Of a stretch of 64,000 nucleotides of DNA, positions 1 through 64,000 are shown one piece after another (within the stretch, counting starts at the first letter, position 1; every line of letters begins with the position of its first letter). Where the stretch lies: the NCBI GenBank assembly GCA_017451695.1, contig JAFTNW010000014.1:1-64000 (forward strand), written 5' to 3'. Both the position numbers and the translations under genes were made by a program. The notes under the pieces were generated by a model. That model saw only the letters and a list, made by a program, of their open reading frames with translations, was not told the DNA's origin and made no database searches. The stretch comes from Bacteroidaceae bacterium. GTDB taxonomy: Bacteria > Bacteroidota > Bacteroidia > Bacteroidales > Bacteroidaceae.

Positions 1-1154
1 AATATAACCGCCCTCTCACTATGGTGCTCGACTACATATCTATGAAGCTCGACAACACCACTTGGGAAGTTTACACAGGAGGCAACCCCGGTTTCAACAC
101 ACTGCGCCTCATAAAGGAACTGCCAAGTTGCGACAAAGCCTGCCTTGTGGTAAGAGACGAAGAGAGGAATGTGCCGTTTTCGGCTACAGGCGATGGCCTC
201 GGTATGGAAACTGCGATTTTAGGGCTTAATGTGAGCGACGAATTTTGGCAGATATTCGATTTTGAGTTTATAACCGGTGCGCCAATGCTCACAAATGGAG
301 AAAAACTAACCGTAGATGAGGGTATGTGCGTAATATCGGAGAGTTTTGCAAAAAAACTCTATGGCACTACCGATGTGGTGGGCAGGGATTTATATATTCA
401 CGCACTCAAAGCATGCGGAATATGCGGTGTGGTTAAAGATGTGTCGGGTGTAATGACTGCCACCGCTGCCGATATATATATGCCCTTGCAAAATTTTGAA
501 GAAGGGAAGAGCCTTACCGGTTACTACAGTGGCGAGCAAATGTTCATTACCACCGACAACCCCGAATCGCTCAAAAGCGAGGTAGCCGACCTTGTGGCAC
601 GTTACGACCAAGCCGATTTGGAAAATAAGGATTATGAACTGTACGGGCAGCCCCACAGCTATACACACTATGCATTGGGCAACTACTCATTCAAGATGGA
701 CGACCTTGAAAACAATGTATGGGATATTGTGAAACGCATTCTCTTTCTGCTCATTATACCGGCGTTGAACCTATGCGCGCTCATTTCGTCGCGAATGGAC
801 GAGAGGATTGCTGAATTCGGTGTGCGCAAGGCCTACGGCGCAAGCAGTTGGCAATTGGTGAAGCAGGTTCTTTGCGAGAACCTTTTCCTCACCTGCGTGG
901 GAGGCCTTGCAGGCATTATAATATCATATATAGTTGTGTGCAATGCCAACGATTGGATATTTCAGGTAATAAGCATAGCTCCTAACATAGATAGCGGGTA
1001 TGGGCAATACATAACCCCCGAAATGCTCTTTAACATACCGCTTGTATTAACCATATTCCTGCTGTGCGTGGTGCTCAACCTTATATCGGCACTTGCGCCC
1101 GCGCTGTGGGCACTGAAGAACCCTATTGTATATTCATTAAACAGCAAGAGATAA
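1..1154 (+). CDS. ABC transporter permease, FtsX/MacB type (5' partial)
   Basis: Inner-membrane permease subunit of a MacB/LolC-like ABC exporter. The frame is open back to the window edge (codons for Y-N-R-P-L-T precede the first ATG at 21), and the N-terminal membrane helix expected for this family is absent, so the gene starts outside the window. Visible parts are a periplasmic MacB_PCD-like domain (about residues 1-230 from that ATG) and a C-terminal FtsX domain with three hydrophobic segments near 235-255, 285-310 and 340-365. The motif EFGVRKAYGAS after the first of these helices is typical of FtsX permeases. The next permease starts 3 bp after the stop. The substrate cannot be told from sequence. 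Confidence 0.85.
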   Translation, partial: YNRPLTMVLDYISMKLDNTTWEVYTGGNPGFNTLRLIKELPSCDKACLVVRDEERNVPFSATGDGLGMETAILGLNVSDEFWQIFDFEFITGAPMLTNGEKLTVDEGMCVISESFAKKLYGTTDVVGRDLYIHALKACGICGVVKDVSGVMTATAADIYMPLQNFEEGKSLTGYYSGEQMFITTDNPESLKSEVADLVARYDQADLENKDYELYGQPHSYTHYALGNYSFKMDDLENNVWDIVKRILFLLIIPALNLCALISSRMDERIAEFGVRKAYGASSWQLVKQVLCENLFLTCVGGLAGIIISYIVVCNANDWIFQVISIAPNIDSGYGQYITPEMLFNIPLVLTIFLLCVVLNLISALAPALWALKNPIVYSLNSKR

Positions 1155-1157
1155 AAA

Positions 1158-2459
1158 ATGATTACAACAATTATAAAACAGCTGTGGAACAAACGCCGCG
1201 CAAATGCGTGGATATTCATAGAACTTGTGTTGGCGGCATATTTCCTGTGGAGTGTTACTGACAGCCTCTACTTCTACACCGGCAACTACCTTACCCCCGA
1301 TGGGCACACCGCTCACGAGTGTTATGTGGTGGAGGTGGATTATGGTATAATATTAGGCGAGGGTGATACCTACATCAGGCAGACTCCTGAGATGCGCCGT
1401 GCCAACTACATAGATATTGTGAAGGCCGTGCGCAGCCTGCCCGAGGTTGCATACTACTGCATAGCAGCAAAGAATTCGATACCCGGCAGCAGTTTCAGCA
1501 CCGACAAGGGAGCATTGGAGCTCAAGAGCGAGCTTGCCGATTGGATAACCTTTGTTTCACTGCCCGAGCTGGGCGATGAGCAACCCTTTGCCACCTTTGG
1601 AATAGAAGATGCTGCAACAGGGGAAACCATTGTTTTGCCATCGACAAGAGGTAACAATTATATATACGTATCGGAGGAGTATGCAAAAGCCCTCTATGGC
1701 ACTGCTGAGGTAAAAGGGAGAGAGGTGGAATTTGGTTCAAAACATATAATAGCAGGGGTATATAAGGACTACAAGACAAGCAACAAATATTACACCCCAT
1801 TGGAGCACTCCATCATTACGTTTACACCCGAAATGAGGACTGCGGGCGATGCCTATCAGGATATTGAAGATAGATATCACTTGGTTATAAGATTGAAGGA
1901 GGGGGTTAATCGCGCAGCATTTGAGAAACGCTTTAACGAGGAGATAGCCCCCACCCTGCGCTACGGTTATTTCCGTTGCCACGGAATAAAAAAGGTGAGC
2001 GATATACAAAAGGAACTTATGAAAATGACCGGTGGCGAGGGGGATATGAAGATGAACATTGCGCTCTCGCTCTTTGCACTTGGCTGTGTGTTCCTTGGCA
2101 TGGTAGGTTGTTTTTGGATAAGGGCAAATGCCCGTCGCGGCGAGGCGGCTCTTATGCGCTGCGTGGGAGCAAGCCGCAAAAGAGTTATTACGCAGTTCCT
2201 TGCCGAGGCTGCCATGCTTGTAACACTAGCCTACATTGTGGTGGCACCGTTCCTTGTAGAAACAGCCAAAGGGTCGTTGTACTACAACAAGGCGTTTGAG
2301 ATGGGATATATCATAAGTTTTTACTTGGAGAAAATTCCCCATTTCATTATGCACACAGGGTGCAACTACGCAATAATACTCTCCACCGCACTCATTGGAA
2401 CATTTATTGCGGTGAACAAGGTTATTGAGCAGCACCCTGCCGAGGCACTGAAAGATTAA
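1158..2459 (+). CDS. ABC transporter permease, FtsX/MacB type
   Basis: Second permease of the cluster, 433 residues and complete. An N-terminal membrane helix (about residues 15-40) is followed by a periplasmic MacB_PCD-like domain (45-290) and three C-terminal helices (about 295-320, 350-370, 400-420). The cytoplasmic motif RRGEAALMRCVGASRKRV after the first C-terminal helix is the FtsX signature. It overlaps functionally with the upstream permease, from which it is separated by only 3 bp, so the two probably form a heterodimer driven by the ATPase encoded at 2597. Bacteroidales genomes carry many such paired permeases; the transported molecule is unknown. Confidence 0.85.
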   Translation: MITTIIKQLWNKRRANAWIFIELVLAAYFLWSVTDSLYFYTGNYLTPDGHTAHECYVVEVDYGIILGEGDTYIRQTPEMRRANYIDIVKAVRSLPEVAYYCIAAKNSIPGSSFSTDKGALELKSELADWITFVSLPELGDEQPFATFGIEDAATGETIVLPSTRGNNYIYVSEEYAKALYGTAEVKGREVEFGSKHIIAGVYKDYKTSNKYYTPLEHSIITFTPEMRTAGDAYQDIEDRYHLVIRLKEGVNRAAFEKRFNEEIAPTLRYGYFRCHGIKKVSDIQKELMKMTGGEGDMKMNIALSLFALGCVFLGMVGCFWIRANARRGEAALMRCVGASRKRVITQFLAEAAMLVTLAYIVVAPFLVETAKGSLYYNKAFEMGYIISFYLEKIPHFIMHTGCNYAIILSTALIGTFIAVNKVIEQHPAEALKD

Positions 2460-2481
2460 GAAATTAAATGCAAAGGGATAG

Positions 2482-2502
2482 AATCTCGGATTGAGATTTT
2501 TC
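2482..2502 (+). terminator. Weak terminator-like hairpin inside a dispersed-repeat fragment
   Basis: Six-base arms AATCTC (2482-2487) and GAGATT (2493-2498) with a 5-nt loop are followed by a short T run. The stretch 2484-2525 also resembles sequence at 5311-5350 (GAGATTT.TCC...ATGACAAA), so it may be a dispersed repeat rather than a dedicated terminator. Confidence 0.35.
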
Positions 2503-2596
2503 CTCCCTTCAGTCGTCAAAATGACAAAGCAGTGTGGTTTGTATATAACCCCATAAAAAGATAAAGTATTAAAGTAACAATTAAAATAATAGTATT

Positions 2597-3262
2597 ATGA
2601 TTAAACTGACAGGAATCAACAAGATTTATCGTACAGACACCATTGAGACACAAGCTCTGGAGAATGTAAACATTGAGGTAAAAAAGGGAGAGTTCGTAAG
2701 CATTATGGGCCCTTCGGGTTGTGGAAAATCCACACTGCTCAACATAATAGGCCTGCTCGACGAACCCACAGGCGGCACGGTGGAGATTGCCGGATGCGAC
2801 ACCACGGGAATGAAGGACAAGGAGATGGCAGATTTCCGTAACCGCACACTTGGGTTCGTATTCCAGAGTTTCCACCTTATAAACTCGCTCAATGTGATAG
2901 ACAATGTGGAACTGCCACTGCTCTACCGCGGTGTAAAGCGCAGCGAACGCCGCAGGCTTGCCAAGGAGATGCTCGAGCGCGTGGGGCTGAGCCACCGTAT
3001 GTATCATATGCCGTCGCAACTATCGGGCGGTCAGTGCCAGCGTGTGGCCATTGCCCGTGCCATCATAGGCAACCCTGAGATTATCCTTGCCGATGAGCCC
3101 ACCGGTAACCTCGACTCAAAGATGGGAGCTGAAATCATGGATATTCTGCACACGCTGAACAAGGAGGATGGGCGCACCATAGTGATGGTTACTCACAATG
3201 AGGAGCAGGCGAAGCAGACCTCGCGCACAATACGTTTCTTTGACGGCCGACAGGTTGAATAA
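2597..3262 (+). CDS. ABC transporter ATP-binding protein, LolD/MacB type
   Basis: ATPase of 221 residues, the usual length for LolD-like proteins, that powers the adjacent permeases. Walker A is GPSGCGKST (about residues 38-46), the Q-loop is FVFQSF, the signature is LSGGQCQRVAIARA (about 142-155), Walker B is ILADEPTGNLD and the switch histidine is in VMVTHN. The QCQ variant of the usual LSGGQQQR is a mild oddity. It lies 137 bp after the second permease, so it may have its own transcription start, and a strong hairpin follows 15 bp after its stop. Confidence 0.93.
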   Translation: MIKLTGINKIYRTDTIETQALENVNIEVKKGEFVSIMGPSGCGKSTLLNIIGLLDEPTGGTVEIAGCDTTGMKDKEMADFRNRTLGFVFQSFHLINSLNVIDNVELPLLYRGVKRSERRRLAKEMLERVGLSHRMYHMPSQLSGGQCQRVAIARAIIGNPEIILADEPTGNLDSKMGAEIMDILHTLNKEDGRTIVMVTHNEEQAKQTSRTIRFFDGRQVE

Positions 3263-3277
3263 TATTTCTCATAACGC

Positions 3278-3317
3278 AAACACCGGTGGGCCGGTATATA
3301 AACCCGCCGGTGTTTTT
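3278..3317 (+). terminator. Intrinsic terminator between the ABC ATPase and the TolC-like gene
   Basis: Arms of 13 bases at 3278-3290 and 3303-3315 pair with a single mismatch and run into five T residues. The hairpin lies 15 bp after the ATPase stop and about 13 bp before the chosen start of the TolC-like gene, so it may end the first message or modulate read-through. Confidence 0.75.
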
Positions 3318-3330
3318 AATTATTTGCCCT

Positions 3331-4800
3331 ATGAAAAGGTTACCACTTATAATATTGTTTCTTGCAACCATAGTGCCCGCAAGCGTGGCAAGCGACACAC
3401 TGCGCCTCACGCTCGACGATGCGATAGTGATGGCCCGCACCCGCAGCCTCGATGCAGCAGTTGCGCTCGACGAACTGCGTGCAGCCTATTGGCAGTATCG
3501 CAGTTACAAAGCCAACTTGCTGCCCGAGGTAAAGATTAGCGGTACGACACCCTACCTGAGCCGCAGCTATAGCAGTTACCAAAACAGCGATGGCACATAC
3601 ACGTTTGTGCGTAATAACTATCTCGAGGGCAACGGGCGCATAAGCGTGCAACAGAATTTGTGGTTCACAGGTGGCAGTATATCGCTAAACAGTTCGCTCA
3701 ATTACCTGAACACATTGAGCGGCAGCGGCAACAAACGTTTTATGATAACACCTGTATCGCTCACACTCAACCAACCACTGTTCGGTGTGAACCATCTGAA
3801 ATGGAACCGCCGAATAGAACCGGTGCGCTATGCCGAGGCAAAGGCTAATTTCCTCACTGAAACCGAGGAGATTACAATGAGTTGCATAAGCTACTTTTTC
3901 GGGTTGCTAATAGCCACGGAAAATGTGAACATAGCCAGGCAAAACCTTGCCAATGCGCAAAAACTATATGAGGTTGCAATAACCAAACGCAAGATGGGCA
4001 AGATTAGCGAAAACGATTTGCTACAGATGCGCCTGAATGTGCTCAATGCCGAGGCCGACCTCGCAAGCTACGAAAGCAACCTCAAAACAGCCGATTTCAA
4101 CCTGCACACCTTCCTGAACATTGACGACAACATAAAGATATCGTTGCAACTGCCCGAAAGGCTGACAAGCAACAAACTGCAATACGACGAGGTGCTCGAA
4201 AAGGCGCTTGCCAACAATGCTTTGATAAAGAATTTTGAACGGCGTCGCCTGCAGGCCGACTATAACGTGGCTAATGCTAAAAGTGCCCTTCGCGATATAA
4301 GCCTCACTGCGCAAATTGGTTATAGCGGTACCGACAGCAAGATTGGTGCGGCATATGACAACCTGCTCGACAACCAGATTGTGAATGTGGGAATAAGTAT
4401 TCCAATACTTGATTGGGGGAAACGACGCGGCCAGATAAAGGTGGCCGAGAGTAACCGCGAGGTAACGCTCAACCGCATAAAGCAGGAGATGCGCAACTTC
4501 CACAGCAACCTTTTCATTCTTGTGGAGCAGTTCAACAAACAACAAAGAAAACTTGAAATAGCACGTGAGGCCGATGAGATTGCCGGCAGACGATACTATA
4601 CCAACATGGAGACCTTTATGATTGGAAAAATAAGCACGCTCGACCTTAACGATGCACAGATAAGCAAAGACCAAACACGCCGCAACCACCTGTACGAATT
4701 ACAGAATTATTGGTATTATTATTACAAGATACGCAGTATTGCGCTATGGGATTTTGAGCGCAACTGCGACATTAACACCGATATTGAGAAACTGATGTAA
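3331..4800 (+). CDS. TolC-family outer membrane efflux protein
   Basis: Outer-membrane channel partner of an ABC or RND exporter, 489 residues from the chosen start. I start it at the ATG of MKRLPLIILFLATIVPASVA, which gives a clean signal peptide. An ATG 45 bp upstream in the same frame falls inside the terminator hairpin and adds a non-signal stretch. Two outer-membrane-efflux (OEP) repeats are visible as long helical regions (about residues 180-260 and 370-470), with the central sequence NVGISIPILDWGKRRGQIKVA being typical. Its place after the FtsX permeases and ATPase suggests a tripartite exporter, although no periplasmic adaptor gene is in view. Confidence 0.85.
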   Translation: MKRLPLIILFLATIVPASVASDTLRLTLDDAIVMARTRSLDAAVALDELRAAYWQYRSYKANLLPEVKISGTTPYLSRSYSSYQNSDGTYTFVRNNYLEGNGRISVQQNLWFTGGSISLNSSLNYLNTLSGSGNKRFMITPVSLTLNQPLFGVNHLKWNRRIEPVRYAEAKANFLTETEEITMSCISYFFGLLIATENVNIARQNLANAQKLYEVAITKRKMGKISENDLLQMRLNVLNAEADLASYESNLKTADFNLHTFLNIDDNIKISLQLPERLTSNKLQYDEVLEKALANNALIKNFERRRLQADYNVANAKSALRDISLTAQIGYSGTDSKIGAAYDNLLDNQIVNVGISIPILDWGKRRGQIKVAESNREVTLNRIKQEMRNFHSNLFILVEQFNKQQRKLEIAREADEIAGRRYYTNMETFMIGKISTLDLNDAQISKDQTRRNHLYELQNYWYYYYKIRSIALWDFERNCDINTDIEKLM

Positions 4801-5718
4801 GGTGCACAGCCGTGCGTTAAGAGTGCTCCGTTTTTCAACTAAGCTGCAAAAGTTGGAGAACACCTGAATAAATTGCATTGATAGACGAGCGTAAAAGCGA
4901 TTAAAGTTTCTTTAATATCCTCGGTGGCCCATGAGCTGTTCTTTGTTTCATCTTATTTCTTTTTACCTCCTTTTTGTCGCACAAAAAGGAGCAAAAAGGC
5001 CCAGCACAGAAGCAAAATCAGTCATAATAGCTTTTGCTCACAAGTCGCAAGCGACATTCTTCGGTCAGCTATTATTTGTCATTAAATCTTTTTCATTGCT
5101 CTTTTGGGTGCTGTGCAACTCGTTCAGTTATCCCCGCCACGGCGTGTATAACTAACACTCACACAATGCTCGCACTATTTCCAAAAGAGCAATGCGATTT
5201 AATTGTGATTTTGACAGTGCCGGTTGTTTTTTAGAGTTACTCTTGCTTGTGAGCCTAAAACTATCGTCATTGTTATGCCAAACGGATGTGAGGCATCTCA
5301 TGTGTGCTTGTCGAGATTTCTCCACTACGTGTTCGAAATGACAAAACTACGTTTTGTTATCGGTGAGTTTTGCAGTGAACGTCGAGGGTGGCCCTCCCTC
5401 CCCTCAGTCACATCGTGACAGCTCCCCTCGGGCAGGGGTGCAGTTAAAGTGATGCCCCGCGGTGCACGAAAGGCAAAACGAGCCAATGACCTTGCAAATG
5501 TAGAATGATAAAAAGTGTCATGCCGAACCGAAGGGAGGCATCTCTGTTCTCTGTACTCTGTTATCTGTACTCTATTTATAAATTCCTCGGTGGCCCATGA
5601 GTTTTTAGATTTCATCTGCTTATAATAACTGCGCCCTGCGTCTTCATTGGTGCGCATTAAAGCTTTTAGGAAAACAACCGACAATCAGCACCGAGGATTT
5701 AGAGCAAGCCACACACCT
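4801..5718. repeat. Gene-free mosaic of direct and inverted repeats
   Basis: No convincing gene lies in these 918 bp. An 18-bp direct repeat (TCCTCGGTGGCCCATGAG) occurs at 4918-4935 and 5584-5601. Hairpins include CTCCTTTTTGT-CGC-ACAAAAAGGAG near 4970-4994, ATAATAGCT/AGCTATTAT near 5025-5073, a 14-base inverted pair at 5094-5107 and 5181-5194, and GTCAC/GTGAC near 5407-5419. Two related phrases containing GAGGCATCTC sit near 5290 and 5540, and 5311-5350 resembles 2484-2525. This looks like accumulated non-coding dispersed elements; ORFs crossing it have no recognisable product. Confidence 0.6.
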
Positions 5719-6483
5719 TTACTGAATCTCAATCTGCAAACAGTCGTAGGCAAGATGCACACCCGCAGGCAAGCACTTTTCAATCTTGGCGTGGAGACCG
5801 ATGTGGTGCATCATGTGCGTGAAATAAGTATCGCGTGGCTTTATCTGCTCCACCACGCGCAAAGCCTCCAACACCGTCTGATGTGTGCGGTGGGGCTTGG
5901 AGAAACGCAACGCGTTTATGACAAGCACCTCCACACCGCGCAGTTTATCGAGCTCGGCCGGCTCTATGTAACTCATGTCTGTTATATATGCCAACTTGCC
6001 AAAGCGATAACCAAGAATAGGGAACATGCCATGGAACACCCTTACCGGGGTAACCTCTACGCCACAAACAAAAAAGGGAGAATCGGGATCTATGACATTG
6101 AGCGCAATATTTGCCGTGCCGGGATATTTTTTAGGGCCAAAGCAATATGGGTACATGGCATGCACCTGCATCTCGGTCTCGCGGTCGGCATAAATGGGTA
6201 TCTCTTTGCCACGGCAGAAGGGACGCAAATCGTCTATTCCTCCAATATGGTCGTAATGCTTATGTGTCAGCAACAGAGCATCTATTTTAGGGAAAGGGGT
6301 ACGTAGCATCTGTGTGCGAAAATCGGGGCCGCAATCTATGAGTATGTGCGCACCACCCGCCTCTAACATAGCCGAACAACGCAAACGTGCATCGCGCGCA
6401 TCGGTGGATGTGCACACCTCGCACGAGCAACCAAGCTCGGGCACTCCCGTGGATGTTCCTGTTCCAAGAAAAGTGAGTTTCAT
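5719..6483 (-). CDS. MBL-fold metallo-hydrolase, PhnP-like
   Basis: Metallo-beta-lactamase fold hydrolase of 254 residues, related to PhnP-type cyclic phosphodiesterases. The N-terminal LGTGTSTGVPELGC and the following CEVC match the PhnP-like subgroup, and THKHYDHIGG (about residues 73-82) is the metal-binding HxHxDH motif. Further ligands are probably the His in RVFHGMF, the Asp in ITDMS and the late His in MMHHIG. I start at the ATG at 6483; a GTG two codons upstream is less likely. It begins 5 bp after the murB stop, so the two are probably co-transcribed. The true substrate is not known. Confidence 0.85.
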   Translation of the reverse strand: MKLTFLGTGTSTGVPELGCSCEVCTSTDARDARLRCSAMLEAGGAHILIDCGPDFRTQMLRTPFPKIDALLLTHKHYDHIGGIDDLRPFCRGKEIPIYADRETEMQVHAMYPYCFGPKKYPGTANIALNVIDPDSPFFVCGVEVTPVRVFHGMFPILGYRFGKLAYITDMSYIEPAELDKLRGVEVLVINALRFSKPHRTHQTVLEALRVVEQIKPRDTYFTHMMHHIGLHAKIEKCLPAGVHLAYDCLQIEIQ

Positions 6484-6488
6484 GGGCA

Positions 6489-7496
6489 CTATTCTATTAC
6501 GTTTACCTCCATTTTAAGTTCCACACCAAAACGGGCACGGACAGAATTGCACACCTCGGTGGCAAAGGCTATCACTTGTGCACCGGTGGCACCGCCGCGG
6601 TTTATCACCACCAATGCCTGATGTTCATATACGCCCACCGTGGGGTGCGGGTTCTGTTTCCAACCGCACTGTTCAATGAGCCATCCCGCCGATAGTTTCA
6701 CACCATCGGGCACATTGTATTGCGGCATTTGCGGATAGAGCGCGGCAAGCTCGTCGGCCTTTGCGGCAGAAACAACGGGGTTCATAAAGAAACTGCCTGC
6801 ACTGCCTATATTTTCGGGGGCTGGCAATTTTGCTGCACGTATCTCGCACACTGCACGGCGCACATTGGCAAGCGTGGCACCGCCAAGGGCCTCTACCCTC
6901 TCCTTTATATTTCCGTATGTGAGTTTATAATCGCCACTCTTTTTGAGCTTATATGTAACGTATGTGATTACGTTTTTTCCTTTCTCCTCGGCTTTGAAGA
7001 TGCTCATTCGATAGGCGAAACGGCAATCGCCTTGCGTGAAGGTACGTTTTGAACCATCGGCTACGGCAAGCGCCTCTACACGGTGAATGAGCTCGCCCGC
7101 CTCCACGCCGTATGCACCCACGTTCTGCACCGCACTTGCACCTACCTCACCCGGAATTGCCGAGAGGTTTTCAAGCCCATGCCAGCCGTTATTTACGGTA
7201 TATTCGACAAGGCTGTCCCAATTCACACCGCTACCAACGCGCAACAGAACGGTATCGGAATCATCGGCCACCACAGCCATATCCATAATGGCCGAGTGCA
7301 GCACCGTACCCGCAAAATCGTTCACAAACAGCAGGTTACTGCCGCCACCAATCACAAGTAGCGGGGCATCCACTCCGTTTTTCAGGAGTGTTGCAAGTTC
7401 ATCCTCGGTGGAGAATTCTATGAATTTTGCTGCCTTTGCTTCAATGCCGAAGGTATTGTGCCCAAGCAAGGAGTATGATGTATGTTCTTTTATCAT
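6489..7496 (-). CDS. murB: UDP-N-acetylenolpyruvoylglucosamine reductase
   Basis: FAD- and NADPH-dependent cytoplasmic enzyme that reduces UDP-GlcNAc-enolpyruvate to UDP-MurNAc for peptidoglycan synthesis. The 335-residue product from the ATG at 7496 starts MIKEHTSYSLLGHNTFG, as in type I MurB; an in-frame extension upstream has no family match. Motifs are VIGGGSNLLF (FAD binding), ENLSAIPGEVGASAVQNVGA, YRMSIFK with the catalytic Arg, GSAGSFFMNP with the catalytic Ser, and the C-terminal LKMEVNVI where the catalytic Glu is expected. The gene is followed directly by the metallo-hydrolase. Confidence 0.95.
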   Translation of the reverse strand: MIKEHTSYSLLGHNTFGIEAKAAKFIEFSTEDELATLLKNGVDAPLLVIGGGSNLLFVNDFAGTVLHSAIMDMAVVADDSDTVLLRVGSGVNWDSLVEYTVNNGWHGLENLSAIPGEVGASAVQNVGAYGVEAGELIHRVEALAVADGSKRTFTQGDCRFAYRMSIFKAEEKGKNVITYVTYKLKKSGDYKLTYGNIKERVEALGGATLANVRRAVCEIRAAKLPAPENIGSAGSFFMNPVVSAAKADELAALYPQMPQYNVPDGVKLSAGWLIEQCGWKQNPHPTVGVYEHQALVVINRGGATGAQVIAFATEVCNSVRARFGVELKMEVNVIE

Positions 7497-7985
7497 TTCA
7501 GTGTGCCGATGGCCTTTTGGCCATCTTATTGCGAAATTACTATTTTCTTGCAACATACACAAAAAGATTTTCCAAAAACAAAATGCAAAACATTCATTGG
7601 GCAGACACATTGGCCTGCCCCTACTGCCTAACGAAATCGAGCAAGCGCTTGCTTTGCAAAAATAGTTTCACTACATTTGCATTGTTCTTGGGGCATCACC
7701 CTGTGAACAAACATAATTTAACAGGTGTTTTTGAATTATCTTTTATTCTTAAATTCTCGCAAAATTTAGGCTGTAGCAAAGATAATTGCATTAGCACCAC
7801 ACATTGGTATGTACAGCCATTATTGTGGCTTATTACATAACCTTTGGTGTGGGCTATTGTTGTTATCCGCTACAAGGGCAATGCGAGAAGCCTAAGAATA
7901 GGGTAAGGGCAATAAGTTCCCACACCTTATTTATTTACAGGCTCTTATCGGGGAATTGTAAGAGCAAAAAAGGCTCAACAATGTT
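7497..7985. other. Intergenic region with divergent promoter candidates
   Basis: No gene seen in 489 bp between murB (-) and the orphan gene (+). A plus-strand TACATTTG (7672-7679) has a TTTG 15 nt upstream, shorter than the usual spacing. About 45 nt downstream a bulged hairpin (CACCCTGT/ACAGGTG, about 7699-7730) runs into five T residues. On the minus strand CAAAGATA at 7777-7784 reads TATCTTTG and could serve murB with a long leader. None has a good -33 box, so these are only candidates. Confidence 0.4.
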
Positions 7986-8501
7986 ATGAGAAATCCCAAG
8001 CAGCGACCGCTTAACTCAAAAGAAGAGGAAGAGGAGATAGAATACCTAAAACACTTGGACCGATGCCATGTAGAACAAACACTTATCCCGGCAATAATAT
8101 CCGGCATCAATGCCGGTTTAATGACAAAAGGCGAACTATTTGATATAGCATCTTGGAAAAAGATGATTTATAAATATGAGAATAGAGATTTCTACTTTGA
8201 ATGGGACAAAGTCAGTATATTGCAACTTCCCATCTATAAGGAATGCAGAATAATCATATACAAATTTGCAAAGCCTGTGAAAATGCCCGAAGTAAAGTAC
8301 GCAGCAGTGATTATAGACAATATATTCAATATTCTATACTATTATACCCTTGAGCTTTCAATAGGGAACGCGTGGGTGTTGTGGGGAAAAGACAAAGAAC
8401 ATCTATTTAATTATGGTGAAGCAAAGAGTGGCGAACTGAAAGATTTTATTCTGTGGCTGAAGAAGAATATAAAAAGAAACAGAGAGCAATATAATATATA
8501 A
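7986..8501 (+). CDS. Hypothetical protein, A+T-rich orphan
   Basis: Protein of 171 residues that I do not recognise. It has no signal peptide or membrane helix. An acidic, Lys-rich N-terminus (SKEEEEEIEYLKHLDRC) precedes a mixed region rich in aromatic residues, with a C-terminal segment reading WVLWGKDKEHLFNYGE and a basic tail. The gene is visibly richer in A+T, with different codon choice (ATA, AAA, TTA), than its neighbours, which hints at acquisition by transfer. It stands alone on the plus strand between two minus-strand units and ends inside a perfect 24-bp hairpin. The compact soluble form would fit many things, including immunity-type proteins, but nothing in the sequence establishes that. 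Confidence 0.7.
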   Translation: MRNPKQRPLNSKEEEEEIEYLKHLDRCHVEQTLIPAIISGINAGLMTKGELFDIASWKKMIYKYENRDFYFEWDKVSILQLPIYKECRIIIYKFAKPVKMPEVKYAAVIIDNIFNILYYYTLELSIGNAWVLWGKDKEHLFNYGEAKSGELKDFILWLKKNIKRNREQYNI

Positions 8502-8547
8502 ATGAACAGAACACCTTGGCAGTTGCCAAGGTGTTCTGTTCATTTAT
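8498..8547. terminator. Bidirectional terminator, perfect 24-bp stem
   Basis: Arms at 8498-8521 and 8524-8547 are perfectly complementary around a GT loop. The stem includes the stop codon of the orphan gene (8499-8501) and ends 8 bp before the stop of the converging hemolysin-III gene, so it probably serves both. Confidence 0.85.
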
Positions 8548-8555
8548 CATTAAAA

Positions 8556-9245
8556 TCATTCAGATAAACTTTGCAGAATACCCCACACACCCATCATGTG
8601 GCAGGCACTTCCCAAAAGGACAAAAAAGTGGAATACCGCGTGCACATATTTTACTTTGTGAAAACTGTAAAATACCGCACCTACAATATAAGCAACACCC
8701 TCGCCAAGCACCCAAAGAAAAACGCTCAAACTTACAGCATCCCAAAATTGTTTCATCGCAACAAGAATTGTGAGCCCCATGAGCACATAGCAAACGGTCT
8801 CTATTTTGTTGTGTTTTTTCAATGCACAAAAACTAACAATCGTACCTGCGATGGCACACAGCCAACAGAAGAGGAATATACCCCACCCCCAAAAATCGAC
8901 ATCGCGCAGAGCAATGAGTACAATGGGCGAATAGCTGCCTGCAATGTGCCAATAGATTGCCGAATGGTCGAGCTTGCGCAAGCGGCGTTTCCACTTTGAA
9001 TAGGGCGAGCAGGCGTGGTATGCTGTTGAGAAGATATACGAGGCCAACATGCCAAAAATGTAGAGCCATATACTTGCCATCCCCCACCCGTCGAGAGCAA
9101 CCTCGCGGCCTTTTGCAAGAAACAGTACACCTATAATTATTCCGCCAAGAATTCCCACTGCGTGGGACATTGCGTTGATGCGTTCCTCCTCTTTTGTATA
9201 TCTTTTATCTTTATCCACAGCCACAGTTTTGTCAAATATTTTCAA
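8556..9245 (-). CDS. Hemolysin III family (YqfA/PAQR-like) membrane protein
   Basis: Integral membrane protein of 229 residues with about seven hydrophobic segments, the usual form of the hemolysin III / PAQR superfamily. Family motifs are STAYHACS followed by RLRKLDHSAIYWHIAGSYSP (about residues 75-110) and, near the C-terminus, HAVFHFFVLLGSACHMMGVW. The conserved Ser, Asp and three His residues are those proposed to bind a metal in this superfamily, which suggests a membrane hydrolase activity; the bacterial role is not settled. The ATG follows the esterase stop by 11 bp, so both are likely on one message. Confidence 0.9.
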   Translation of the reverse strand: MKIFDKTVAVDKDKRYTKEEERINAMSHAVGILGGIIIGVLFLAKGREVALDGWGMASIWLYIFGMLASYIFSTAYHACSPYSKWKRRLRKLDHSAIYWHIAGSYSPIVLIALRDVDFWGWGIFLFCWLCAIAGTIVSFCALKKHNKIETVCYVLMGLTILVAMKQFWDAVSLSVFLWVLGEGVAYIVGAVFYSFHKVKYVHAVFHFFVLLGSACHMMGVWGILQSLSE

Positions 9246-9256
9246 ATAAAATTATT

Positions 9257-10093
9257 CTATTCTTTTTCAAATCCTTCACTTATGAAAGGAAGTGCAATGC
9301 GGAGTGCTTGCTGCCAATATTGCCAGGTGTGCCCACCATCGCGCACGCGCAATTGGTGGCGTATGCGTTGTTTGCGCAGAGCCTTTATGAAATCAAAATT
9401 GTTTTCAAGTAAAAAATCATCATCGCCCACGTCTATGAACCAGCGCACCGATGCTATACTGTCGCGCAACTCTTTACTTGCATTTTCCACAATGGTTATA
9501 TTGTTGTGCTCAACCACACTCTGCATAAAGAGGCGACGACGTTGGTCGGGGTCCTTGCTTATCCAAGTGTTCTCCACCATTCCTGCAAGGGCGCTCATGG
9601 CGTAGGCCGAGGAAAACATATCGCTGTGGCGCAGCGCATATCCTATGGTACCGCCCCCACCCATTGAGAGGCCCGCAATGGCGCGATGCTTGCGGTCGGC
9701 TTTCACCCTATAAGAGTTTTCAATATGTGGAATAAACTCTGTGAAGAAATAATCTTCGTACATCCAACCCTCGCGGTTGAAATAGCCGTCGTGAGTGGTA
9801 CCGGCATCGGGCATCACTATAATCATCTCCCGTGCATCGCCATTGGCAAAAATCTCAGTGGCTATCTCTTTTACATTACCTCTGTCGCGCCATGCGGTGT
9901 GATTATCGGTGAGGCCATGCAGCAGATATAGAACAGAATATTGTGCATTGCCCTCTTCGTACCCTGCGGGCAGATATATGCAGTAATTTTTCTCGCAACC
10001 GAGTATGTCGCTTTTCATACTTTTTTCCACCAAGGTCTGCGCATTGCACACACAGGCAAGCAGTATGAGTATTGGGAAGAGTGTATTTTTCAT
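9257..10093 (-). CDS. Secreted esterase, alpha/beta-hydrolase (esterase D/Fes-like)
   Basis: Exported serine esterase of 278 residues. The signal peptide MKNTLFPILILLACVCNAQ most likely ends at A-Q; an LLAC sequence inside it could instead make a lipoprotein. The oxyanion region is YLLHGLTDN, the nucleophile elbow is AGLSMGGGG (about residues 143-151), the acid is probably in WFIDVGDDD and the His in DGGHTWQYW near the C-terminus. The family includes feruloyl, acetyl-xylan and siderophore esterases as well as mycolyltransferase-like folds, so the substrate is open. It leads a likely two-gene unit with the hemolysin-III gene. Confidence 0.85.
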   Translation of the reverse strand: MKNTLFPILILLACVCNAQTLVEKSMKSDILGCEKNYCIYLPAGYEEGNAQYSVLYLLHGLTDNHTAWRDRGNVKEIATEIFANGDAREMIIVMPDAGTTHDGYFNREGWMYEDYFFTEFIPHIENSYRVKADRKHRAIAGLSMGGGGTIGYALRHSDMFSSAYAMSALAGMVENTWISKDPDQRRRLFMQSVVEHNNITIVENASKELRDSIASVRWFIDVGDDDFLLENNFDFIKALRKQRIRHQLRVRDGGHTWQYWQQALRIALPFISEGFEKE

Positions 10094-10472
10094 AGTTATG
10101 TTTTTTATTTGTTTTTCGCAGATATTTTATAGAATTTCCAAAATTGCTTTATTTGTACCCTACACAAGAGCGGGATGCAAATATCGCAAGGATTTTTACA
10201 CATTGCATGCTGTTTTGTGCAAAAGTAATATAAAATTTAATTCTGTTATTTATTTTCCCACTTAAATAAAATTAAGATAACTTTATTTAGGCGTTGTTTG
10301 AATTTCTTTCAAATAAATATGCAATTTGTTATTTTCAGACGAAGCGTAATTGTGGTGTAAGCGCAATAAAGCGTTGACACCCATAACCAAGCGAAGCGGA
10401 AAGGCAGCGACAAAAAAAGCAGGGTTCGGAATTCCGAACCCTGCCGCTGTATAGAATAGAAATTGAATTCTA
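10094..10472. other. Intergenic region between glucan phosphorylase and esterase
   Basis: No gene in 379 bp. It contains the terminator of the phosphorylase gene at 10411-10444 and, on the minus strand, TACTTTTG (10220-10227 read in reverse), a candidate -7 element for the esterase about 125 bp upstream of its start but without a clear -33 box. The rest is A+T-rich and shows nothing else I can name. Confidence 0.4.
10411..10444 (-). terminator. Terminator of the glycogen synthase/phosphorylase unit
   Basis: Perfect 26-bp palindrome at 10419-10444 (13-base arms, GCAGGGTTCGGAA) followed on the minus strand by seven T residues. It lies 28 bp after the phosphorylase stop. Confidence 0.88.
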
Positions 10473-13037
10473 TTAAGCAAACCACTTAACGTAAGCAAAT
10501 GCCTGACGGTGAGGAAGCTCCTCGTGCTTGGGATACATACGATAAGCAAGTTTGTAAGCACCTGCTCTTGAAGGTGTGATTGTTGCGTGGAAGGTAAAGA
10601 TGTTGCCCTCGCGCTTTGTAACCTCCAAAGGATATACACCGAATACAGAATCGTTGCCGTTTGCATCGGGTGCAACAACTACAAGCTCAAGACCTACTGC
10701 ATTGTCCAATCCCTTCTCGTCAACCCTAACGGTTACATCGTAGTCGCGGCCTGCCTCCATGTTGCCATTTGCGAAATCGCTCTCGCTCTCAACAGAGAGA
10801 ACCTCGATTGCATGCCATTTTGCAGAAACAGACTCTTTCCAAGCAGCCAACTCACGAGCTACCTTTGAATCATCGGCGATGAGGTGGTGATAACGCTTAG
10901 CCTGCTTGCAATAGAACTTGGTATAGTAGTCGTCGAGCTGACGTTTCATTGTAAAGTGAGGAGCAATCTGTGAGATTGAACGCTTGATGCACTCTACCCA
11001 CTCGTCTGAGTACTCCTTCTTGCCACGATTGTAGTAGAGAGGAAGAATCTCGTTCTCGAGCAATGAATAGATTGTAGCAGCATCGAGCTGATCCTGGAAC
11101 TCCTGGTTCTGGTATGTGCGCTGCTCTTTCAACGCCCAACCTGCACCGGGTTTGTAAACCTCGCACAACCAACCATCGAGCACCGAGAAGTTGAGAACAC
11201 CGTTCATGAGTGCCTTCTCACCCGATGTACCTGATGCCTCAAGAGGACGTGTAGGAGTATTCATCCAGATATCCACACCCGAAACGAGCAACTTGGCGAG
11301 GTCCATATCATAGTTCTCCAAGAAAATAATCTTGCCGATGAACTCGGGACGGCGAGAAACCTCAATGATACGCTTAATCAAGCCCTGACCTGCGCCATCG
11401 TGGGGGTGAGCCTTACCTGCGAAGAGGAATTGGATGGGGCGCTCGGGGTTGTTGAGCAATTTAGCCAAACGGTCGAGGTCAGTAAAGAGGAGGTGAGCAC
11501 GCTTGTATGTTGCGAAACGACGAGCGAAACCGATAACAAGTGCGTCGGGGTTGATTTTGTTTACAACATCAACAATGCGCATAGGATCGCCCTGGTTCTT
11601 CAACCAATCCTCTTTGAATGCCTTGCGGATATAATCGATAAGTTTCTTTTTGCGTGTAACGCGTGTCTTCCATATAACATCGTTAGATACCTTGTCGATA
11701 GCATGCCAGATTGACTCGTTAGACTGGTCGCTGATGAAGCTGGGGTCGAAGTGCTTCTTGTAAAGTTCGTCCCACTCGGGAGCAACCCATGTAGGATAGT
11801 GAACACCGTTGGTAACATAACCTACGTGGTTCTCTGAGGGATAGTAACCCTTCCAGATACCGGCAAACATAGATTTTGATACCTTACCGTGGAGGCGGCT
11901 CACACCGTTAATCTCCTGGCAAGTGTTGCAAGCGAAGATAGACATGCAGAAACGCTCGTTCTTGTCGCCTGCGTTCTCGCGGCCAAGGTTCATGAGGTCG
12001 TCCCATGTGATGTTCAGCTGGCTTGCATAACCGCGCATGTATTTGCCGAAGAGGCCCTCGTCAAAGTAGTCGTGGCCTGCGGGCACGGGTGTGTGAACGG
12101 TATAAAGGCTGCTTGAGCGTACAATCTCCAATGCCTCCTCGTATGTATAACCGCTCTTGATGTACTGTGAAAGACGATAGAGGTTGCAAAGAGCAGCGTG
12201 TCCCTCGTTGCAGTGATAGATATCCTTCTTGATACCAAGTTTCTCAAGAGCAATCATACCACCGATACCGAGCAGAATCTCCTGCTTCAAACGGTTCTCC
12301 CAATCGCCACCATAGAGTTTGTGTGTGATAGGACGATCGTACTCGCTGTTAGCCTCAAAGTCTGTATCCAAGAGATAGAGAGCCACACGACCTACATTTA
12401 CTCTCCAAACGTTTGCACGTACATAGTAGTCGATGTAAGGAACATCGATAACCATGGGAGTTACACCGTCGGCCTCATATACGCGCTCGATAGGGAGCTG
12501 GTTGAAGTTCTGTGCCTCGTAGTTGGCTACCTGTGCACCGTCCATTGAAAGAGACTGTGTGAAATAGCCATAACGATACAAGAAACCAACTGCACACATA
12601 TCTACGTTTGAGTCCGAAGCCTCCTTCAAATAGTCGCCGGCCAAGATACCGAGACCACCTGAATAGATCTTCAAAACGCTTGTCAAACCATACTCCATAC
12701 AGAAGTATGCTACAGAAGGACGCTCGGCGTTGGGCTTAACATCCATATATTTACGGAAATTGGCATAAACTACAGCCAATTTATCAATAATGCTTTTGTC
12801 CTTTGAAAGTTCCTCGAGTTTCTCAACACCCAATCTCTCGAGCAAGAGAACAGGGTTACCACCACACTCCTCATAGAGTTTTGCATCGAGCATAGTGAAG
12901 AGCTCACGAGCCTCTTCGTTCCATACCCACCACAGGTTGTGGGCTATCTCCGCGAGAGGTTTAAGTGTCTCGGGAACATAAGATTTAACATTAACAGTTT
13001 TCCAACCGGGTTGGTTTGTGTTACTAATTGCTATCAT
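10473..13037 (-). CDS. glgP: Alpha-glucan phosphorylase, GT35
   Basis: Pyridoxal-phosphate enzyme that releases glucose-1-phosphate from glycogen. The 854-residue protein has an N-terminal DUF3417 region ([20 protein letters not shown], about residues 28-47), then the catalytic GT35 domain. The PLP site is [14 protein letters not shown], with the Lys of GEKALMNG expected to bind the cofactor; the SGTSG-EK form is that of the alpha-glucan (not glycogen/starch GlgP) subfamily. A further C-terminal region of about 100 residues is beta-rich. The gene starts 23 bp after the glycogen synthase stop, so synthesis and breakdown genes share one transcript. A strong terminator follows. Confidence 0.93.
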
Positions 13038-13060
13038 ACTTTATTTATAATTAATATTAT

Positions 13061-14725
13061 TTACTTGTTTGTTCTTTTAGCAGCTGCCTCAAGCGCAAAA
13101 TCATAAGCACTCATATAGTTCTTTATAAAGTGCTTCCACAAGGCCTTCTCGGCCATTTTTGCAGCTTTTTTACGGTAGTCGGCAACCTCTTTCTCGGAAA
13201 TTTTTGCAAAGATACAAATTGTTTTTGTAATTTCCTCGGCTGCATCGAAATAGTTGCTATCGTTTCTGCTTATAACCTCAACACCATCAGATAATTTACC
13301 CGTGCGACCGAGTACCGAATTTACCCACAAACCAAAGCCTGCAAGGTCTGTTGTGATGGTGGGTATGTGAAAGGCTGCACTCTCGAGCGGTGTGTAACCC
13401 CAAGGCTCGTAGTACGAGGGATAGATATTGAGGTCGTTACCGATGAGCACATCGTAATAATCGACATTAAAGACTCCATCGTTGCCTTTGAGATAGCAGG
13501 GCACGTAGATAACCTTTACACGATTCTTGCCACTGCGGTTATCAAGGAAGTGGTTGCGTATGGAGCAAGCAATGGCATCATCGTAGAAGTTATTGAGGTT
13601 GTGAGTGAGGTAAGGATTGGGCAATGGAGAATTCCATTGTGTTTCACTCGATGCAAGGCGCTGGCAGAGATCCTCACGGGCAGTATCGGACCATGCGGGC
13701 ACATCGATGAATGCAACCACATCGCGTGTAAGTTCCTCGCTTATATTAAGGCGCGACATTGCTTCCAAGAACATATCTATTCCCTTGTTGCGCATCTCCA
13801 TGCGACCACCTATACCTATTATAAGAGCATCGTCTGAAATTTTGTCGCCTGTGAGAGCCGCAGCCACACGCAGACGGGCTGCACGAGCCTGCTCGCGCTT
13901 TGCGGTAAAATCCTTGCCTGTGGGAACGAAATCCTTTTCAAAGCCATTTTCAAGAATAACATCGATTTTGCGCTCAATCAGCTGTTCACACTCGCGTGCT
14001 GTAATCTCGCTCACGGTTGTAAAGCAATCGACATTTGCTGCGCTCACACGCTCAACAGAGTGCTTCGACTGCACATTGAGTTCGTTTGCCATCTGGTCGC
14101 CATTGTAACCCTCGAAATAGTCATAGAGAGGCTTGCCGTTTGATGCAATGGAGCGGCCGATGCTTGTTGCATGGGTTGTGAATATTGTTCCGGCCTGGGG
14201 AAGATGTTTCTTCACATAGAGAGCAGCTCCACCACTCTGCCATTCGTGGGCCTGCACAACCACATTGCCCTTCTTAACAACTTTTTTATAGAAACTCTCT
14301 ATTACACGGCCAACAGAATAACCGAATATCATAGAATCATCGTAGTCGCCATAGCCATGGAGTGAATCGACACCAAAATCGTTCCACAACTCGCTATATA
14401 TAGCGTCTTTATCCTCCATGTATCCTTTGTAATCAACCAAAATTACTTTGGGACGACCGGGAATTTCCCAATAACCACAACGCACAGTGAGTTTTTCACC
14501 TTCAAGAGATTTGCGCCATGCGTTCCACAAACGCTTATCCTCGGTAAAGAGAGGATTCTCTTTGTTTTTCCAAAGATCGGGACCGATATATATGGCATTC
14601 AACCCCTCTACTTGCGAAAGTGTGCGTGCCTTTGTCGATACTACTGTATATATACCACCGACCTTATTACAGACTTCCCAGCTAATTTCAAAAAGATATT
14701 CGGGAAGCGATAGTTCTTTTTTCAT
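13061..14725 (-). CDS. Glycogen synthase, GT3 family
   Basis: Cytoplasmic glycosyltransferase of 554 residues that elongates alpha-1,4-glucan. It is of the GT3 type found in fungi and animals, not the GlgA (GT5) type of most bacteria: the N-terminus reads YLFEISWEVCNKVGGIYTVV and the C-terminal donor site SYYEPWGYTPLESAAFHIPT, where the Glu pair region binds the nucleotide sugar. GT3 enzymes normally use UDP-glucose; I infer the same here. No glgC is in the window, consistent with that. It is the first gene of a unit with the phosphorylase, and a TACCTTTG promoter element lies about 110 bp upstream. Confidence 0.92.
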   Translation of the reverse strand: MKKELSLPEYLFEISWEVCNKVGGIYTVVSTKARTLSQVEGLNAIYIGPDLWKNKENPLFTEDKRLWNAWRKSLEGEKLTVRCGYWEIPGRPKVILVDYKGYMEDKDAIYSELWNDFGVDSLHGYGDYDDSMIFGYSVGRVIESFYKKVVKKGNVVVQAHEWQSGGAALYVKKHLPQAGTIFTTHATSIGRSIASNGKPLYDYFEGYNGDQMANELNVQSKHSVERVSAANVDCFTTVSEITARECEQLIERKIDVILENGFEKDFVPTGKDFTAKREQARAARLRVAAALTGDKISDDALIIGIGGRMEMRNKGIDMFLEAMSRLNISEELTRDVVAFIDVPAWSDTAREDLCQRLASSETQWNSPLPNPYLTHNLNNFYDDAIACSIRNHFLDNRSGKNRVKVIYVPCYLKGNDGVFNVDYYDVLIGNDLNIYPSYYEPWGYTPLESAAFHIPTITTDLAGFGLWVNSVLGRTGKLSDGVEVISRNDSNYFDAAEEITKTICIFAKISEKEVADYRKKAAKMAEKALWKHFIKNYMSAYDFALEAAAKRTNK

Positions 14726-14836
14726 AAAAATTGTTGTTTCAAAAAAAATGCGGGTGCTTCACGCCCGAAACACCTTATTTATAATAATAACAAATAGGGA
14801 GAAGGAGCCCTTCTCTCTATCTACGTTATTTCACTG

Positions 14837-14844
14837 CAAAGGTA
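14837..14844 (-). promoter_or_regulatory. Candidate promoter (-7 element) of the glycogen synthase unit
   Basis: On the minus strand the bases read TACCTTTG, matching the Bacteroidota -7 consensus TAnnTTTG. No good TTTG is found 19-21 nt further upstream. The roughly 110-nt leader would contain a small hairpin (GAGAAGG/CCTTCTC, about 14801-14817) and another near 14749-14766. Confidence 0.45.
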
Positions 14845-14927
14845 ATATATTTTTTTGAATTAGTAAAATAATAGCACATATAACAATGTAATGTAAACCA
14901 AGTTGAGCAACAAAATCTTATGAACAA

Positions 14928-14971
14928 AACCAAAAACGGCTGCCCTGTTTATGGGGCAGCCGTTTTTGGTT
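14928..14971 (-). terminator. Terminator of the V-type ATPase operon
   Basis: Perfect 18-base arms (14928-14945 and 14954-14971) around an 8-nt loop, with T-rich sequence after the stem on the minus strand. It starts 15 bp after the stop of the subunit K gene. Confidence 0.9.
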
Positions 14972-14986
14972 AGCAATTCGCGAGAA

Positions 14987-15412
<426 letters not shown>

Positions 15413-15449
15413 TTAATTTTTATTTATTTATATTTATTGTTTCAATTGT

Positions 15450-17291
15450 TTATTCCTTATTGAAAGGTTTATACTCAACACCCTTGCCATCGTAGCCTGC
15501 ATTCTTGAAATACTCTACAAAGGTCAAACGCAGAGGGTGAACAAAAGCACTCAGGCAAGACATTGCGATATTAAGAGTGTGACCCAATACTATTATCAAG
15601 CCGAATCCTATCCAGCCGATAACAGCGCCAACACCCTCCTGCCCCTCAACAACCATAAGAGCAAGGCTGTTAAAGGTCTCTCCAAGCATACCGCCGGCCA
15701 AGCCCAAAGCAAAGAGGCGTATGTATGAAAGGATATCGCCAAGCAGGCCCGATGCCATATTGTAGGTATCCCACAGACCGGCACCGATGTTTAAGAACAC
15801 GTTACGCTCAAAGCTATTTAGCAGATAGATACCAATTGCACCTATGCCACCTACGGCAATGAGAGCCCATTTAGAGACATCGGCAGGGATTATGCTAAGG
15901 AACGAGAGAGTGCCCACAATGACACCGCCCACTACCACAAGCCACCAACCCCATGTGCTCAAAGACTCTTTGAAACCAAAGAAGAAGGTGTTGTTTATAG
16001 CCTTAACCGTCATGGCAACCGATATATGTACCACACCGATGGCAAGCGCAAGTATCATCTGTTTGTTATATGTAGAACCAAACAGCTCCACATCGCCCGA
16101 GATGATAAATTGCTTTAATTCCTGTGGAATATCGGAGCTTATAAGGCTCATTCCGAAGAATGTACCCAATATAGCACCGATAACGGTGGTAAATATACCA
16201 AGTGTTATCACAAGATTCATCATGCCTGCCATATCCTTGCCCAATTTCTTTTTAAGCAAGAAACCAAGCAGAATGAGAATGAGACCATAGCCGGCATCGC
16301 CCATACAGAACGCGAAGAACAACGAGAAGAAGGGTGCCACAATGGGTGTGGGATCGAAATCGGTACCACTTGGCATACCATACATCTTTGTCAGCACTTC
16401 GTACATGCGTGTAAATGCATTGTTCTTGAACTTCACAGGCACTTTATCGCCCAATTTGGGCTTGCTGATTTGGTAAAAGACACACTCTTTCTCGAGCATA
16501 TCTATCAACTGTGCCTTGTCGTCCTCGGGCACCCAACCCTGCAACAGCAAAAGTTTGTCGCCCGATACCTTCTCGCCCGAAAGTGCTACATTTGAGAATT
16601 TCATCTGCTTGTGCAACGCGGCCAATCCGGCAGCAATGGTAGCAAGATTCTCTTGTGCAAAAGTTTTTATACTCTCCTCTTTGGATGCAATGGCAGCCGT
16701 AATACTCTCCGCTTCGGCTTTGAGTGCCGACAACGATGCTGTGGGCAATTTTGCAGCCTCGGCATCTATATCCACCTGCACACTATTGGGGGTAACGGTG
16801 GCAAAATAGAGTTTTGATGCACCACCACCCACAACAATGGCGTTATAGAGTTCACTCCACTCTTCTTTGAAATCTTTTGCTGTGGTTATGAAGAACTTCA
16901 CATCGTACCCTGCATGCGACAATTTCTCAATAAGAGAGAAATCGAACTCGCCCCACGGAGCAACGGTTGCAATATCCTTTTCCACCACCTGAAGGGCCAC
17001 TTTCAGCTGCTCAATCTCGGTAAAGAGGTTATCGGCAGCATCGAGCAATGCCGTATAGTCGGCACCCGCTGTTGCGGGAGCAACGGCCTCTGCACCACTC
17101 TTTTCAAGAGCTTTAATTATGCGGGTGTAGCGATTGGAAAGAGCAAGCATATTCTGCAACTCGGGAGAATCGGGTGTGCCGCAGGTCTTCTCCTCCACGT
17201 GTACCACTCCTACGGTGCGCAAGCGTTCGAGGAACGCCTCATACTCCTTATGATATATAAGGAATGTCAATTTGTTCATCTTGCTTATCAT
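15450..17291 (-). CDS. ntpI: V/A-type ATPase subunit I (stator membrane subunit a)
   Basis: Stator subunit of 613 residues that forms the ion half-channels against the K ring. The N-terminal half (about 1-310) is soluble and coiled-coil rich; the C-terminal half has about seven to eight membrane segments, with GDAGYGLILILLGF (about residue 340) and SYIRLFALGLAGGM (about 535) being family hallmarks; the Arg of YIRLFALG is the expected essential stator arginine. The ATG overlaps the subunit D stop by 4 bp (ATGA). A second in-frame ATG four codons later is also possible. Confidence 0.93.
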   Translation of the reverse strand: MISKMNKLTFLIYHKEYEAFLERLRTVGVVHVEEKTCGTPDSPELQNMLALSNRYTRIIKALEKSGAEAVAPATAGADYTALLDAADNLFTEIEQLKVALQVVEKDIATVAPWGEFDFSLIEKLSHAGYDVKFFITTAKDFKEEWSELYNAIVVGGGASKLYFATVTPNSVQVDIDAEAAKLPTASLSALKAEAESITAAIASKEESIKTFAQENLATIAAGLAALHKQMKFSNVALSGEKVSGDKLLLLQGWVPEDDKAQLIDMLEKECVFYQISKPKLGDKVPVKFKNNAFTRMYEVLTKMYGMPSGTDFDPTPIVAPFFSLFFAFCMGDAGYGLILILLGFLLKKKLGKDMAGMMNLVITLGIFTTVIGAILGTFFGMSLISSDIPQELKQFIISGDVELFGSTYNKQMILALAIGVVHISVAMTVKAINNTFFFGFKESLSTWGWWLVVVGGVIVGTLSFLSIIPADVSKWALIAVGGIGAIGIYLLNSFERNVFLNIGAGLWDTYNMASGLLGDILSYIRLFALGLAGGMLGETFNSLALMVVEGQEGVGAVIGWIGFGLIIVLGHTLNIAMSCLSAFVHPLRLTFVEYFKNAGYDGKGVEYKPFNKE

Positions 17292-17890
17292 ACCTCTGCC
17301 TCCTCTCTCTGTTCAAGAAGAGATTTCAAAATCTTTTGTGAAGATTTTGACAAGTTCTCTTCATCCTCCATAAATCGTTTAATTTTTCTTATCGCATCCT
17401 GATAACCGGGAATCTGCACCTTCTCAAAGAGGTTTACCTTTTGAGTGGTCTTTTTGCGCGCATTTTCCAGGAGTTCCAGCTTGCGATTGAGCAATTCACG
17501 GCGAATGGCCGTCATTGCCATCTGCTTCAGCAACTCAATACCATCGGCAAACCACTTGGGCGAGCTGAAAAGGCTGTAAGGAGCAACCACAAAATCGGCA
17601 TGTTGCAAGATGGGAACTTTAACGCCGGCCACCTTTTGCTCTACTATTGAGAGGTCGCCTGTTTTCACAAGCGAAGCATCGAACTCGTTCCACAGAGCAA
17701 AGAGCGCACGGTACAGCTCCAGCTGCCTTGCATACTCCTCATCGTGTTGCATCATCTCGGTCTTGCACTTTTTCACCTCTATGCGCAATGCGCTCTCCTT
17801 ATTCTTAATGATAGGAAGGGTGCGCACTCGCATTTTCAGTTGCTTTTCGAGATTCTGAAGCGATGTTTTATTATATTGAAATGCAATCAT
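17288..17890 (-). CDS. ntpD: V/A-type ATPase subunit D (central stalk)
   Basis: Central rotor shaft of 200 residues, made almost wholly of two long helices (about 5-75 and 125-195) that would form the antiparallel coiled coil of this subunit. The N-terminal FQYNKTSLQNLEKQLKMRVR and the late Lys/Arg-rich helix with NLFEKVQIPGYQDAIRKIKR match D subunits. It overlaps subunit I by 4 bp and follows subunit B by 17 bp, so translation of these genes is probably coupled. Confidence 0.9.
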   Translation of the reverse strand: MIAFQYNKTSLQNLEKQLKMRVRTLPIIKNKESALRIEVKKCKTEMMQHDEEYARQLELYRALFALWNEFDASLVKTGDLSIVEQKVAGVKVPILQHADFVVAPYSLFSSPKWFADGIELLKQMAMTAIRRELLNRKLELLENARKKTTQKVNLFEKVQIPGYQDAIRKIKRFMEDEENLSKSSQKILKSLLEQREEAEV

Positions 17891-17907
17891 TCCTTAATTA
17901 TCACAAA

Positions 17908-19227
17908 TTATTTCTTCCAATATGTATCGACAAGTTCCTGACGGATATTCACCTCCTCGGGTTTGAAGTACTCGGCAAACAGGCCCCATGTAACATCGAG
18001 CATCTCTGTTGTATTGAGATTGACATCAATAGCCAATAGTTTATCGGAGTAATCTCGTGCAAACGAAAGGGTACGTTTATCGTAATCGGTGAGGTCGAAA
18101 CCATTCTCCAGCTTGGTCTTGGCATTTGCGGCATCGGCGTAAAGGCGCACTGCGGCATTCATCACCTGCGGGTGGTCTTTACGCGTCTTTTTACCTGCCA
18201 CGAGCTGTTTCAAACGAGAGAGTGAACGGAAAGGATCGACAACCACCTTACCGATATCACTGTCGCGACGCAAGAAGAGCTGTCCCTCGGTAATATAACC
18301 TGTGTTATCGGGCACGGCGTGTGTAATATCGCCACCCGAAAGGGTTGTTACCGCAATAATTGTGATGGAGCCGCCTGCGGGGAACTGCACTGCCTTCTCG
18401 TAAATCTTTGCAAGGTCGCTGTAAAGAGAACCGGGCATAGAGTCTTTTGAGGGAATCTGGTCCATGCGGTTCGACACGATAGAGAGCGCATCGGCATACA
18501 TTGTCATATCGGTGAGCAGCACAAGCACCTTCTGGTTTTTCTCCACAGCAAAATATTCTGCTGCGGTAAGTGCCATATCGGGGATAAGAAGACGCTCCAC
18601 GGCGGGGTCCTCTGTTGTATTCATAAAGCAGATGATGCGGTCAAGCGCACCTGCGTTTGAGAACAGATTCTTAAAGTAGAGGTAATCGTCGTTTGTCATA
18701 CCCATACCGCCAAGAATAATTTTGTCGGTCTCGGCACGCATCGCCACGTTTGCCATAACTTGGTTGTAGGGCTGGTCGGGGTCGGCAAAGAAAGGAATCT
18801 TCTGACCTGTTACAAGGGTGTTGTTAAGGTCGATACCGGCAATACCCGTTGCAATAAGTTCCGACGGCTGTTTACGACGAACAGGGTTCACCGAAGGACC
18901 ACCAATCTCAACCTCGGTACCTTCAACAACGGGACCGCCATCGATGGGGTCGCCGTATGCGTTGAAGAAACGGCCTGTGAGCTGGTCGCTCACCTTCAAA
19001 GAAGGAGCCTTGCCCATGAACACAACCTCGGCATTTGTGGGGATACCGCCTGTACCCTCGAACACCTGCAAGGTAACCTCGTCGCCCATAATTTTTACAA
19101 CCTGGGCCAATTTGCCATTCACCGTGGCCAACTCGTCGTAGCCCACACCTGTTGCTTTGAGCGAACAGGTTGCTTTTGTAATGGCGTTTATCTTTGTATA
19201 TATTTTCTGAAATGCTTCTGTAGCCAT
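17908..19227 (-). CDS. ntpB: V/A-type ATPase subunit B (non-catalytic)
   Basis: Non-catalytic nucleotide-binding-fold subunit of the A3B3 head, 439 residues. It has the N-terminal beta-barrel, then GRFFNAYGDPIDGGP and the P-loop-less central domain with IATGIAGIDLNNTLVTGQKIPFF split across the family position. The stretch SSMPGSLYSDLAKIYEKA-like (here DSMPGSLYSDLAKIYEKA) and YLYFKNLFSNAG are typical of B subunits. Lack of a Walker A GxxGxGKT confirms that it is B rather than A. It lies 19 bp after the A gene. Confidence 0.95.
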   Translation of the reverse strand: MATEAFQKIYTKINAITKATCSLKATGVGYDELATVNGKLAQVVKIMGDEVTLQVFEGTGGIPTNAEVVFMGKAPSLKVSDQLTGRFFNAYGDPIDGGPVVEGTEVEIGGPSVNPVRRKQPSELIATGIAGIDLNNTLVTGQKIPFFADPDQPYNQVMANVAMRAETDKIILGGMGMTNDDYLYFKNLFSNAGALDRIICFMNTTEDPAVERLLIPDMALTAAEYFAVEKNQKVLVLLTDMTMYADALSIVSNRMDQIPSKDSMPGSLYSDLAKIYEKAVQFPAGGSITIIAVTTLSGGDITHAVPDNTGYITEGQLFLRRDSDIGKVVVDPFRSLSRLKQLVAGKKTRKDHPQVMNAAVRLYADAANAKTKLENGFDLTDYDKRTLSFARDYSDKLLAIDVNLNTTEMLDVTWGLFAEYFKPEEVNIRQELVDTYWKK

Positions 19228-19246
19228 AATATCACTTTATTAATTA

Positions 19247-21001
19247 TTATGCTTTACGGGTTTGCAACAACTCTTCGAGAGAAGCAAGATAACTGCTGTA
19301 TTTCTCCGATTTATACTCCGAGTAGTTCATCTGCTTGCAGATGTTGATTACCTTCTTAAAGAAATCGGTAACCTCCTGGAAATTGGCAAACTCATACTCT
19401 GAACGGCAGATATCTGTTACGATGTTAAGCATGGCCTGCTGACGCTCCAAGGGAGTAACCGCATCAATCTCGTCAAATGCATCCTGCTGCAAAACAACGA
19501 AATCGATAAGTTCCGATTTCCAGAATGTAACGTGGTACTCCACGGGCACACCGTCGTCGCCAAGGATATTTATCTGCTCGGCAATCTCCTTACCGCGCAA
19601 CAAACGTGTTTTAGCCTCGTTCACCATCTCAATCCAACCATTGCCGATACGGCTTGTGATGTATTCGGCAAATTCGGGATATTCAAGATATTTTGAATAT
19701 GAGTCTATGGGGTTCACAGCGGGATAGCGTTTCTTGTCGGCACGCTCCTGCTCCAAGGCATAGAAACAGCGGGCAACCTTCTTGGTATTCTCGGTAACGG
19801 GCTCTTTAAGGTTACCACCGGCAGGCGATACGGTACCAATGAAAGTAATAGAGCCAATCTCGTTGTTGTTAAGCACTACATAACCCGCGCGGCTGTAGAA
19901 GTTGGCAATGATAGCCGATATATCCATGGGGAAGGCATCGGGGCCGGGGAGTTCCTCCATGCGGTTTGACATCTCGCGCAACGCCTGTGCCCAACGCGAT
20001 GTCGAGTCGGCCATCAGCAACACACGCAATCCCATGGCACGATAATACTCGGCAATGGTCATTGCTGTGTAAACGGATGCCTCGCGGGCTGCCACGGGCA
20101 TGTTAGATGTGTTGGCGATAATGATTGTACGCTCCATAAGTTTGCGCCCGGTGTGGGGATCGACAAGCTCGGGGAATTCGGTAAAGATTTCCACAACCTC
20201 GTTGGCACGCTCACCACATGCGGCGATAATAACGATATCGGCCTCGGCCTGTTTTGAAATGGCATGCTGCAACACGGTTTTTCCTGTACCGAAGGGGCCG
20301 GGAATAAAGCCTGTACCACCCTCTACTATGGGGTTAAGGGTATCAATGGTACGCACACCGGTTTCAAGGAGTTTGAAGGGGCGCGGTTTCTCTTTATAGT
20401 CGGACATAGCCACGCGCACGGGCCATTTCTGAATCATATTCAGTTCCTTCTCCTCACCCTCCTCATTTGCAATGACAGCTATTATATCTGTAATCTTGTA
20501 ATCGCCGGTGGCGGCAATCTTTTTAACAACCCATTTGCCCTCCAAAGCAAAGGGTGCCATAATTTTAAGAGGCTGATGATTCTCCTCCACACTGCCAATC
20601 CATGCTGCGGCACCCACGCTGTCGCCCACTTTTACAAGAGGCTCAAAGTGCCACACCTTATCTTCGTCGAGAGGGTTGGTGTAATCTCCACGTTTAAGGA
20701 AGACACCCTCCATTTTGTCGAGGTCGTTCTGCAAGCCGTCGTAGTTCTTTGACAGCATACCGGGTGCCAACGACACCTCGAGCATGTGGCCTGTGAATTC
20801 CGCCTCCTCACCAATTTTCAAACGTCGTGTACTCTCAAACACCTGAACGTACACCTTCGCACCGTTTATCTTAATGACCTCGGCCATCAAGCGGTCGCCA
20901 CCGGTTTTTATATAGCATATCTCATTCTGTGCCACAGGGCCATCAACGGCCAGCAGCACCATGTTGGCTATCACACCGGTTACTTTTCCTTTTGTTGCCA
21001 T
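19247..21001 (-). CDS. ntpA: V/A-type ATPase subunit A (catalytic)
   Basis: Catalytic ATPase subunit of 584 residues. Walker A is GPFGTGKTVLQH (about residues 236-247), Walker B VLLMADSTSRWAQALRE, and the catalytic Glu lies in ACGERANEVVE. The non-homologous insertion that separates V-type A subunits from F-type beta is visible between about 115 and 190, including WHFEPLVKVGD. The ATP-binding loop, the DELSDLL-free central region and the helical C-terminal domain are intact. The protein starts MATKGKVTGVIANMVLL. It stands 24 bp after the DUF2764 gene. Confidence 0.96.
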   Translation of the reverse strand: MATKGKVTGVIANMVLLAVDGPVAQNEICYIKTGGDRLMAEVIKINGAKVYVQVFESTRRLKIGEEAEFTGHMLEVSLAPGMLSKNYDGLQNDLDKMEGVFLKRGDYTNPLDEDKVWHFEPLVKVGDSVGAAAWIGSVEENHQPLKIMAPFALEGKWVVKKIAATGDYKITDIIAVIANEEGEEKELNMIQKWPVRVAMSDYKEKPRPFKLLETGVRTIDTLNPIVEGGTGFIPGPFGTGKTVLQHAISKQAEADIVIIAACGERANEVVEIFTEFPELVDPHTGRKLMERTIIIANTSNMPVAAREASVYTAMTIAEYYRAMGLRVLLMADSTSRWAQALREMSNRMEELPGPDAFPMDISAIIANFYSRAGYVVLNNNEIGSITFIGTVSPAGGNLKEPVTENTKKVARCFYALEQERADKKRYPAVNPIDSYSKYLEYPEFAEYITSRIGNGWIEMVNEAKTRLLRGKEIAEQINILGDDGVPVEYHVTFWKSELIDFVVLQQDAFDEIDAVTPLERQQAMLNIVTDICRSEYEFANFQEVTDFFKKVINICKQMNYSEYKSEKYSSYLASLEELLQTRKA

Positions 21002-21025
21002 ATATCTATTATTTAATTTCGTTTC

Positions 21026-21856
21026 TTAAACAGGCAGCTCAAGCCCACCCTTCAATTCGTTTATCAGTTCGTTGTAGCGTTGCATACCTGTCTCGCTGTC
21101 GAGTTTAGACCAGCGGGAAAGTATGTCGAGTTTTTGCAAGAAGACAAAAAGCCTCTCCACGGTAAAGTAGTTAAAAACAGAGTTGTCATCGAGCCAAGCC
21201 CAACGCAATTCGTCGAGCTGGTGCTCTCTCTCCTGCAATTTATCGTTCTCACTCATGCGCTGAACGGTCTCCAGGTATTCAAACGAGCCGGACAGGCCAA
21301 AGTCGCGGGCACCCGAGGTGCGCAAGGCTTGGGCAATCTCATTGTCGCCTATAACCACATCCGACACATTCATTTTATACTTGCGGGCTGTCATTGCCAC
21401 AAGCAGATTGTTTATATCGAGATTGAATGTGAACCAATCACCGATAAACTTATTTTGCGACTTCACTGCATAGGCATAGTAATATGCGCTCAACACATCG
21501 GGCCACATACGAATTGTGTTCTGCTCGTCTTCAAAGTAGCAGTCAAGAAAATCGTACAAATATGCAGGCACATCCGCATCGCGCGCATCGCCATTCTTTG
21601 CCTGTGCAATAATGCCGAGCAACGCCTCTTTATCGTAGCAACCTACACGGGCAAGCTCTGCATCGCCACCTTCGCGAAGGAGTTTCAGGATATTCTCGTT
21701 GTCCCACGCAAGGAAAAAGAGGTCGATACATTTGGCATCGGCCGGCGAGAGCAACGGATATATCTCCTCCCTGAAGCGGTCAACGGAGTATGCCGTTTTG
21801 CTACCATCGAAAAGAATATCGGGCAAGCCTGCAACCAAGCAATAGTAACTGCTCAT
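21026..21856 (-). CDS. DUF2764 protein, V-ATPase operon subunit
   Basis: Protein of 276 residues beginning SSYYCLVAGLPDILFD, matching DUF2764, a family found in V-type ATPase operons of Bacteroidota and spirochaetes. It is soluble and mostly helical. The operon has no recognisable subunit C or F, and this gene occupies the place between E and A, so I infer a role like subunit C (link between stator and rotor); this is not shown by sequence alone. It begins 3 bp after the subunit E stop. Confidence 0.85.
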   Translation of the reverse strand: MSSYYCLVAGLPDILFDGSKTAYSVDRFREEIYPLLSPADAKCIDLFFLAWDNENILKLLREGGDAELARVGCYDKEALLGIIAQAKNGDARDADVPAYLYDFLDCYFEDEQNTIRMWPDVLSAYYYAYAVKSQNKFIGDWFTFNLDINNLLVAMTARKYKMNVSDVVIGDNEIAQALRTSGARDFGLSGSFEYLETVQRMSENDKLQEREHQLDELRWAWLDDNSVFNYFTVERLFVFLQKLDILSRWSKLDSETGMQRYNELINELKGGLELPV

Positions 21857-21859
21857 TGG

Positions 21860-22450
21860 TTATGAAAATAGAAGTTCAACCATCTGGGGGCGAAGGAACG
21901 ACTTGAAGAAAGCCTCAAACTCACCCTCACCGAAGTTCACCTTATACGAGCCATCGGCCGGAGCAATGGAAACAGATGTCTTTACACCATTAACCTGCTT
22001 AATCTCCACACCCTTGTCGAGCAAGCCTTTTGCCTTTGCGGCAAAGAACGCTTTTAACTCGGCAGCCTCGGTTGCAGATATCACAAGAGGCTCGTTTGCG
22101 CTCCAACGAGAAACTATATCAACGATGAGCGATTTGAGAGCATCGCCACCGACTGCCTCTTTAACAGCAGCCTTAACAACAGTATCGGTGATGATTGTAG
22201 CAGCCTCGGACTTGATTGCACCCACGGCCTGTGCGCCATAGAGTTTGAGTTCCGAACGAGTGTTTGCGTTCAGTTCCTCGGCAGCCTTTGTGGCGGCAGC
22301 CACCAATGAGTCGGCCTTTGCCTGTGCCTCTTTTACTATCGCTTCGGCTTTGGCCTGCGCTTCAGCAATCAAGCGGTCGGCCTCGGCCTTTCCTTTCTCC
22401 ACGCCCTCGGCATAGATTTTTTCGGTTAGTTCTTGAATTTTATTTTCCAT
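21860..22450 (-). CDS. ntpE: V/A-type ATPase subunit E (peripheral stalk)
   Basis: Peripheral-stalk subunit of 196 residues from the ATG at 22450 (MENKIQELTEKIYAEGVEKG). A TTG nine codons upstream in the same frame is less likely. Residues 1-75 form an Ala/Glu/Lys-rich helix with coiled-coil pattern (KAEADRLIAEAQAKAEAIV), the part that normally pairs with subunit G/H; the C-terminal half is the globular head that binds the B subunit. No gene for G/H is found, so the partner of the coiled coil is not visible here. It is the first gene of the operon. Confidence 0.9.
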   Translation of the reverse strand: MENKIQELTEKIYAEGVEKGKAEADRLIAEAQAKAEAIVKEAQAKADSLVAAATKAAEELNANTRSELKLYGAQAVGAIKSEAATIITDTVVKAAVKEAVGGDALKSLIVDIVSRWSANEPLVISATEAAELKAFFAAKAKGLLDKGVEIKQVNGVKTSVSIAPADGSYKVNFGEGEFEAFFKSFLRPQMVELLFS

Positions 22451-22654
22451 ATATTTTTTGTATTGATATTTATTCAAAAAAACAAAATCGCAGGGCGCAC
22501 GCGCAGCGATCGGCAGAGCACATTCCCGCCACTTTAATTATTTTACAAAAATAATATATTTTATTGTTATTTCTATTATTATTTGGCAAGAATTGTACCA
22601 AAAACCGATTTTTCACACTGTTAGCCTCTAAAATGTAAAAGCAGGGTGCAATAT

Positions 22655-22785
22655 ACAAAACGAGAGTGCCGCTTTTCACAAAGCAGCACTCCCTACATTT
22701 ACTAAACAACTAAGAAAAAACTATACTATCATAACTGATATTCATCTCTTGTATATACGCGTCGTGAAATACCTCACACGTTTAT
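22655..22785 (-). ncRNA. Candidate small RNA or attenuating leader
   Basis: A promoter with both boxes (see 22792-22822) would start a transcript near 22785. About 95 nt later a 12-bp hairpin with one mismatch (22664-22675 with 22680-22691) is followed by TCGTTTTGT on the minus strand, which fits an intrinsic terminator. Between them lie small stems, including TATCA-GTTA-TGATA (about 22727-22740), and an 11-codon ORF (ATG at 22745, TAG ending 22710). The unit could be an independent RNA of about 130 nt, or the leader of the V-ATPase operon with termination control. It could also end read-through from elsewhere. I could not match it by eye to a named RNA family. Confidence 0.45.
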
Positions 22786-22791
22786 TCACTG

Positions 22792-22822
22792 CAAATATAT
22801 TCTGCTTTTTTCAAGCGACAAA
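22792..22822 (-). promoter_or_regulatory. Bacteroidota-type promoter upstream of the V-ATPase operon
   Basis: On the minus strand TTTG (22819-22822 read in reverse) is followed after 19 nt by TATATTTG (22792-22799), a full match to the TTTG-N19..21-TAnnTTTG consensus. It lies about 340 bp before subunit E and directly upstream of the candidate small RNA. Confidence 0.65.
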
Positions 22823-22914
22823 CAAAAAAAGCGATAAATAATGAAATTGCAAAAACAATATACGACAACTAAATTTTTTACAACTAAAAAACTTGAAAAA
22901 AACGGGCAAACACC

Positions 22915-24066
22915 CTACTCACCATAAAGGAAATACCACCAATAACTACCGCCATATTCGGCCTGTGAGCGTGCCGAATACATAAAAGCATCACCTTTAT
23001 CAGTTGCATCGGCAACCATTTTTTCAAGAGAATCGCGCATGCTCCCGGCATCAAACCCAAGATGATATTCGGGAACAATATGCGCATACATCACAAGCGC
23101 CTCCTTATAGTGGCGGGGCAAGCTATCGCCATCCCCCACATTGTAGAATTCATATACCTTATCTGCAAAATCCACTATGCGACGTTCCAGCAACAACGAA
23201 CAGAGGTAATACTCCTGCGCAGCGCGGGGCACACTATCGCCCGCCAGCACACGATTAAAATAATCGGCCGCCGATTCACCGGGAGCACGTTGCGCCCCTA
23301 TTTGCGAATAGATTATTTGCGGCTCTATGGGTGTTGTGCGCTCCACCGACGGCAAGAGCCCGTCCACACCATAATATTGCGGAAATTCAAAAAGCCGCTC
23401 GCCAAGTTCATCCTTCAACGAAAGTAGAAAAGCCCGCTGAGCCGTCAGTTCCTTTGAAGCCAAGGGCGAATGAGCTGCAACGGCAAGCGCGGCATCCATA
23501 TCTCCATTGCGATAATGCTTATACTGAACTGCCTCGCGCATAAAACTCTTATCCCCACCCGACAGGCAGCCCACAAGCATAAAAATAAGAGTGAGCAAAA
23601 CAAGATTTCGCCACACTATGCGATTGGCCACCATGTTGGGATTTTTTATCTTTTCAAAGAGCATGCGTCCAAAGAGAAAAGACAAAAACATATACACAAA
23701 GATACCTACCGCAAAAACCCATATCCAGCTCATGAAGGAACCGCCTCCGCAAAACACGGTGCGTTCTATATCCGTTACGAAGGCAAGAATCAGAGCCGAC
23801 GGAAGAAAAGCCATCGCCGTCCATTCGCGTTGGTACTTGGCAAAGCGGTTGAGCCACAATGCCAAGCCCACGAGAACAGTTGTTACAACCCCGGAGAGCA
23901 GATACCCATTGTACTGCAATCGCCCTGTTGCAACACCATCGTACACCATCTCAATCAACGGCGACTTGTATATTGCAACAAAAGTATAACTGAATATTGC
24001 AAAAGACAATGCACAGAAAATTTTGATAAAATTCTGCAAGCGTCTCTCCCCGGCGTTTCTCATCAT
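22915..24066 (-). CDS. Membrane protein of unknown function (DUF6057-like)
   Basis: Protein of 383 residues with five hydrophobic segments in its first half (about 13-33, 53-72, 85-103, 112-132, 153-170), the last followed by GCLSGG, and a soluble helical C-terminal half that looks like a tetratricopeptide-type array (RNGDMDAALAVAAHSPLASK). The end, YGGSYWWYFLYG, resembles DUF6057 proteins of Bacteroidales, as far as I can judge by eye. Its ATG overlaps the branching-enzyme stop by 4 bp, so it is translated together with glgB. No function is established. Confidence 0.7.
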   Translation of the reverse strand: MMRNAGERRLQNFIKIFCALSFAIFSYTFVAIYKSPLIEMVYDGVATGRLQYNGYLLSGVVTTVLVGLALWLNRFAKYQREWTAMAFLPSALILAFVTDIERTVFCGGGSFMSWIWVFAVGIFVYMFLSFLFGRMLFEKIKNPNMVANRIVWRNLVLLTLIFMLVGCLSGGDKSFMREAVQYKHYRNGDMDAALAVAAHSPLASKELTAQRAFLLSLKDELGERLFEFPQYYGVDGLLPSVERTTPIEPQIIYSQIGAQRAPGESAADYFNRVLAGDSVPRAAQEYYLCSLLLERRIVDFADKVYEFYNVGDGDSLPRHYKEALVMYAHIVPEYHLGFDAGSMRDSLEKMVADATDKGDAFMYSARSQAEYGGSYWWYFLYGE

Positions 24067-26069
24067 TCTTTATTCTTTTTTAGCACAAGCGCAGTGCGTG
24101 CAGGCAGGTAGAGCATGAGCCATCCCTTCTTGCGACGTGCGTGCAGCTTGTCATATTGCGTAAAGTGTGTCTGCGTTTCATCTACAAGGGCATTACCGCC
24201 AAAGCGCTCCGAATCGGTATTCAGCACAATGGAATACGAGCCCTCGGGCACAAGCAAGCCATAGTCGGTAAACGAGCGTGTGGGACTGAAATTGAATACA
24301 AATATCAAATCCTTACGCGAGAATGCAAGCACCTGGTCGCCGTCGTTGTGCCAAATCTCCTGCACGGGGCGATTCTGGAAATTGCGTACACTGCCTATAA
24401 GTTTCACCATCTCCTCGTCGAACTTGCCAAGCAATGTATAGTTGTAATTGGGGTTATCCACCAAACTCCACTGGCGGCGCGCATATTTATGGCTCCAACC
24501 ATTACCCTCGCGCGGGAAATCGATCCACTCGGGATGGCCAAACTCGTTACCCATAAAGTTGAGGTAACCGCCGTTTATTGTGGAAAGTGTCATCAGGCGA
24601 ATCATCTTGTGCAGGGCAATACCACGGGTAACGGTACCTGTTTCGTCGCCACGGTTGAAATGCCAATACATATCGGCATCAATCAGGCGGAAGATGATTG
24701 TTTTATCGCCCACCAATGCTTGATCGTGGCTCTCGGCGTATGATATTGTCTGCTCGTCCTTGCGACGGTTGGTAAGTTCCCAATAGATTTCCGAAGGTTT
24801 CCAATCCTCGTCGCGGCGCTCCTTGATAATCTTAATCCAGAAATCGGGGATATTCATAGCCATACGATAGTCGAATCCATAACCACCATCCTCAATGGGA
24901 GCGGCAAGGCCCGGCATACCCGAAACCTCCTCGGCAATGGTAATAGCCTTGGGATTAACCTCGTGAATAAGCCTATTGGCAAGCGTGAGATAGCAAATGG
25001 CATCGCCATCCTGATGGCCGTTGAAATAGTCGGCATAGCTGCAGAATGCCTCGCCCAGGCCGTGGCTGTAATATATCATCGACGTTACACCATCGAAACG
25101 GAAACCGTCGAACTTAAACTCCTCGAGCCAATATTTGCAATTGGAGAGCAGGAAGTGAACAACCTCATTCTTTCCGTAGTTAAAGCAAAGCGAATCCCAT
25201 GCATTGTGCACGCGTCTGTCGCCACCATGGAAATATTGTGCAGGGTCGCCGTCGAGCAAGCCAATACCCTCCATCTCGTTCTTCACAGCATGCGAGTGTA
25301 CCAAGTCCATGATAACGGCAATACCCATGCCATGCGCGGCATCTATGAGCTCTTTGAGCTCCTCGGGTGTACCAAAACGCGACGAGGCTGCAAAAAAGTT
25401 CGATACATGATAACCGAAACTGCCATAATACGGGTGTTCCTGAATGGCCATAATCTGTATGCAGTTATAACCATCGGCAGCAACACGAGGAAGCACGTTA
25501 TCCTTAAACTCACGGTATGTACCCACCTTCTCTTCCTCCTGTGCCATACCTATATGACACTCGTAAATGAGCAGTGGAGTACGCTTGGGTGTGAATTTCT
25601 TATTCTTGAATACATACTCCTCCTCGGGGGCCCATACCTGCGCACTGAATATCTTGGTAGCATCGTCCTGAACAACACGACGCACCCATGCGGGAATACG
25701 CTCGCCACAGCCGCCGTTCCAATAAACCTTCATCTTGTAATGCTGCCCATGTTGCAACGCTTTCTTGGGAAGACGACGTTCCCATACGCCACCGGCAAGC
25801 TGTTTCAGTTCATACTCGGGCAGTTCTTCCCAATTGGAAAAATCGCCTATGAGCACAATTTTTGTAGCATTGGGAGCCCACTCGCGGAACACCCAACCTG
25901 TTGCGGTTTTGTGCAAACCAAAATAGAGATAACCCGAAGCGAAACTCGACAATGTCTGTCGGCCGTTCTTTGTAAGTTCTCTCTCCCTCTGCAAAAAGTA
26001 ACGATAACGTGCATCGATATCGAGGTTAAAGGGAGCCAAATAACCATCGCGTTCAACAAGTTTCAGCAT
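24063..26069 (-). CDS. glgB: 1,4-alpha-glucan branching enzyme, GH13_8
   Basis: Cytoplasmic enzyme of 668 residues that introduces alpha-1,6 branches into glycogen. An N-terminal CBM48-like domain (GWVFREWAPNATKIVLIGDF, about 58-77) precedes the GH13 barrel: VIMDLVHSHAVKN, DGFRFDGVTSM with the nucleophile Asp, ITIAEEVSG with the acid Glu and SYAESHDQALVGDK. The motif set and length are those of subfamily GH13_8, the eukaryote-like GlgB, in keeping with the GT3 synthase at 13061. It lies 79 bp after the YhcH-like gene and overlaps the next membrane-protein gene. Confidence 0.94.
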   Translation of the reverse strand: MLKLVERDGYLAPFNLDIDARYRYFLQRERELTKNGRQTLSSFASGYLYFGLHKTATGWVFREWAPNATKIVLIGDFSNWEELPEYELKQLAGGVWERRLPKKALQHGQHYKMKVYWNGGCGERIPAWVRRVVQDDATKIFSAQVWAPEEEYVFKNKKFTPKRTPLLIYECHIGMAQEEEKVGTYREFKDNVLPRVAADGYNCIQIMAIQEHPYYGSFGYHVSNFFAASSRFGTPEELKELIDAAHGMGIAVIMDLVHSHAVKNEMEGIGLLDGDPAQYFHGGDRRVHNAWDSLCFNYGKNEVVHFLLSNCKYWLEEFKFDGFRFDGVTSMIYYSHGLGEAFCSYADYFNGHQDGDAICYLTLANRLIHEVNPKAITIAEEVSGMPGLAAPIEDGGYGFDYRMAMNIPDFWIKIIKERRDEDWKPSEIYWELTNRRKDEQTISYAESHDQALVGDKTIIFRLIDADMYWHFNRGDETGTVTRGIALHKMIRLMTLSTINGGYLNFMGNEFGHPEWIDFPREGNGWSHKYARRQWSLVDNPNYNYTLLGKFDEEMVKLIGSVRNFQNRPVQEIWHNDGDQVLAFSRKDLIFVFNFSPTRSFTDYGLLVPEGSYSIVLNTDSERFGGNALVDETQTHFTQYDKLHARRKKGWLMLYLPARTALVLKKNKE

Positions 26070-26148
26070 AGTCAGTTATAGTTTTTAGGTTAGTATTGCT
26101 GAATAATATAAGTCAATAATATTGATTGATTTACTTTGGATTTTTATC

Positions 26149-26595
26149 CTAAATGGCAATCTTCACAATAATCTTTTTCACAGGCACGGGGGTAACAGCC
26201 GGCGCATGCCCGTCTTGCGGAAAGAAGATTGTAAACATTGAGCGTTTTACCTCAAAATAGCTTGCGGCAAGCATGCCCACAGGATAGAGAGCTACATCAT
26301 TCTCCTCGCTGTAATCGGCCGCGGGTAAATCCTCCAAGGGTGTGTAACCCATAACTTCGTCGCCCGATATCGGCACTTGAATATCGATATATTTGCGATG
26401 CACCTCCAAGGGCACCTCCTCTTTTGTGCGCGGTTTGGCCTCCATCACATTGGCAAAGATTTCATCGCCGCATATCTCGTTACGGCCAAGTGGCAGATTT
26501 TCCAGATTGTTGTTCAAGATAAAATCTATTGCCTTTTTGAAATTAGGATGCAGTTCTGCGTAGTTCTGCAAATTTTTCAGTGAATCGAGAATCAT
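26149..26595 (-). CDS. YhcH/YjgK/YiaL family protein
   Basis: Small beta-sandwich protein of 148 residues. The family (also called EbgC/DUF386) includes proposed sugar anomerases and N-acetylneuraminate-operon proteins. Recognisable parts are VHRKYIDIQVPISGDEVMGY (about residues 65-84) and the metal-site region TIFFPQDGHAPAV with the conserved His, plus KKIIVKI at the end. It starts 20 bp after the MORN-repeat gene and precedes glgB, which suggests a link with glucan or sugar handling, but the substrate is unknown. Confidence 0.88.
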   Translation of the reverse strand: MILDSLKNLQNYAELHPNFKKAIDFILNNNLENLPLGRNEICGDEIFANVMEAKPRTKEEVPLEVHRKYIDIQVPISGDEVMGYTPLEDLPAADYSEENDVALYPVGMLAASYFEVKRSMFTIFFPQDGHAPAVTPVPVKKIIVKIAI

Positions 26596-26615
26596 AGTCT
26601 GTTCGTATTTTATTT

Positions 26616-27818
26616 TTATTTATTGCTTATTGTTCCCATGTTGTAAACACACTCTCTCACGACATCTCCTTGGGCGTTCTTCACAATGAATTTACCATCG
26701 CGTTGCCCCTCCTCAAAGGTACCCTCATAGCGTGTGCCGTCGGTATCCACGGCGACTCCATTCCCATGCTCCTCGCCATTGAGAAAACCACCGCGATATT
26801 TTTTTCCGTTGGCAAGGCGCAGTATGCCTTCACCGTTCATTATATCGTCACTCCAATCGCCCTCATACACATCGCCGTTGGCCCATGTATATTTTCCCTT
26901 GCCGGCACGCACATTATCTCGCCATTCGCCATCATATACAGCCCCTGTGGGGTACAGCATCTTGCCATGACCACTGCGCTTTCCCTCACTGAAACCGCCT
27001 TCGTATCGGCTGCCATCGATAGCGGTGTAAACACCCTTGCCACTCCAATATCCATTGGCATAATCGCCCATATATTTACTGCCATCGGCATACAGATATT
27101 CACCCTTGCCATGGCGCAAATCACCGGCCCACTCACCCTTATAGACATCGCCGTTCAGATAGAAGAATGTGCCCTCGCCACTGCGCAAGCCGTTTTTCCA
27201 AGAGCCCACATATTTGCTGTTATCGCTCCAGATGAACGTGCCCATGCCGTTATATTTATCGGCAAGCCACTCGCCGCTGTACGATGCACCGTTTTTATAG
27301 AAATAGCTACCGGTGCCACTACGTTTGTCTTCGCTCCATGAGCCCACATATACATCGCCATTGGGGTATTCCATTTTGCCATATCCATGCATATAATCGA
27401 GTTCCCAAAAGCCATCGTATCGCCTGCCGTCGTTAAAGAGATATACACCCTTGCCATGCTGACGGTCGTTTACGAAAGTACCCTCGTAACGCTCTCCGTC
27501 TTTATATGTATATACCCCTTTTCCTTGGCGCACACCGCGCGAGAATTCGCCTATATAGGTGTCGCCATTGGGATACACAGCCTTTCCACAGCCATTGGGT
27601 TTTTTACCTTTGACTTCACCCTCATACTTTACTCCACCTTTCAAGGTAAGTGTTTTCACCGCGGCCGATTGCTTTATTACGGCCAGAATTTCGTCTTGTA
27701 TAGAGATTGTCTTCCCACTGTTTGCAACAACGGCGGTCGTTGCATTTTCAGTACCTGTCTGGGCAAAAGAGAGTGCACCCACAGAGAAGAACAGAAGAAT
27801 TATAATATTTCGTTTCAT
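26616..27818 (-). CDS. Secreted protein with 14 MORN repeats
   Basis: Exported protein of 400 residues. The signal peptide MKRNIIILLFFSVGALSFAQ gives the chosen start; an ATG three codons earlier is possible. After a 45-residue linker the rest is an uninterrupted array of about 14 MORN repeats of 23 residues, of the form NGDxYxGxWxxGxxxGxGxYxYx. Such arrays form elongated beta structures and often act as scaffolds or membrane-associated spacers; no enzyme domain is attached. A promoter-like motif lies at 27880-27909. It is the first gene of a likely unit with the YhcH-like protein and glgB. Confidence 0.88.
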   Translation of the reverse strand: MKRNIIILLFFSVGALSFAQTGTENATTAVVANSGKTISIQDEILAVIKQSAAVKTLTLKGGVKYEGEVKGKKPNGCGKAVYPNGDTYIGEFSRGVRQGKGVYTYKDGERYEGTFVNDRQHGKGVYLFNDGRRYDGFWELDYMHGYGKMEYPNGDVYVGSWSEDKRSGTGSYFYKNGASYSGEWLADKYNGMGTFIWSDNSKYVGSWKNGLRSGEGTFFYLNGDVYKGEWAGDLRHGKGEYLYADGSKYMGDYANGYWSGKGVYTAIDGSRYEGGFSEGKRSGHGKMLYPTGAVYDGEWRDNVRAGKGKYTWANGDVYEGDWSDDIMNGEGILRLANGKKYRGGFLNGEEHGNGVAVDTDGTRYEGTFEEGQRDGKFIVKNAQGDVVRECVYNMGTISNK

Positions 27819-27879
27819 CAATATCATTGTTTACGAACCGCAATGCCACAACGAACCCGAGCCGTTTCTGCGGTTACCG

Positions 27880-27909
27880 CAAAGATAACAATAATGTTAA
27901 TAAAACAAT
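27880..27909 (-). promoter_or_regulatory. Candidate promoter of the MORN-glgB unit
   Basis: On the minus strand ATTG (27906-27909 read in reverse) is followed after 18 nt by TATCTTTG (27880-27887). The -7 element is a full match and the -33 element one base off. It sits about 60 bp before the MORN gene start. Confidence 0.5.
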
Positions 27910-27947
27910 AAAAAAGGGGATAATATTTTGGCGGGACTGCAAAATAG

Positions 27948-29216
27948 TTACGCACCCACCACGATTTCAAACATTTTATCGCGCTGCAAATATTTGCGTG
28001 CAACGAGTTGCAGTTTCTGCGGGGTTACCAGCTTTATGGCATCGATATAACGGTTCACACTGTCGAATCCATCGCCCGACAACCATGCATTTACAAAGAC
28101 CTCCGATTTTGCCATTGAACCCTCATATTCGCGGCACAATTCGCCCATGATATAGTTGCGCACAAGCTCCACCTCCTCGGCCGGTATTTCCTCGGTTTGC
28201 AGGCGCTCCATCTCCTTATATAGCTCTTCGAGCAAGGGTTCCACATACTCAGTGGCAGCCTGCGAACTCACCACAAACACATTATCCTTGCCATAAGCAT
28301 CAATCTCGGATATAATATCGTATGTATAGCCGTTCTCTTCGCGTATGTTACTCATGAGACGGCTCCCGAAGTAGCCTCCCAGCAGAACATTCAGGAAACG
28401 AAGGTCGAAGAAATCGGGATGAGTGGATGGCAATGCCAAACAACCCACCTTAACTGCGCTCTGCAACGTGTTCTCCAATACTATTTTTTGCTTGCCCGGC
28501 TGCGGCGAAGGAGGAGCCATGTGTACCGAAACCTTATCGGCTGCGCCCCACTCCATGTTACCAAATGCCGAAACAATAGCATCTACCACGGCCTTATTCT
28601 GCGTGCCCGACAGAAAGAGCGTGCAATTTTTGTTTGAATAAACCTCGTCAAAGTATTGCCGGAGGTCGTCTCGGGTTATTGCATCGTAATCGCCACTCTC
28701 AACCAAACGCCCCAGCGGGTGGGATTCGCCCCACAATGTGCGTTCAAAATGGCGTTGTGCCACCACGTCCACTTTTTGACTGTTTATGAGAAAATGCGCT
28801 TTGTTGTTGCGGCGCACAACATCCAAATTCTCTTGCGGGAAAAGTGGTCTTTTAACAAAATCCTCAACCACGGGCAACAGCAGAGGGAAATGCTTTGCAA
28901 GAACATAAAGAATTATATGGTTGCACCCTTGCGAGGAGTACATATCGATCCAAGCTCCGTAATAGTCGAGCCGGCGGGAAATCTCCGCCCCCGAATAGCC
29001 CTCACTACCCTCGCGCAACATTCTGTTTGTGAAGAGTGCCTGCAACGGCTTGTGTTGCACAGAGTATCCACCGCTGAAAAGAATATCAAGCCTCACGACA
29101 CCCTTATCCTCTCCTTGGAGATGATACAAAGATACCCCATTTGGCATCACCCTTGTAACAGGCAGTGCCAAATGGGATAATATCATAGGCTCTATTTGCG
29201 GAGGTTGCGGCATCAT
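27948..29216 (-). CDS. M16-family peptidase homologue without the zinc site
   Basis: Protein of 422 residues from the ATG at 29216, 10 bp after the kdsB stop; an open frame continues into kdsB but has no family match. It has the two-domain fold of M16 peptidases, with the C-terminal part (RFLNVLLGGYFGSRLMSNIRE) well conserved. At the position of the HxxEH zinc motif it reads ALFTNRML, so His, Glu and His are replaced by Leu, Asn and Arg. It should be catalytically inactive, as are the regulatory subunits of M16 heterodimers. No active M16 partner is in the window. Confidence 0.88.
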   Translation of the reverse strand: MMPQPPQIEPMILSHLALPVTRVMPNGVSLYHLQGEDKGVVRLDILFSGGYSVQHKPLQALFTNRMLREGSEGYSGAEISRRLDYYGAWIDMYSSQGCNHIILYVLAKHFPLLLPVVEDFVKRPLFPQENLDVVRRNNKAHFLINSQKVDVVAQRHFERTLWGESHPLGRLVESGDYDAITRDDLRQYFDEVYSNKNCTLFLSGTQNKAVVDAIVSAFGNMEWGAADKVSVHMAPPSPQPGKQKIVLENTLQSAVKVGCLALPSTHPDFFDLRFLNVLLGGYFGSRLMSNIREENGYTYDIISEIDAYGKDNVFVVSSQAATEYVEPLLEELYKEMERLQTEEIPAEEVELVRNYIMGELCREYEGSMAKSEVFVNAWLSGDGFDSVNRYIDAIKLVTPQKLQLVARKYLQRDKMFEIVVGA

Positions 29217-29226
29217 CGGAACATTA

Positions 29227-29994
29227 TCAATCGTTCCAGGCAAAACCAACCGAAGCGGCAAACTCTTTTGCACGCTCCAAGTCCTCGGGAGTATCAATAC
29301 CGATAGTTTCAATATCGGTAATGCCCACCTTTATCTTGTAACCATTCTCCAACCAACGCAACTGCTCGAGCGACTCGGCCTTCTCCATAGGCGATTGGGG
29401 TAGCGTTGTAATTTTTTCAAGCACATTCGCACGATAAGCATAGATTCCCAAATGCTTGTAAAACACGTGCTTATCGAGCCATTCTCTCTTCTCTACTCCA
29501 CGCAGATAAGGAATAACGGAACGGCTGAAATATAGAGCGAAACCTTCTTCGTTGAAAACCACTTTTGGGGAATTCGGACACTCCAAACGCTCCAAACCAT
29601 CGGCCTTGTCAAAAGGCTTCACAAGAGTAGCAATGTCGGTGTCGGCATTATCGAAACAGGCAATCAAAGCCTGCACCTGATTTTGGCGAATAAAAGGCTC
29701 GTCGCCCTGTATATTCACAATAACATCGCAATCGATGGCAAGGCGACGATAAGCATCCAAGCAACGCTCCGTGCCGTTCTTGCAATCTTCCGATGTCATT
29801 ACCACATTACCACCAAAGCCCTCTACACACTCCTTGATGCGCTCGTCATCGGTAGCCACATAAAGTTCGTCAAAACAGCCTTTTACCTGTTCGTACACGC
29901 GCTGTATAACCGGCTTGCCGCCCAACATAGCCAATGGCTTGCCCGGGAAACGGGTAGAGGCATATCTTGCCGGAATAATTCCTACGAATTTCAT
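29227..29994 (-). CDS. kdsB: 3-deoxy-manno-octulosonate cytidylyltransferase (CMP-Kdo synthetase)
   Basis: Cytosolic enzyme of 255 residues that activates Kdo with CTP for attachment to lipid A. The N-terminus GIIPARYASTRFPGKPLA and NIQGDEPFI are diagnostic, and TIGIDTPEDLERA near the C-terminus is the usual ending. It lies 9 bp after PBP1A and 10 bp before the inactive M16 homologue, so all three are probably on one transcript. Confidence 0.96.
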   Translation of the reverse strand: MKFVGIIPARYASTRFPGKPLAMLGGKPVIQRVYEQVKGCFDELYVATDDERIKECVEGFGGNVVMTSEDCKNGTERCLDAYRRLAIDCDVIVNIQGDEPFIRQNQVQALIACFDNADTDIATLVKPFDKADGLERLECPNSPKVVFNEEGFALYFSRSVIPYLRGVEKREWLDKHVFYKHLGIYAYRANVLEKITTLPQSPMEKAESLEQLRWLENGYKIKVGITDIETIGIDTPEDLERAKEFAASVGFAWND

Positions 29995-30003
29995 ATATCT
30001 TAA

Positions 30004-32340
30004 TTATTGAAACAAATCATCAAATCCTCCTATACTACCCTCCTCTTCATCATCATGCGGCAAGGCAATCCTGCTTGCGCAAGGGTCAAAATCGTGAGGT
30101 ATATCAAAAGTGTCGGCTTGCGAATAGGGCAATGTTTCATCGGCATATACCTTATTCATATATAAGCCCCAGATGGGAAGCGCCATTGAGGCACCCTGGC
30201 CGTCGCTCATTCTGTCGAAGTGAATATCGCGGTCCTCGCCACCTACCCAGCAACCGGTAACAAGATTGGGGGTGAATCCCATGAACCAACCATCGGAGTT
30301 ATTCTGTGTGGTTCCTGTTTTTCCACCCATATCTGCATTAATCTTATAGATGCGTCTTATTCGACCACCCGTACCCTCGTTTATAACGGCACGCAGCATT
30401 TCAATCATTTTATACGAACTCTCCTCGCTTATAACCTCGTTCTTTTGCGCCGAGAAGGTAGCTATCGTATTGCCTTGGTTATCCTCAATGCGTGTAACAT
30501 ACAAAGGCAGTGTGCGTATTCCCTTGCCCACAAAGGCTGTGTATGCACTCACCATCTCGCCCACCGAGGCATCGCACACACCAAGGCACAGCGAGGGAGT
30601 TGCCTCTATATCCCTGTTACGCAAACCGAATTGGTGAATAAGTTTTTTCAAGGAGTATGGGTTAAGCTTGCTCATAAGATAAGCCGAAATCCAGTTGTTT
30701 GAATTGGCAAGACCCCAGCGCAGCGTAACCATCTCTCCATAGCGTGTTTTTGAGGTATTTTTAGGACTCCACAGCTTGCCGTCCTCGGTAATCAGTGTCT
30801 GCTCTATGTTGCGTGTTTCGTCGCATGGAGAGAAACCATTCTCCATGGCAAGAGAATAGAGGAACGGCTTGATGGTTGAACCCACCTGACGACGGCCCAC
30901 GTTGGCCATGTCATACTTGAAGTAGTAGAAATTTGGGCCGCCTACATATGCTTTTACCGCACCGCTGTGAGGGTCCATTGAGAAAACTCCCGTGCGCAGG
31001 AAATACTTATAATATCGCAAAGAATCCATGGGAGTCATCACCGTATCCTTCATACCCTGATAGGTGAACACGCTCATATCCTCGGGGGTGTTAAATGCGG
31101 TTTCAATCTCCGCCTCGCTTGCGCCGGCTTTTTTCATGGTCATGTAACGGTCGCTCTGGCGCATGGCACGGCGCATAATCTTCTCAACCTCCTCATCGGA
31201 GAGTTTTTCGGTAAAGGGTGCCGTGCGCTGTTTTTTCTTCGAATCGAAGAAACGCTTTTGCAGATACTCGGCAACATGCTCCTGCACCGCCTCTTCCATA
31301 TATGTCTGCATGCGCGAATCTATGGTGGTATAGATTTTCAAACCATCGGTATAAACATTGTAGTTGCTGCCATCGGCCTTTTGGTTTTTGTTACACCAGC
31401 CGAAGAGAGGGTTGGTTTCCCAATCTATGGAATCCTCATAGAACTGTTGCATCTGCCACCCGCGATAGTTCTTCTTCACAGGTTTTTTGGCAGTCATCAC
31501 ACCGCGCAGATATTGGCGGAAGTATGTTGCTATACCGGCTTTGTGGTCGGCCGAGTGGAAATCGAGTTTCATCTCGGTCTCCTTCAATTCATCAAACTCC
31601 TCGCGGGTTATATAGCCCGCCTTCATCATCTGCCCAAGCACCACATTGCGACGGTCGCGCGTCTTTTCGGGGCGGCGGCGGGGATTATACAGCGAAGAGT
31701 TTTTGCACATACCCACAAGCATGGCTGCCTCCTGGATATTCAGCTGGCTCGGCAATTTACCGAAATATACATTCGCTGCACTCTTTATACCCACAGCATT
31801 GTATCCGAAATCGTACTTATTCAGATACATGGTGATAATCTCCTCCTTGGTATAGTGGCGTTCCAGCTGCACGGCAATAACCCACTCTATGGGTTTTTGG
31901 TACAGACGCTCCATTTTGTTACCGCTAACCTCGGAATAGAGCAACTTGGCGAGCTGTTGTGTTATGGTGCTGCCACCGCCGGCATTCTTCTGCATGAGAA
32001 TTCCGCTTTTCACAATGGCACGCATCAAGGACTTGGCATCTATGCCCGAATGGTTGGCAAAGCGTTCGTCCTCTGTGGCAATGAGCGCTTTAATAAGATT
32101 GGGTGAGATATCCTTGTAATCGACAAACACGCGATTCTCCTTGCTGTACGACCATGTGCCGAGCGTCTTTCCATCGGCCGAAATAATTTGTGAAGCAAAT
32201 TTGTACGATGGATTCTGCAACTCGTTAATATCGGGCAAATATCCAATCCAGCCCTGCGAAATGGCAAAAAACAGACCGGCAACAAGCAGTATCACCGCAA
32301 ACATGGAAGCCCATAGAAAAATCAGTATCTTTTTTAACAT
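30004..32340 (-). CDS. Penicillin-binding protein 1A (bifunctional transglycosylase/transpeptidase)
   Basis: Class A PBP of 778 residues from the ATG at 32340 (MLKKILIFLWASMFAVILL); a longer frame upstream adds no family sequence. One membrane anchor (about 5-30) is followed by a GT51 domain with ATEDERFANHSGID and GGSTITQQLAKLL, an insert region, and a transpeptidase domain with GSTIKPF (catalytic Ser in SxxK), SNNW (SxN) and GGKTGTTQNN (KTG). It polymerises glycan strands and crosslinks peptides in the periplasm. It leads a unit with kdsB and is divergent from pyrB. Confidence 0.95.
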   Translation of the reverse strand: MLKKILIFLWASMFAVILLVAGLFFAISQGWIGYLPDINELQNPSYKFASQIISADGKTLGTWSYSKENRVFVDYKDISPNLIKALIATEDERFANHSGIDAKSLMRAIVKSGILMQKNAGGGSTITQQLAKLLYSEVSGNKMERLYQKPIEWVIAVQLERHYTKEEIITMYLNKYDFGYNAVGIKSAANVYFGKLPSQLNIQEAAMLVGMCKNSSLYNPRRRPEKTRDRRNVVLGQMMKAGYITREEFDELKETEMKLDFHSADHKAGIATYFRQYLRGVMTAKKPVKKNYRGWQMQQFYEDSIDWETNPLFGWCNKNQKADGSNYNVYTDGLKIYTTIDSRMQTYMEEAVQEHVAEYLQKRFFDSKKKQRTAPFTEKLSDEEVEKIMRRAMRQSDRYMTMKKAGASEAEIETAFNTPEDMSVFTYQGMKDTVMTPMDSLRYYKYFLRTGVFSMDPHSGAVKAYVGGPNFYYFKYDMANVGRRQVGSTIKPFLYSLAMENGFSPCDETRNIEQTLITEDGKLWSPKNTSKTRYGEMVTLRWGLANSNNWISAYLMSKLNPYSLKKLIHQFGLRNRDIEATPSLCLGVCDASVGEMVSAYTAFVGKGIRTLPLYVTRIEDNQGNTIATFSAQKNEVISEESSYKMIEMLRAVINEGTGGRIRRIYKINADMGGKTGTTQNNSDGWFMGFTPNLVTGCWVGGEDRDIHFDRMSDGQGASMALPIWGLYMNKVYADETLPYSQADTFDIPHDFDPCASRIALPHDDEEEGSIGGFDDLFQ

Positions 32341-32527
32341 AGTAATCGTGTTTACATGATTTGCATGGCCCATACTGCAAAAGCGCACTACACACCATAC
32401 AAAAATAATAGACTACAAAAATACAATAAATATTTGGAATAAAAGCAATGTTTCAAGAATTTAGCATCTGCCGCATTTTTTTCAAATAAATCTACGTTTT
32501 TGGTGCTTTATTTACAAAGATATTCTA

Positions 32528-32535
32528 TACCTTTG
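32528..32535 (+). promoter_or_regulatory. Candidate promoter of the pyrB unit
   Basis: TACCTTTG matches the -7 consensus and lies 31 bp before the pyrB ATG. The -33 region is poor (TTTA about 17 nt upstream). Minus-strand TATTTTTG (32416-32423 read in reverse) is a weaker candidate for the divergent PBP1A gene. Confidence 0.5.
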
Positions 32536-32566
32536 TGAGAAACCACGAACATTAGAAACAGTAGCA

Positions 32567-33481
32567 ATGGAAAACAAAAGTTTGGTATCTATCAACGACC
32601 TGTCGCGCGAAAAAATACTCTCGTTGCTCGACACTGCAAGCAAATTCGAAGAGAACCCCAACCGCGACATTCTTGCCGGTAAAGTCATAGGCTCGCTATT
32701 CTTTGAGCCCTCAACCCGCACCCGCCTGAGTTTTGAGACAGCGGCAATGCGTTTGGGTGCAAGAGTCATAGGATTCAGCGATGCGGCAACAAGTTCCGCC
32801 ACCAAGGGAGAGACACTGAAAGACACCATAATGATGGTATCGAGTTACGCCGATGCAATAGTCATGCGCCACCGTTTAGAGGGAGCCGCACGTTACGCAA
32901 GCGAAGTATCGCCCTGCCCCATCATAAATGCCGGCGACGGAGCCAACCAGCACCCTTCGCAAACGATGCTCGACCTCTACTCCATCAAAAAGACACAGGG
33001 CACATTGGAAAATCTGCACATACACCTTGTGGGAGACCTCAAATTCGGCCGCACCGTGCACTCCCTGCTGCACGCAATGCGCCACTTCAACCCCACATTC
33101 CATTTCATATCGCCCGAAGAGCTGCACATGCCCGAGGAGTACCGCGAGTTCTGCCGCAAGAACAACATCCCCTTTGTAGAGACAACGGAATTCAACGAAG
33201 AGGTAATTGCTAGTGCCGACATTATATACATGACACGCGTGCAGCGCGAGCGTTTCAGCGACCTCATGGAATACGAGAAGGTGAAGAACTGTTACCGCCT
33301 CACAAACGCCATGCTCGAAGGCAGCAAACCCAACCTGCGCATACTCCACCCCCTGCCACGAGTAAACGAGATTGCTTACGATGTGGACGACAACCCCAAG
33401 GCCTACTATTTCCAGCAGGCACAGAACGGCCTTTATGTGCGCGAGGCACTTATATGCGATGTATTAAACATTAAAATCTGA
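32567..33481 (+). CDS. pyrB: Aspartate carbamoyltransferase, catalytic chain
   Basis: Catalyses the first committed step of pyrimidine synthesis, joining carbamoyl phosphate and aspartate. The 304-residue product has the carbamoyl-phosphate site [12 protein letters not shown] (about 49-60), the loop TKGET, MRHRLEG and [10 protein letters not shown], and the aspartate-binding RVQRERF and [10 protein letters not shown]. It is followed 5 bp later by the regulatory chain gene, so the enzyme is the allosteric class. Confidence 0.97.
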
Positions 33482-33486
33482 AAACC

Positions 33487-33948
33487 ATGAACAACGATAA
33501 ACCCGCATTGCAAGTATCGGCACTATGCAACGGCACCGTAATAGACCACATACCCGCCGACAAGCTGTTTGCAGTTGTAAACCTGCTCGACATACCGGAA
33601 ATGAGCAGCAATATCACCATAGGCAATAACCTCGAGAGCAAGAAACTCGGTAAAAAAGGCCTGATAAAGGTTGCCGACAAGTTCTTCACCGACGAAGAGG
33701 TAAACCGCATTTCACTCGTTGCACCCAAAGTGGTATTGAACACAATACGCGACTATAAGGTTGTAGAAAAGAGAGAGGTAAAAATGCCAGCCGAGCTGCA
33801 CAACATAGTAAAATGTGCCAACCCAGCCTGCATCACCAACAACGAGCCCATGGCAACCCATTTCTATGTAACCGACCCTGAATCGGGCATCATAAAATGC
33901 CGCTATTGCGAGAAGGAGATACATGTGAGCAACGTGGAATTGCTATAA
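33487..33948 (+). CDS. pyrI: Aspartate carbamoyltransferase, regulatory chain
   Basis: Regulatory subunit of 153 residues that binds CTP/ATP and docks on PyrB. The nucleotide domain (about 1-100) includes [15 protein letters not shown], and the C-terminal zinc domain has four Cys in CANPAC and CRYC (about residues 112-144). It is adjacent to pyrB and precedes the flavin-reductase gene by 11 bp. Confidence 0.96.
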
Positions 33949-33959
33949 GTGAAGATGAT

Positions 33960-34523
33960 ATGAAGATTAGTTGGAAACCCGGTACAATGATATACCCCCT
34001 GCCCGCCGTAATGGTTAGTTGCGGCAGCAGCCCTGCCGATTACAACATACTCACCGTGTCGTGGGTGGGCACGGTGTGTACCAACCCTGCAATGTGCTAT
34101 ATATCGGTGCGCCCCGAGCGCCACTCATACCCCATAATCAAAGAGACAGGGGAGTTTGTCATAAACCTCACTACCGCAGAGATTGCACGCGCCACCGATT
34201 GGTGCGGAGTACGTTCGGGCAAGGAGTATGACAAGGCCAAAGAGTGCGGTCTCACATACGGCCCGGCAAAGGAGGTAAAAGCCCCAATAATCATGGAATC
34301 CCCATTGAGTATTGAGTGCAAGGTAAAAGAAATTATACCATTAGGCACGCACGACATGTTCCTTGCCGAGGTGGTAAACGTACAGGCCGACGACAAATAC
34401 CTGAACCCCGAAACCGGCGAATGGGACCTTTCGGCAGCCGACCCTCTTGTATATGCACATGGCAAATACTTCCATTTGGGTGAATTCATAGGCCGTTTCG
34501 GGTGGAGTGTAAAAAAGAAGTAA
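33960..34523 (+). CDS. Flavin reductase family protein
   Basis: Protein of 187 residues from the ATG at 33960 (MKISWKPGTMIYPLPAVMVS); the longer open frame runs back into pyrI and has no match. It has the flavin-reductase-like split-barrel fold: ITVSWVGTVCTNP-type sequence (here LTVSWVGTVCTNPAMCYISV) and FVINLTTAEIARATDWCG, which binds FMN. Such proteins reduce flavin or act as small oxidoreductases. It is placed in the pyrBI unit and followed 3 bp later by a beta-barrel protein, but a functional link to pyrimidines is not evident. Confidence 0.85.
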   Translation: MKISWKPGTMIYPLPAVMVSCGSSPADYNILTVSWVGTVCTNPAMCYISVRPERHSYPIIKETGEFVINLTTAEIARATDWCGVRSGKEYDKAKECGLTYGPAKEVKAPIIMESPLSIECKVKEIIPLGTHDMFLAEVVNVQADDKYLNPETGEWDLSAADPLVYAHGKYFHLGEFIGRFGWSVKKK

Positions 34524-34526
34524 ACA

Positions 34527-35228
34527 ATGAAACGCAGCACACTCATTGCAACAATTCTTATGCTCTGTGCAAGCATTGCAGCCGCACAAAGCACCGAGGA
34601 GAACCGCTTAAAACTAAACTATGGCATAAAGGCAGGGTTCCAAGCCATCACATACAACCACACCGACTTTGACATTGAAGGATACACTTTCAATGATAAC
34701 ACCATACAGAGCAACAAAATAGGCTACACGTTCACACCCTTTCTGCGCCTCACGAAAGGCAAATTCTACATACAAACAGAGGCTGCATTGGGCATCACAC
34801 GCTACAATTTCGACTTCAAAGACAACAATAACACTGCGACACCGGTGTTCACCCCCGCCACGGCGGAGTATGACCTAACCACATACAACATTCAAATTCC
34901 GTTGCTGGTAGGTTACAATTTCATCAGTTACGAGAATTACGGCATGAGTGTATTCACAGGCCCGCGTGTCAAATTCATATTTACATCGTTGAGCGACCAG
35001 GATTTCCTGCATTTCAAGCACGAACAACTGATGGAAGAGCTCAACAAACGCGACATCCATTGGGAGCTTGGATTGGGCATCAGAATCTTCAACGTAATAA
35101 TGGATATAACATATGATTGGGGGCTCTCCATGAATAAAACAAAAATAACAGACAAGGAGAGCGGAGCCATCTTCACCAGCAAGAGAAACGACAGCACGCT
35201 TGGTTTCTCGGTAGGATTCATATTTTAA
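34527..35228 (+). CDS. Outer-membrane beta-barrel protein (PorT/OMP_b-brl type)
   Basis: Exported protein of 233 residues with signal peptide MKRSTLIATILMLCASIAAAQ. The mature part is built of alternating polar/aromatic strands (YGIKAGFQAITYNH, GYTFTPFLRLTKG, IQIPLLVGYNF) and ends in GFSVGFIF with a terminal Phe, as in eight-stranded outer-membrane barrels. Which ligand or partner it has is unknown. The spacing of 3 bp from the flavin reductase gene suggests co-transcription. Confidence 0.8.
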   Translation: MKRSTLIATILMLCASIAAAQSTEENRLKLNYGIKAGFQAITYNHTDFDIEGYTFNDNTIQSNKIGYTFTPFLRLTKGKFYIQTEAALGITRYNFDFKDNNNTATPVFTPATAEYDLTTYNIQIPLLVGYNFISYENYGMSVFTGPRVKFIFTSLSDQDFLHFKHEQLMEELNKRDIHWELGLGIRIFNVIMDITYDWGLSMNKTKITDKESGAIFTSKRNDSTLGFSVGFIF

Positions 35229-35243
35229 CGCAAACATTTGTTT

Positions 35244-35924
35244 ATGCTTGGAACAATTGTAAATACCATTACCATAATCACCGGAACGCTCATTGGGCAC
35301 ATAGCCAAAAAGGGAATTAAGGAGAAATACCAACATGTACTTTTCAATGCAATGGGGCTTGCAGCCACAGCACTCGGATTCAATGCTGTGAGCAACAATC
35401 TGCCCAAGAGCGAATACCCTGTGCTCTTTATCATAAGCCTTTCGATAGGCGGATTGGCAGGGACCATTCTCGACATCGACGGCCGTTTCAAGAAATTGAC
35501 ATCGCGCATGGGAGCGTCGAACCTTGCGCAAGGGCTATCCACCGGAATATTGCTCTACTGCATAGGTACTCTATCCATTGTGGGCCCCGTAATGAGTGCG
35601 CTATATGGCGATAACACCTATCTTTTCACCAATGCCACACTCGACCTAATAACATCGGCCGTGCTTGCCACCACATACGGCATAGGCATGTTGTGGGCTG
35701 CTCCGGTGCTATTTTTGTGGCAAGGAGGAATATATATGCTCACCATGCTTGCGGGCGACATCATCCCCACTCCGCTTGTTACGGAAATTTCAATTGTCGG
35801 CGGTGTGCTCATTGCCGCATCGGGGCTAAGCATCTTGGGTATAAAGGATTGCAAGGCTATAAATATGTTGCCGGCTTTGGCGGTGCCCATGCTATTTTTC
35901 CTTATTAAGAGTCTATTCCGGTAA
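35244..35924 (+). CDS. DUF554 family membrane protein
   Basis: Inner-membrane protein of 226 residues with six or seven hydrophobic segments. The family-typical start MLGTIVNTITIITGTLIGHI and the SIVGPVMSALYGD loop identify DUF554. I begin at the ATG at 35244; the frame opens slightly earlier at a TTG. Some homologues are annotated as possible transporters, but no function is proven. It is the last gene before a strong terminator. Confidence 0.88.
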   Translation: MLGTIVNTITIITGTLIGHIAKKGIKEKYQHVLFNAMGLAATALGFNAVSNNLPKSEYPVLFIISLSIGGLAGTILDIDGRFKKLTSRMGASNLAQGLSTGILLYCIGTLSIVGPVMSALYGDNTYLFTNATLDLITSAVLATTYGIGMLWAAPVLFLWQGGIYMLTMLAGDIIPTPLVTEISIVGGVLIAASGLSILGIKDCKAINMLPALAVPMLFFLIKSLFR

Positions 35925-35952
35925 CTGAACATCAAACAAATCAAGCCACCAG

Positions 35953-36007
35953 ATAAAACACAGTAAACCCCAAAGCCTGGAAAACTTTGGGGTTTACTAT
36001 GTTTTAT
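35953..36007. terminator. Bidirectional terminator between DUF554 and glyA
   Basis: Twenty-three-base arms (35953-35975 and 35985-36007) pair with one mismatch around a 9-nt loop, with A/T runs at both ends. It lies between the converging stops at 35924 (+) and 36025 (-). Confidence 0.88.
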
Positions 36008-36024
36008 TAGCTTATCTATTTTTA

Positions 36025-37305
36025 TCAATAAGCAAACAAAGGATATTCGGCCATTACCTCGTTTACCTTGCGACGAACCGTAGCAATAACTTTCTCGTCC
36101 TCGGGAGCGTTAAGCACGGTCTCAATCATCTCGGCAATGAAGGGCATCATATCATCCTTAACACCACGAGTGGTAATGGCGGGAGTACCCAAACGGATTC
36201 CCGATGTCTGGAATGCACTGCGCGAATCAAAAGGCACCATATTCTTATTAGCTGTGATATCGGCCGAAACAAGAGCCTTCTCGGCAACCTTACCTGTGAG
36301 TTCGGGATACTTGCCACGCAAATCAACAAGCATTGAGTGGTTGTCTGTTCCGCCCGACACAATACCGAAGCCACGGTCCATGAGTTCCTGTGCAAGTGTG
36401 GCAGCGTTCAACTGCACCTGTGCCTGATACTCTTTGAACTCGGGTTGCAAAGCCTCGCCAAAAGCAACAGCCTTGGCTGCTATGACATGCTCCAACGGGC
36501 CGCCCTGAATACCGGGGAAAACAGCCGAGTCGAGCAACTGCGACATCATCTTAACCTCGCCCTTGGGAGTGGTTTTGCCCCAGGGATTGGGGAAATCCCT
36601 ACCCAATATTATAACACCGCCGCGGGGACCGCGCAATGTTTTGTGGGTGGTTGATGTAACCACATGAGCATATTTTACAGGGTTATCGAGCAAGCCAGCT
36701 GCAATAAGACCGGCAGGGTGAGCCATATCAACCATAAGAATGGCACCAACCTTATCGGCAATCTCACGCATGCGCTTGTAATCCCACTCGCGAGAATAGG
36801 CCGAGCCGCCACCGATAATCATCTTGGGACGCTCACGCAACGCAACCTCCTCCATCTGGTCGTAATCTACACGACCGGTTTCGGGGTTGAGGTTATACTC
36901 ACAAGGAGTGTAAATGAGGCCCGATGTGTTCACTGCCGAGCCGTGAGAAAGGTGGCCGCCATGAGCCAGATTCAAGCCCATGAACTTATCACCGGGATTA
37001 AGCACTGCAAGGAACACAGCGGCATTGGCCTGTGCGCCCGAGTGAGGCTGCACATTCACCCACTCTGCACCAAAGAGCTCTTTCAAGCGCTCGCGTGCTA
37101 TATCCTCAACAATATCCACCACCTCGCAACCGCCATAATAGCGTTTGCCCGGATAGCCCTCGGCATATTTATTTGTCAAACAAGAGCCCATGGCCTGCAT
37201 CACCTCGTTGCTTACAAAGTTCTCCGAAGCAATAAGCTCAATACCTTTGAGCTGGCGACGCTGCTCCATCTCAATCAACTGAAAAATCTTACTATCGCGT
37301 TTCAT
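36025..37305 (-). CDS. glyA: Serine hydroxymethyltransferase
   Basis: PLP enzyme of 426 residues that interconverts serine and glycine while charging tetrahydrofolate. Recognisable parts are [49 protein letters not shown] and the PLP site [14 protein letters not shown], where the Lys forms the Schiff base. Length and motifs are fully standard. It stands alone, followed by the bidirectional terminator. Confidence 0.97.
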
Positions 37306-37440
37306 TATATATACTTAATTTTAATTATTCTAAAATTTTATGGTACAAAGGTGGTTATTTACTGCCTAATACACTATATAGAACAGAAAATATTATCAAC
37401 ATCTGCTTTTTTCTCATACATAAACAACCGTAACAACCGA

Positions 37441-38739
37441 TTATTCAAGTGTAGAGAAATCAATATCGGGTGCCTTTGTTGTGTTACCTTTACGTTCATA
37501 ATAGGTGTCCGATGTGCCATAGTCGTCTATAAAGCCTCCCATGGTAAGATAGAAATCATTACCCTCTACTCCTCCATTGTAATCGAGACGTTGCTTTTGG
37601 CGGCCTGTTGCATCGCATGTAAAGCGCGCCTTTGTTACTGGAATCCACTTACCATCAACAGTGCGAGCCCATTGGTTACCATAGCAGGCCTTTCTATTAA
37701 TGTAGCCCATTACAGGATTAAAGTTCTCAAGGAACGAGTGTGCATTGGTGTACCATGTAGTTATCTCGGGGCGGCTGAAGGATGCCACAAGACGCCACTT
37801 GCCCTGTGCATTGTCAAAGAAGTAGGCTGTATATATGGTACTGCCTTTGCCGTCGGGCCTCACTCCCATGAGGAAACGGCACACCTCGCCGGCTTTCCAA
37901 TCATAGTGAAAAAAGCTTTGGCCACCCGAACCTTCGTTACCAAAATCCTTAACGGTTACGCCCTCACCTTTTTTCAAGAGTTTAACGCGCAAAGAATCGG
38001 GTATTTCGGCAGCATTGTCGGTTTCGTATGGACTCCACACCGAGAAGAGCACCATTCTCTTTCTTGGTGTGTTGTTCTGCATACCAAAGTAACCCTCGCC
38101 AAAACCGCAAGCCATATAATAGCTGCTGGGTATATCACCCTCCTCGGGTACAACAACTTCGTTGTAGAACCATTCGACATCCTCCTTGGGGAGTCGGTAA
38201 GCCAGATGCACCGATGGGCCGCGACGGCCGAAGTGGCTGCTAAAATCGGGTGCCACATTTATAACGGGAGCAACCTCGCCACCGACAATTACAGCTGCTA
38301 CATTACCAAAAGAGTGGCCTTCGTTGATTTTGACACCGCGGATATCCATTTTCACATATCCGGGGTTCTTCACCTTGAATGTTCCAACCTTCACACGCAC
38401 AAGCGTATCGCTGTCAAGTTTTATTTTTTTCTTTTTGCCCAAGAGCGAAACCTCTATCTGTGAGTGTCCTTTTGCCCTGAGCGCAATGTTCATTTTACCA
38501 CACTTTTCAGCTTTGAAATAGTAGCTCACAACAGTTTCCGTGCTGTTCCAATTACGCATTTCGCCATGGCGGTCGTCTATGAATGCCGGATACTCCTTGC
38601 TCGGCTCGCCTTGCGGTGCTGCAGTCAAATATGCATTACCCGAAAGGGTTACCACGCTCTCGGTCTGCGCAACGGCGGGCGATGCAACAAACAGGGCGGC
38701 AAGCAACATTGCATATTGTATAAAATTCCTTTTTCTCAT
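37441..38739 (-). CDS. Secreted DUF3472 protein with N-terminal DUF5077 module
   Basis: Exported protein of 432 residues, signal peptide about 1-25 (MLLAALFVASPAVAQ). Residues about 28-155 form a beta-sandwich module that resembles DUF5077, and about 160-420 a DUF3472 domain (YYMACGFGEGYFGMQNN, SVWSPYETD, YFFDNAQGKWRLVASF, FLENFNPVMGY). These families often occur with carbohydrate-active enzymes in Bacteroidota, so a role in glycan binding is plausible; no catalytic residues are known. No neighbour clarifies the substrate. Confidence 0.82.
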   Translation of the reverse strand: MRKRNFIQYAMLLAALFVASPAVAQTESVVTLSGNAYLTAAPQGEPSKEYPAFIDDRHGEMRNWNSTETVVSYYFKAEKCGKMNIALRAKGHSQIEVSLLGKKKKIKLDSDTLVRVKVGTFKVKNPGYVKMDIRGVKINEGHSFGNVAAVIVGGEVAPVINVAPDFSSHFGRRGPSVHLAYRLPKEDVEWFYNEVVVPEEGDIPSSYYMACGFGEGYFGMQNNTPRKRMVLFSVWSPYETDNAAEIPDSLRVKLLKKGEGVTVKDFGNEGSGGQSFFHYDWKAGEVCRFLMGVRPDGKGSTIYTAYFFDNAQGKWRLVASFSRPEITTWYTNAHSFLENFNPVMGYINRKACYGNQWARTVDGKWIPVTKARFTCDATGRQKQRLDYNGGVEGNDFYLTMGGFIDDYGTSDTYYERKGNTTKAPDIDFSTLE

Positions 38740-38756
38740 AGTTGTTATATTACGGA

Positions 38757-38795
38757 AAAGGGCCGCTTCAAAAAATGCCTTTGCCGCAGCCCTTT
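38757..38795 (-). terminator. Terminator of the Nif3/zinc-ribbon unit
   Basis: Ten-base arms at 38757-38766 and 38786-38795 pair with one mismatch and are followed by a short T run on the minus strand, 24 bp after the zinc-ribbon gene stop. Confidence 0.6.
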
Positions 38796-38819
38796 AATTA
38801 TGAAATAATTTATCTCAAA

Positions 38820-39635
38820 TTATTCAGCCTTTGCACGACGAATACCACGTTTCTTGGGAGCGGGTGCCTCGGCGGGCTGTACTGTCTGCACACCGGCAAG
38901 CTCGGGGTCTATCATAATACGGCCGCAGTTCTCGCACACGATGATTTTCTTACGCATACGAATATCCAACTGACGCTGCGAAGGTATCTTGCTAAAGCAA
39001 CCGGCGCAAGCATCACGGTCAACGTAAACAATACCCAAGCCATTGCGTGTGCTCTTGCGAATACGTTTGAACGATGCAAGCAAACGGGGCTCTATGAGCA
39101 ACTCCAAGTCGCGAGCCTGCTCGCGCAGTTTCTCCTCCTCGGCTTTGGTCTCGGTAACAATCTCCTCAAGCTCGGTGCGTTTCATATCAAGGTCTTTCTT
39201 GCGCTCCTCAAGCATGTGTTGCGCCTTTTCAAGCTCCTCACCTTTGTATTTCTCTTGGTTGCGTGCCTCGTTAATTTTCTTCTCGTCGTGCTCAATCACA
39301 AGGTTGTTATACTCAATCTCCTTGTTCAAGAGGTCGAACTCGCGGTTGTTGCGCACGTTGTTCTGGTCGGCGGTATATTTTTCAATGTTGGCCTTGGCCT
39401 TCTCCATCTCCTCGCGGAAAGCAACGATATTCTCACGCATGGTCTTTATTTCGCCTGTGATATTCTCTATACGAGTTCCAAGGCCCACAATCTCATCTTC
39501 AAGGTCCTTTACCTCCAAAGGAAGTTCACCACGAAGAATCTTAATCTTGTCAATCTCTGACAGAATAGTCTGCAACTCATAAAGTGTCTTCAATTTCTCT
39601 TCCACTGTATATTCAGCGGGATCTTTCTTTGCCAT
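38820..39635 (-). CDS. Coiled-coil protein with C4 zinc ribbon (CT398/DUF164-like)
   Basis: Protein of 271 residues from the ATG at 39635 (MAKKDPAEYTVEEK); the frame is open much further upstream but that part overlaps the Nif3 gene and has no match. Residues about 10-185 are a long helical hairpin, strongly coiled-coil in pattern (EKKINEARNQEKYKGEELEK), and about 195-245 a zinc ribbon with CAGC and CENCG. The C-terminal tail is Ala/Pro/Lys rich. It pairs with Nif3-like genes in many Bacteroidota. The function is unsettled; links with nucleic-acid or flagellar proteins have been proposed for other members. Confidence 0.88.
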   Translation of the reverse strand: MAKKDPAEYTVEEKLKTLYELQTILSEIDKIKILRGELPLEVKDLEDEIVGLGTRIENITGEIKTMRENIVAFREEMEKAKANIEKYTADQNNVRNNREFDLLNKEIEYNNLVIEHDEKKINEARNQEKYKGEELEKAQHMLEERKKDLDMKRTELEEIVTETKAEEEKLREQARDLELLIEPRLLASFKRIRKSTRNGLGIVYVDRDACAGCFSKIPSQRQLDIRMRKKIIVCENCGRIMIDPELAGVQTVQPAEAPAPKKRGIRRAKAE

Positions 39636-39664
39636 AGTCTTATCTATTATTTTAAGGTTAAAAA

Positions 39665-40762
39665 TTACATATAATGCACGGGATTTGTGCACACCGATGT
39701 GGTTTTCGCCGCCACCTGCGGGCAAGCCCCCGATATTATCTCTTTGAAAATCTCCATAGTAAACTGTTCGCTCTCGTAGTGCCCTATTACAGCAACAAGC
39801 ATCTTGCCATCGTAATTGAAGAGGTCGTGATAACGAGCCTCGCCTGTGATATACACATCGGCACCGGCAGCCATGGCTGCACCGGCAAAAGAGCCGCCTG
39901 CGCCACCGCACAGAGCCACACGTTTCACAGCCTTGCCAAGCAGGCTTGTATGGCGCACACTGCCCACCGCAAATGTATCTTTTATCTGTTGCATGAAGGC
40001 CGTTTCATCCACAGCCACAGGCAGGTCGCCTATGATACCCGCACCCACACTATCCCAGCTATTTTGCAAAGGATAGATATCGAAAGCCGGCTCCTCATAG
40101 GGGTGAGCAGCCAAGAGAGCCTTCACCACCCTTCCTTTTATATATGAGGGCATAATGGTATCGATACGCACCTCCTCCTCTTTGTGCAAGCTGCCTATCG
40201 AGCCACAGAAAGGGTTCGTTCCCTCGCCCGCTTCAAACGTGCCATATCCCACGGCATTATAGCTGCACGAGCCATAATTACCTATGTTGCCACAGCCGGC
40301 TGCGAACAGCGCACTGCGCACAGCATCGGCATGAGCCACGGGCACATACACCGACAATTTAAGCAAAGCGTTCTCCTTGGGAACAAGTATTTTCACATTC
40401 TGTAACCCCAGCTTGGCTGCAATGCGGTAATTCACTCCACCGGGCGCATTATCCAAGTTCGTATGTGCCGAATAGATGGCAACACCATTGGCGAGTGCCT
40501 TAATGACACAACGCTCCACATACGTACTGCCGGTTACTCTTTTAAGGGGAGAGAAAATAAGGGGATGATGAGACACAATGAGATTGTACCCCAATGCAAC
40601 AGCTTCATCCACAACCGCCTCTGTTACATCAAGACACAATAAAACCCCTGTAACTTCCGCATCTGTTAATCCTACTTGCATGCCGGCATTATCGAAACCG
40701 TCTTGCAGTGGCAGAGGCGCGAACATTTCAAGGGCTGCTGCTATCTCTTTAATTTTAGCCAA
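39665..40762 (-). CDS. Nif3-like dinuclear metal centre protein
   Basis: Protein of 365 residues of the Nif3/YqfO family (often named GTP cyclohydrolase 1 type 2 on weak grounds). Metal ligands are the His pair in VSHHPLIFSP (about residue 65), the His of YSAHTNLD and, near the C-terminus, IGHYESEQF. A YqfO-type insert of about 110 residues sits in the middle (KLSVYVPVAHADAVRSALF), as in Gram-positive and Bacteroidota members. It forms a toroidal hexamer in relatives. It begins a unit with the zinc-ribbon gene and has a strong promoter. Confidence 0.9.
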   Translation of the reverse strand: MAKIKEIAAALEMFAPLPLQDGFDNAGMQVGLTDAEVTGVLLCLDVTEAVVDEAVALGYNLIVSHHPLIFSPLKRVTGSTYVERCVIKALANGVAIYSAHTNLDNAPGGVNYRIAAKLGLQNVKILVPKENALLKLSVYVPVAHADAVRSALFAAGCGNIGNYGSCSYNAVGYGTFEAGEGTNPFCGSIGSLHKEEEVRIDTIMPSYIKGRVVKALLAAHPYEEPAFDIYPLQNSWDSVGAGIIGDLPVAVDETAFMQQIKDTFAVGSVRHTSLLGKAVKRVALCGGAGGSFAGAAMAAGADVYITGEARYHDLFNYDGKMLVAVIGHYESEQFTMEIFKEIISGACPQVAAKTTSVCTNPVHYM

Positions 40763-40805
40763 TTACTATGAATATATGTACGCGGGCATGCCCGCATTTC
40801 AAATG

Positions 40806-40837
40806 CAAAGATAATATATTTTTTCAAACCGCCCAAA
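40806..40837 (-). promoter_or_regulatory. Bacteroidota-type promoter of the Nif3 unit
   Basis: On the minus strand TTTG (40834-40837 read in reverse) is followed after 20 nt by TATCTTTG (40806-40813). Both boxes match the consensus. The start of transcription would fall about 35 bp before the Nif3 ATG. Confidence 0.7.
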
Positions 40838-40996
40838 CATCAGGTTATTATTACATAAAAAGGATATTATCTCTTTTTCTTTGCTCTTTCAACTTACCTC
40901 ATAGTGCAATATGTTAATACGAGCCTTATCTGCAAATGTTAAATTGGAGAATTCCAGCAAAAAGTTTTTTTTATTTGTTAAGCAAAAAGTAGAAAA

Positions 40997-41024
40997 AGCC
41001 CGATAATCCGCGGATTATCGGGCT
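40997..41024 (-). terminator. Terminator of the S37 peptidase-PatB unit
   Basis: Perfect 28-bp palindrome (14-base arms AGCCCGATAATCCG) followed on the minus strand by CTTTTTC, 42 bp after the patB-like stop. The rest of the 304-bp gap (40763-41066) shows only the Nif3 promoter. Confidence 0.88.
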
Positions 41025-41066
41025 AAAATGGTTCCGAATGGTTTATTAACAAACCTAACTGTAACA

Positions 41067-42236
41067 CTACAACCTATCGTATGCTACTTTTATCTGCTTT
41101 AATGCTTGTTCAAGTGTTGCACGGGGGCAGCCTAAATTCATGCGCATGAAACCTGCACCCTCTTGCCCAAACATTGTACCATCGTTCATGGCAACCTTGG
41201 CCTCTTTGAGGAAGAAGTTCACAAGTTTTTCCTGCGGCATGCCAAGCTCGCGTGCATCAAGGAACACGAGGTACGATGCTTGCGGGCGTATGAAGGATAT
41301 TTTGGGCATATTCTCTTTGAGGTATTTATCGAGGTAGGCAATATTCTCCTCTACATACTGCAACATCTGCACAAGCCACTCATCGCCCTCGTTATATGCA
41401 ACGGCAACAGCGGTGGTTGCAAAGAGGTGGGCGGTGTCGAGTTCACTGCGTGTGAGGTATTCGCAGTATTGCTTGCGCAAAGCCTCGTTCTTTATTATAT
41501 GGTACGAACTTTTGAGCCCTGCAATATTAAATGTCTTGCTTGCAGCCATTAGGGTTACAGAGTTCTGTGCTGCAGCCTCGCTCACTGTGGCAAAAACGGT
41601 ATGTTTGTAGCCTGTGAGCGCCATATCGCAGTGTATCTCGTCGGAAATGACAATTACACCGTTCTTTGCACATATGTCGGCTATGCGAGAGAGCTCATCG
41701 GCATTCCAAACGCGGCCACCGGGGTTGTGAGGGTTGCACAGAAGGAACAGCTTGCAGCCTACGGCTTTGCGCTCGAAATCCTCAAAATCCATTTCATACT
41801 GCCCATTGACAAGGCGCAAGGGGTTATAGACCAATGTGCGGCCGAGGTCTTTTACAACATGATGATAAGGGTGATAGACAGGGGGCTGAATGAGTATCTT
41901 GTCGTTGGGGGCGGTGAAGCACTGAACGGCAAATGAGATTGCGGGCACAATTCCACCTACAAAGCCAATCTCTTCCTCTTTAACATTCCAGCCATATCGG
42001 CGGGAGACCCAGCTCTGAATAGCGGGTTTCCACTTGGGCGAACAGAATGTATAGCCCAGCACCTCGTGATCCAAGCGGCGGCGCAGTGCCTCAATTACAA
42101 AAGGCGGGGTGCGGAAATCCATATCGGCAATCCACATGGACAGGGCATCGTCGGTGCCAAACATCTCCTGCAACTTGTCATATTTCAAACAGTCGCTGTT
42201 TTTGCGAGGTATAATCTCGTCAAAATTGTATTTCAT
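41067..42236 (-). CDS. PatB/MalY family PLP-dependent lyase/aminotransferase
   Basis: PLP enzyme of fold type I, 389 residues. Motifs are SMWIADMDF (MalY/PatB hallmark), GIVPAISFAVQCF, LLCNPHNPGG, VISDEIHCDM and the PLP site MAASKTFNIAGLKSS, where the Lys binds the cofactor. The family mostly has cysteine-S-conjugate or cystathionine beta-lyase activity, making pyruvate, ammonia and a thiol. It lies 8 bp after an ABC ATPase and after a secreted peptidase, so it is the last gene of that unit. Confidence 0.92.
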   Translation of the reverse strand: MKYNFDEIIPRKNSDCLKYDKLQEMFGTDDALSMWIADMDFRTPPFVIEALRRRLDHEVLGYTFCSPKWKPAIQSWVSRRYGWNVKEEEIGFVGGIVPAISFAVQCFTAPNDKILIQPPVYHPYHHVVKDLGRTLVYNPLRLVNGQYEMDFEDFERKAVGCKLFLLCNPHNPGGRVWNADELSRIADICAKNGVIVISDEIHCDMALTGYKHTVFATVSEAAAQNSVTLMAASKTFNIAGLKSSYHIIKNEALRKQYCEYLTRSELDTAHLFATTAVAVAYNEGDEWLVQMLQYVEENIAYLDKYLKENMPKISFIRPQASYLVFLDARELGMPQEKLVNFFLKEAKVAMNDGTMFGQEGAGFMRMNLGCPRATLEQALKQIKVAYDRL

Positions 42237-42244
42237 AGTATCCT

Positions 42245-43030
42245 TTATATTATTTCAATCCTTTTTTCTTCTCTATTGTATGCTATGCCGTCTCCGGCGA
42301 TGAAATCATCAAGCACGCTGCTTGCCGACAATTCATCGGCTGTGCCGCAGTGCAATGTGCCGCCATCTATGAGCCACAGCCTGTGTGCAAGGCGTAAAGC
42401 AAGCTCGATATCGTGTGTGGAGACTATCACCGCTTTGTTCATTTCGCGAGCGAGCCTTTGCAGCAGACGGAACAGCGCCACTTTGCTCCCGAAATCGAGG
42501 AAAGCGGTGGGCTCGTCGAGCATCACCACAGGTGTCTCTTGTGCAAGCGCCTTTGCTATCATACATTTTTGGCGTTCGCCATCGCTCAAGGTGCCCACTG
42601 CCCTATGGGCAAGCGGCTCCACGCCTGCGGCACTTATAGCCCAATCGACAACATCTTTATCGTGTGAACGCAGACGGCCCGTAAAATCGGTGTATGGTGT
42701 GCGGCCAAGCGACACAAGCTCCCGCACGGTGAGCGAAGCTGCCACGGAATTATCGGTGAGCACAACTGCAAGAAAACGGGCAAGCTGCACCGGGCCGACC
42801 TCCGGGGCTGCAACACCATTATATATAACAGAGCCTTCAAGCGGTTTTTCATAACCACCAAGCACGCGCAACAGAGTGGATTTGCCAGCACCGTTGCGCC
42901 CTATAAGGGCCACAACCTCGCCACCATTCAATGTGGCATTTATCGAACGGGCAACAACATGCTCGGCACCACGGCCCTTGTACCCTATCGACACATCCTT
43001 TATCTCTATTGCACTGCCGGCACTGCACAT
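42245..43030 (-). CDS. ABC transporter ATP-binding protein, FecE/BtuD type
   Basis: ATPase of 261 residues, of the group that serves siderophore, heme or cobalamin importers. Walker A is GRNGAGKSTLLR (about 39-50), the signature LSDGERQKCMIAKALA, Walker B VVMLDEPTAFLD and the switch VSTHD. Two departures from the usual are visible: the signature is LSDGE instead of LSGGQ, and the Q-loop position reads AVVLTDNS without Gln. No permease or binding-protein gene is next to it; it stands between a peptidase and a PatB-like gene, 7 and 8 bp apart. Confidence 0.9.
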   Translation of the reverse strand: MCSAGSAIEIKDVSIGYKGRGAEHVVARSINATLNGGEVVALIGRNGAGKSTLLRVLGGYEKPLEGSVIYNGVAAPEVGPVQLARFLAVVLTDNSVAASLTVRELVSLGRTPYTDFTGRLRSHDKDVVDWAISAAGVEPLAHRAVGTLSDGERQKCMIAKALAQETPVVMLDEPTAFLDFGSKVALFRLLQRLAREMNKAVIVSTHDIELALRLAHRLWLIDGGTLHCGTADELSASSVLDDFIAGDGIAYNREEKRIEII

Positions 43031-43037
43031 ACTCTAT

Positions 43038-44339
43038 TTACTTATACTGCATCCACTCGTTGAGCAGGTTCAAAAGCTCCTCGCGCTTGTCGGCGGGCAG
43101 ATTGGCGATGCGGTCGCGGTGGCTGCCGTCGGGTACGATATATACTTTTGTATTCTTCTTGTTACGCTCGCTGAGCCATGTTACACCGCTTGCAGTCCAG
43201 GGATCCCACTCGCCATAAACAAAGATTGCCTTGGGGTCGTTCTCGGTGTAGAAATCGGTAACCTTGCGGTGGTTGGTGTCGTCAAAAACAACATCGGAGA
43301 ACTCGGCAGGGAGCATCACCTTCTTCAAATAACCCTCAATATCGGCAGGGTTCAGATATTTAACAAAGGGGTCGGTGTTATAGCCGTAGTAACCGAAATC
43401 CTTTACTGCCTGAACAAAGAAAGAACCTATTTCTGTGGTAGCCGAGAAGTAGTCGGGGCTGCACATCTTAATAAAGTATTTCATTATATCCTCGTCGGAG
43501 GCTGTTGCCGCAGGAATCTCCTCCACGGGAGCACCCCACTGCCAGAAGGAAAATTGATATTCAAGAACACAGAGGTCGTATATATCAGATGTGGGCACGC
43601 GGAACGAGAGGTTCTCTTTTGCACAAAAAGCATCGAACATGGGCATATACTGCTCCTTGCGCTCGAACATGAGATATTGAAACTCTCTCACTGCATCGCG
43701 CTTTGCCTTGGTTGATACACGCTCCAAGAACGACTCGTGACGGCCATCCTCAATGGAGCAACTCAACGGGCCTACATAGGGAACGGAAACATCAACATCC
43801 TCGGGATAGTATGCACGGAAGAACATTGATGTGGAACCGCCTTTGCTTATACCTGTGGTAGCCCACTTTGCAGTATAGTATTTTTTGAACGCAGTGATTA
43901 TATTGTGATAATCAACCATCGAATTCTCTATGGTAAGATAATCCCAATTACAGGGAGAGGGGGTTGATTTTGAGAAATAGCGATACTCCACAAACAGTAT
44001 GTTGGCATCCATTATTTTAGTTAATTCCTCCATGTAACGGGGATTGTTGAAGGCATAGTCGCCTGCATAGCCCTCGGTTACCACAACCACGGGGCGGTCC
44101 CAGCCACGGTGGCCCAACATAACACGCTGCTCAAACGAACCCGCTTCGGGTTTATCGGCATCGAGCAACTGACGGAAGTTCATCAGGTAATAACTGCGGG
44201 TGGTATCGTTCTTTTCAATCTTTTGGAACGAGGTTACCGCCTCAATCTTTTTAAGCATCGCCTCCACATCGGCATTCTGAGCTTTGAGCGCAAAAGCCAC
44301 AATAACAAACGACGCAAACATCAAAATTCTTTTACACAT
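43038..44339 (-). CDS. Secreted serine peptidase, S37 (PS-10-like) family
   Basis: Exported peptidase of 433 residues with signal peptide MCKRILMFASFVIVAFALKA before QN. The pattern TEGY, VEYRYFSKSTP and GISKGGSTSMFFRAYYPEDV is that of family S37; it is sometimes annotated as the related S28 group, both clan SC. Nucleophile Ser165 (TGISKGG), the acid probably Asp in YGEWDPWTA and His in PDGSHRDRI. Such enzymes are mostly tripeptidyl or prolyl peptidases. It is the first gene of a unit with an ABC ATPase and PatB-like lyase, and a tandem repeat lies directly upstream. Confidence 0.85.
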   Translation of the reverse strand: MCKRILMFASFVIVAFALKAQNADVEAMLKKIEAVTSFQKIEKNDTTRSYYLMNFRQLLDADKPEAGSFEQRVMLGHRGWDRPVVVVTEGYAGDYAFNNPRYMEELTKIMDANILFVEYRYFSKSTPSPCNWDYLTIENSMVDYHNIITAFKKYYTAKWATTGISKGGSTSMFFRAYYPEDVDVSVPYVGPLSCSIEDGRHESFLERVSTKAKRDAVREFQYLMFERKEQYMPMFDAFCAKENLSFRVPTSDIYDLCVLEYQFSFWQWGAPVEEIPAATASDEDIMKYFIKMCSPDYFSATTEIGSFFVQAVKDFGYYGYNTDPFVKYLNPADIEGYLKKVMLPAEFSDVVFDDTNHRKVTDFYTENDPKAIFVYGEWDPWTASGVTWLSERNKKNTKVYIVPDGSHRDRIANLPADKREELLNLLNEWMQYK

Positions 44340-44378
44340 AATATTTTGTTTTTATAATTTATTTCAAAACAGACACAA

Positions 44379-44640
44379 CCCATCTTCGCAGAATCTCCGG
44401 CAATGATGGTGCAAGCGAATGTAACACAAATTTATTTGATGTTACAAAATGAGCGTAGCCCATCTTCGCAGAATCTCCAGCAATGATGGTGCAAGCGAAT
44501 GTAACACAAATTTATTTGATGTTACAAAATGAGCGCAGCCCATCTTCGCAGAATCTCTGGCAATGATGGTGCAAGCGAATGTAACACAAATTTATTTGAT
44601 GTTACAAAATGAGCGCAGCCCATCTTCGCAGAATCTCCGA
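44379..44640. repeat. 80-bp tandem repeat, three full copies plus a part
   Basis: Units begin at 44379, 44459, 44539 and 44619 with CCCATCTTCGCAGAATCTC and are nearly identical; the fourth stops after about 22 bp. Each full unit carries an inverted repeat, TGTAACACAAAT-TT-ATTTGATGTTACA in two parts, 12 paired bases with one bulge. The truncated last unit forms GCAGAATC-TCC-GATTCTGC. The array fills the space between the POT transporter terminator and the S37 peptidase start, so it may lie in the peptidase's leader or promoter region. No ORF or known mobile element explains it. Confidence 0.9.
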
Positions 44641-44708
44641 TTCTGCAAAATTACATAAAATTTGCATATTATACTTATAATAAAAAGAAAAAACATAATT
44701 AAATAAAA

Positions 44709-44736
44709 GGAGCAACCCCTGAAAAGAGGTTGCTCC
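44709..44736 (-). terminator. Terminator of the POT transporter gene
   Basis: Twelve-base arms (44709-44720 and 44725-44736) pair with one mismatch and are followed by CTTTTATTT on the minus strand, 28 bp after the transporter stop. Confidence 0.8.
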
Positions 44737-44764
44737 ATATATAAAAAGAATTTATAAGTAGCAA

Positions 44765-46300
44765 TTACTTAGAAACCTTCTCGAGACGTTTTAGAATAAC
44801 AAAGATGAAGAGTGCTGCAAGCAAGCAGATACCTATGAGCACACCCCAAACAACAGTTAAAGGAGCACCCCACATAAGAGCAGGAATAGCAACAAGGAAG
44901 TTACCTACAGCTGTGGCAACAAACCAACCACCCATCATCATACCGGCATACTTGGGAGGAGCCACCTTTGTAACAAACGAAATACCGATGGGAGAAAGGA
45001 GAAGCTCGGCAAATGTAAGAATGAGGTATGTAGAAATCAACCAGTTGGGCGACACGTTAGCCATATGCACAGGCTCCATAACACCGCTTTCAGCGTTCAT
45101 AACAAACTCAGGAGCGGGCAAGCCAAGTGAACCAACAGTAAGCAACAAGTAAGCCACAGCGGCAACCAACATACCCAAACCTATCTTCATAGGAGCCGAA
45201 GGCTCTTTACCCTTCTTGGCAAGAGCACCAAAGATTGCAATTGAGACGGGAGTAAGAGCAACCACAAAGCAAGCGTTGAACTGCTGGAAAATGGGAGCAT
45301 TCACCTCTGTTGTAGCGGGAAGTGTTGTATATTTATATGCCAAGCCGGCAACAGCAGCCAATATAACAGCACCCGAAATAGCCTTACCCTTGCCTGTTGT
45401 GCTCTGGAACAGGCCAAACAAACCATAAACCAAGAAGATGGCAAGCACAAGGTTTACAACATCGAATGCCATACTCTCAATACCTGTTGAGCTTGTAGCA
45501 GTATAGTCGCGGGCAAAGAATGTGAGAGTTGAGCCGTTCTGGTGGAAAGCCATCCAGAAGAAGATAACCACAGCAAACACAAGGCAGAGAGCCACGATGC
45601 GCTCTTTTGTCTCGGCAGGAGTGAGTTCCTTTACATTGGTATCATCGCCACCGGCAGCTGCAACCTTGCCTCTATCGGTGTGGCTGAATGTAGAACGGAA
45701 TGCATAGTAAATGGCGATTGAAACGATAAGAGAAAGGCAGGCTACGCCGAATGCAAAGTGATAAGAGTCGGCCTCGCTCACACCCAAAGACTTCTGCGCC
45801 CATTTCATAATTTCAATGGCAGCAGTGGGAGCAAACATTGCACCTACGTTGATAGCCATATAGAACACACTGAAACCGGCATCGCGCTTTGCAGCATATT
45901 TAGGCTCGTCGTAGAGGTTACCTACCATCACCTGCAAGTTACCCTTGAACAAACCGGTACCAAGTGATATGAGTACAAATGCCATAACCATTGCACCAAC
46001 AGCAACATTATTAGCACCCAGAGGCAATGCAAGCACTACATAACCCAAGAACATAATGGTGATACCAATGGTAACCATCTTTCCATAACCGAACTTATCG
46101 GCAGCCATACCACCAAACAAGGGCATAAAATACACAAAGCCCAGGAAGGCTGAATAAATAGAACCTGCAAGAGCACTGGAGAATCCAAAGTTCGCCTGCA
46201 GGAACATCACAAACACAGCCAACATAGTGTAGTAGCCGAAACGCTCACCGGTGTTGGCCAAAGCCAAGGCATACAAGCCTTTTGGTTGTCCTTCAAACAT
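44765..46300 (-). CDS. POT/PTR family peptide transporter
   Basis: Major-facilitator protein of 511 residues with about 14 hydrophobic segments, the layout of bacterial proton-coupled oligopeptide transporters. The first helix has ANTGERFGYYTM; the usual motif is ExxERF, so the first Glu is Asn here. Other family parts are GGMAADKFGYGKMV (loop 2-3), GTGLFKGNLQVMVG and FSVFYMAINVGAM. It would import di- and tripeptides, which fits the peptidases in the window. It is monocistronic with its own terminator. Confidence 0.92.
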   Translation of the reverse strand: MFEGQPKGLYALALANTGERFGYYTMLAVFVMFLQANFGFSSALAGSIYSAFLGFVYFMPLFGGMAADKFGYGKMVTIGITIMFLGYVVLALPLGANNVAVGAMVMAFVLISLGTGLFKGNLQVMVGNLYDEPKYAAKRDAGFSVFYMAINVGAMFAPTAAIEIMKWAQKSLGVSEADSYHFAFGVACLSLIVSIAIYYAFRSTFSHTDRGKVAAAGGDDTNVKELTPAETKERIVALCLVFAVVIFFWMAFHQNGSTLTFFARDYTATSSTGIESMAFDVVNLVLAIFLVYGLFGLFQSTTGKGKAISGAVILAAVAGLAYKYTTLPATTEVNAPIFQQFNACFVVALTPVSIAIFGALAKKGKEPSAPMKIGLGMLVAAVAYLLLTVGSLGLPAPEFVMNAESGVMEPVHMANVSPNWLISTYLILTFAELLLSPIGISFVTKVAPPKYAGMMMGGWFVATAVGNFLVAIPALMWGAPLTVVWGVLIGICLLAALFIFVILKRLEKVSK

Positions 46301-46614
46301 AGATTTAAGATTAAAAAGTTAATAAATAATTCCCAAATTAACGCGGCATGCAACCGCAAAACACCAAGACAAAATCGTTAATTTTGCCACGCCCAAAGAG
46401 GGCAAAACAGACCGGCTGAAACAAGCCGGCGATAAAACTTTGCGAATATACAAAAAAGCCACGAAAACAGAAAATATGCAGTGAGAATAAATGATTATAT
46501 ATACTTTTTTAACTAAATTTGCAACTACAATCCCCTTGAACAAAAAACTCAAAAAAAAAGCAGATTTGAAAAGAAAAACAACGCCCGGGATTGTTGTAGA
46601 CTAAAAACATAGCC
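46301..46614. other. Divergent upstream region of POT transporter and glutaredoxin gene
   Basis: No gene in 314 bp. TAAATTTG at 46514-46521 (+) is a -7 match for the glutaredoxin-like gene 93 bp downstream, though without a clear -33 box. A small hairpin CCGGCT/AGCCGG (about 46412-46430) lies in the probable leader of the transporter. Confidence 0.4.
46514..46521 (+). promoter_or_regulatory. Candidate -7 element for the glutaredoxin-like gene
   Basis: TAAATTTG fits TAnnTTTG; no TTTG is visible 19-21 nt upstream. Confidence 0.35.
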
Positions 46615-46878
46615 ATGAAAAGATTACAGATATTTTACAGAGAGGATTGCCCGCATTGCAAAAAGGCATTCAAGTACATCGAGGCACTAAAAGAGGAGAA
46701 CGACCTCTACCGCACTATAGAACCACAGCTTGTAGAAGAGACTTTGGAGGTAGATTACGCAGCCATGTTCGATTACTTTCTTGTACCGACATTCTACATT
46801 GACGACAGCAAGGTACATGAGGGAGTAGTGAGCAAAGAGGATGTGCGCAAAATACTTGAAGCAACGCTTGAAGATTAG
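46615..46878 (+). CDS. Glutaredoxin/thioredoxin-like small redox protein
   Basis: Protein of 87 residues with the thioredoxin-fold pattern: a first strand RLQIFYRE, the active site DCPHCKKA (CxxC at about residues 12-15) and the cis-proline region LVPTFYIDD. The length suits a glutaredoxin rather than a full thioredoxin. It has no signal peptide, so it should act in the cytoplasm on disulfides or mixed disulfides. It is a single-gene unit ending in a long palindrome. Confidence 0.88.
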   Translation: MKRLQIFYREDCPHCKKAFKYIEALKEENDLYRTIEPQLVEETLEVDYAAMFDYFLVPTFYIDDSKVHEGVVSKEDVRKILEATLED

Positions 46879-46944
46879 CAATCCCATATATTACAAATCA
46901 GAACATTACAATAAAATATTTATCCACGATAAAAAAAGACTGTC

Positions 46945-46982
46945 AATAAATGAAAGTGAGAAATTTCTCACTTTCATTTATT
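46945..46982. terminator. Bidirectional terminator, 38-bp perfect palindrome
   Basis: Arms of 19 bases (46945-46963 and 46964-46982) are perfectly complementary with no spacer; A- and T-rich ends serve both directions. It ends the glutaredoxin-like gene (+) and lies over the stop of the tiny ORF at 46978 (-). Confidence 0.85.
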
Positions 46983-47070
46983 TTACCTTGCCACAGGGAA
47001 TTATAAAAAGCTCAGGCTTGGCATGTATCTGCTCTCGATATTCTTCCTCATAAAATATTTGATGTAGCAT
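46978..47070 (-). CDS. Possible small ORF, 30 residues
   Basis: On the minus strand ATG at 47070 opens a 30-residue frame (MLHQIFYEEEYREQIHAK followed by PELFIIPCGKVK) that stops exactly at a strong terminator. The frame stays open upstream past the ATG into the end of the oxidoreductase gene in a different frame (reading TGNRGETNSVILKT just before). Its amino-acid make-up looks protein-like rather than random, so it may be a small gene or the tail of a decayed one. I recognise no family. Confidence 0.3.
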   Translation of the reverse strand: MLHQIFYEEEYREQIHAKPELFIIPCGKVK

Positions 47071-47111
47071 TGTTTTAAGAATAACAGAGTTTGTTTCTCC
47101 TCGGTTACCCG

Positions 47112-47723
47112 TCAAAAGGTTTCCGAGGAGAAATATTCTTCCACCCTTTTGAGCCATCGCTCGCGCTGTTGCTCATCCACGCCCGACACCATGTTAAGGC
47201 TTATCCAATGGCAGTTTTTTATGCCTATGGCTTCAAAGGTTCCCTGGAACAAAGCTTTTGAAAGCGCATTGCCGAAATTTCTCTCATATACATCGGGCGG
47301 GGTATTCATTGTGGTAACCACCGTTACCCTTTTCAATTTTTCAAGACGCGACTGCATGGTGCCGTCGGGCGCATAATCATATGCCACAAGCGGAACAATC
47401 ACTCTATCTATAAAACCTTTTGTGAGGGCAGGCATGAGCATCCACCACACAGGGAAGATAAAAGCGAGGTGCTCGGCCTCTTCCAATTTTGCCTTGTATG
47501 CCAACACCTGTTTATCGAGCAGGGCAAGAGCTTTTTCAGGCTCGTGGCGGGCAAGAACAAAAGCATGAAGGTCGTGACTGCTCATCACAGGATTAAAGTT
47601 CTCTTTATCAAGATATATCACACCGCACTCGCCACACTGCTCGGCACCGCGCTTGGCTGCCATAAGGAGAGCATTGCAGAAACTGCCGTCGTAAGGATGA
47701 TTAAAGACTATCAGAGTTTTCAT
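47112..47723 (-). CDS. NAD(P)H-dependent flavin oxidoreductase (quinone reductase-like)
   Basis: Flavodoxin-fold protein of 203 residues from the ATG at 47723 (MKTLIVFNHPYDGSF); the longer frame upstream has no match. HPYDGSFCNALL binds the FMN/FAD phosphate, and LAFIFPVWWMLMPALTKGFIDRV is the family core, as in MdaB/KefF-type NAD(P)H:quinone reductases. It should reduce quinones or similar acceptors in the cytoplasm. It is followed by the tiny ORF and the palindromic terminator. Confidence 0.9.
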   Translation of the reverse strand: MKTLIVFNHPYDGSFCNALLMAAKRGAEQCGECGVIYLDKENFNPVMSSHDLHAFVLARHEPEKALALLDKQVLAYKAKLEEAEHLAFIFPVWWMLMPALTKGFIDRVIVPLVAYDYAPDGTMQSRLEKLKRVTVVTTMNTPPDVYERNFGNALSKALFQGTFEAIGIKNCHWISLNMVSGVDEQQRERWLKRVEEYFSSETF

Positions 47724-47884
47724 ACTGTTTTTATTACAAGAAACAGCTACGCGGAGAATTTTGTTTATCGGCATACGACACAAACGGAGGGGCGGGAACG
47801 CACAAGAGGACTAATATAAAGCACGGCAAGCGGCGCAATGTTAAAATAGTTAGGAGTTTGTTTTTTTACTTCAAAGGCTTTTAT

Positions 47885-47892
47885 TATATTTG
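47885..47892 (+). promoter_or_regulatory. Candidate promoter of the purM-prfA-pyrF unit
   Basis: TATATTTG fits the -7 consensus, with TTTG at 47857-47860, 24 nt upstream, slightly farther than usual. The leader would be about 100 nt. GC-rich alternating sequence follows (near 47905-47935) with no clear hairpin. Confidence 0.45.
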
Positions 47893-47997
47893 CATGTTAT
47901 TTGTGTGCACGCATGCACATTGCACGCGCACGCAAGGCCGGCGACACCCATCGCCACGTCATAAAAGGATGAAAAACAACAATAAATATTAAGATAG

Positions 47998-49164
47998 ATG
48001 AGCGACCAACGTTACATGATGCGCGGAGTATCGGCATCAAAAGAAGATGTTCACAACGCAATTAAAAACATCGACAAGGGACTTTACCCCAAGGCTTTTT
48101 GTAAGATAATTCCCGACATTCTGGGTGGCGACCCCGAATATTGCAACATAATGCACGCCGACGGTGCGGGTACAAAATCCTCACTTGCGTATCTCTATTG
48201 GAAAGAGACAGGCGACATTTCAGTGTGGAAAGGTATTGCACAGGATGCACTCATAATGAACATAGACGACCTTCTCTGTGTGGGTGCAACGGATAACATC
48301 CTTGTATCATCCACCATAGGACGCAACAAACTGCTTGTGCCGGGCGAGGTCATCTCGGCCATCATCAACGGCACCGACGAATTGCTTGCCGAGCTGCGCG
48401 AGATGGGTGTGGGTGTTTATGCAACAGGTGGCGAGACTGCCGATGTGGGCGATCTTGTGCGCACCATCATTGTGGACAGCACCGTTACCTGCCGCATGAA
48501 ACGCAGCGATGTCATAGATAATGCCAACATAGCAGCAGGCGATGTGATCGTGGGCCTTGCATCATACGGGCAGGCCACATACGAAAAGGAGTACAACGGC
48601 GGCATGGGCAGCAACGGATTGACATCGGCACGCCACGACGTATTCAGCAAATATCTTGCCGAGAAATACCCCGAGAGCTACGACAAGGGAGTGCCCGCCG
48701 AGCTGATATATTCGGGCGGTCTTAAACTCACCGACAAGGTGGAAGATTCTCCCATAGATGCAGGCAAGCTGGTACTCTCCCCCACCCGCACATACGCACC
48801 CATAGTAAAAAAGATACTCGACGCTCTGCGCCCCAACATTCACGGCATGGTACACTGCTCGGGTGGCGCACAAACAAAGGTTATGCACTTTGTGGAGAAC
48901 AAACGCGTAATAAAGAACAATCTATTCCCCATTCCCCCGCTGTTCAAGACCATCAAGGAGCAGAGCGGAACAGATTGGGCCGAAATGTATAAGGTATTCA
49001 ACATGGGCCACCGCTTGGAGGTGTATGTGAAGCCCGAATTTGCCGACGAGATTATTGCCATAAGCAAAAGTTTTGGCGTGGACGCACAGGTTGTGGGCCG
49101 CGTGGAGGCTGCCGAAAAGAACGAGCTTATAATAGAGAGCCCCTACGGCACATTCAAGTATTAA
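47998..49164 (+). CDS. purM: Phosphoribosylformylglycinamidine cyclo-ligase (AIR synthase)
   Basis: Purine-pathway enzyme of 388 residues that closes the imidazole ring, using ATP. Motifs include HADGAGTKSSLAYLYWKETG (the substrate/ATP loop), DDLLCVGA, GVYATGGETADVGD and the C-terminal HCSGGAQTKVMHF. The Bacteroidota form is longer than E. coli PurM (345) and is sometimes labelled only as AIR synthase-related protein, so the assignment is strong but by family. prfA starts 6 bp downstream. Confidence 0.9.
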   Translation: MSDQRYMMRGVSASKEDVHNAIKNIDKGLYPKAFCKIIPDILGGDPEYCNIMHADGAGTKSSLAYLYWKETGDISVWKGIAQDALIMNIDDLLCVGATDNILVSSTIGRNKLLVPGEVISAIINGTDELLAELREMGVGVYATGGETADVGDLVRTIIVDSTVTCRMKRSDVIDNANIAAGDVIVGLASYGQATYEKEYNGGMGSNGLTSARHDVFSKYLAEKYPESYDKGVPAELIYSGGLKLTDKVEDSPIDAGKLVLSPTRTYAPIVKKILDALRPNIHGMVHCSGGAQTKVMHFVENKRVIKNNLFPIPPLFKTIKEQSGTDWAEMYKVFNMGHRLEVYVKPEFADEIIAISKSFGVDAQVVGRVEAAEKNELIIESPYGTFKY

Positions 49165-49170
49165 GAAAGT

Positions 49171-50283
49171 ATGGAGAACGAAAATTCACTTTTGAGCAAG
49201 CTCAACGACCTCGAAGCCCGCTTTCAAGAGGTATCGACGCTGATTACCGACCCCGCCGTGGTGGCCGACATGAAGCGTTATGTGAGGCTCAACAAAGAGT
49301 ATCGCGAGCTGGAAGAGATTCTTGCGGCACGCAAACGATACATAGGGTTGCTCACATCGCAACGCGAGGCAAAAGACCTCCTTGCCAACGAGAGCGACCC
49401 CGAGCTGCGCGAAATGGCACGCGAGGAGCTTGACATTTGCGAAAAGGAGATACCCGCCACCGAGGAGGAGATAAAGTTGTTGCTTATCCCCGCCGACCCG
49501 CAAGACGACAAGAACGCCATCCTTGAAATTCGTGGCGGCACAGGCGGCGACGAGGCTGCAATCTTTGCAGGCGACCTCTTCCGCATGTATAGCAAATACT
49601 GCGAGACCAAGGGCTGGAGACTCGAAGTATCGAGCTGTAGCGAGGGCACATCGGGCGGATACAAGGAGATTATATGCACCGTAACAGGCGAAAAGGTGTA
49701 TGGCACGCTGAAATATGAATCGGGCGTGCACCGCGTGCAACGAGTGCCCGCCACCGAAACACAAGGCCGCGTACACACATCGGCAGCATCGGTGGCAGTG
49801 CTCCCCGAGGCCGAGGCCTTTGATGTGGAGATTACCGAGAGTGCCATCAAATGGGACACCTTCCGTTCAAGCGGTGCCGGCGGACAGAATGTGAACAAGG
49901 TGGAATCGGGAGTGCGCTTGCGCTACCCCTGGCTCAACCCCGAAACAGGGCAGACCGAGGAGATACTCATAGAGTGTACCGAAACACGCGACCAACCCAA
50001 GAACAAAGAGCGCGCACTTGCACGCCTGCGCACCCTTATATATGACCGCGAGCATCAGCGTTATGCCGACGACATTGCAAGCAAGCGCAAGACAATGGTA
50101 TCTACCGGCGACCGTTCGGCAAAGATACGCACCTACAACTACCCACAGGGGCGCATCACCGACCATCGCATAAACTATACAATATACAACCTGTCGGCCT
50201 TTGTCAATGGCGACATACAGGATTGTATAGACCACCTTATTGTGGCCGAGAACACCGAGAGAATGAAAGAAAACGAACTATAA
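49171..50283 (+). CDS. prfA: Peptide chain release factor 1
   Basis: Ribosomal factor of 370 residues that ends translation at UAA and UAG. The tripeptide anticodon PAT is in RVPATETQGR and the catalytic GGQ in SSGAGGQNVNKVES. Domain 1 is the helical N-terminus (about 1-95). It is set between purM and pyrF with gaps of 6 and 14 bp. Confidence 0.97.
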   Translation: MENENSLLSKLNDLEARFQEVSTLITDPAVVADMKRYVRLNKEYRELEEILAARKRYIGLLTSQREAKDLLANESDPELREMAREELDICEKEIPATEEEIKLLLIPADPQDDKNAILEIRGGTGGDEAAIFAGDLFRMYSKYCETKGWRLEVSSCSEGTSGGYKEIICTVTGEKVYGTLKYESGVHRVQRVPATETQGRVHTSAASVAVLPEAEAFDVEITESAIKWDTFRSSGAGGQNVNKVESGVRLRYPWLNPETGQTEEILIECTETRDQPKNKERALARLRTLIYDREHQRYADDIASKRKTMVSTGDRSAKIRTYNYPQGRITDHRINYTIYNLSAFVNGDIQDCIDHLIVAENTERMKENEL

Positions 50284-50297
50284 CAAAACCATAAATC

Positions 50298-51128
50298 ATG
50301 AACAAAGAACAACTTGTAAAACAGATTAAAGAGAAACGCTCGTTTCTATGTGTAGGACTCGACAGCGACATAAAGAAACTGCCCGCTTGCATTAAAGACA
50401 ACGAAGATGCAATATTCGATTTCAACAAAGCAATCATCGATGCCACAGCACCCTACACTGTTGCATACAAGCCCAACCTTGCCTTTTACGAGGCATTCGG
50501 AGTGAAGGGTTGGATAAGCTTTGAAAAGACCGTTAAATACATAAAAGAGAACTACCCCGAAATCTTCATCATAGCCGATGCAAAGCGTGGCGACATAGGC
50601 AACACATCGGCGCTATACGCCCGTTCGTTCTTTGAGGAGATGAAGGTGGATGCACTCACCGTGGCCCCCTACATGGGCGAGGATAGTGTAAAGCCTTTCC
50701 TTGCCTACGAGGACACATGGGTGATACTGCTTGCACTTACATCAAACCCCGGCTCACACGACTTCCAGCTCACAAAAGATGAGGAGGGAACAATGCTCTT
50801 TGAGAAAGTGCTTGCTACATCTAAGCAATGGGGAAGCGACCAAAATATGATGTATGTTGTGGGCGCGACACAGGGCAAATCGTTCGAGAATGTGCGCAGC
50901 ATAGTGCCCAACCACTTCCTGCTTGTCCCCGGCGTGGGCGCACAGGGCGGCTCATTGGAAGAGGTTTGTAAATATGGTATGAACAGCGACTGCGGCTTGC
51001 TTGTAAACGCCAGCCGTGCTATCATTTTTGCCGATGGCAGCGAGAACTTTGCCGCTGTGGCTGCAGAAAAGGCGCGCGACTACCAGCAGCAGATGGAACG
51101 TGAACTAAAAGCCCACAATATCGTCTAA
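50298..51128 (+). CDS. pyrF: Orotidine 5'-phosphate decarboxylase
   Basis: Last enzyme of UMP synthesis, 276 residues, TIM-barrel. [12 protein letters not shown] opens the barrel, YKPNLAFYE follows and the catalytic Asp-Lys-Asp array is in [13 protein letters not shown]. The length and the ending match the type 2 (long) OMP decarboxylase of Bacteroidota and Actinobacteria. It is the third gene of its unit. A gap of 153 bp leads to lpxD. Confidence 0.95.
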
Positions 51129-51183
51129 TTTTGCATTTTTTGCGTTATTTTATACATAAAGCCACAGAGAATTGGAACAAAAG

Positions 51184-51252
51184 AGTTATCTTCGTATTTT
51201 GAAAAACATAAAGAAACCTGCATGAAACGGCAACGGTCCCGCGCAGATAACT
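51184..51252 (+). promoter_or_regulatory. Separated inverted repeat upstream of lpxD
   Basis: AGTTATCT (51184-51191) and AGATAACT (51245-51252) could pair over 53 nt. A TATCTTCG that is one base off the -7 consensus overlaps the first arm (51187-51194). A regulatory or leader role for the lpx unit is possible but weakly supported. Confidence 0.3.
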
Positions 51253-51281
51253 TATGAAAAATTAAAAGTTTCTATATAGAT

Positions 51282-52313
51282 ATGAAATTCACAGCTCAAC
51301 AAATAGCATCGTTCATCAACGGCGAGGTTATAGGCAACAAAGATGCCGAGGTATATACATTTGCAAAAATAGAGGAAGGCACACCCGGTGCGCTATCGTT
51401 CTTGGCAAATCCCAAATATACCGAATATATATATACCACAAATTCATCGGTGGTGCTTGTGAACAAAGACTTTGAGGCAAAAGGCGAAATCAAAGCCACA
51501 CTCATAAAGGTTGACAACGCATACGAGAGCCTTGCAAAGCTCATGACAATGTACGAGGCAAGCAAGCCCAAGAAACAGGGAATAAGCTCGCTTGCATCAA
51601 TCTCCCCCACTGCAAAGGTGGGCGAGAATTGCTACATTGCACCCTTTGCAGTGATTGGCGACGGTTGCGAGATTGGCGACGGCTGTTTCATCCACGATGG
51701 TGTTTCAGTGGGCGACGGTGCCAAGATTGGCAACAACTGCATACTCTATGCACATGTTACAGTTTATCACGATTGCCGCATTGGCAACAACTGTATCCTG
51801 CACAGCGGCAGCGTAATAGGTGCCGACGGATTCGGTTTTGCCCCCACTGCCGATGGTTACAACAAGATACCCCAAACAGGTATTGTAGTTATAGAAGACA
51901 ATGTGGAGATTGGCGCCAACACCTGTATAGACCGCGCCACCATGGGCTCTACGGTTATACACCAAGGTGTAAAGCTCGATAACCTTATACAGATTGCACA
52001 CAACGACGAGATTGGCTCGCACACGGTTATGGCTGCTCAAGCTGCCGTTGCAGGCTCCACAAAAATAGGCGAATGGTGTGTAATGGGCGGCCAGGCCGGA
52101 ATCTCGGGACACTGCACCATAGGCGACCGCACAATGGTGGGCCCGCAGTGCGGTACAATAGGCAGCCGCAAGGGTGGCGAGCAGTTGCTTGGCTCGCCCG
52201 CAATGGAGGCAAAAGAGTATATGCGAATTTCGGCATATATGCGCCGCTTGCCCGAGCTCGACAAGAAGGTAAAAGAGCTCATGAAAGAGATTGAATCATT
52301 GAAAAAACAATAA
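51282..52313 (+). CDS. lpxD: UDP-3-O-acylglucosamine N-acyltransferase
   Basis: Lipid A enzyme of 343 residues that adds the second acyl chain to UDP-3-O-acyl-GlcN. The N-terminal domain (1-95) contains [10 protein letters not shown] and a typical uridine site; the rest is a left-handed beta-helix of hexapeptide repeats ([20 protein letters not shown]), with the catalytic His expected in [13 protein letters not shown]. The C-terminal helix closes the trimer. lpxC/fabZ starts 14 bp later. Confidence 0.96.
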
Positions 52314-52327
52314 AAAAAATATTTGCC

Positions 52328-53710
52328 ATGAACAAGCAAAAAACATTGAACGGAAGTTTCTCGCTATTCGGTAAAGGACTTCACACGGGATTGAGCCTCA
52401 CTGTAACATTCAACCCCGCCCCCGAGAACTACGGATACAAAATACAGCGTATCGACCTCCCGGGAGAGCCCATCATTGATGCAGTAGCAGAGAACGTAAC
52501 AGAAACCACACGCGGCACCGTGCTCACAAGAGGTGAGGCACGAGTAAGCACGGTGGAGCATGCTATGGCAGCCCTTTTTGCATTGGGTATAGACAACTGC
52601 TTGATGCAGGTGAACGGCCCCGAGTTCCCCATACTCGACGGTAGCGCAAAATTCTATGTAGAGAACATTGAGCGCGTGGGAGTAAAGGAGCAGAATGCCG
52701 AAAAGGATGTATTTGTCATAAAGTCAAAGATTGAGATAAAAGACGAGAAAACAGGCAACTCCATAATAATTCTTCCCGACGAGAATTTCAGCCTTAACGT
52801 ACTTGTGCACTACGACTCGGGCATCCTCTACAACCAATATGCCACACTAGAAAACATGGAGGATTTCAAAGAGGAGATTGCATCGAGCCGCACTTTTGTA
52901 TTTGTACGCGAGCTTGAACCCCTGCTCAACGTGGGACTTATCAAGGGTGGCGACCTCGACAATGCCATTGTGATTTACGAAAAGGAGATGCCACAGGACA
53001 AATACGACCAGCTTGCCGATGTACTTGGTGTACCCCACATGGATGCAAAGAAGCTTGGTTACCTCAACCACAAGCCCCTTGTGTGGAACAACGAGCCCGC
53101 ACGCCACAAGTTGCTCGACATAATAGGCGACCTTGCCCTCATAGGCAAGCCCTTGCAGGGACGCATCATCGCAACCTGCCCGGGCCACACCATTAATAAT
53201 AAGTTCGCGCGCGCGATGCGTAAGGTTATTCGCGAGCACCAGATACAGGCTCCCATCTACGACCCCAACCGCGAGCCCGTTATGGACACAATGCGCATAC
53301 GCGAGTTACTGCCCCACCGCAGCCCCATGCTCCTTATCGACAAAATCATAGAGATAGGTTCAAACTATGCTGTGGGAGTGAAAAACGTAACCAGCAACGA
53401 GGCCTATTTCAACGGGCACTTCCCCAACAACCCGGTGATGCCCGGCGTACTCATTGTAGAGGCAATGTCGCAGTGCGGTGCCACATTTATAATGAATATG
53501 CTCGACGAGCCCGAACTCTACTCCACTTATTTCGTTAAGATAGAGAAGATATCGTTCCACAAACTTGTGGTTCCCGGCGATACTCTTGTGTTCAAGGTAG
53601 AGCAATCCACTCCCCTGCGCCACGGCCTTGCCATGATGCATGGATATGCTTTTGTGGGCGAGAAACTTGTTGCCGAGGCACAATTCACCGGGCAGATAAG
53701 CAAGAAATAA
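52328..53710 (+). CDS. lpxC/fabZ: Fused UDP-3-O-acyl-GlcNAc deacetylase / 3-hydroxyacyl-ACP dehydratase
   Basis: Bifunctional protein of 460 residues, characteristic of Bacteroidota. Residues about 1-305 are LpxC, the zinc deacetylase committing to lipid A: zinc His in VEHAMAALFALG, further ligands in RHKLLDIIGDLALIG, and the catalytic His in ATCPGHTINN. Residues about 320-460 are FabZ: LPHRSPMLLIDKI and the active-site His/Glu in FNGHFPNNPVMPG and VEAMSQ. Joining the two lets one protein divide 3-hydroxyacyl-ACP between lipid A and fatty-acid synthesis. It lies between lpxD and lpxA. Confidence 0.96.
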   Translation: MNKQKTLNGSFSLFGKGLHTGLSLTVTFNPAPENYGYKIQRIDLPGEPIIDAVAENVTETTRGTVLTRGEARVSTVEHAMAALFALGIDNCLMQVNGPEFPILDGSAKFYVENIERVGVKEQNAEKDVFVIKSKIEIKDEKTGNSIIILPDENFSLNVLVHYDSGILYNQYATLENMEDFKEEIASSRTFVFVRELEPLLNVGLIKGGDLDNAIVIYEKEMPQDKYDQLADVLGVPHMDAKKLGYLNHKPLVWNNEPARHKLLDIIGDLALIGKPLQGRIIATCPGHTINNKFARAMRKVIREHQIQAPIYDPNREPVMDTMRIRELLPHRSPMLLIDKIIEIGSNYAVGVKNVTSNEAYFNGHFPNNPVMPGVLIVEAMSQCGATFIMNMLDEPELYSTYFVKIEKISFHKLVVPGDTLVFKVEQSTPLRHGLAMMHGYAFVGEKLVAEAQFTGQISKK

Positions 53711-53741
53711 AGAATTAGAAACAAATAAAACTTTAACTACT

Positions 53742-54512
53742 ATGATCAGTCCATTAGCTTATGTCGATCCCGAAGCAAAATTGGGAGCCAACTGCGAGGT
53801 TGGAGCATTTGCCTTCATCGATAAAAATGTAGTAATTGGCGATAACTGCGTAATTATGCCCCACGCATGTATCATCAGCGGTACACGTATGGGAAACAAT
53901 AACAAGATATACCATGGTGCCATCATAGGCGGCGACCCCCAGGACCTTAAGTTCAAAGGTGAGGAGACTACCGTGGAGATTGGCGACAACAACATGATTC
54001 GCGAGAACGCAACCATACACCGCGGCACAGCCTCCAAAGGCAAAACCGTGGTAGGCAGCAACAATCTGCTCATGGAGAATGTTCACATAGCACACGACTG
54101 CGAGATTGGCAGCGGTTGCATCATAGGCAACTCCACCAAGATTGCCGGCGAGGTGGTTGTTGACGATTGCGCAATCATCAGCGCATGTGTGCTTATACAC
54201 CAATTCTGCCACATCGGCGGTTATGGCATGATACAGGGCGGCAGCCGTTTCAGTAAAGATGTGCCCCCCTACATCATCGTTGGACGCGAGCCTGCAAAGT
54301 ACTGCGGCCTTAACATTGTGGGATTGCGCCGCCGCGGTTTCTCCAACGAAACCATCGGCCACATACACAACGCATATCGCTTGCTTTACAACGATGGCAA
54401 CAACGTATCAAACGCCGTAGCGAAGATTAAAGAGACAATACCTATGATTCCCGAGGTGGAGCACATTGTAAACTTCATTGAGAAAGAGGCTTCACGCGGT
54501 ATTATCGGATAA
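53742..54512 (+). CDS. lpxA: UDP-N-acetylglucosamine acyltransferase
   Basis: First enzyme of lipid A synthesis, 256 residues, a hexapeptide-repeat beta-helix (LGANCEVGAFAFIDKNVVIG) with the catalytic His in NVHIAHDCEIG and a C-terminal helical domain (NIVGLRRRGFSNETI). Order lpxD-lpxC/fabZ-lpxA is the standard Bacteroidota cluster. The next gene starts 19 bp later. Confidence 0.97.
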   Translation: MISPLAYVDPEAKLGANCEVGAFAFIDKNVVIGDNCVIMPHACIISGTRMGNNNKIYHGAIIGGDPQDLKFKGEETTVEIGDNNMIRENATIHRGTASKGKTVVGSNNLLMENVHIAHDCEIGSGCIIGNSTKIAGEVVVDDCAIISACVLIHQFCHIGGYGMIQGGSRFSKDVPPYIIVGREPAKYCGLNIVGLRRRGFSNETIGHIHNAYRLLYNDGNNVSNAVAKIKETIPMIPEVEHIVNFIEKEASRGIIG

Positions 54513-54531
54513 TATTAAGAAAAAAAGAACT

Positions 54532-55101
54532 ATGATATATAAATTCAGGCTATTATCAGACGAGGTCGAAGATTTCAGAAGAGATATCGAGATTGATTCC
54601 GATGCTACCTTCTTTGACCTTCACAAAGCCATTCTGGAATCTGTGGGCTACCCCGACGACCAGATGACATCGTTCTTCATTTGCAACGACAAATGGATAA
54701 AAGAGATTGAAATAACCCGCGAGGAGATGGATAGCATGTCCGAGGAGGATACATATGTAATGGCCGATTGTGTGCTTGGCGACCTTGTAGAAGAGGAGAA
54801 ACAAAAACTCATGTATGTGTTCGACCCCCTTGCCGACCGTGTATTCTACATGGAGCTCAGCAAAATAGAGTTCGGCAAGAACTGCGATGCCGCTACATGC
54901 GTAAAATCCACAGGAGAGGCTCCCAAGCAGACACTCAACTTCGATGAGCTAATGAAGAAAGAGGTTCCCGGAGCGAATGCAGGCAGCGAGTTCGACGAGG
55001 ATTTCTATGGCAGCGACAGCTACAACGACGAGGATATCGACGAGGAGAGTTTCGGAATAGGCGGTATCGAGGATATCAGCTCCATAGACGACCTATACTA
55101 A
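54532..55101 (+). CDS. pRiA4b ORF-3-like (IS1096 passenger TnpR-like) protein
   Basis: Acidic protein of 189 residues from the ATG at 54532 ([18 protein letters not shown]); the frame is open upstream but that part overlaps lpxA. Residues about 1-125 resemble the pRiA4b ORF-3 domain ([35 protein letters not shown]), a small fold named from plasmid and transposon neighbours; there is no resolvase motif. The C-terminal third is Asp/Glu/Gly rich ([18 protein letters not shown]). It is embedded in the lpx-miaA unit, so I take it as a chromosomal gene, not a transposon. Its role is unknown. Confidence 0.82.
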
Positions 55102-55127
55102 AACCACACCCTCACCACAATGGAGAG

Positions 55128-56033
55128 ATGAATAATTTAGTCGTGCTCATCGGCCCCACAGCTGTAGGAAAAACCGAAACAAGCTTTGCAATAGCAAGCC
55201 ACTTTGGCTGCCCAATAATATCGGCCGATTCAAGGCAGATGTATAAGGGAATGGAGATTGGCACGGCAATGCCAACACAAGAGGAGCTTGCCCGACATAA
55301 ACACTATTTTGTCGGGCAGCTCACTCCGGGCGACTATTACAGCGCAGCACGCTACGAGGAGGAGGTGCTTGCGCTGCTCGAAAAAGAGTTCCCACACCAC
55401 CCCACAATGCTACTTTCGGGCGGCTCTATGATGTATATAGATGCCGTGTGCAAAGGGATAGATGATATCCCCACAGTAGATGCCGATACAAGGCAGATGA
55501 TACTCGACAAATACGAACAGCAGGGCTTGGAGCAGTTGAGCAACGAACTGCGCCTGCTCGACCCCGAATATTACAACCAAGCGGATATAAAAAACCCCAA
55601 GCGGGTGATGCATGCGCTTGAAATATGTTACATGACAGGCAAGCCATACAGTTCGTTCCGCAAACAGGAGAAAAAGCAACGCCCATTCAACATTATAAAA
55701 ATAGGATTGCGCCGCGACCGCGATGAACTGTACGAACGCATAAACCGTCGAGTGGAGACGATGATGGAGCAAGGCCTGCTTGAAGAGGTAAAGCGTTTCC
55801 ATCACCTTAAAGAGCACAACTCGCTGAATACCGTAGGCTACAAAGAGTTGTTCAAATACATCGACGGCGAGTGGCCGTTGGACTTTGCCATTGAGAAAAT
55901 AAAGCAAAACACCCGTATATACTCGCGCAAGCAAGTAACCTGGTACCGCAAAGACGAGGAGATTACCTGGTTCCACCCAAGTGAAACAGAGAAGATAATA
56001 GCACACATTGAAGAATGCATCGGTGCGCATTAG
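55128..56033 (+). CDS. miaA: tRNA dimethylallyltransferase
   Basis: Transfers the dimethylallyl group to A37 of tRNAs that read codons starting with U. The 301-residue product has the P-loop [13 protein letters not shown] (about 7-19), [32 protein letters not shown] and LLSGGSMMY, then [19 protein letters not shown] and the C-terminal [14 protein letters not shown]. It follows the pRiA4b-like gene by 26 bp. Confidence 0.95.
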
Positions 56034-56071
56034 ACAATATCCACACGGCACATTCATAAAAAAAATCACAA

Positions 56072-57040
56072 ATGAAAAAGATATTACTATCACTGCTGCT
56101 TATCGCATGCGCCCTGCCAATGAGCGCGCAACGCATAGAGAGCGGCTACATATTATCGAACGACCTTAAAGACTCCCACGGCAACAAAGTGGGCAGAGGT
56201 GCAGTGCAATATATGGCAGGCAGCTACACAATGCCTCTTGCAACCACAAAGGTGGAACAGATAAAAAACATATATCGCAGCACCACCACTCCCGATGGGA
56301 AAACCATGATAAGAGAAACCCGCGACACGGTTACTACCGCACGAATGTGGCAACTTACACTCACAGGCAAGTATGCAGCCTTCGACAACGAGGGAACAGC
56401 CATACAAAATCACCCCGACGATGCCATAACCGCCGGTGCCATGATTACTCATGTGTGCCCCATAGCACACCGTTGGAATCTCATTGCAACGGTAGGTGCA
56501 ACGCTCAACGCCCCCTCATCGTACATTCGCATGCAAAGCATTGCCATCACTGCGGGGATGATATTCCAATACAGAGTAAACAAAAACCTATCGTTGGGCA
56601 TAGGAGCTGTGAGCACAACAGCCTATGGCGAGCCGGTGATACTCCCCGTGCCCATGATAAATTGGAAGAGAGACGGCCGGTACAGCATTGAGCTGAACAT
56701 GCACGGCAAACCACAACTTACCATTGCTACACAACTAAATGAGAAGACAAGGCTCACACTCGCTCCATTCGATACAGAACGCTTCTCGGCAATGGTTGAT
56801 ATAGACGGGGAGCACAAAGTATTTGCACAGAATATCATCCAATCGACCATAGGAGTTTCGTACCGCTTTACAAACCATTGGTCGCTCACCGGTGAAGCAG
56901 GCTACATATACCACAACAGCATACGCATACAGGAGCGCAGCATGAAGGCATTTTGGGAGGACCTCTTCAGCGACGACAATCGCATGAAATACTCGCCCTC
57001 CTGCACATTCTCCGTAGGACTTCACTACCATTTCAGATAA
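56072..57040 (+). CDS. Outer-membrane beta-barrel protein (DUF6268-like)
   Basis: Exported protein of 322 residues with signal peptide MKKILLSLLLIACALPMSAQ. The mature part consists of alternating strands (MWQLTLTGKYAAFDN, NLSLGIGAVSTTAYG, TIGVSYRFTNHWSLTGEAGY) and ends FSVGLHYHFR, which fits an outer-membrane barrel whose C-terminal strand is one residue longer than usual. Resemblance to DUF6268 barrels is by eye only. It closes the lpxD-miaA unit, followed by a terminator. Confidence 0.75.
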   Translation: MKKILLSLLLIACALPMSAQRIESGYILSNDLKDSHGNKVGRGAVQYMAGSYTMPLATTKVEQIKNIYRSTTTPDGKTMIRETRDTVTTARMWQLTLTGKYAAFDNEGTAIQNHPDDAITAGAMITHVCPIAHRWNLIATVGATLNAPSSYIRMQSIAITAGMIFQYRVNKNLSLGIGAVSTTAYGEPVILPVPMINWKRDGRYSIELNMHGKPQLTIATQLNEKTRLTLAPFDTERFSAMVDIDGEHKVFAQNIIQSTIGVSYRFTNHWSLTGEAGYIYHNSIRIQERSMKAFWEDLFSDDNRMKYSPSCTFSVGLHYHFR

Positions 57041-57064
57041 ATAAAAGACTATTTCATAATATTC

Positions 57065-57100
57065 AGGGTATAGGCAATATGATGCTTATACCCTATTTTT
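57065..57100 (+). terminator. Terminator of the lpx-miaA unit
   Basis: Eight-base perfect arms AGGGTATA (57065-57072) and TATACCCT (57087-57094) with a run ATTTTT after the stem, 25 bp past the last stop. Confidence 0.8.
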
Positions 57101-57127
57101 ACGCATAACTGTTAAATATTACAAAAT

Positions 57128-57172
57128 TATAGTACTATGTATTGCAAGGTACTATATAATATCATACATTTG
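57128..57172 (+). promoter_or_regulatory. Promoter with overlapping dyad upstream of padR
   Basis: TATTG (57140-57144) is followed after 20 nt by TACATTTG (57165-57172), close to the Bacteroidota consensus. Palindromic sites flank the -33 region: TATAGTAC (57128-57135), part of the 10-bp palindrome ATAGTACTAT, and GTACTATA (57149-57156). Spacing from centre to centre is 21 bp, two helical turns, which fits binding of a PadR dimer that represses its own operon; this is inference. Confidence 0.6.
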
Positions 57173-57197
57173 CACAAGAAACAAAAAACCAAAAGGA

Positions 57198-57530
57198 ATG
57201 TATATAGAAAATGTAAAATCGCAAATGCGCAAAGGGATGCTCGAATACAGCATAATGCTACTGTTGCGCGACAGGCCCTTTTACACATCGGACATTATAG
57301 ACGCATTGGAGAAGGCAAACCTTATAGTTGTAGAAGGCACGCTCTATCCCTTGCTGTCGAGGTTGCGAAAAGAGGGCATACTTGACTATGAGTGGCAAGA
57401 GAGCTCGCAAGGACCGCCACGCAAGTACTACAAACTCACTCAAGCAGGCTGCGAGGCACTTGCCATACTTGATGCCAACTGGAACAACCTCACCGAAACT
57501 ATTGCACAAATAAAAAACATTACGGAATAA
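57198..57530 (+). CDS. PadR family transcriptional regulator
   Basis: Winged-helix regulator of 110 residues, the short (PadR-s1) form without the long C-terminal helix. SQMRKGMLEYSIMLLLRDRP is the start of the domain, LIVVEGTLYPLLSRLRKEGILD the recognition and wing region and GPPRKYYKLTQAGCEAL the wing tip. It comes before two PspC-domain genes (gap 15 bp), an arrangement common in Bacteroidota, and probably represses the unit through the dyad upstream. Confidence 0.92.
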   Translation: MYIENVKSQMRKGMLEYSIMLLLRDRPFYTSDIIDALEKANLIVVEGTLYPLLSRLRKEGILDYEWQESSQGPPRKYYKLTQAGCEALAILDANWNNLTETIAQIKNITE

Positions 57531-57545
57531 AAAGAATATAACTAT

Positions 57546-58487
57546 ATGAAAAGAACCATTAACGTAAACCTCGGAGGCCGTCCCTTCCAAATAACGGAAG
57601 ATGCTTACACGCGCCTCGACGATTATATGAAAAGCATCAGCGCCTGCCTTAAACACAACGAGTATGGCGATGAGATTGTGGCCGACATAGAAGCACGCAT
57701 TGGCGAACTTTGTGACGAACGCTTGCAACAGAGCCGTGCGGGATTTATCGACATAGAGCTTGTTAATGAGATGATAAACCGCATGGGTAATCCCGAAACC
57801 ATGATAGACGAGGAGGGGGAATCCCAAGCGACCGATGCCAACGAGAAGGCAAAAAGCGACGAAGAGAAGAAAGAGAACGAATACAGGGAGTTCTTCAAGA
57901 ACATAAAATTGGAGAAGAAATTCTACCTCGATAAAGAGAAGCGCATGGTGGGCGGTGTGATAGCCGGCATTGCTGCATACCTGAATGTGGATGTAACCAT
58001 AATGCGCATAATAATGGTGGTGCTAATCGCAATAATCGGGCCCATTGCCCTGCTTGCCTACCTCATTGTATGGGCCATTGCCCCCACTGCCGAAACCACC
58101 ACCGACAAACTGCGCATGCAAGGCATTGAACCCACGCCCGAAAACATTGCAGACAAACTCACCGGCGAGGAGCCTAAGACAAACAGTGGCGACAGCAATA
58201 CGGAGGTTGCAAAGAATGAACGATTGAAAACCATTCTCCTTGCAGTAACTATTGTGGTGGCAGCACTCTTCTTTCGCCCCACGATAACAATCACAGGCAA
58301 TAACCCCATTTTATACATTACGGGGTTCTGCGCCACCCTCACATTTGCCCTTCTTATAATATATGCAGCATTCGGGCTCACAAACCTGCTGAGTGAAAAA
58401 TATAAAAAGATTGTTTTTATATCGTTTATAACAGCACTTGTTGTTACAATAGTATTTATTTACCTTTCAACCAACATAATCATATGA
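57546..58487 (+). CDS. PspC domain membrane protein
   Basis: Protein of 313 residues. An N-terminal soluble module (about 1-75, NLGGRPFQITEDAYTRLDDY, then ARIGELCDERL) is shared with the next gene. It is followed by an acidic linker and a PspC domain (about 136-185: MVGGVIAGIAAYLNVDVTIM) with one long hydrophobic stretch, then three further membrane helices near 228-250, 255-275 and 285-310. PspC proteins act in envelope stress responses; this form may sense or stabilise the membrane. It overlaps the next gene by 4 bp. Confidence 0.88.
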   Translation: MKRTINVNLGGRPFQITEDAYTRLDDYMKSISACLKHNEYGDEIVADIEARIGELCDERLQQSRAGFIDIELVNEMINRMGNPETMIDEEGESQATDANEKAKSDEEKKENEYREFFKNIKLEKKFYLDKEKRMVGGVIAGIAAYLNVDVTIMRIIMVVLIAIIGPIALLAYLIVWAIAPTAETTTDKLRMQGIEPTPENIADKLTGEEPKTNSGDSNTEVAKNERLKTILLAVTIVVAALFFRPTITITGNNPILYITGFCATLTFALLIIYAAFGLTNLLSEKYKKIVFISFITALVVTIVFIYLSTNIII

Positions 58488-60292
58488 AAAAGATAAACAA
58501 CATACACATTGACGGCCGTGCCTTTTTCTTCGAGGAAGATGCAAGCAACATAATGGAGCAGTACCTTGCTCGCATAAAGGAACTTTACCGCGACAATGGC
58601 GAGGACCTTAAAGTAGCCGATGTTGAATACCGCATTGCCGAGTTCTGCACAGCACGTGTGGGAGAGGGCGGCATTGTAAATGCAGCACTCATAGAGGAGG
58701 CTATAAAGAGCATAGGCTTGCAGATAGAGACACCCACTGCACAACCTGCCGAAACAACCGAGCAGCCCACCGACGAGGCCAAAGCCGAGGAGCCCCAGGA
58801 CCACAGCAACGAGCCGTGGTACCGCGCAATGCTCATGGGCAGCAAGATATTCCGCAACCCACACGAAAGTTACATTGGCGGCGTGCTTGCCGGCCTTGCC
58901 GCCTACTTTGGAATCAGTGCAGCCCTGCTACGCATCATCACGGTCATTCTGTTCATTGTGGAGCCCACAGGAATTGTTTACTTGATATACATTGCTTTGT
59001 GGATAATATTCCCAAAAGCCAAAAGCATTATGGACTACACCCGTATGCGCCGTGTTGGTGCCAAAAGCGATAAGAAGAGCGTGGAGGCAGCATGGAAGAA
59101 CAATTATGAGCAAAGCATGATGGAACTTGCCGAACCGCCTGCAAGCGGTTGCCTGCCGACTTTAGTTAAGGTTCTCTTCTTCCTTCCCCTCATTCCGCTT
59201 GCCATTGTGTTGTGCATATTTGCCATATTCGTAATAGTTCTGCCCATTGGTTTTATATACATATTTGCAATTGGTGGCACAGCGACACTCTTTACCGTGC
59301 CTCTTGCAGTTATGGCAATATCACTTGTAACAGCCATAGCAGTAATGGCATTTGCACTCATATATTGGATATTGGGCAAAATGAGCGTGTGCAAGCCTAT
59401 GAACAAATGGCCCAAGATAATACTTGCCACACTATTGATAGTTTCTCTGCTATTCGCAGGCATTGGCGCTTACCGCGTTTCAAAGAGCTACGATGGCTAT
59501 GTAAATCTGTGGGAAAAGATTGAAAACGAGTTCGCAGAGTTCATAAACGGTGGTTTCCTCAAACACCTTGACATGGGAATAGTAACTATGAGAAGCGGAG
59601 AATATTATTGCGAATTTCCACTTAACGAAAATGGCAAAAAAGCTTTTGCTGCCGTTTGGGACAAGGAACTGCAAAACTGCAAAATTCCTTTTGTAGTGGA
59701 AACGACACACAACGACCGTGGCGAGTACAACATATATTTCTATCGACACGAAGGCAGTGTAATGGACATCAAACACAGAGTGGCAAACAAGGATTATGAT
59801 GCCCGCTACACGGTGAACACCGAGGAACTGAACGGATACATCTATTTCATTTGGGATGGAGAAAAGAACACACTATACAGCGACGAGGTATATGAAACAC
59901 CTACCGATTCAAGGAGCACCACTTTCGAGAAACGCACCGACGCTGTAAAAATAGATGCCACAAGCCACGACGGTGCACTCAACTTTGGCAACGCAGCCGA
60001 AAAGGGGCTCACCCCCTTCTCCTTCTTCTTCTATGGCAGCCAAAGAGTACCAAGCCTGCTTGTGGGTGGCGATGGAAACGAAGGCTTGGAGATTGCGCCT
60101 TCATCCACATTCAAGCATTTGAAGGATGCTATGCTCAACAGCAACGAGGAAGAGGGAACAGGCTCCCCCGCAGCAAAAAGCAATATAAACATAGACGAGG
60201 AGAAGCTGAACAAGGCCATAGATGACGTAATGAAACTTGCCGATAGCTTAATTAAGGATGCCAACAACATTGTGGATATAACACAAGAGTAA
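58484..60292 (+). CDS. Large PspC domain membrane protein
   Basis: Protein of 602 residues, a paralogue of the gene before it. It has the same N-terminal module (about 1-70, HIDGRAFFFEEDASNIMEQY), an acidic linker and a PspC domain (about 125-180: YIGGVLAGLAAYFGISAAL). A central membrane region (about 220-335) with several helices follows, and then a soluble C-terminal part of about 260 residues, probably periplasmic, that I do not recognise. The fused extra domain may be the sensor or effector part of this envelope system. ATGA overlap with the preceding gene implies coupled translation. Confidence 0.85.
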   Translation: MKKINNIHIDGRAFFFEEDASNIMEQYLARIKELYRDNGEDLKVADVEYRIAEFCTARVGEGGIVNAALIEEAIKSIGLQIETPTAQPAETTEQPTDEAKAEEPQDHSNEPWYRAMLMGSKIFRNPHESYIGGVLAGLAAYFGISAALLRIITVILFIVEPTGIVYLIYIALWIIFPKAKSIMDYTRMRRVGAKSDKKSVEAAWKNNYEQSMMELAEPPASGCLPTLVKVLFFLPLIPLAIVLCIFAIFVIVLPIGFIYIFAIGGTATLFTVPLAVMAISLVTAIAVMAFALIYWILGKMSVCKPMNKWPKIILATLLIVSLLFAGIGAYRVSKSYDGYVNLWEKIENEFAEFINGGFLKHLDMGIVTMRSGEYYCEFPLNENGKKAFAAVWDKELQNCKIPFVVETTHNDRGEYNIYFYRHEGSVMDIKHRVANKDYDARYTVNTEELNGYIYFIWDGEKNTLYSDEVYETPTDSRSTTFEKRTDAVKIDATSHDGALNFGNAAEKGLTPFSFFFYGSQRVPSLLVGGDGNEGLEIAPSSTFKHLKDAMLNSNEEEGTGSPAAKSNINIDEEKLNKAIDDVMKLADSLIKDANNIVDITQE

Positions 60293-60315
60293 TAATAGAT
60301 TTTTCATAACGATGC

Positions 60316-60353
60316 TTTTCGGGCGTGCCACTGAATAATGGCACGCCCGAAAA
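60316..60353. terminator. Bidirectional terminator after the PspC unit
   Basis: Perfect 15-base arms (60316-60330 and 60339-60353) with an 8-nt loop and A/T runs on both sides, between converging stops at 60292 (+) and 60374 (-). Confidence 0.88.
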
Positions 60354-60373
60354 CTTATCACACGAAAAGAATT

Positions 60374-61306
60374 TTACTCAACATATAAACGCCCCTGCCA
60401 GGTATCGCGCTCGCGCATACGCTTTTTTACCTTATCGACAAGTTCATGGTTTTTTATTCCCCAATCGGGAGCCACCAAAAGTTCTTTTGGCGACTGCGAT
60501 GCAAAGCGTTCCAAAACAAGCGTGGGGCGCAGGCGCTCAACATAATCGACAACGGTTTCCACATAATCGTCAAGGGCAAAAAGATGGAAATCATTGGGGC
60601 AGGCAACATACTCCTCGGCCATACGGGTGCCGCGTATCAGTTGCAGTTGATGCATTTTGAGCGTGGTCAGCGGCAGTTTCGATAGTTCGGCCGCCTGCCT
60701 CATAAGTTCGGTTTTATCCTCGCCCGGCAATCCCAAGATTATATGCCCGCCCACCGGTATTCCGCAAGCAGCGGTGCGCTCCACAGCATCTACCACGGTG
60801 GCATAGTCGTGCCCGCGGTTTATACGCCGCAGGGTGGCATCGTTGCAGCTTTCAATGCCATACTCCACAAGAACAAATGTGCGCTGTGCAAGCTCCTGCA
60901 GATAGGCAAGCAGAGAGGGCGGCATGCAATCGGGGCGGGTACCAATGACAATGCCCACACATCCCTCAACCGCGAGAGCCTCGCGATAGCGTTGCTGCAA
61001 CACATCGAGCGATTCGTATGTATTTGTATAGGCTTGAAAATAGGCAAGATAACGCATATATGGATATTTGCGGGCAAAAAAGGCAATGCCCTCGCGCATC
61101 TGCTCGGCAACAGGCTTGTTACGGTGGCAATAGGCAGGGTTGAACGTGCGGTTATTGCAATAGGTGCAACCGCCCCACCCCTTTGTGCCGTCACGGTTGG
61201 GACAGGTAAAACCGCCATCAAGGGTTATCTTCTGCACCTTGAAGGGAAACTGCTGTTGCAGATAACTGCCAAAGTCATTATAGTAAAAACGCTCTATCAC
61301 ACTCAT
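60374..61306 (-). CDS. Radical SAM protein, YhcC-like (TIGR01212 family)
   Basis: Protein of 310 residues of the YhcC group. The N-terminus YNDFGSYLQQQFPFKVQKI and CPNRDGTKGWGGCTYCNN, which has the Cys residues expected to bind the iron-sulfur cluster and SAM, identify it; the exact CxxxxxxxxCxxC spacing here departs from CxxxCxxC as normal for this family. VEYGIESCNDATLRRINRGH and GGHIILGLPGEDKTE follow in the barrel. The reaction is unknown. It may start almost without a leader: TAATTTTG ends about 8 bp upstream. Confidence 0.88.
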   Translation of the reverse strand: MSVIERFYYNDFGSYLQQQFPFKVQKITLDGGFTCPNRDGTKGWGGCTYCNNRTFNPAYCHRNKPVAEQMREGIAFFARKYPYMRYLAYFQAYTNTYESLDVLQQRYREALAVEGCVGIVIGTRPDCMPPSLLAYLQELAQRTFVLVEYGIESCNDATLRRINRGHDYATVVDAVERTAACGIPVGGHIILGLPGEDKTELMRQAAELSKLPLTTLKMHQLQLIRGTRMAEEYVACPNDFHLFALDDYVETVVDYVERLRPTLVLERFASQSPKELLVAPDWGIKNHELVDKVKKRMRERDTWQGRLYVE

Positions 61307-61388
61307 AGCAACGCAAAATTACAAAAACCCTACGATTTTATACCCTTATTGAATGAGTAATAATCTTCCGTATGTGAAAAAGATTAAC

Positions 61389-61396
61389 TATCTTCG
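61389..61396 (+). promoter_or_regulatory. Weak promoter candidate of the DPP-IV-like gene
   Basis: TATCTTCG is one base off the -7 consensus, lies 34 bp before the ATG and has no obvious -33 box. The same octamer occurs upstream of lpxD. Confidence 0.3.
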
Positions 61397-61429
61397 TAAC
61401 CAAGAAGAAACAATCAATAAAAATATACA

Positions 61430-63634
61430 ATGAAAAAACTTTTCACACTCATCATCACACTTGTTGTTGCCACTGCCATACAGGCCGGCGACAAATTCAA
61501 ACTTACCGATGCCATGTATGGCGGATATTGGCCACAAACCTATGCAGCCATACAGCCCATGGCCGATGGCGTACACTTTGCCCGCATGAGCGGCGACCGC
61601 ACCATGATTCTCATGGGCTCGTTCAAAGATGGCAACATAGTAGATACACTCTTCAATGCAGCCACCGCACGCGGGTTCGACAAGAAACGCATCGATGGCT
61701 ACCAATTCTCGCCCGACGAGAGCCGCATACTCTTGCAGACAAGCACCGTGGGCATTTATCGTAACTCCTACACTGCCGAGCACTACATATTCTCGCGCAA
61801 GAACAACAAGGTGGCCCCCTTGTCGCAGAACGGAGCACAGCAGGTACCCAAATTCTCGCCCGACGGCACCATGATTGCCTTTGTGCGCAACAACGACATA
61901 TTCCTTGTGAAACTGCTCTTCGAGAACAGCGAATCGCAGGTAACCACCGATGGCGCAGCCGGCAAGATAATAAACGGAATACCCGATTGGGTAAATGAGG
62001 AGGAGTTCATGACAAACTGCTCATACGATTTCAGCGCCGACAGCAAAGTTATTGCATATGTTAAGTACGATGAGAGCGAGGTTATGATGTACGATATGCC
62101 CATGTATCTGCCCACAGGCAAGGAGAATGTGGCAATGGAGCCCTTCTGCGCACCATACAGTTTCAAATATCCCGTGGCAGGTGCTGCAAACTCCAAGATA
62201 TCGGTACACTCGTTTGACATAAAGAGCCGCAAGACACGCCAATTGGATGTACCCATCCCCGAAGAGGGCTACATACCCCGCATCAAATTTACCGACGATG
62301 CCAACACCCTTGCGGTGCTCACTCTCAACCGCCACCAGAACATTATGGATATATTCGCAGTGAATCCTCTTTCGGGCATAAGCAAACGTATTGTGCGCGA
62401 GGAGAGCGATACCTATCTGAACGAGCAAGTATATGCAAACATCGAGTTTATTGGCAACCACTTCATTCTCCACAGCGAGCGCAGCGGCTACAACCACCTA
62501 TACCTCTACACCACAGGTGGTGAGCTTGTGCGCCCCATCACCGAGGGCAATTTCGAGGTTAAGGAATTCTTCGGCTGGGACAAGAAGAAAAACGAGTTCT
62601 ACTATCGCAGTAACGAGGGCAGCCCTATGCGCGACAATATATATAAGGTAAATGCCAAAGGCAAGAAGACACAGCTCACCAAAGGCGAGGGAAGCAACAG
62701 CGCGGTATTCAGCAAGGGGTTGAAATACTTTATAAATACATTCTCAAACATCAACACCCCGCACATTGTAACCACCAACGACAACAACGGCAAAACAATA
62801 AAGACTCTGATAGACAACAAAGACCTTGTAGAGAAACTTGCCAAGTTCGATATGCCCACCAAGGAGTTCTTCACATTCAACACCACCGACGGCACACAGC
62901 TAAACGGCTGGATGGTGAAACCCGCAAACTTTGATGCAAACAAGCAATACCCTGTGGTGATGTTCCAATACAGCGGCCCCTACTCGCAACAGGTAAACGA
63001 CAGTTGGTACATCGGCAACTACGGCAATGCTATGTTCGAGAGCTATATGGCAAGCGAGGGGTTCATTATGGTGTGTGTCGATGGTCGCGGAACAGGTGGT
63101 CGCGGAACAAAGTTCGGCAAATGCACATATTTGAATATAGGTAAATACGAGCCTGCCGACCAAGTTGAGGCGGCCAAATACCTTGGTACACTACCCTATG
63201 TAGATAAAAACAACATAGGTATTTGGGGATGGAGCTTTGGCGGTTACAATACCATTATGTCAATGAGCCAAGATGATGCAGTGTTCAAAGCCGGCGTTGC
63301 TGTGGCAGCACCCACCGATTGGCGTTTCTACGACACTGTATATACCGAGCGTTACATGCGCACACCCAAAGAGAACAAAGAGGGTTACGACAACGGCTCG
63401 GCTATTGTAAATGCCGACAAACTGCATGGCAAGCTGTTGCTTGTCCATGGCACTGCCGACGACAACGTGCATCTGCGCAACATGATACGCTACACCCACG
63501 CGCTTAACCAAGCCAACAAGGAGTTTGAAATGGCACTCTACCCCGATAGCAACCACAGCATCTATCACGGTAGCAACACCCGTTTCCACCTATTTACACG
63601 CATTGCAAAATTCTTTATCGAGAATTTGAAGTAA
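61430..63634 (+). CDS. Dipeptidyl/tripeptidyl peptidase, S9B (DPP-IV-like)
   Basis: Exported serine peptidase of 734 residues, signal peptide MKKLFTLIITLVVATAIQAG. Residues about 30-490 form the beta-propeller (YQFSPDESRILLQT, FSPDGTMIAFVRNNDIF) and about 500-734 the alpha/beta-hydrolase domain: Ser602 in WGWSFGGYNT, acid Asp677 or Asp678 in GTADDNVH and His709 in DSNHSIYHG. NEEEF (propeller, DWVNEEEF) supplies the Glu pair that holds the peptide N-terminus in DPP-IV. It should release Xaa-Pro dipeptides, or tripeptides as in the related PtpA, from peptides in the periplasm. Confidence 0.92.
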   Translation: MKKLFTLIITLVVATAIQAGDKFKLTDAMYGGYWPQTYAAIQPMADGVHFARMSGDRTMILMGSFKDGNIVDTLFNAATARGFDKKRIDGYQFSPDESRILLQTSTVGIYRNSYTAEHYIFSRKNNKVAPLSQNGAQQVPKFSPDGTMIAFVRNNDIFLVKLLFENSESQVTTDGAAGKIINGIPDWVNEEEFMTNCSYDFSADSKVIAYVKYDESEVMMYDMPMYLPTGKENVAMEPFCAPYSFKYPVAGAANSKISVHSFDIKSRKTRQLDVPIPEEGYIPRIKFTDDANTLAVLTLNRHQNIMDIFAVNPLSGISKRIVREESDTYLNEQVYANIEFIGNHFILHSERSGYNHLYLYTTGGELVRPITEGNFEVKEFFGWDKKKNEFYYRSNEGSPMRDNIYKVNAKGKKTQLTKGEGSNSAVFSKGLKYFINTFSNINTPHIVTTNDNNGKTIKTLIDNKDLVEKLAKFDMPTKEFFTFNTTDGTQLNGWMVKPANFDANKQYPVVMFQYSGPYSQQVNDSWYIGNYGNAMFESYMASEGFIMVCVDGRGTGGRGTKFGKCTYLNIGKYEPADQVEAAKYLGTLPYVDKNNIGIWGWSFGGYNTIMSMSQDDAVFKAGVAVAAPTDWRFYDTVYTERYMRTPKENKEGYDNGSAIVNADKLHGKLLLVHGTADDNVHLRNMIRYTHALNQANKEFEMALYPDSNHSIYHGSNTRFHLFTRIAKFFIENLK

Positions 63635-63644
63635 CATTTATATG

Positions 63645-63690
63645 ACACACAAAAATCCGTTGCAGTTGCCTGCAACGGATTTTTGTGTGT
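63645..63690. terminator. Bidirectional terminator after the DPP-IV-like gene
   Basis: Perfect 20-base arms (63645-63664 and 63671-63690) with a 6-nt loop and A/T-rich flanks, 10 bp after the peptidase stop and 18 bp from the small-protein stop on the other strand. Confidence 0.88.
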
Positions 63691-63708
63691 ATACCGAACT
63701 GCTGTTAT

Positions 63709-63873
63709 TTACACCGCCTTTGGAGTGGCGGCAAAAGCAAATATCAACATTGCAGCAAGTGCCACAATAAGTACAATAACAGCAATCTGCTTCAACAACT
63801 GTTTGCGTTTCTTTTCAGCCTTGCGCTTGCGCTCCTTGGCAATACGCGCATCGCTTTTCTTCTTTACTGCCAT
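63709..63873 (-). CDS. Small membrane protein, 54 residues
   Basis: Short gene translated from the ATG at 63873: a highly basic N-terminus ([20 protein letters not shown] then KKRKQLLKQ) leads into one hydrophobic helix (about residues 30-49, AVIVLIVALAAMLIFAFAA) and ends TPKAV. This single-pass, Lys/Arg-tailed form suggests an inner-membrane small protein with its N-terminus in the cytoplasm. The ATG shares its A with the aspS stop (TAATG), so translation is coupled. I do not know its function. Confidence 0.75.
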   Translation of the reverse strand: MAVKKKSDARIAKERKRKAEKKRKQLLKQIAVIVLIVALAAMLIFAFAATPKAV

Positions 63874-64000
63874 TACTTATCCTCCTTCAAATCAAGTGCA
63901 ATGTTAAGTTCGTCGAGCTGTGCAGGGTCGAGCACCGAAGGAGCGTCAATCATTGTATCGCGGCCCGAATTATTCTTGGGGAAGGCAATGCAATCGCGTA
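63873..64000 (-). CDS. aspS: Aspartate-tRNA ligase, C-terminal fragment (5' part outside window)
   Basis: The last 41 codons read on the minus strand include [17 protein letters not shown], the conserved C-terminal motif of bacterial AspRS (class II, motif 3 region end), followed by a short helical tail [16 protein letters not shown]. The rest of the gene lies beyond the window edge. The stop overlaps the ATG of the small membrane protein by one base. Confidence 0.85.

Follow-up and report, generated by a model that had tools for sequence, protein, structure and literature searches.

A promoter-to-terminator unit near a V-ATPase operon represents a small RNA family of ruminant-gut Bacteroidaceae with a predicted lipoprotein mRNA target

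To our knowledge, few small RNAs (sRNAs) have been described in the Bacteroidota, with targets available only for GibS, FopS and a few others. The promoter type of this phylum is characterised by a -33/-7 layout. The sRNA GibS of Bacteroides thetaiotaomicron possesses a long single-stranded seed, which was demonstrated experimentally to pair with translation initiation regions (PMC7366714). The FopS family of the same species is represented by 14 copies (12-15 per genome) of approximately 65-70 nt, which are associated with the protein RbpB and have SusC-type transporter targets; the same -33/-7 promoter layout is named for this family, and the block of initiation by pairing has been shown experimentally in B. 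thetaiotaomicron (PMC11697453).

The sRNA gene described here is located on the minus strand at positions 22655-22789 of the analysed 64,000-nt stretch of Bacteroidaceae DNA (hereafter the window), a span which extends from the predicted transcription start to the end of a T-rich tail and which was derived from the -7 box and the terminator, a layout that is kept in the genus. A minus-strand promoter, as proposed in a first-pass annotation of this DNA, is indeed present, consisting of the -33 box TTTG (22822-22819) and, 19 nt beyond it, the -7 box TATATTTG (22799-22792). The terminator-like hairpin reported in the same annotation was likewise confirmed at 22693-22662 (minus strand), where GGGAGTGCTGCTTT-GTGA-AAAGCGGCACTCTC forms a 14 bp stem with a GTGA loop, directly followed by the tail GTTTTGT (22655-22661, minus strand); this stem is the longest among 18 terminator-like sites in the 13 kb that were scanned. 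Transcription would start approximately 7 nt past the -7 box and end at the hairpin near 22656, yielding an RNA of about 135 nt (94-143 nt in relatives, with boundaries set by the same rule), which folds 3.5 standard deviations below its dinucleotide shuffles. Between promoter and terminator, folding of individual RNAs places a 5' structured region of a long type at 22751-22787 (minus strand), followed by the conserved core TATGATAGTATAGTTTTTTCTTAGTTGTTTAGTAAATGTAGG (22692-22733, minus strand), which is near-invariant in the alignment, complementary to the target leaders discussed below, and proposed to act as the seed. The 11-codon ORF ATGAATATCAGTTATGATAGTATAGTTTTTTCTTAG, which had also been noted in this interval, exists at 22745-22710 on the minus strand, and is judged to be incidental because the corresponding frame lacks a start codon in most of the other aligned copies; a translated 11-codon leader peptide was rejected on the same basis.

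A lack of conservation outside this strain, which the first-pass annotation had named as grounds for refuting its proposal, was not observed: a DNA search identified the 3' part of the unit in 34 of the 44 genomes of the genus, and a covariance model built from 24 copies returned the same 34 genomes, with 37 copies in total. Most genomes, including that of the window, harbour a single copy, while three (G002, G027 and G031) possess two. The AU-rich core of approximately 40 nt, AATGATAGTATAGTTTTTTCTTAGTTGTTTAGTAAATGTTGG, hardly varies among the aligned copies. Almost every copy carries a -33 box, TTTG or TTG, at an unchanged distance, and a TAnnTTTG -7 box is located upstream of all but two. 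Both exceptions belong to genome G002 (loci L005 and L061), the promoters of which have possibly decayed or are differently controlled.

Beyond the genus, the exact pattern TTCTTAGTTGTTTAGTRAA was found in 38 stretches among 84,980 species genomes; 35 of these are in Bacteroidaceae or Bacteroidales metagenome-assembled genomes (MAGs), most of them labelled by ruminant gut site and with contigs that match those of the genus, while the remaining three, in unrelated records, presumably represent chance. Among 301 genomes of the family, matches of the model outside the genus were weak (E 1e-4 to 1e-3) and without a recognisable core. Such matches were obtained in nine of the other-genus genomes sampled and exhibit a similar promoter-linker-terminator layout, and no homology is claimed for these units because the layout is similar but the core is not recognisable. 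For example, units of the same layout in genus g6 (L115:1440-1570 and L118:1500-1630) and genus g15 (L113:1450-1575 and L119:1390-1570) consist of a TAnnTTTG box, an AU-rich linker with TTAGTT-like runs, and a terminator with a TTGTGAAA or TTCGTGAGAA loop, and may, judging from this layout, encode analogous or distantly related sRNAs. A search of phage records for copies of the sRNA returned none. Within the range tested, this sRNA family is restricted to a single ruminant-gut genus of the Bacteroidaceae, and it is real and new, being previously unlisted as far as Rfam and the present searches go.

Alignment of the relatives also bore out the covarying stems that the first-pass annotation had looked to as support, since compensatory changes were observed at nine of the 14 terminator pairs across 24 copies. 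The interval between promoter and core contains either a longer structured region, as in the window, or a short hairpin with stems that vary in sequence from genome to genome (e.g., GTGCTT/AAGCAC, GCTCTC/GAGAGT or ACTCTC/GGGAGT). RNAalifold did not recover this 5' hairpin from a MAFFT alignment, because the stems differ in both sequence and length, but it is present in single-sequence folds. By the same single-sequence folding, the predicted unpaired fraction is approximately 70% for the 3' half of the core and approximately 45% for its 5' half. In many copies of the short type (e.g., L009, L018, L019 and L029), the terminator arm recurs in inverted orientation (AAGAAGTACCCCTTT) just 3' of the terminator, where it may terminate convergent transcription.

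The genes upstream of the sRNA vary, encompassing DUF6057, an MFS transporter, carB and others, and these differing neighbourhoods, together with the two copies present in three genomes, could indicate a mobile or repeated DNA element instead of an RNA gene. Such an element is extremely improbable, as the unit is almost always single-copy and occurs in few syntenic neighbourhoods (after DUF6057, MFS or carB), lacks terminal repeats and a transposase, and retains a conserved promoter and a conserved terminator with covariation. The sRNA gene itself is thus well supported by comparative sequence data.

The nearest gene downstream in the window, which is a neighbour outside the unit, encodes a V-ATPase subunit E-like protein (minus strand, 21860-22453); it was delineated as an ORF and its identity is taken from its position in the operon, while a Pfam search of the protein returned a sub-threshold DivIVA match alone. 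The first-pass annotation had placed the terminator approximately 200 bp from subunit E, which is accurate, and had left a choice between a small RNA and a leader that attenuates the ATPase operon. The former is upheld by the genus-wide conservation, the promoter boxes, the covarying terminator and the varied neighbourhoods described above. The latter, i.e., a 5' leader that starts at 22789 and permits conditional readthrough of the terminator into the V-ATPase operon, would be in keeping with the position of the unit on the same strand about 200 bp upstream of subunit E, both here and at 15 other loci, but is very unlikely for three reasons. Firstly, subunit E follows the sRNA within approximately 650 bp in 16 of 30 resolvable copies, whereas other genes do so in the other 14. 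Secondly, the operon has -7 boxes of its own: in the window, TATTTTTG (22546-22553, minus strand) is located downstream of the sRNA terminator, with no canonical -33 box seen, and each of the 16 genomes checked, eight with and eight without an adjoining sRNA, has TAnnTTTG boxes in the 260 nt that precede subunit E. Thirdly, the 11-codon ORF is not conserved. As a general function, attenuation is refuted already by the copies that stand elsewhere. A promoter belonging to the V-ATPase operon itself is considered likely but not proved, because these -7 boxes lack canonical -33 partners. The adjacency of sRNA and V-ATPase genes is best seen as an ancestral neighbourhood, and on these comparative grounds the sRNA is an independent gene and no switch for the neighbouring ATPase genes.

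Searches of the window against Rfam returned no match at the gathering score, and Bacteroidales-1 and 6S-Flavo, which had been put forward as orphan RNAs of similar layout, were absent among matches up to E = 10. The sRNA stretch alone produced only weak matches, the best of which were driven mainly by the terminator. The Bacteroides sRNAs MasB/BTnc201 (RF04177), BTnc231 (RF04180) and BTnc049 (RF04179) possess the same kind of terminator, and the present sRNA scores 15.8-23.5 bits against these models, mostly through the terminator, versus gathering scores of 80-105. With 21.3 bits versus a gathering score of 115, it is also not a sequence member of the GibS family (RF04182). It does resemble GibS (~145 nt) in being intergenic, with a long conserved single-stranded seed, an intrinsic terminator and one copy per genome; however, GibS is transcribed from a non-canonical PM2 promoter and carries its seed at the very 5' end (PMC7366714), whereas in the present sRNA the promoter is canonical and the seed is preceded by a 5' hairpin, and its predicted targets differ from those of GibS. 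With the FopS family it shares a canonical sigma-ABfr promoter, an extended seed, and pairing, predicted here and shown there, with the starts of surface-protein mRNAs (PMC11697453). It is distinguished from FopS by its copy number (one here and at most two in relatives), its length of 94-143 nt, the absence of any detected RRM_1 protein, and its predicted lipoprotein target. FopS was set apart by its description, while GibS, which shares R1 with FopS, was compared through Rfam only.

Taken together with the target predictions below, the unit probably encodes an independently transcribed, trans-acting antisense sRNA that blocks translation initiation, with a PepSY-like gene as its main target and a capsid-like gene as a second target in seven genomes; from these features we infer its expression, its repressive effect and the direction of repression. 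The unit displays the features of the trans-acting base-pairing class, i.e., its own promoter, an intrinsic terminator, no conserved ORF, a location apart from its target, conservation as a gene and, by computation, an accessible, conserved seed with complementarity to a target mRNA that is itself conserved. The RNA would comprise a protecting 5' hairpin, a long and mostly single-stranded AU-rich seed of approximately 40 nt, and the terminator. By analogy with GibS and FopS, the seed would pair over 20-35 nt with the start region of an mRNA and thereby block initiation, the main conserved target being the second gene of a tandem pair encoding PepSY-like (PF11396) lipoproteins and the second, in seven genomes including the present one, a prophage gene that resembles major capsid genes. 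In kind, such an sRNA is ordinary, while its predicted target is unusually clear and the prophage match is intriguing.

To find targets, the core was reverse-complemented and searched for in all 44 genomes, with as many as three mismatches tolerated per 20 nt. Matches outside the sRNA were, in total, not much more numerous than those of a reversed control; several were located exactly at start codons, six of them ahead of a single gene family, which encodes a small PepSY-like lipoprotein (PF11396) and whose target member is apparently the second gene of a tandem PepSY-like pair. Across the 44 genomes (approximately 97 Mb), 41 exact occurrences of the 14-mer complement ACTAAACAACTAAG were counted; 36 of these are the sRNA itself, and three of the other five are in leaders of this family. 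PepSY-like genes were also taken from 39 genomes by protein homology and not by complementarity. For the leader region of these genes (-90 to +24), pairing with the core averages -25.1 kcal/mol across 38 leaders, compared to approximately -15 for other genes, as duplex energies that leave out the cost of opening local structure. Values of -25 or below were obtained for 21 of the 38 leaders, the 'background' genes that reached this level being PepSY orthologues within the background set, and the best other gene was at -24.7. None of 300 dinucleotide-shuffled cores, whose average was -16.2 (sd 1.2), attained the mean of the real core. The longest case, that of G032, involves 34 predicted pairs, with CCAACAUUUAC running through to the AUG. 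In the genome of the window, where the PepSY-like gene and the sRNA are on separate contigs (C9 versus C48), the leader is moderate at -22.8, which is in approximately the top 2% of 353 starts (sampled from 20 stretches that cover about 18% of this genome). Four PepSY-like leaders (L240, L241, L242 and L266) contain at least two tandem copies of an ACTAA motif, as if they offered multiple seed sites.

The richness in A of the leaders of this genus makes such matches more likely, an effect for which the shuffling controls. This composition, along with AACAACTATGAAAAA-form matches at the starts of several unrelated secreted-protein genes, would also suit a shared, translation-aiding leader motif of the genus, in which case the RNA would be real and its targets other or many. 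The energy distributions described above make such a motif unlikely, since half of the PepSY leaders are at or below a level that no other leader reaches, and the exact 14-mer is very seldom seen other than in the sRNA. By computation, the complementarity between the core and PepSY leaders, which extends across the translation start, is beyond chance.

The predicted sites are stronger in genomes with a canonical sRNA (mean -28.4, n = 24) than in those without (mean -19.9, n = 10; p = 4e-4, with genomes treated as independent), and p = 0.002 was obtained when the six genomes found by complementarity were left out. Weak sites (mean -18.9) are also present in four genomes in which the core of the sRNA is missing its TGTTGG end. 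Weak sites accompany a canonical sRNA in G010, G015, G007 and G030, while absence of the sRNA is uncertain in incomplete MAGs, and G021, which is 62% complete, has a strong site. The PepSY protein tree has no power on this correlation because only two independent pairs are present on well-supported branches. As a lead only to the role of the PepSY-like lipoprotein, the comparable tandem locus BT0922-0923 of B. thetaiotaomicron responds to iron and colitis (PMC10434189).

The near-invariance of the core over approximately 40 nt, which is longer than most seeds, and its AU-richness might instead reflect a protein-binding site, through which the RNA would sequester a protein in the manner of CsrB or 6S with no antisense pairing; RbpB, for example, binds single-stranded parts of FopS and GibS (PMC11697453). 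However, the 44 genomes of the genus yielded no RRM_1 (PF00076) protein, while a Bacteroides control was positive, and a protein-binding site would not be expected to show specific complementarity to the start region of one gene family, leaving sequestration distinctly unlikely. Given the RRM_1 result, an RbpB-type partner is not evident, and proteins of this type seem, from these profile searches, to be missing from the genus. RbpB being the one known global sRNA-binding protein, and not found in the lineage of this sRNA, antisense action as proposed here would suggest that long antisense seeds may function without it.

A near-complete complement of the core, AACCAAGAAAAACUAUACUAUU-AUG, is located ahead of a gene encoding a 321-residue protein in seven genomes, i.e., in the present genome (G000 contig 35, L323:10975-11937, minus strand) and at L311, L312, L314, L316, L318 and L319; the reversed pattern returned no match. 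The pattern search was designed after the first case, which had emerged when the sRNA itself was used as a BLAST query (E ~8e-4). A head maturation protease (PHROGs) is encoded upstream of this gene. The designation 'capsid-like' is putative because the 321-residue protein has no match in Pfam or PHROGs and its structural model is of low confidence (pLDDT 51), the best structural match being to phage major capsid proteins (E 1.3e-5). The capsid-like leaders of the seven genomes pair with the core at -32.8 to -36.6, and in the background sample of the present genome the leader ranks first of the 353 starts (-28.4; mean -14.7, sd 3.2).

The seven prophages are closely related, mostly >90% identical, and thus amount to approximately one event. 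A second copy of the capsid-like gene, in G024, lacks the long match (-23.2), as do prophages at 40-44% identity (-10 to -15), while among IMG/VR relatives the match was observed only in the closest (-32.8) and in one at 65% identity (-25.2). The exact core complement has eight matches in viral contigs, none with visible start-site context. Since the prophages represent about one event and the long match is missing from more distant relatives, these pairings are suggestive of an action of the sRNA on the prophage without establishing it. A broader proposal, which we regard as doubtful, is that a chromosomal host sRNA pairs almost completely across the start codon of the capsid mRNA of a resident prophage lineage and thereby silences it, alongside a housekeeping lipoprotein target and without Hfq-like or RbpB-type partners, as a form of RNA-level prophage control in Bacteroidota. 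A precedent is provided by CisR of Vibrio cholerae, a chromosomally encoded sRNA which is reported to inhibit a phage-encoded mRNA (PMC13250501); unlike the present sRNA, CisR is described there as 3'UTR-derived and directed at a filamentous phage, and its sequence is unrelated. If true, the capsid match would mean that a tailed prophage is acted upon by a chromosomal sRNA, which is rarely seen.

Further core complements were observed at two other kinds of site. At L192-L194, core matches are located within or across the coding sequence of a gene whose product starts MNTNSRTKK, and in G003 the exact 14-mer complement (L212:1501-1514) is present ahead of an AraC-like regulator gene, within its short leader, making this gene a possible further target.
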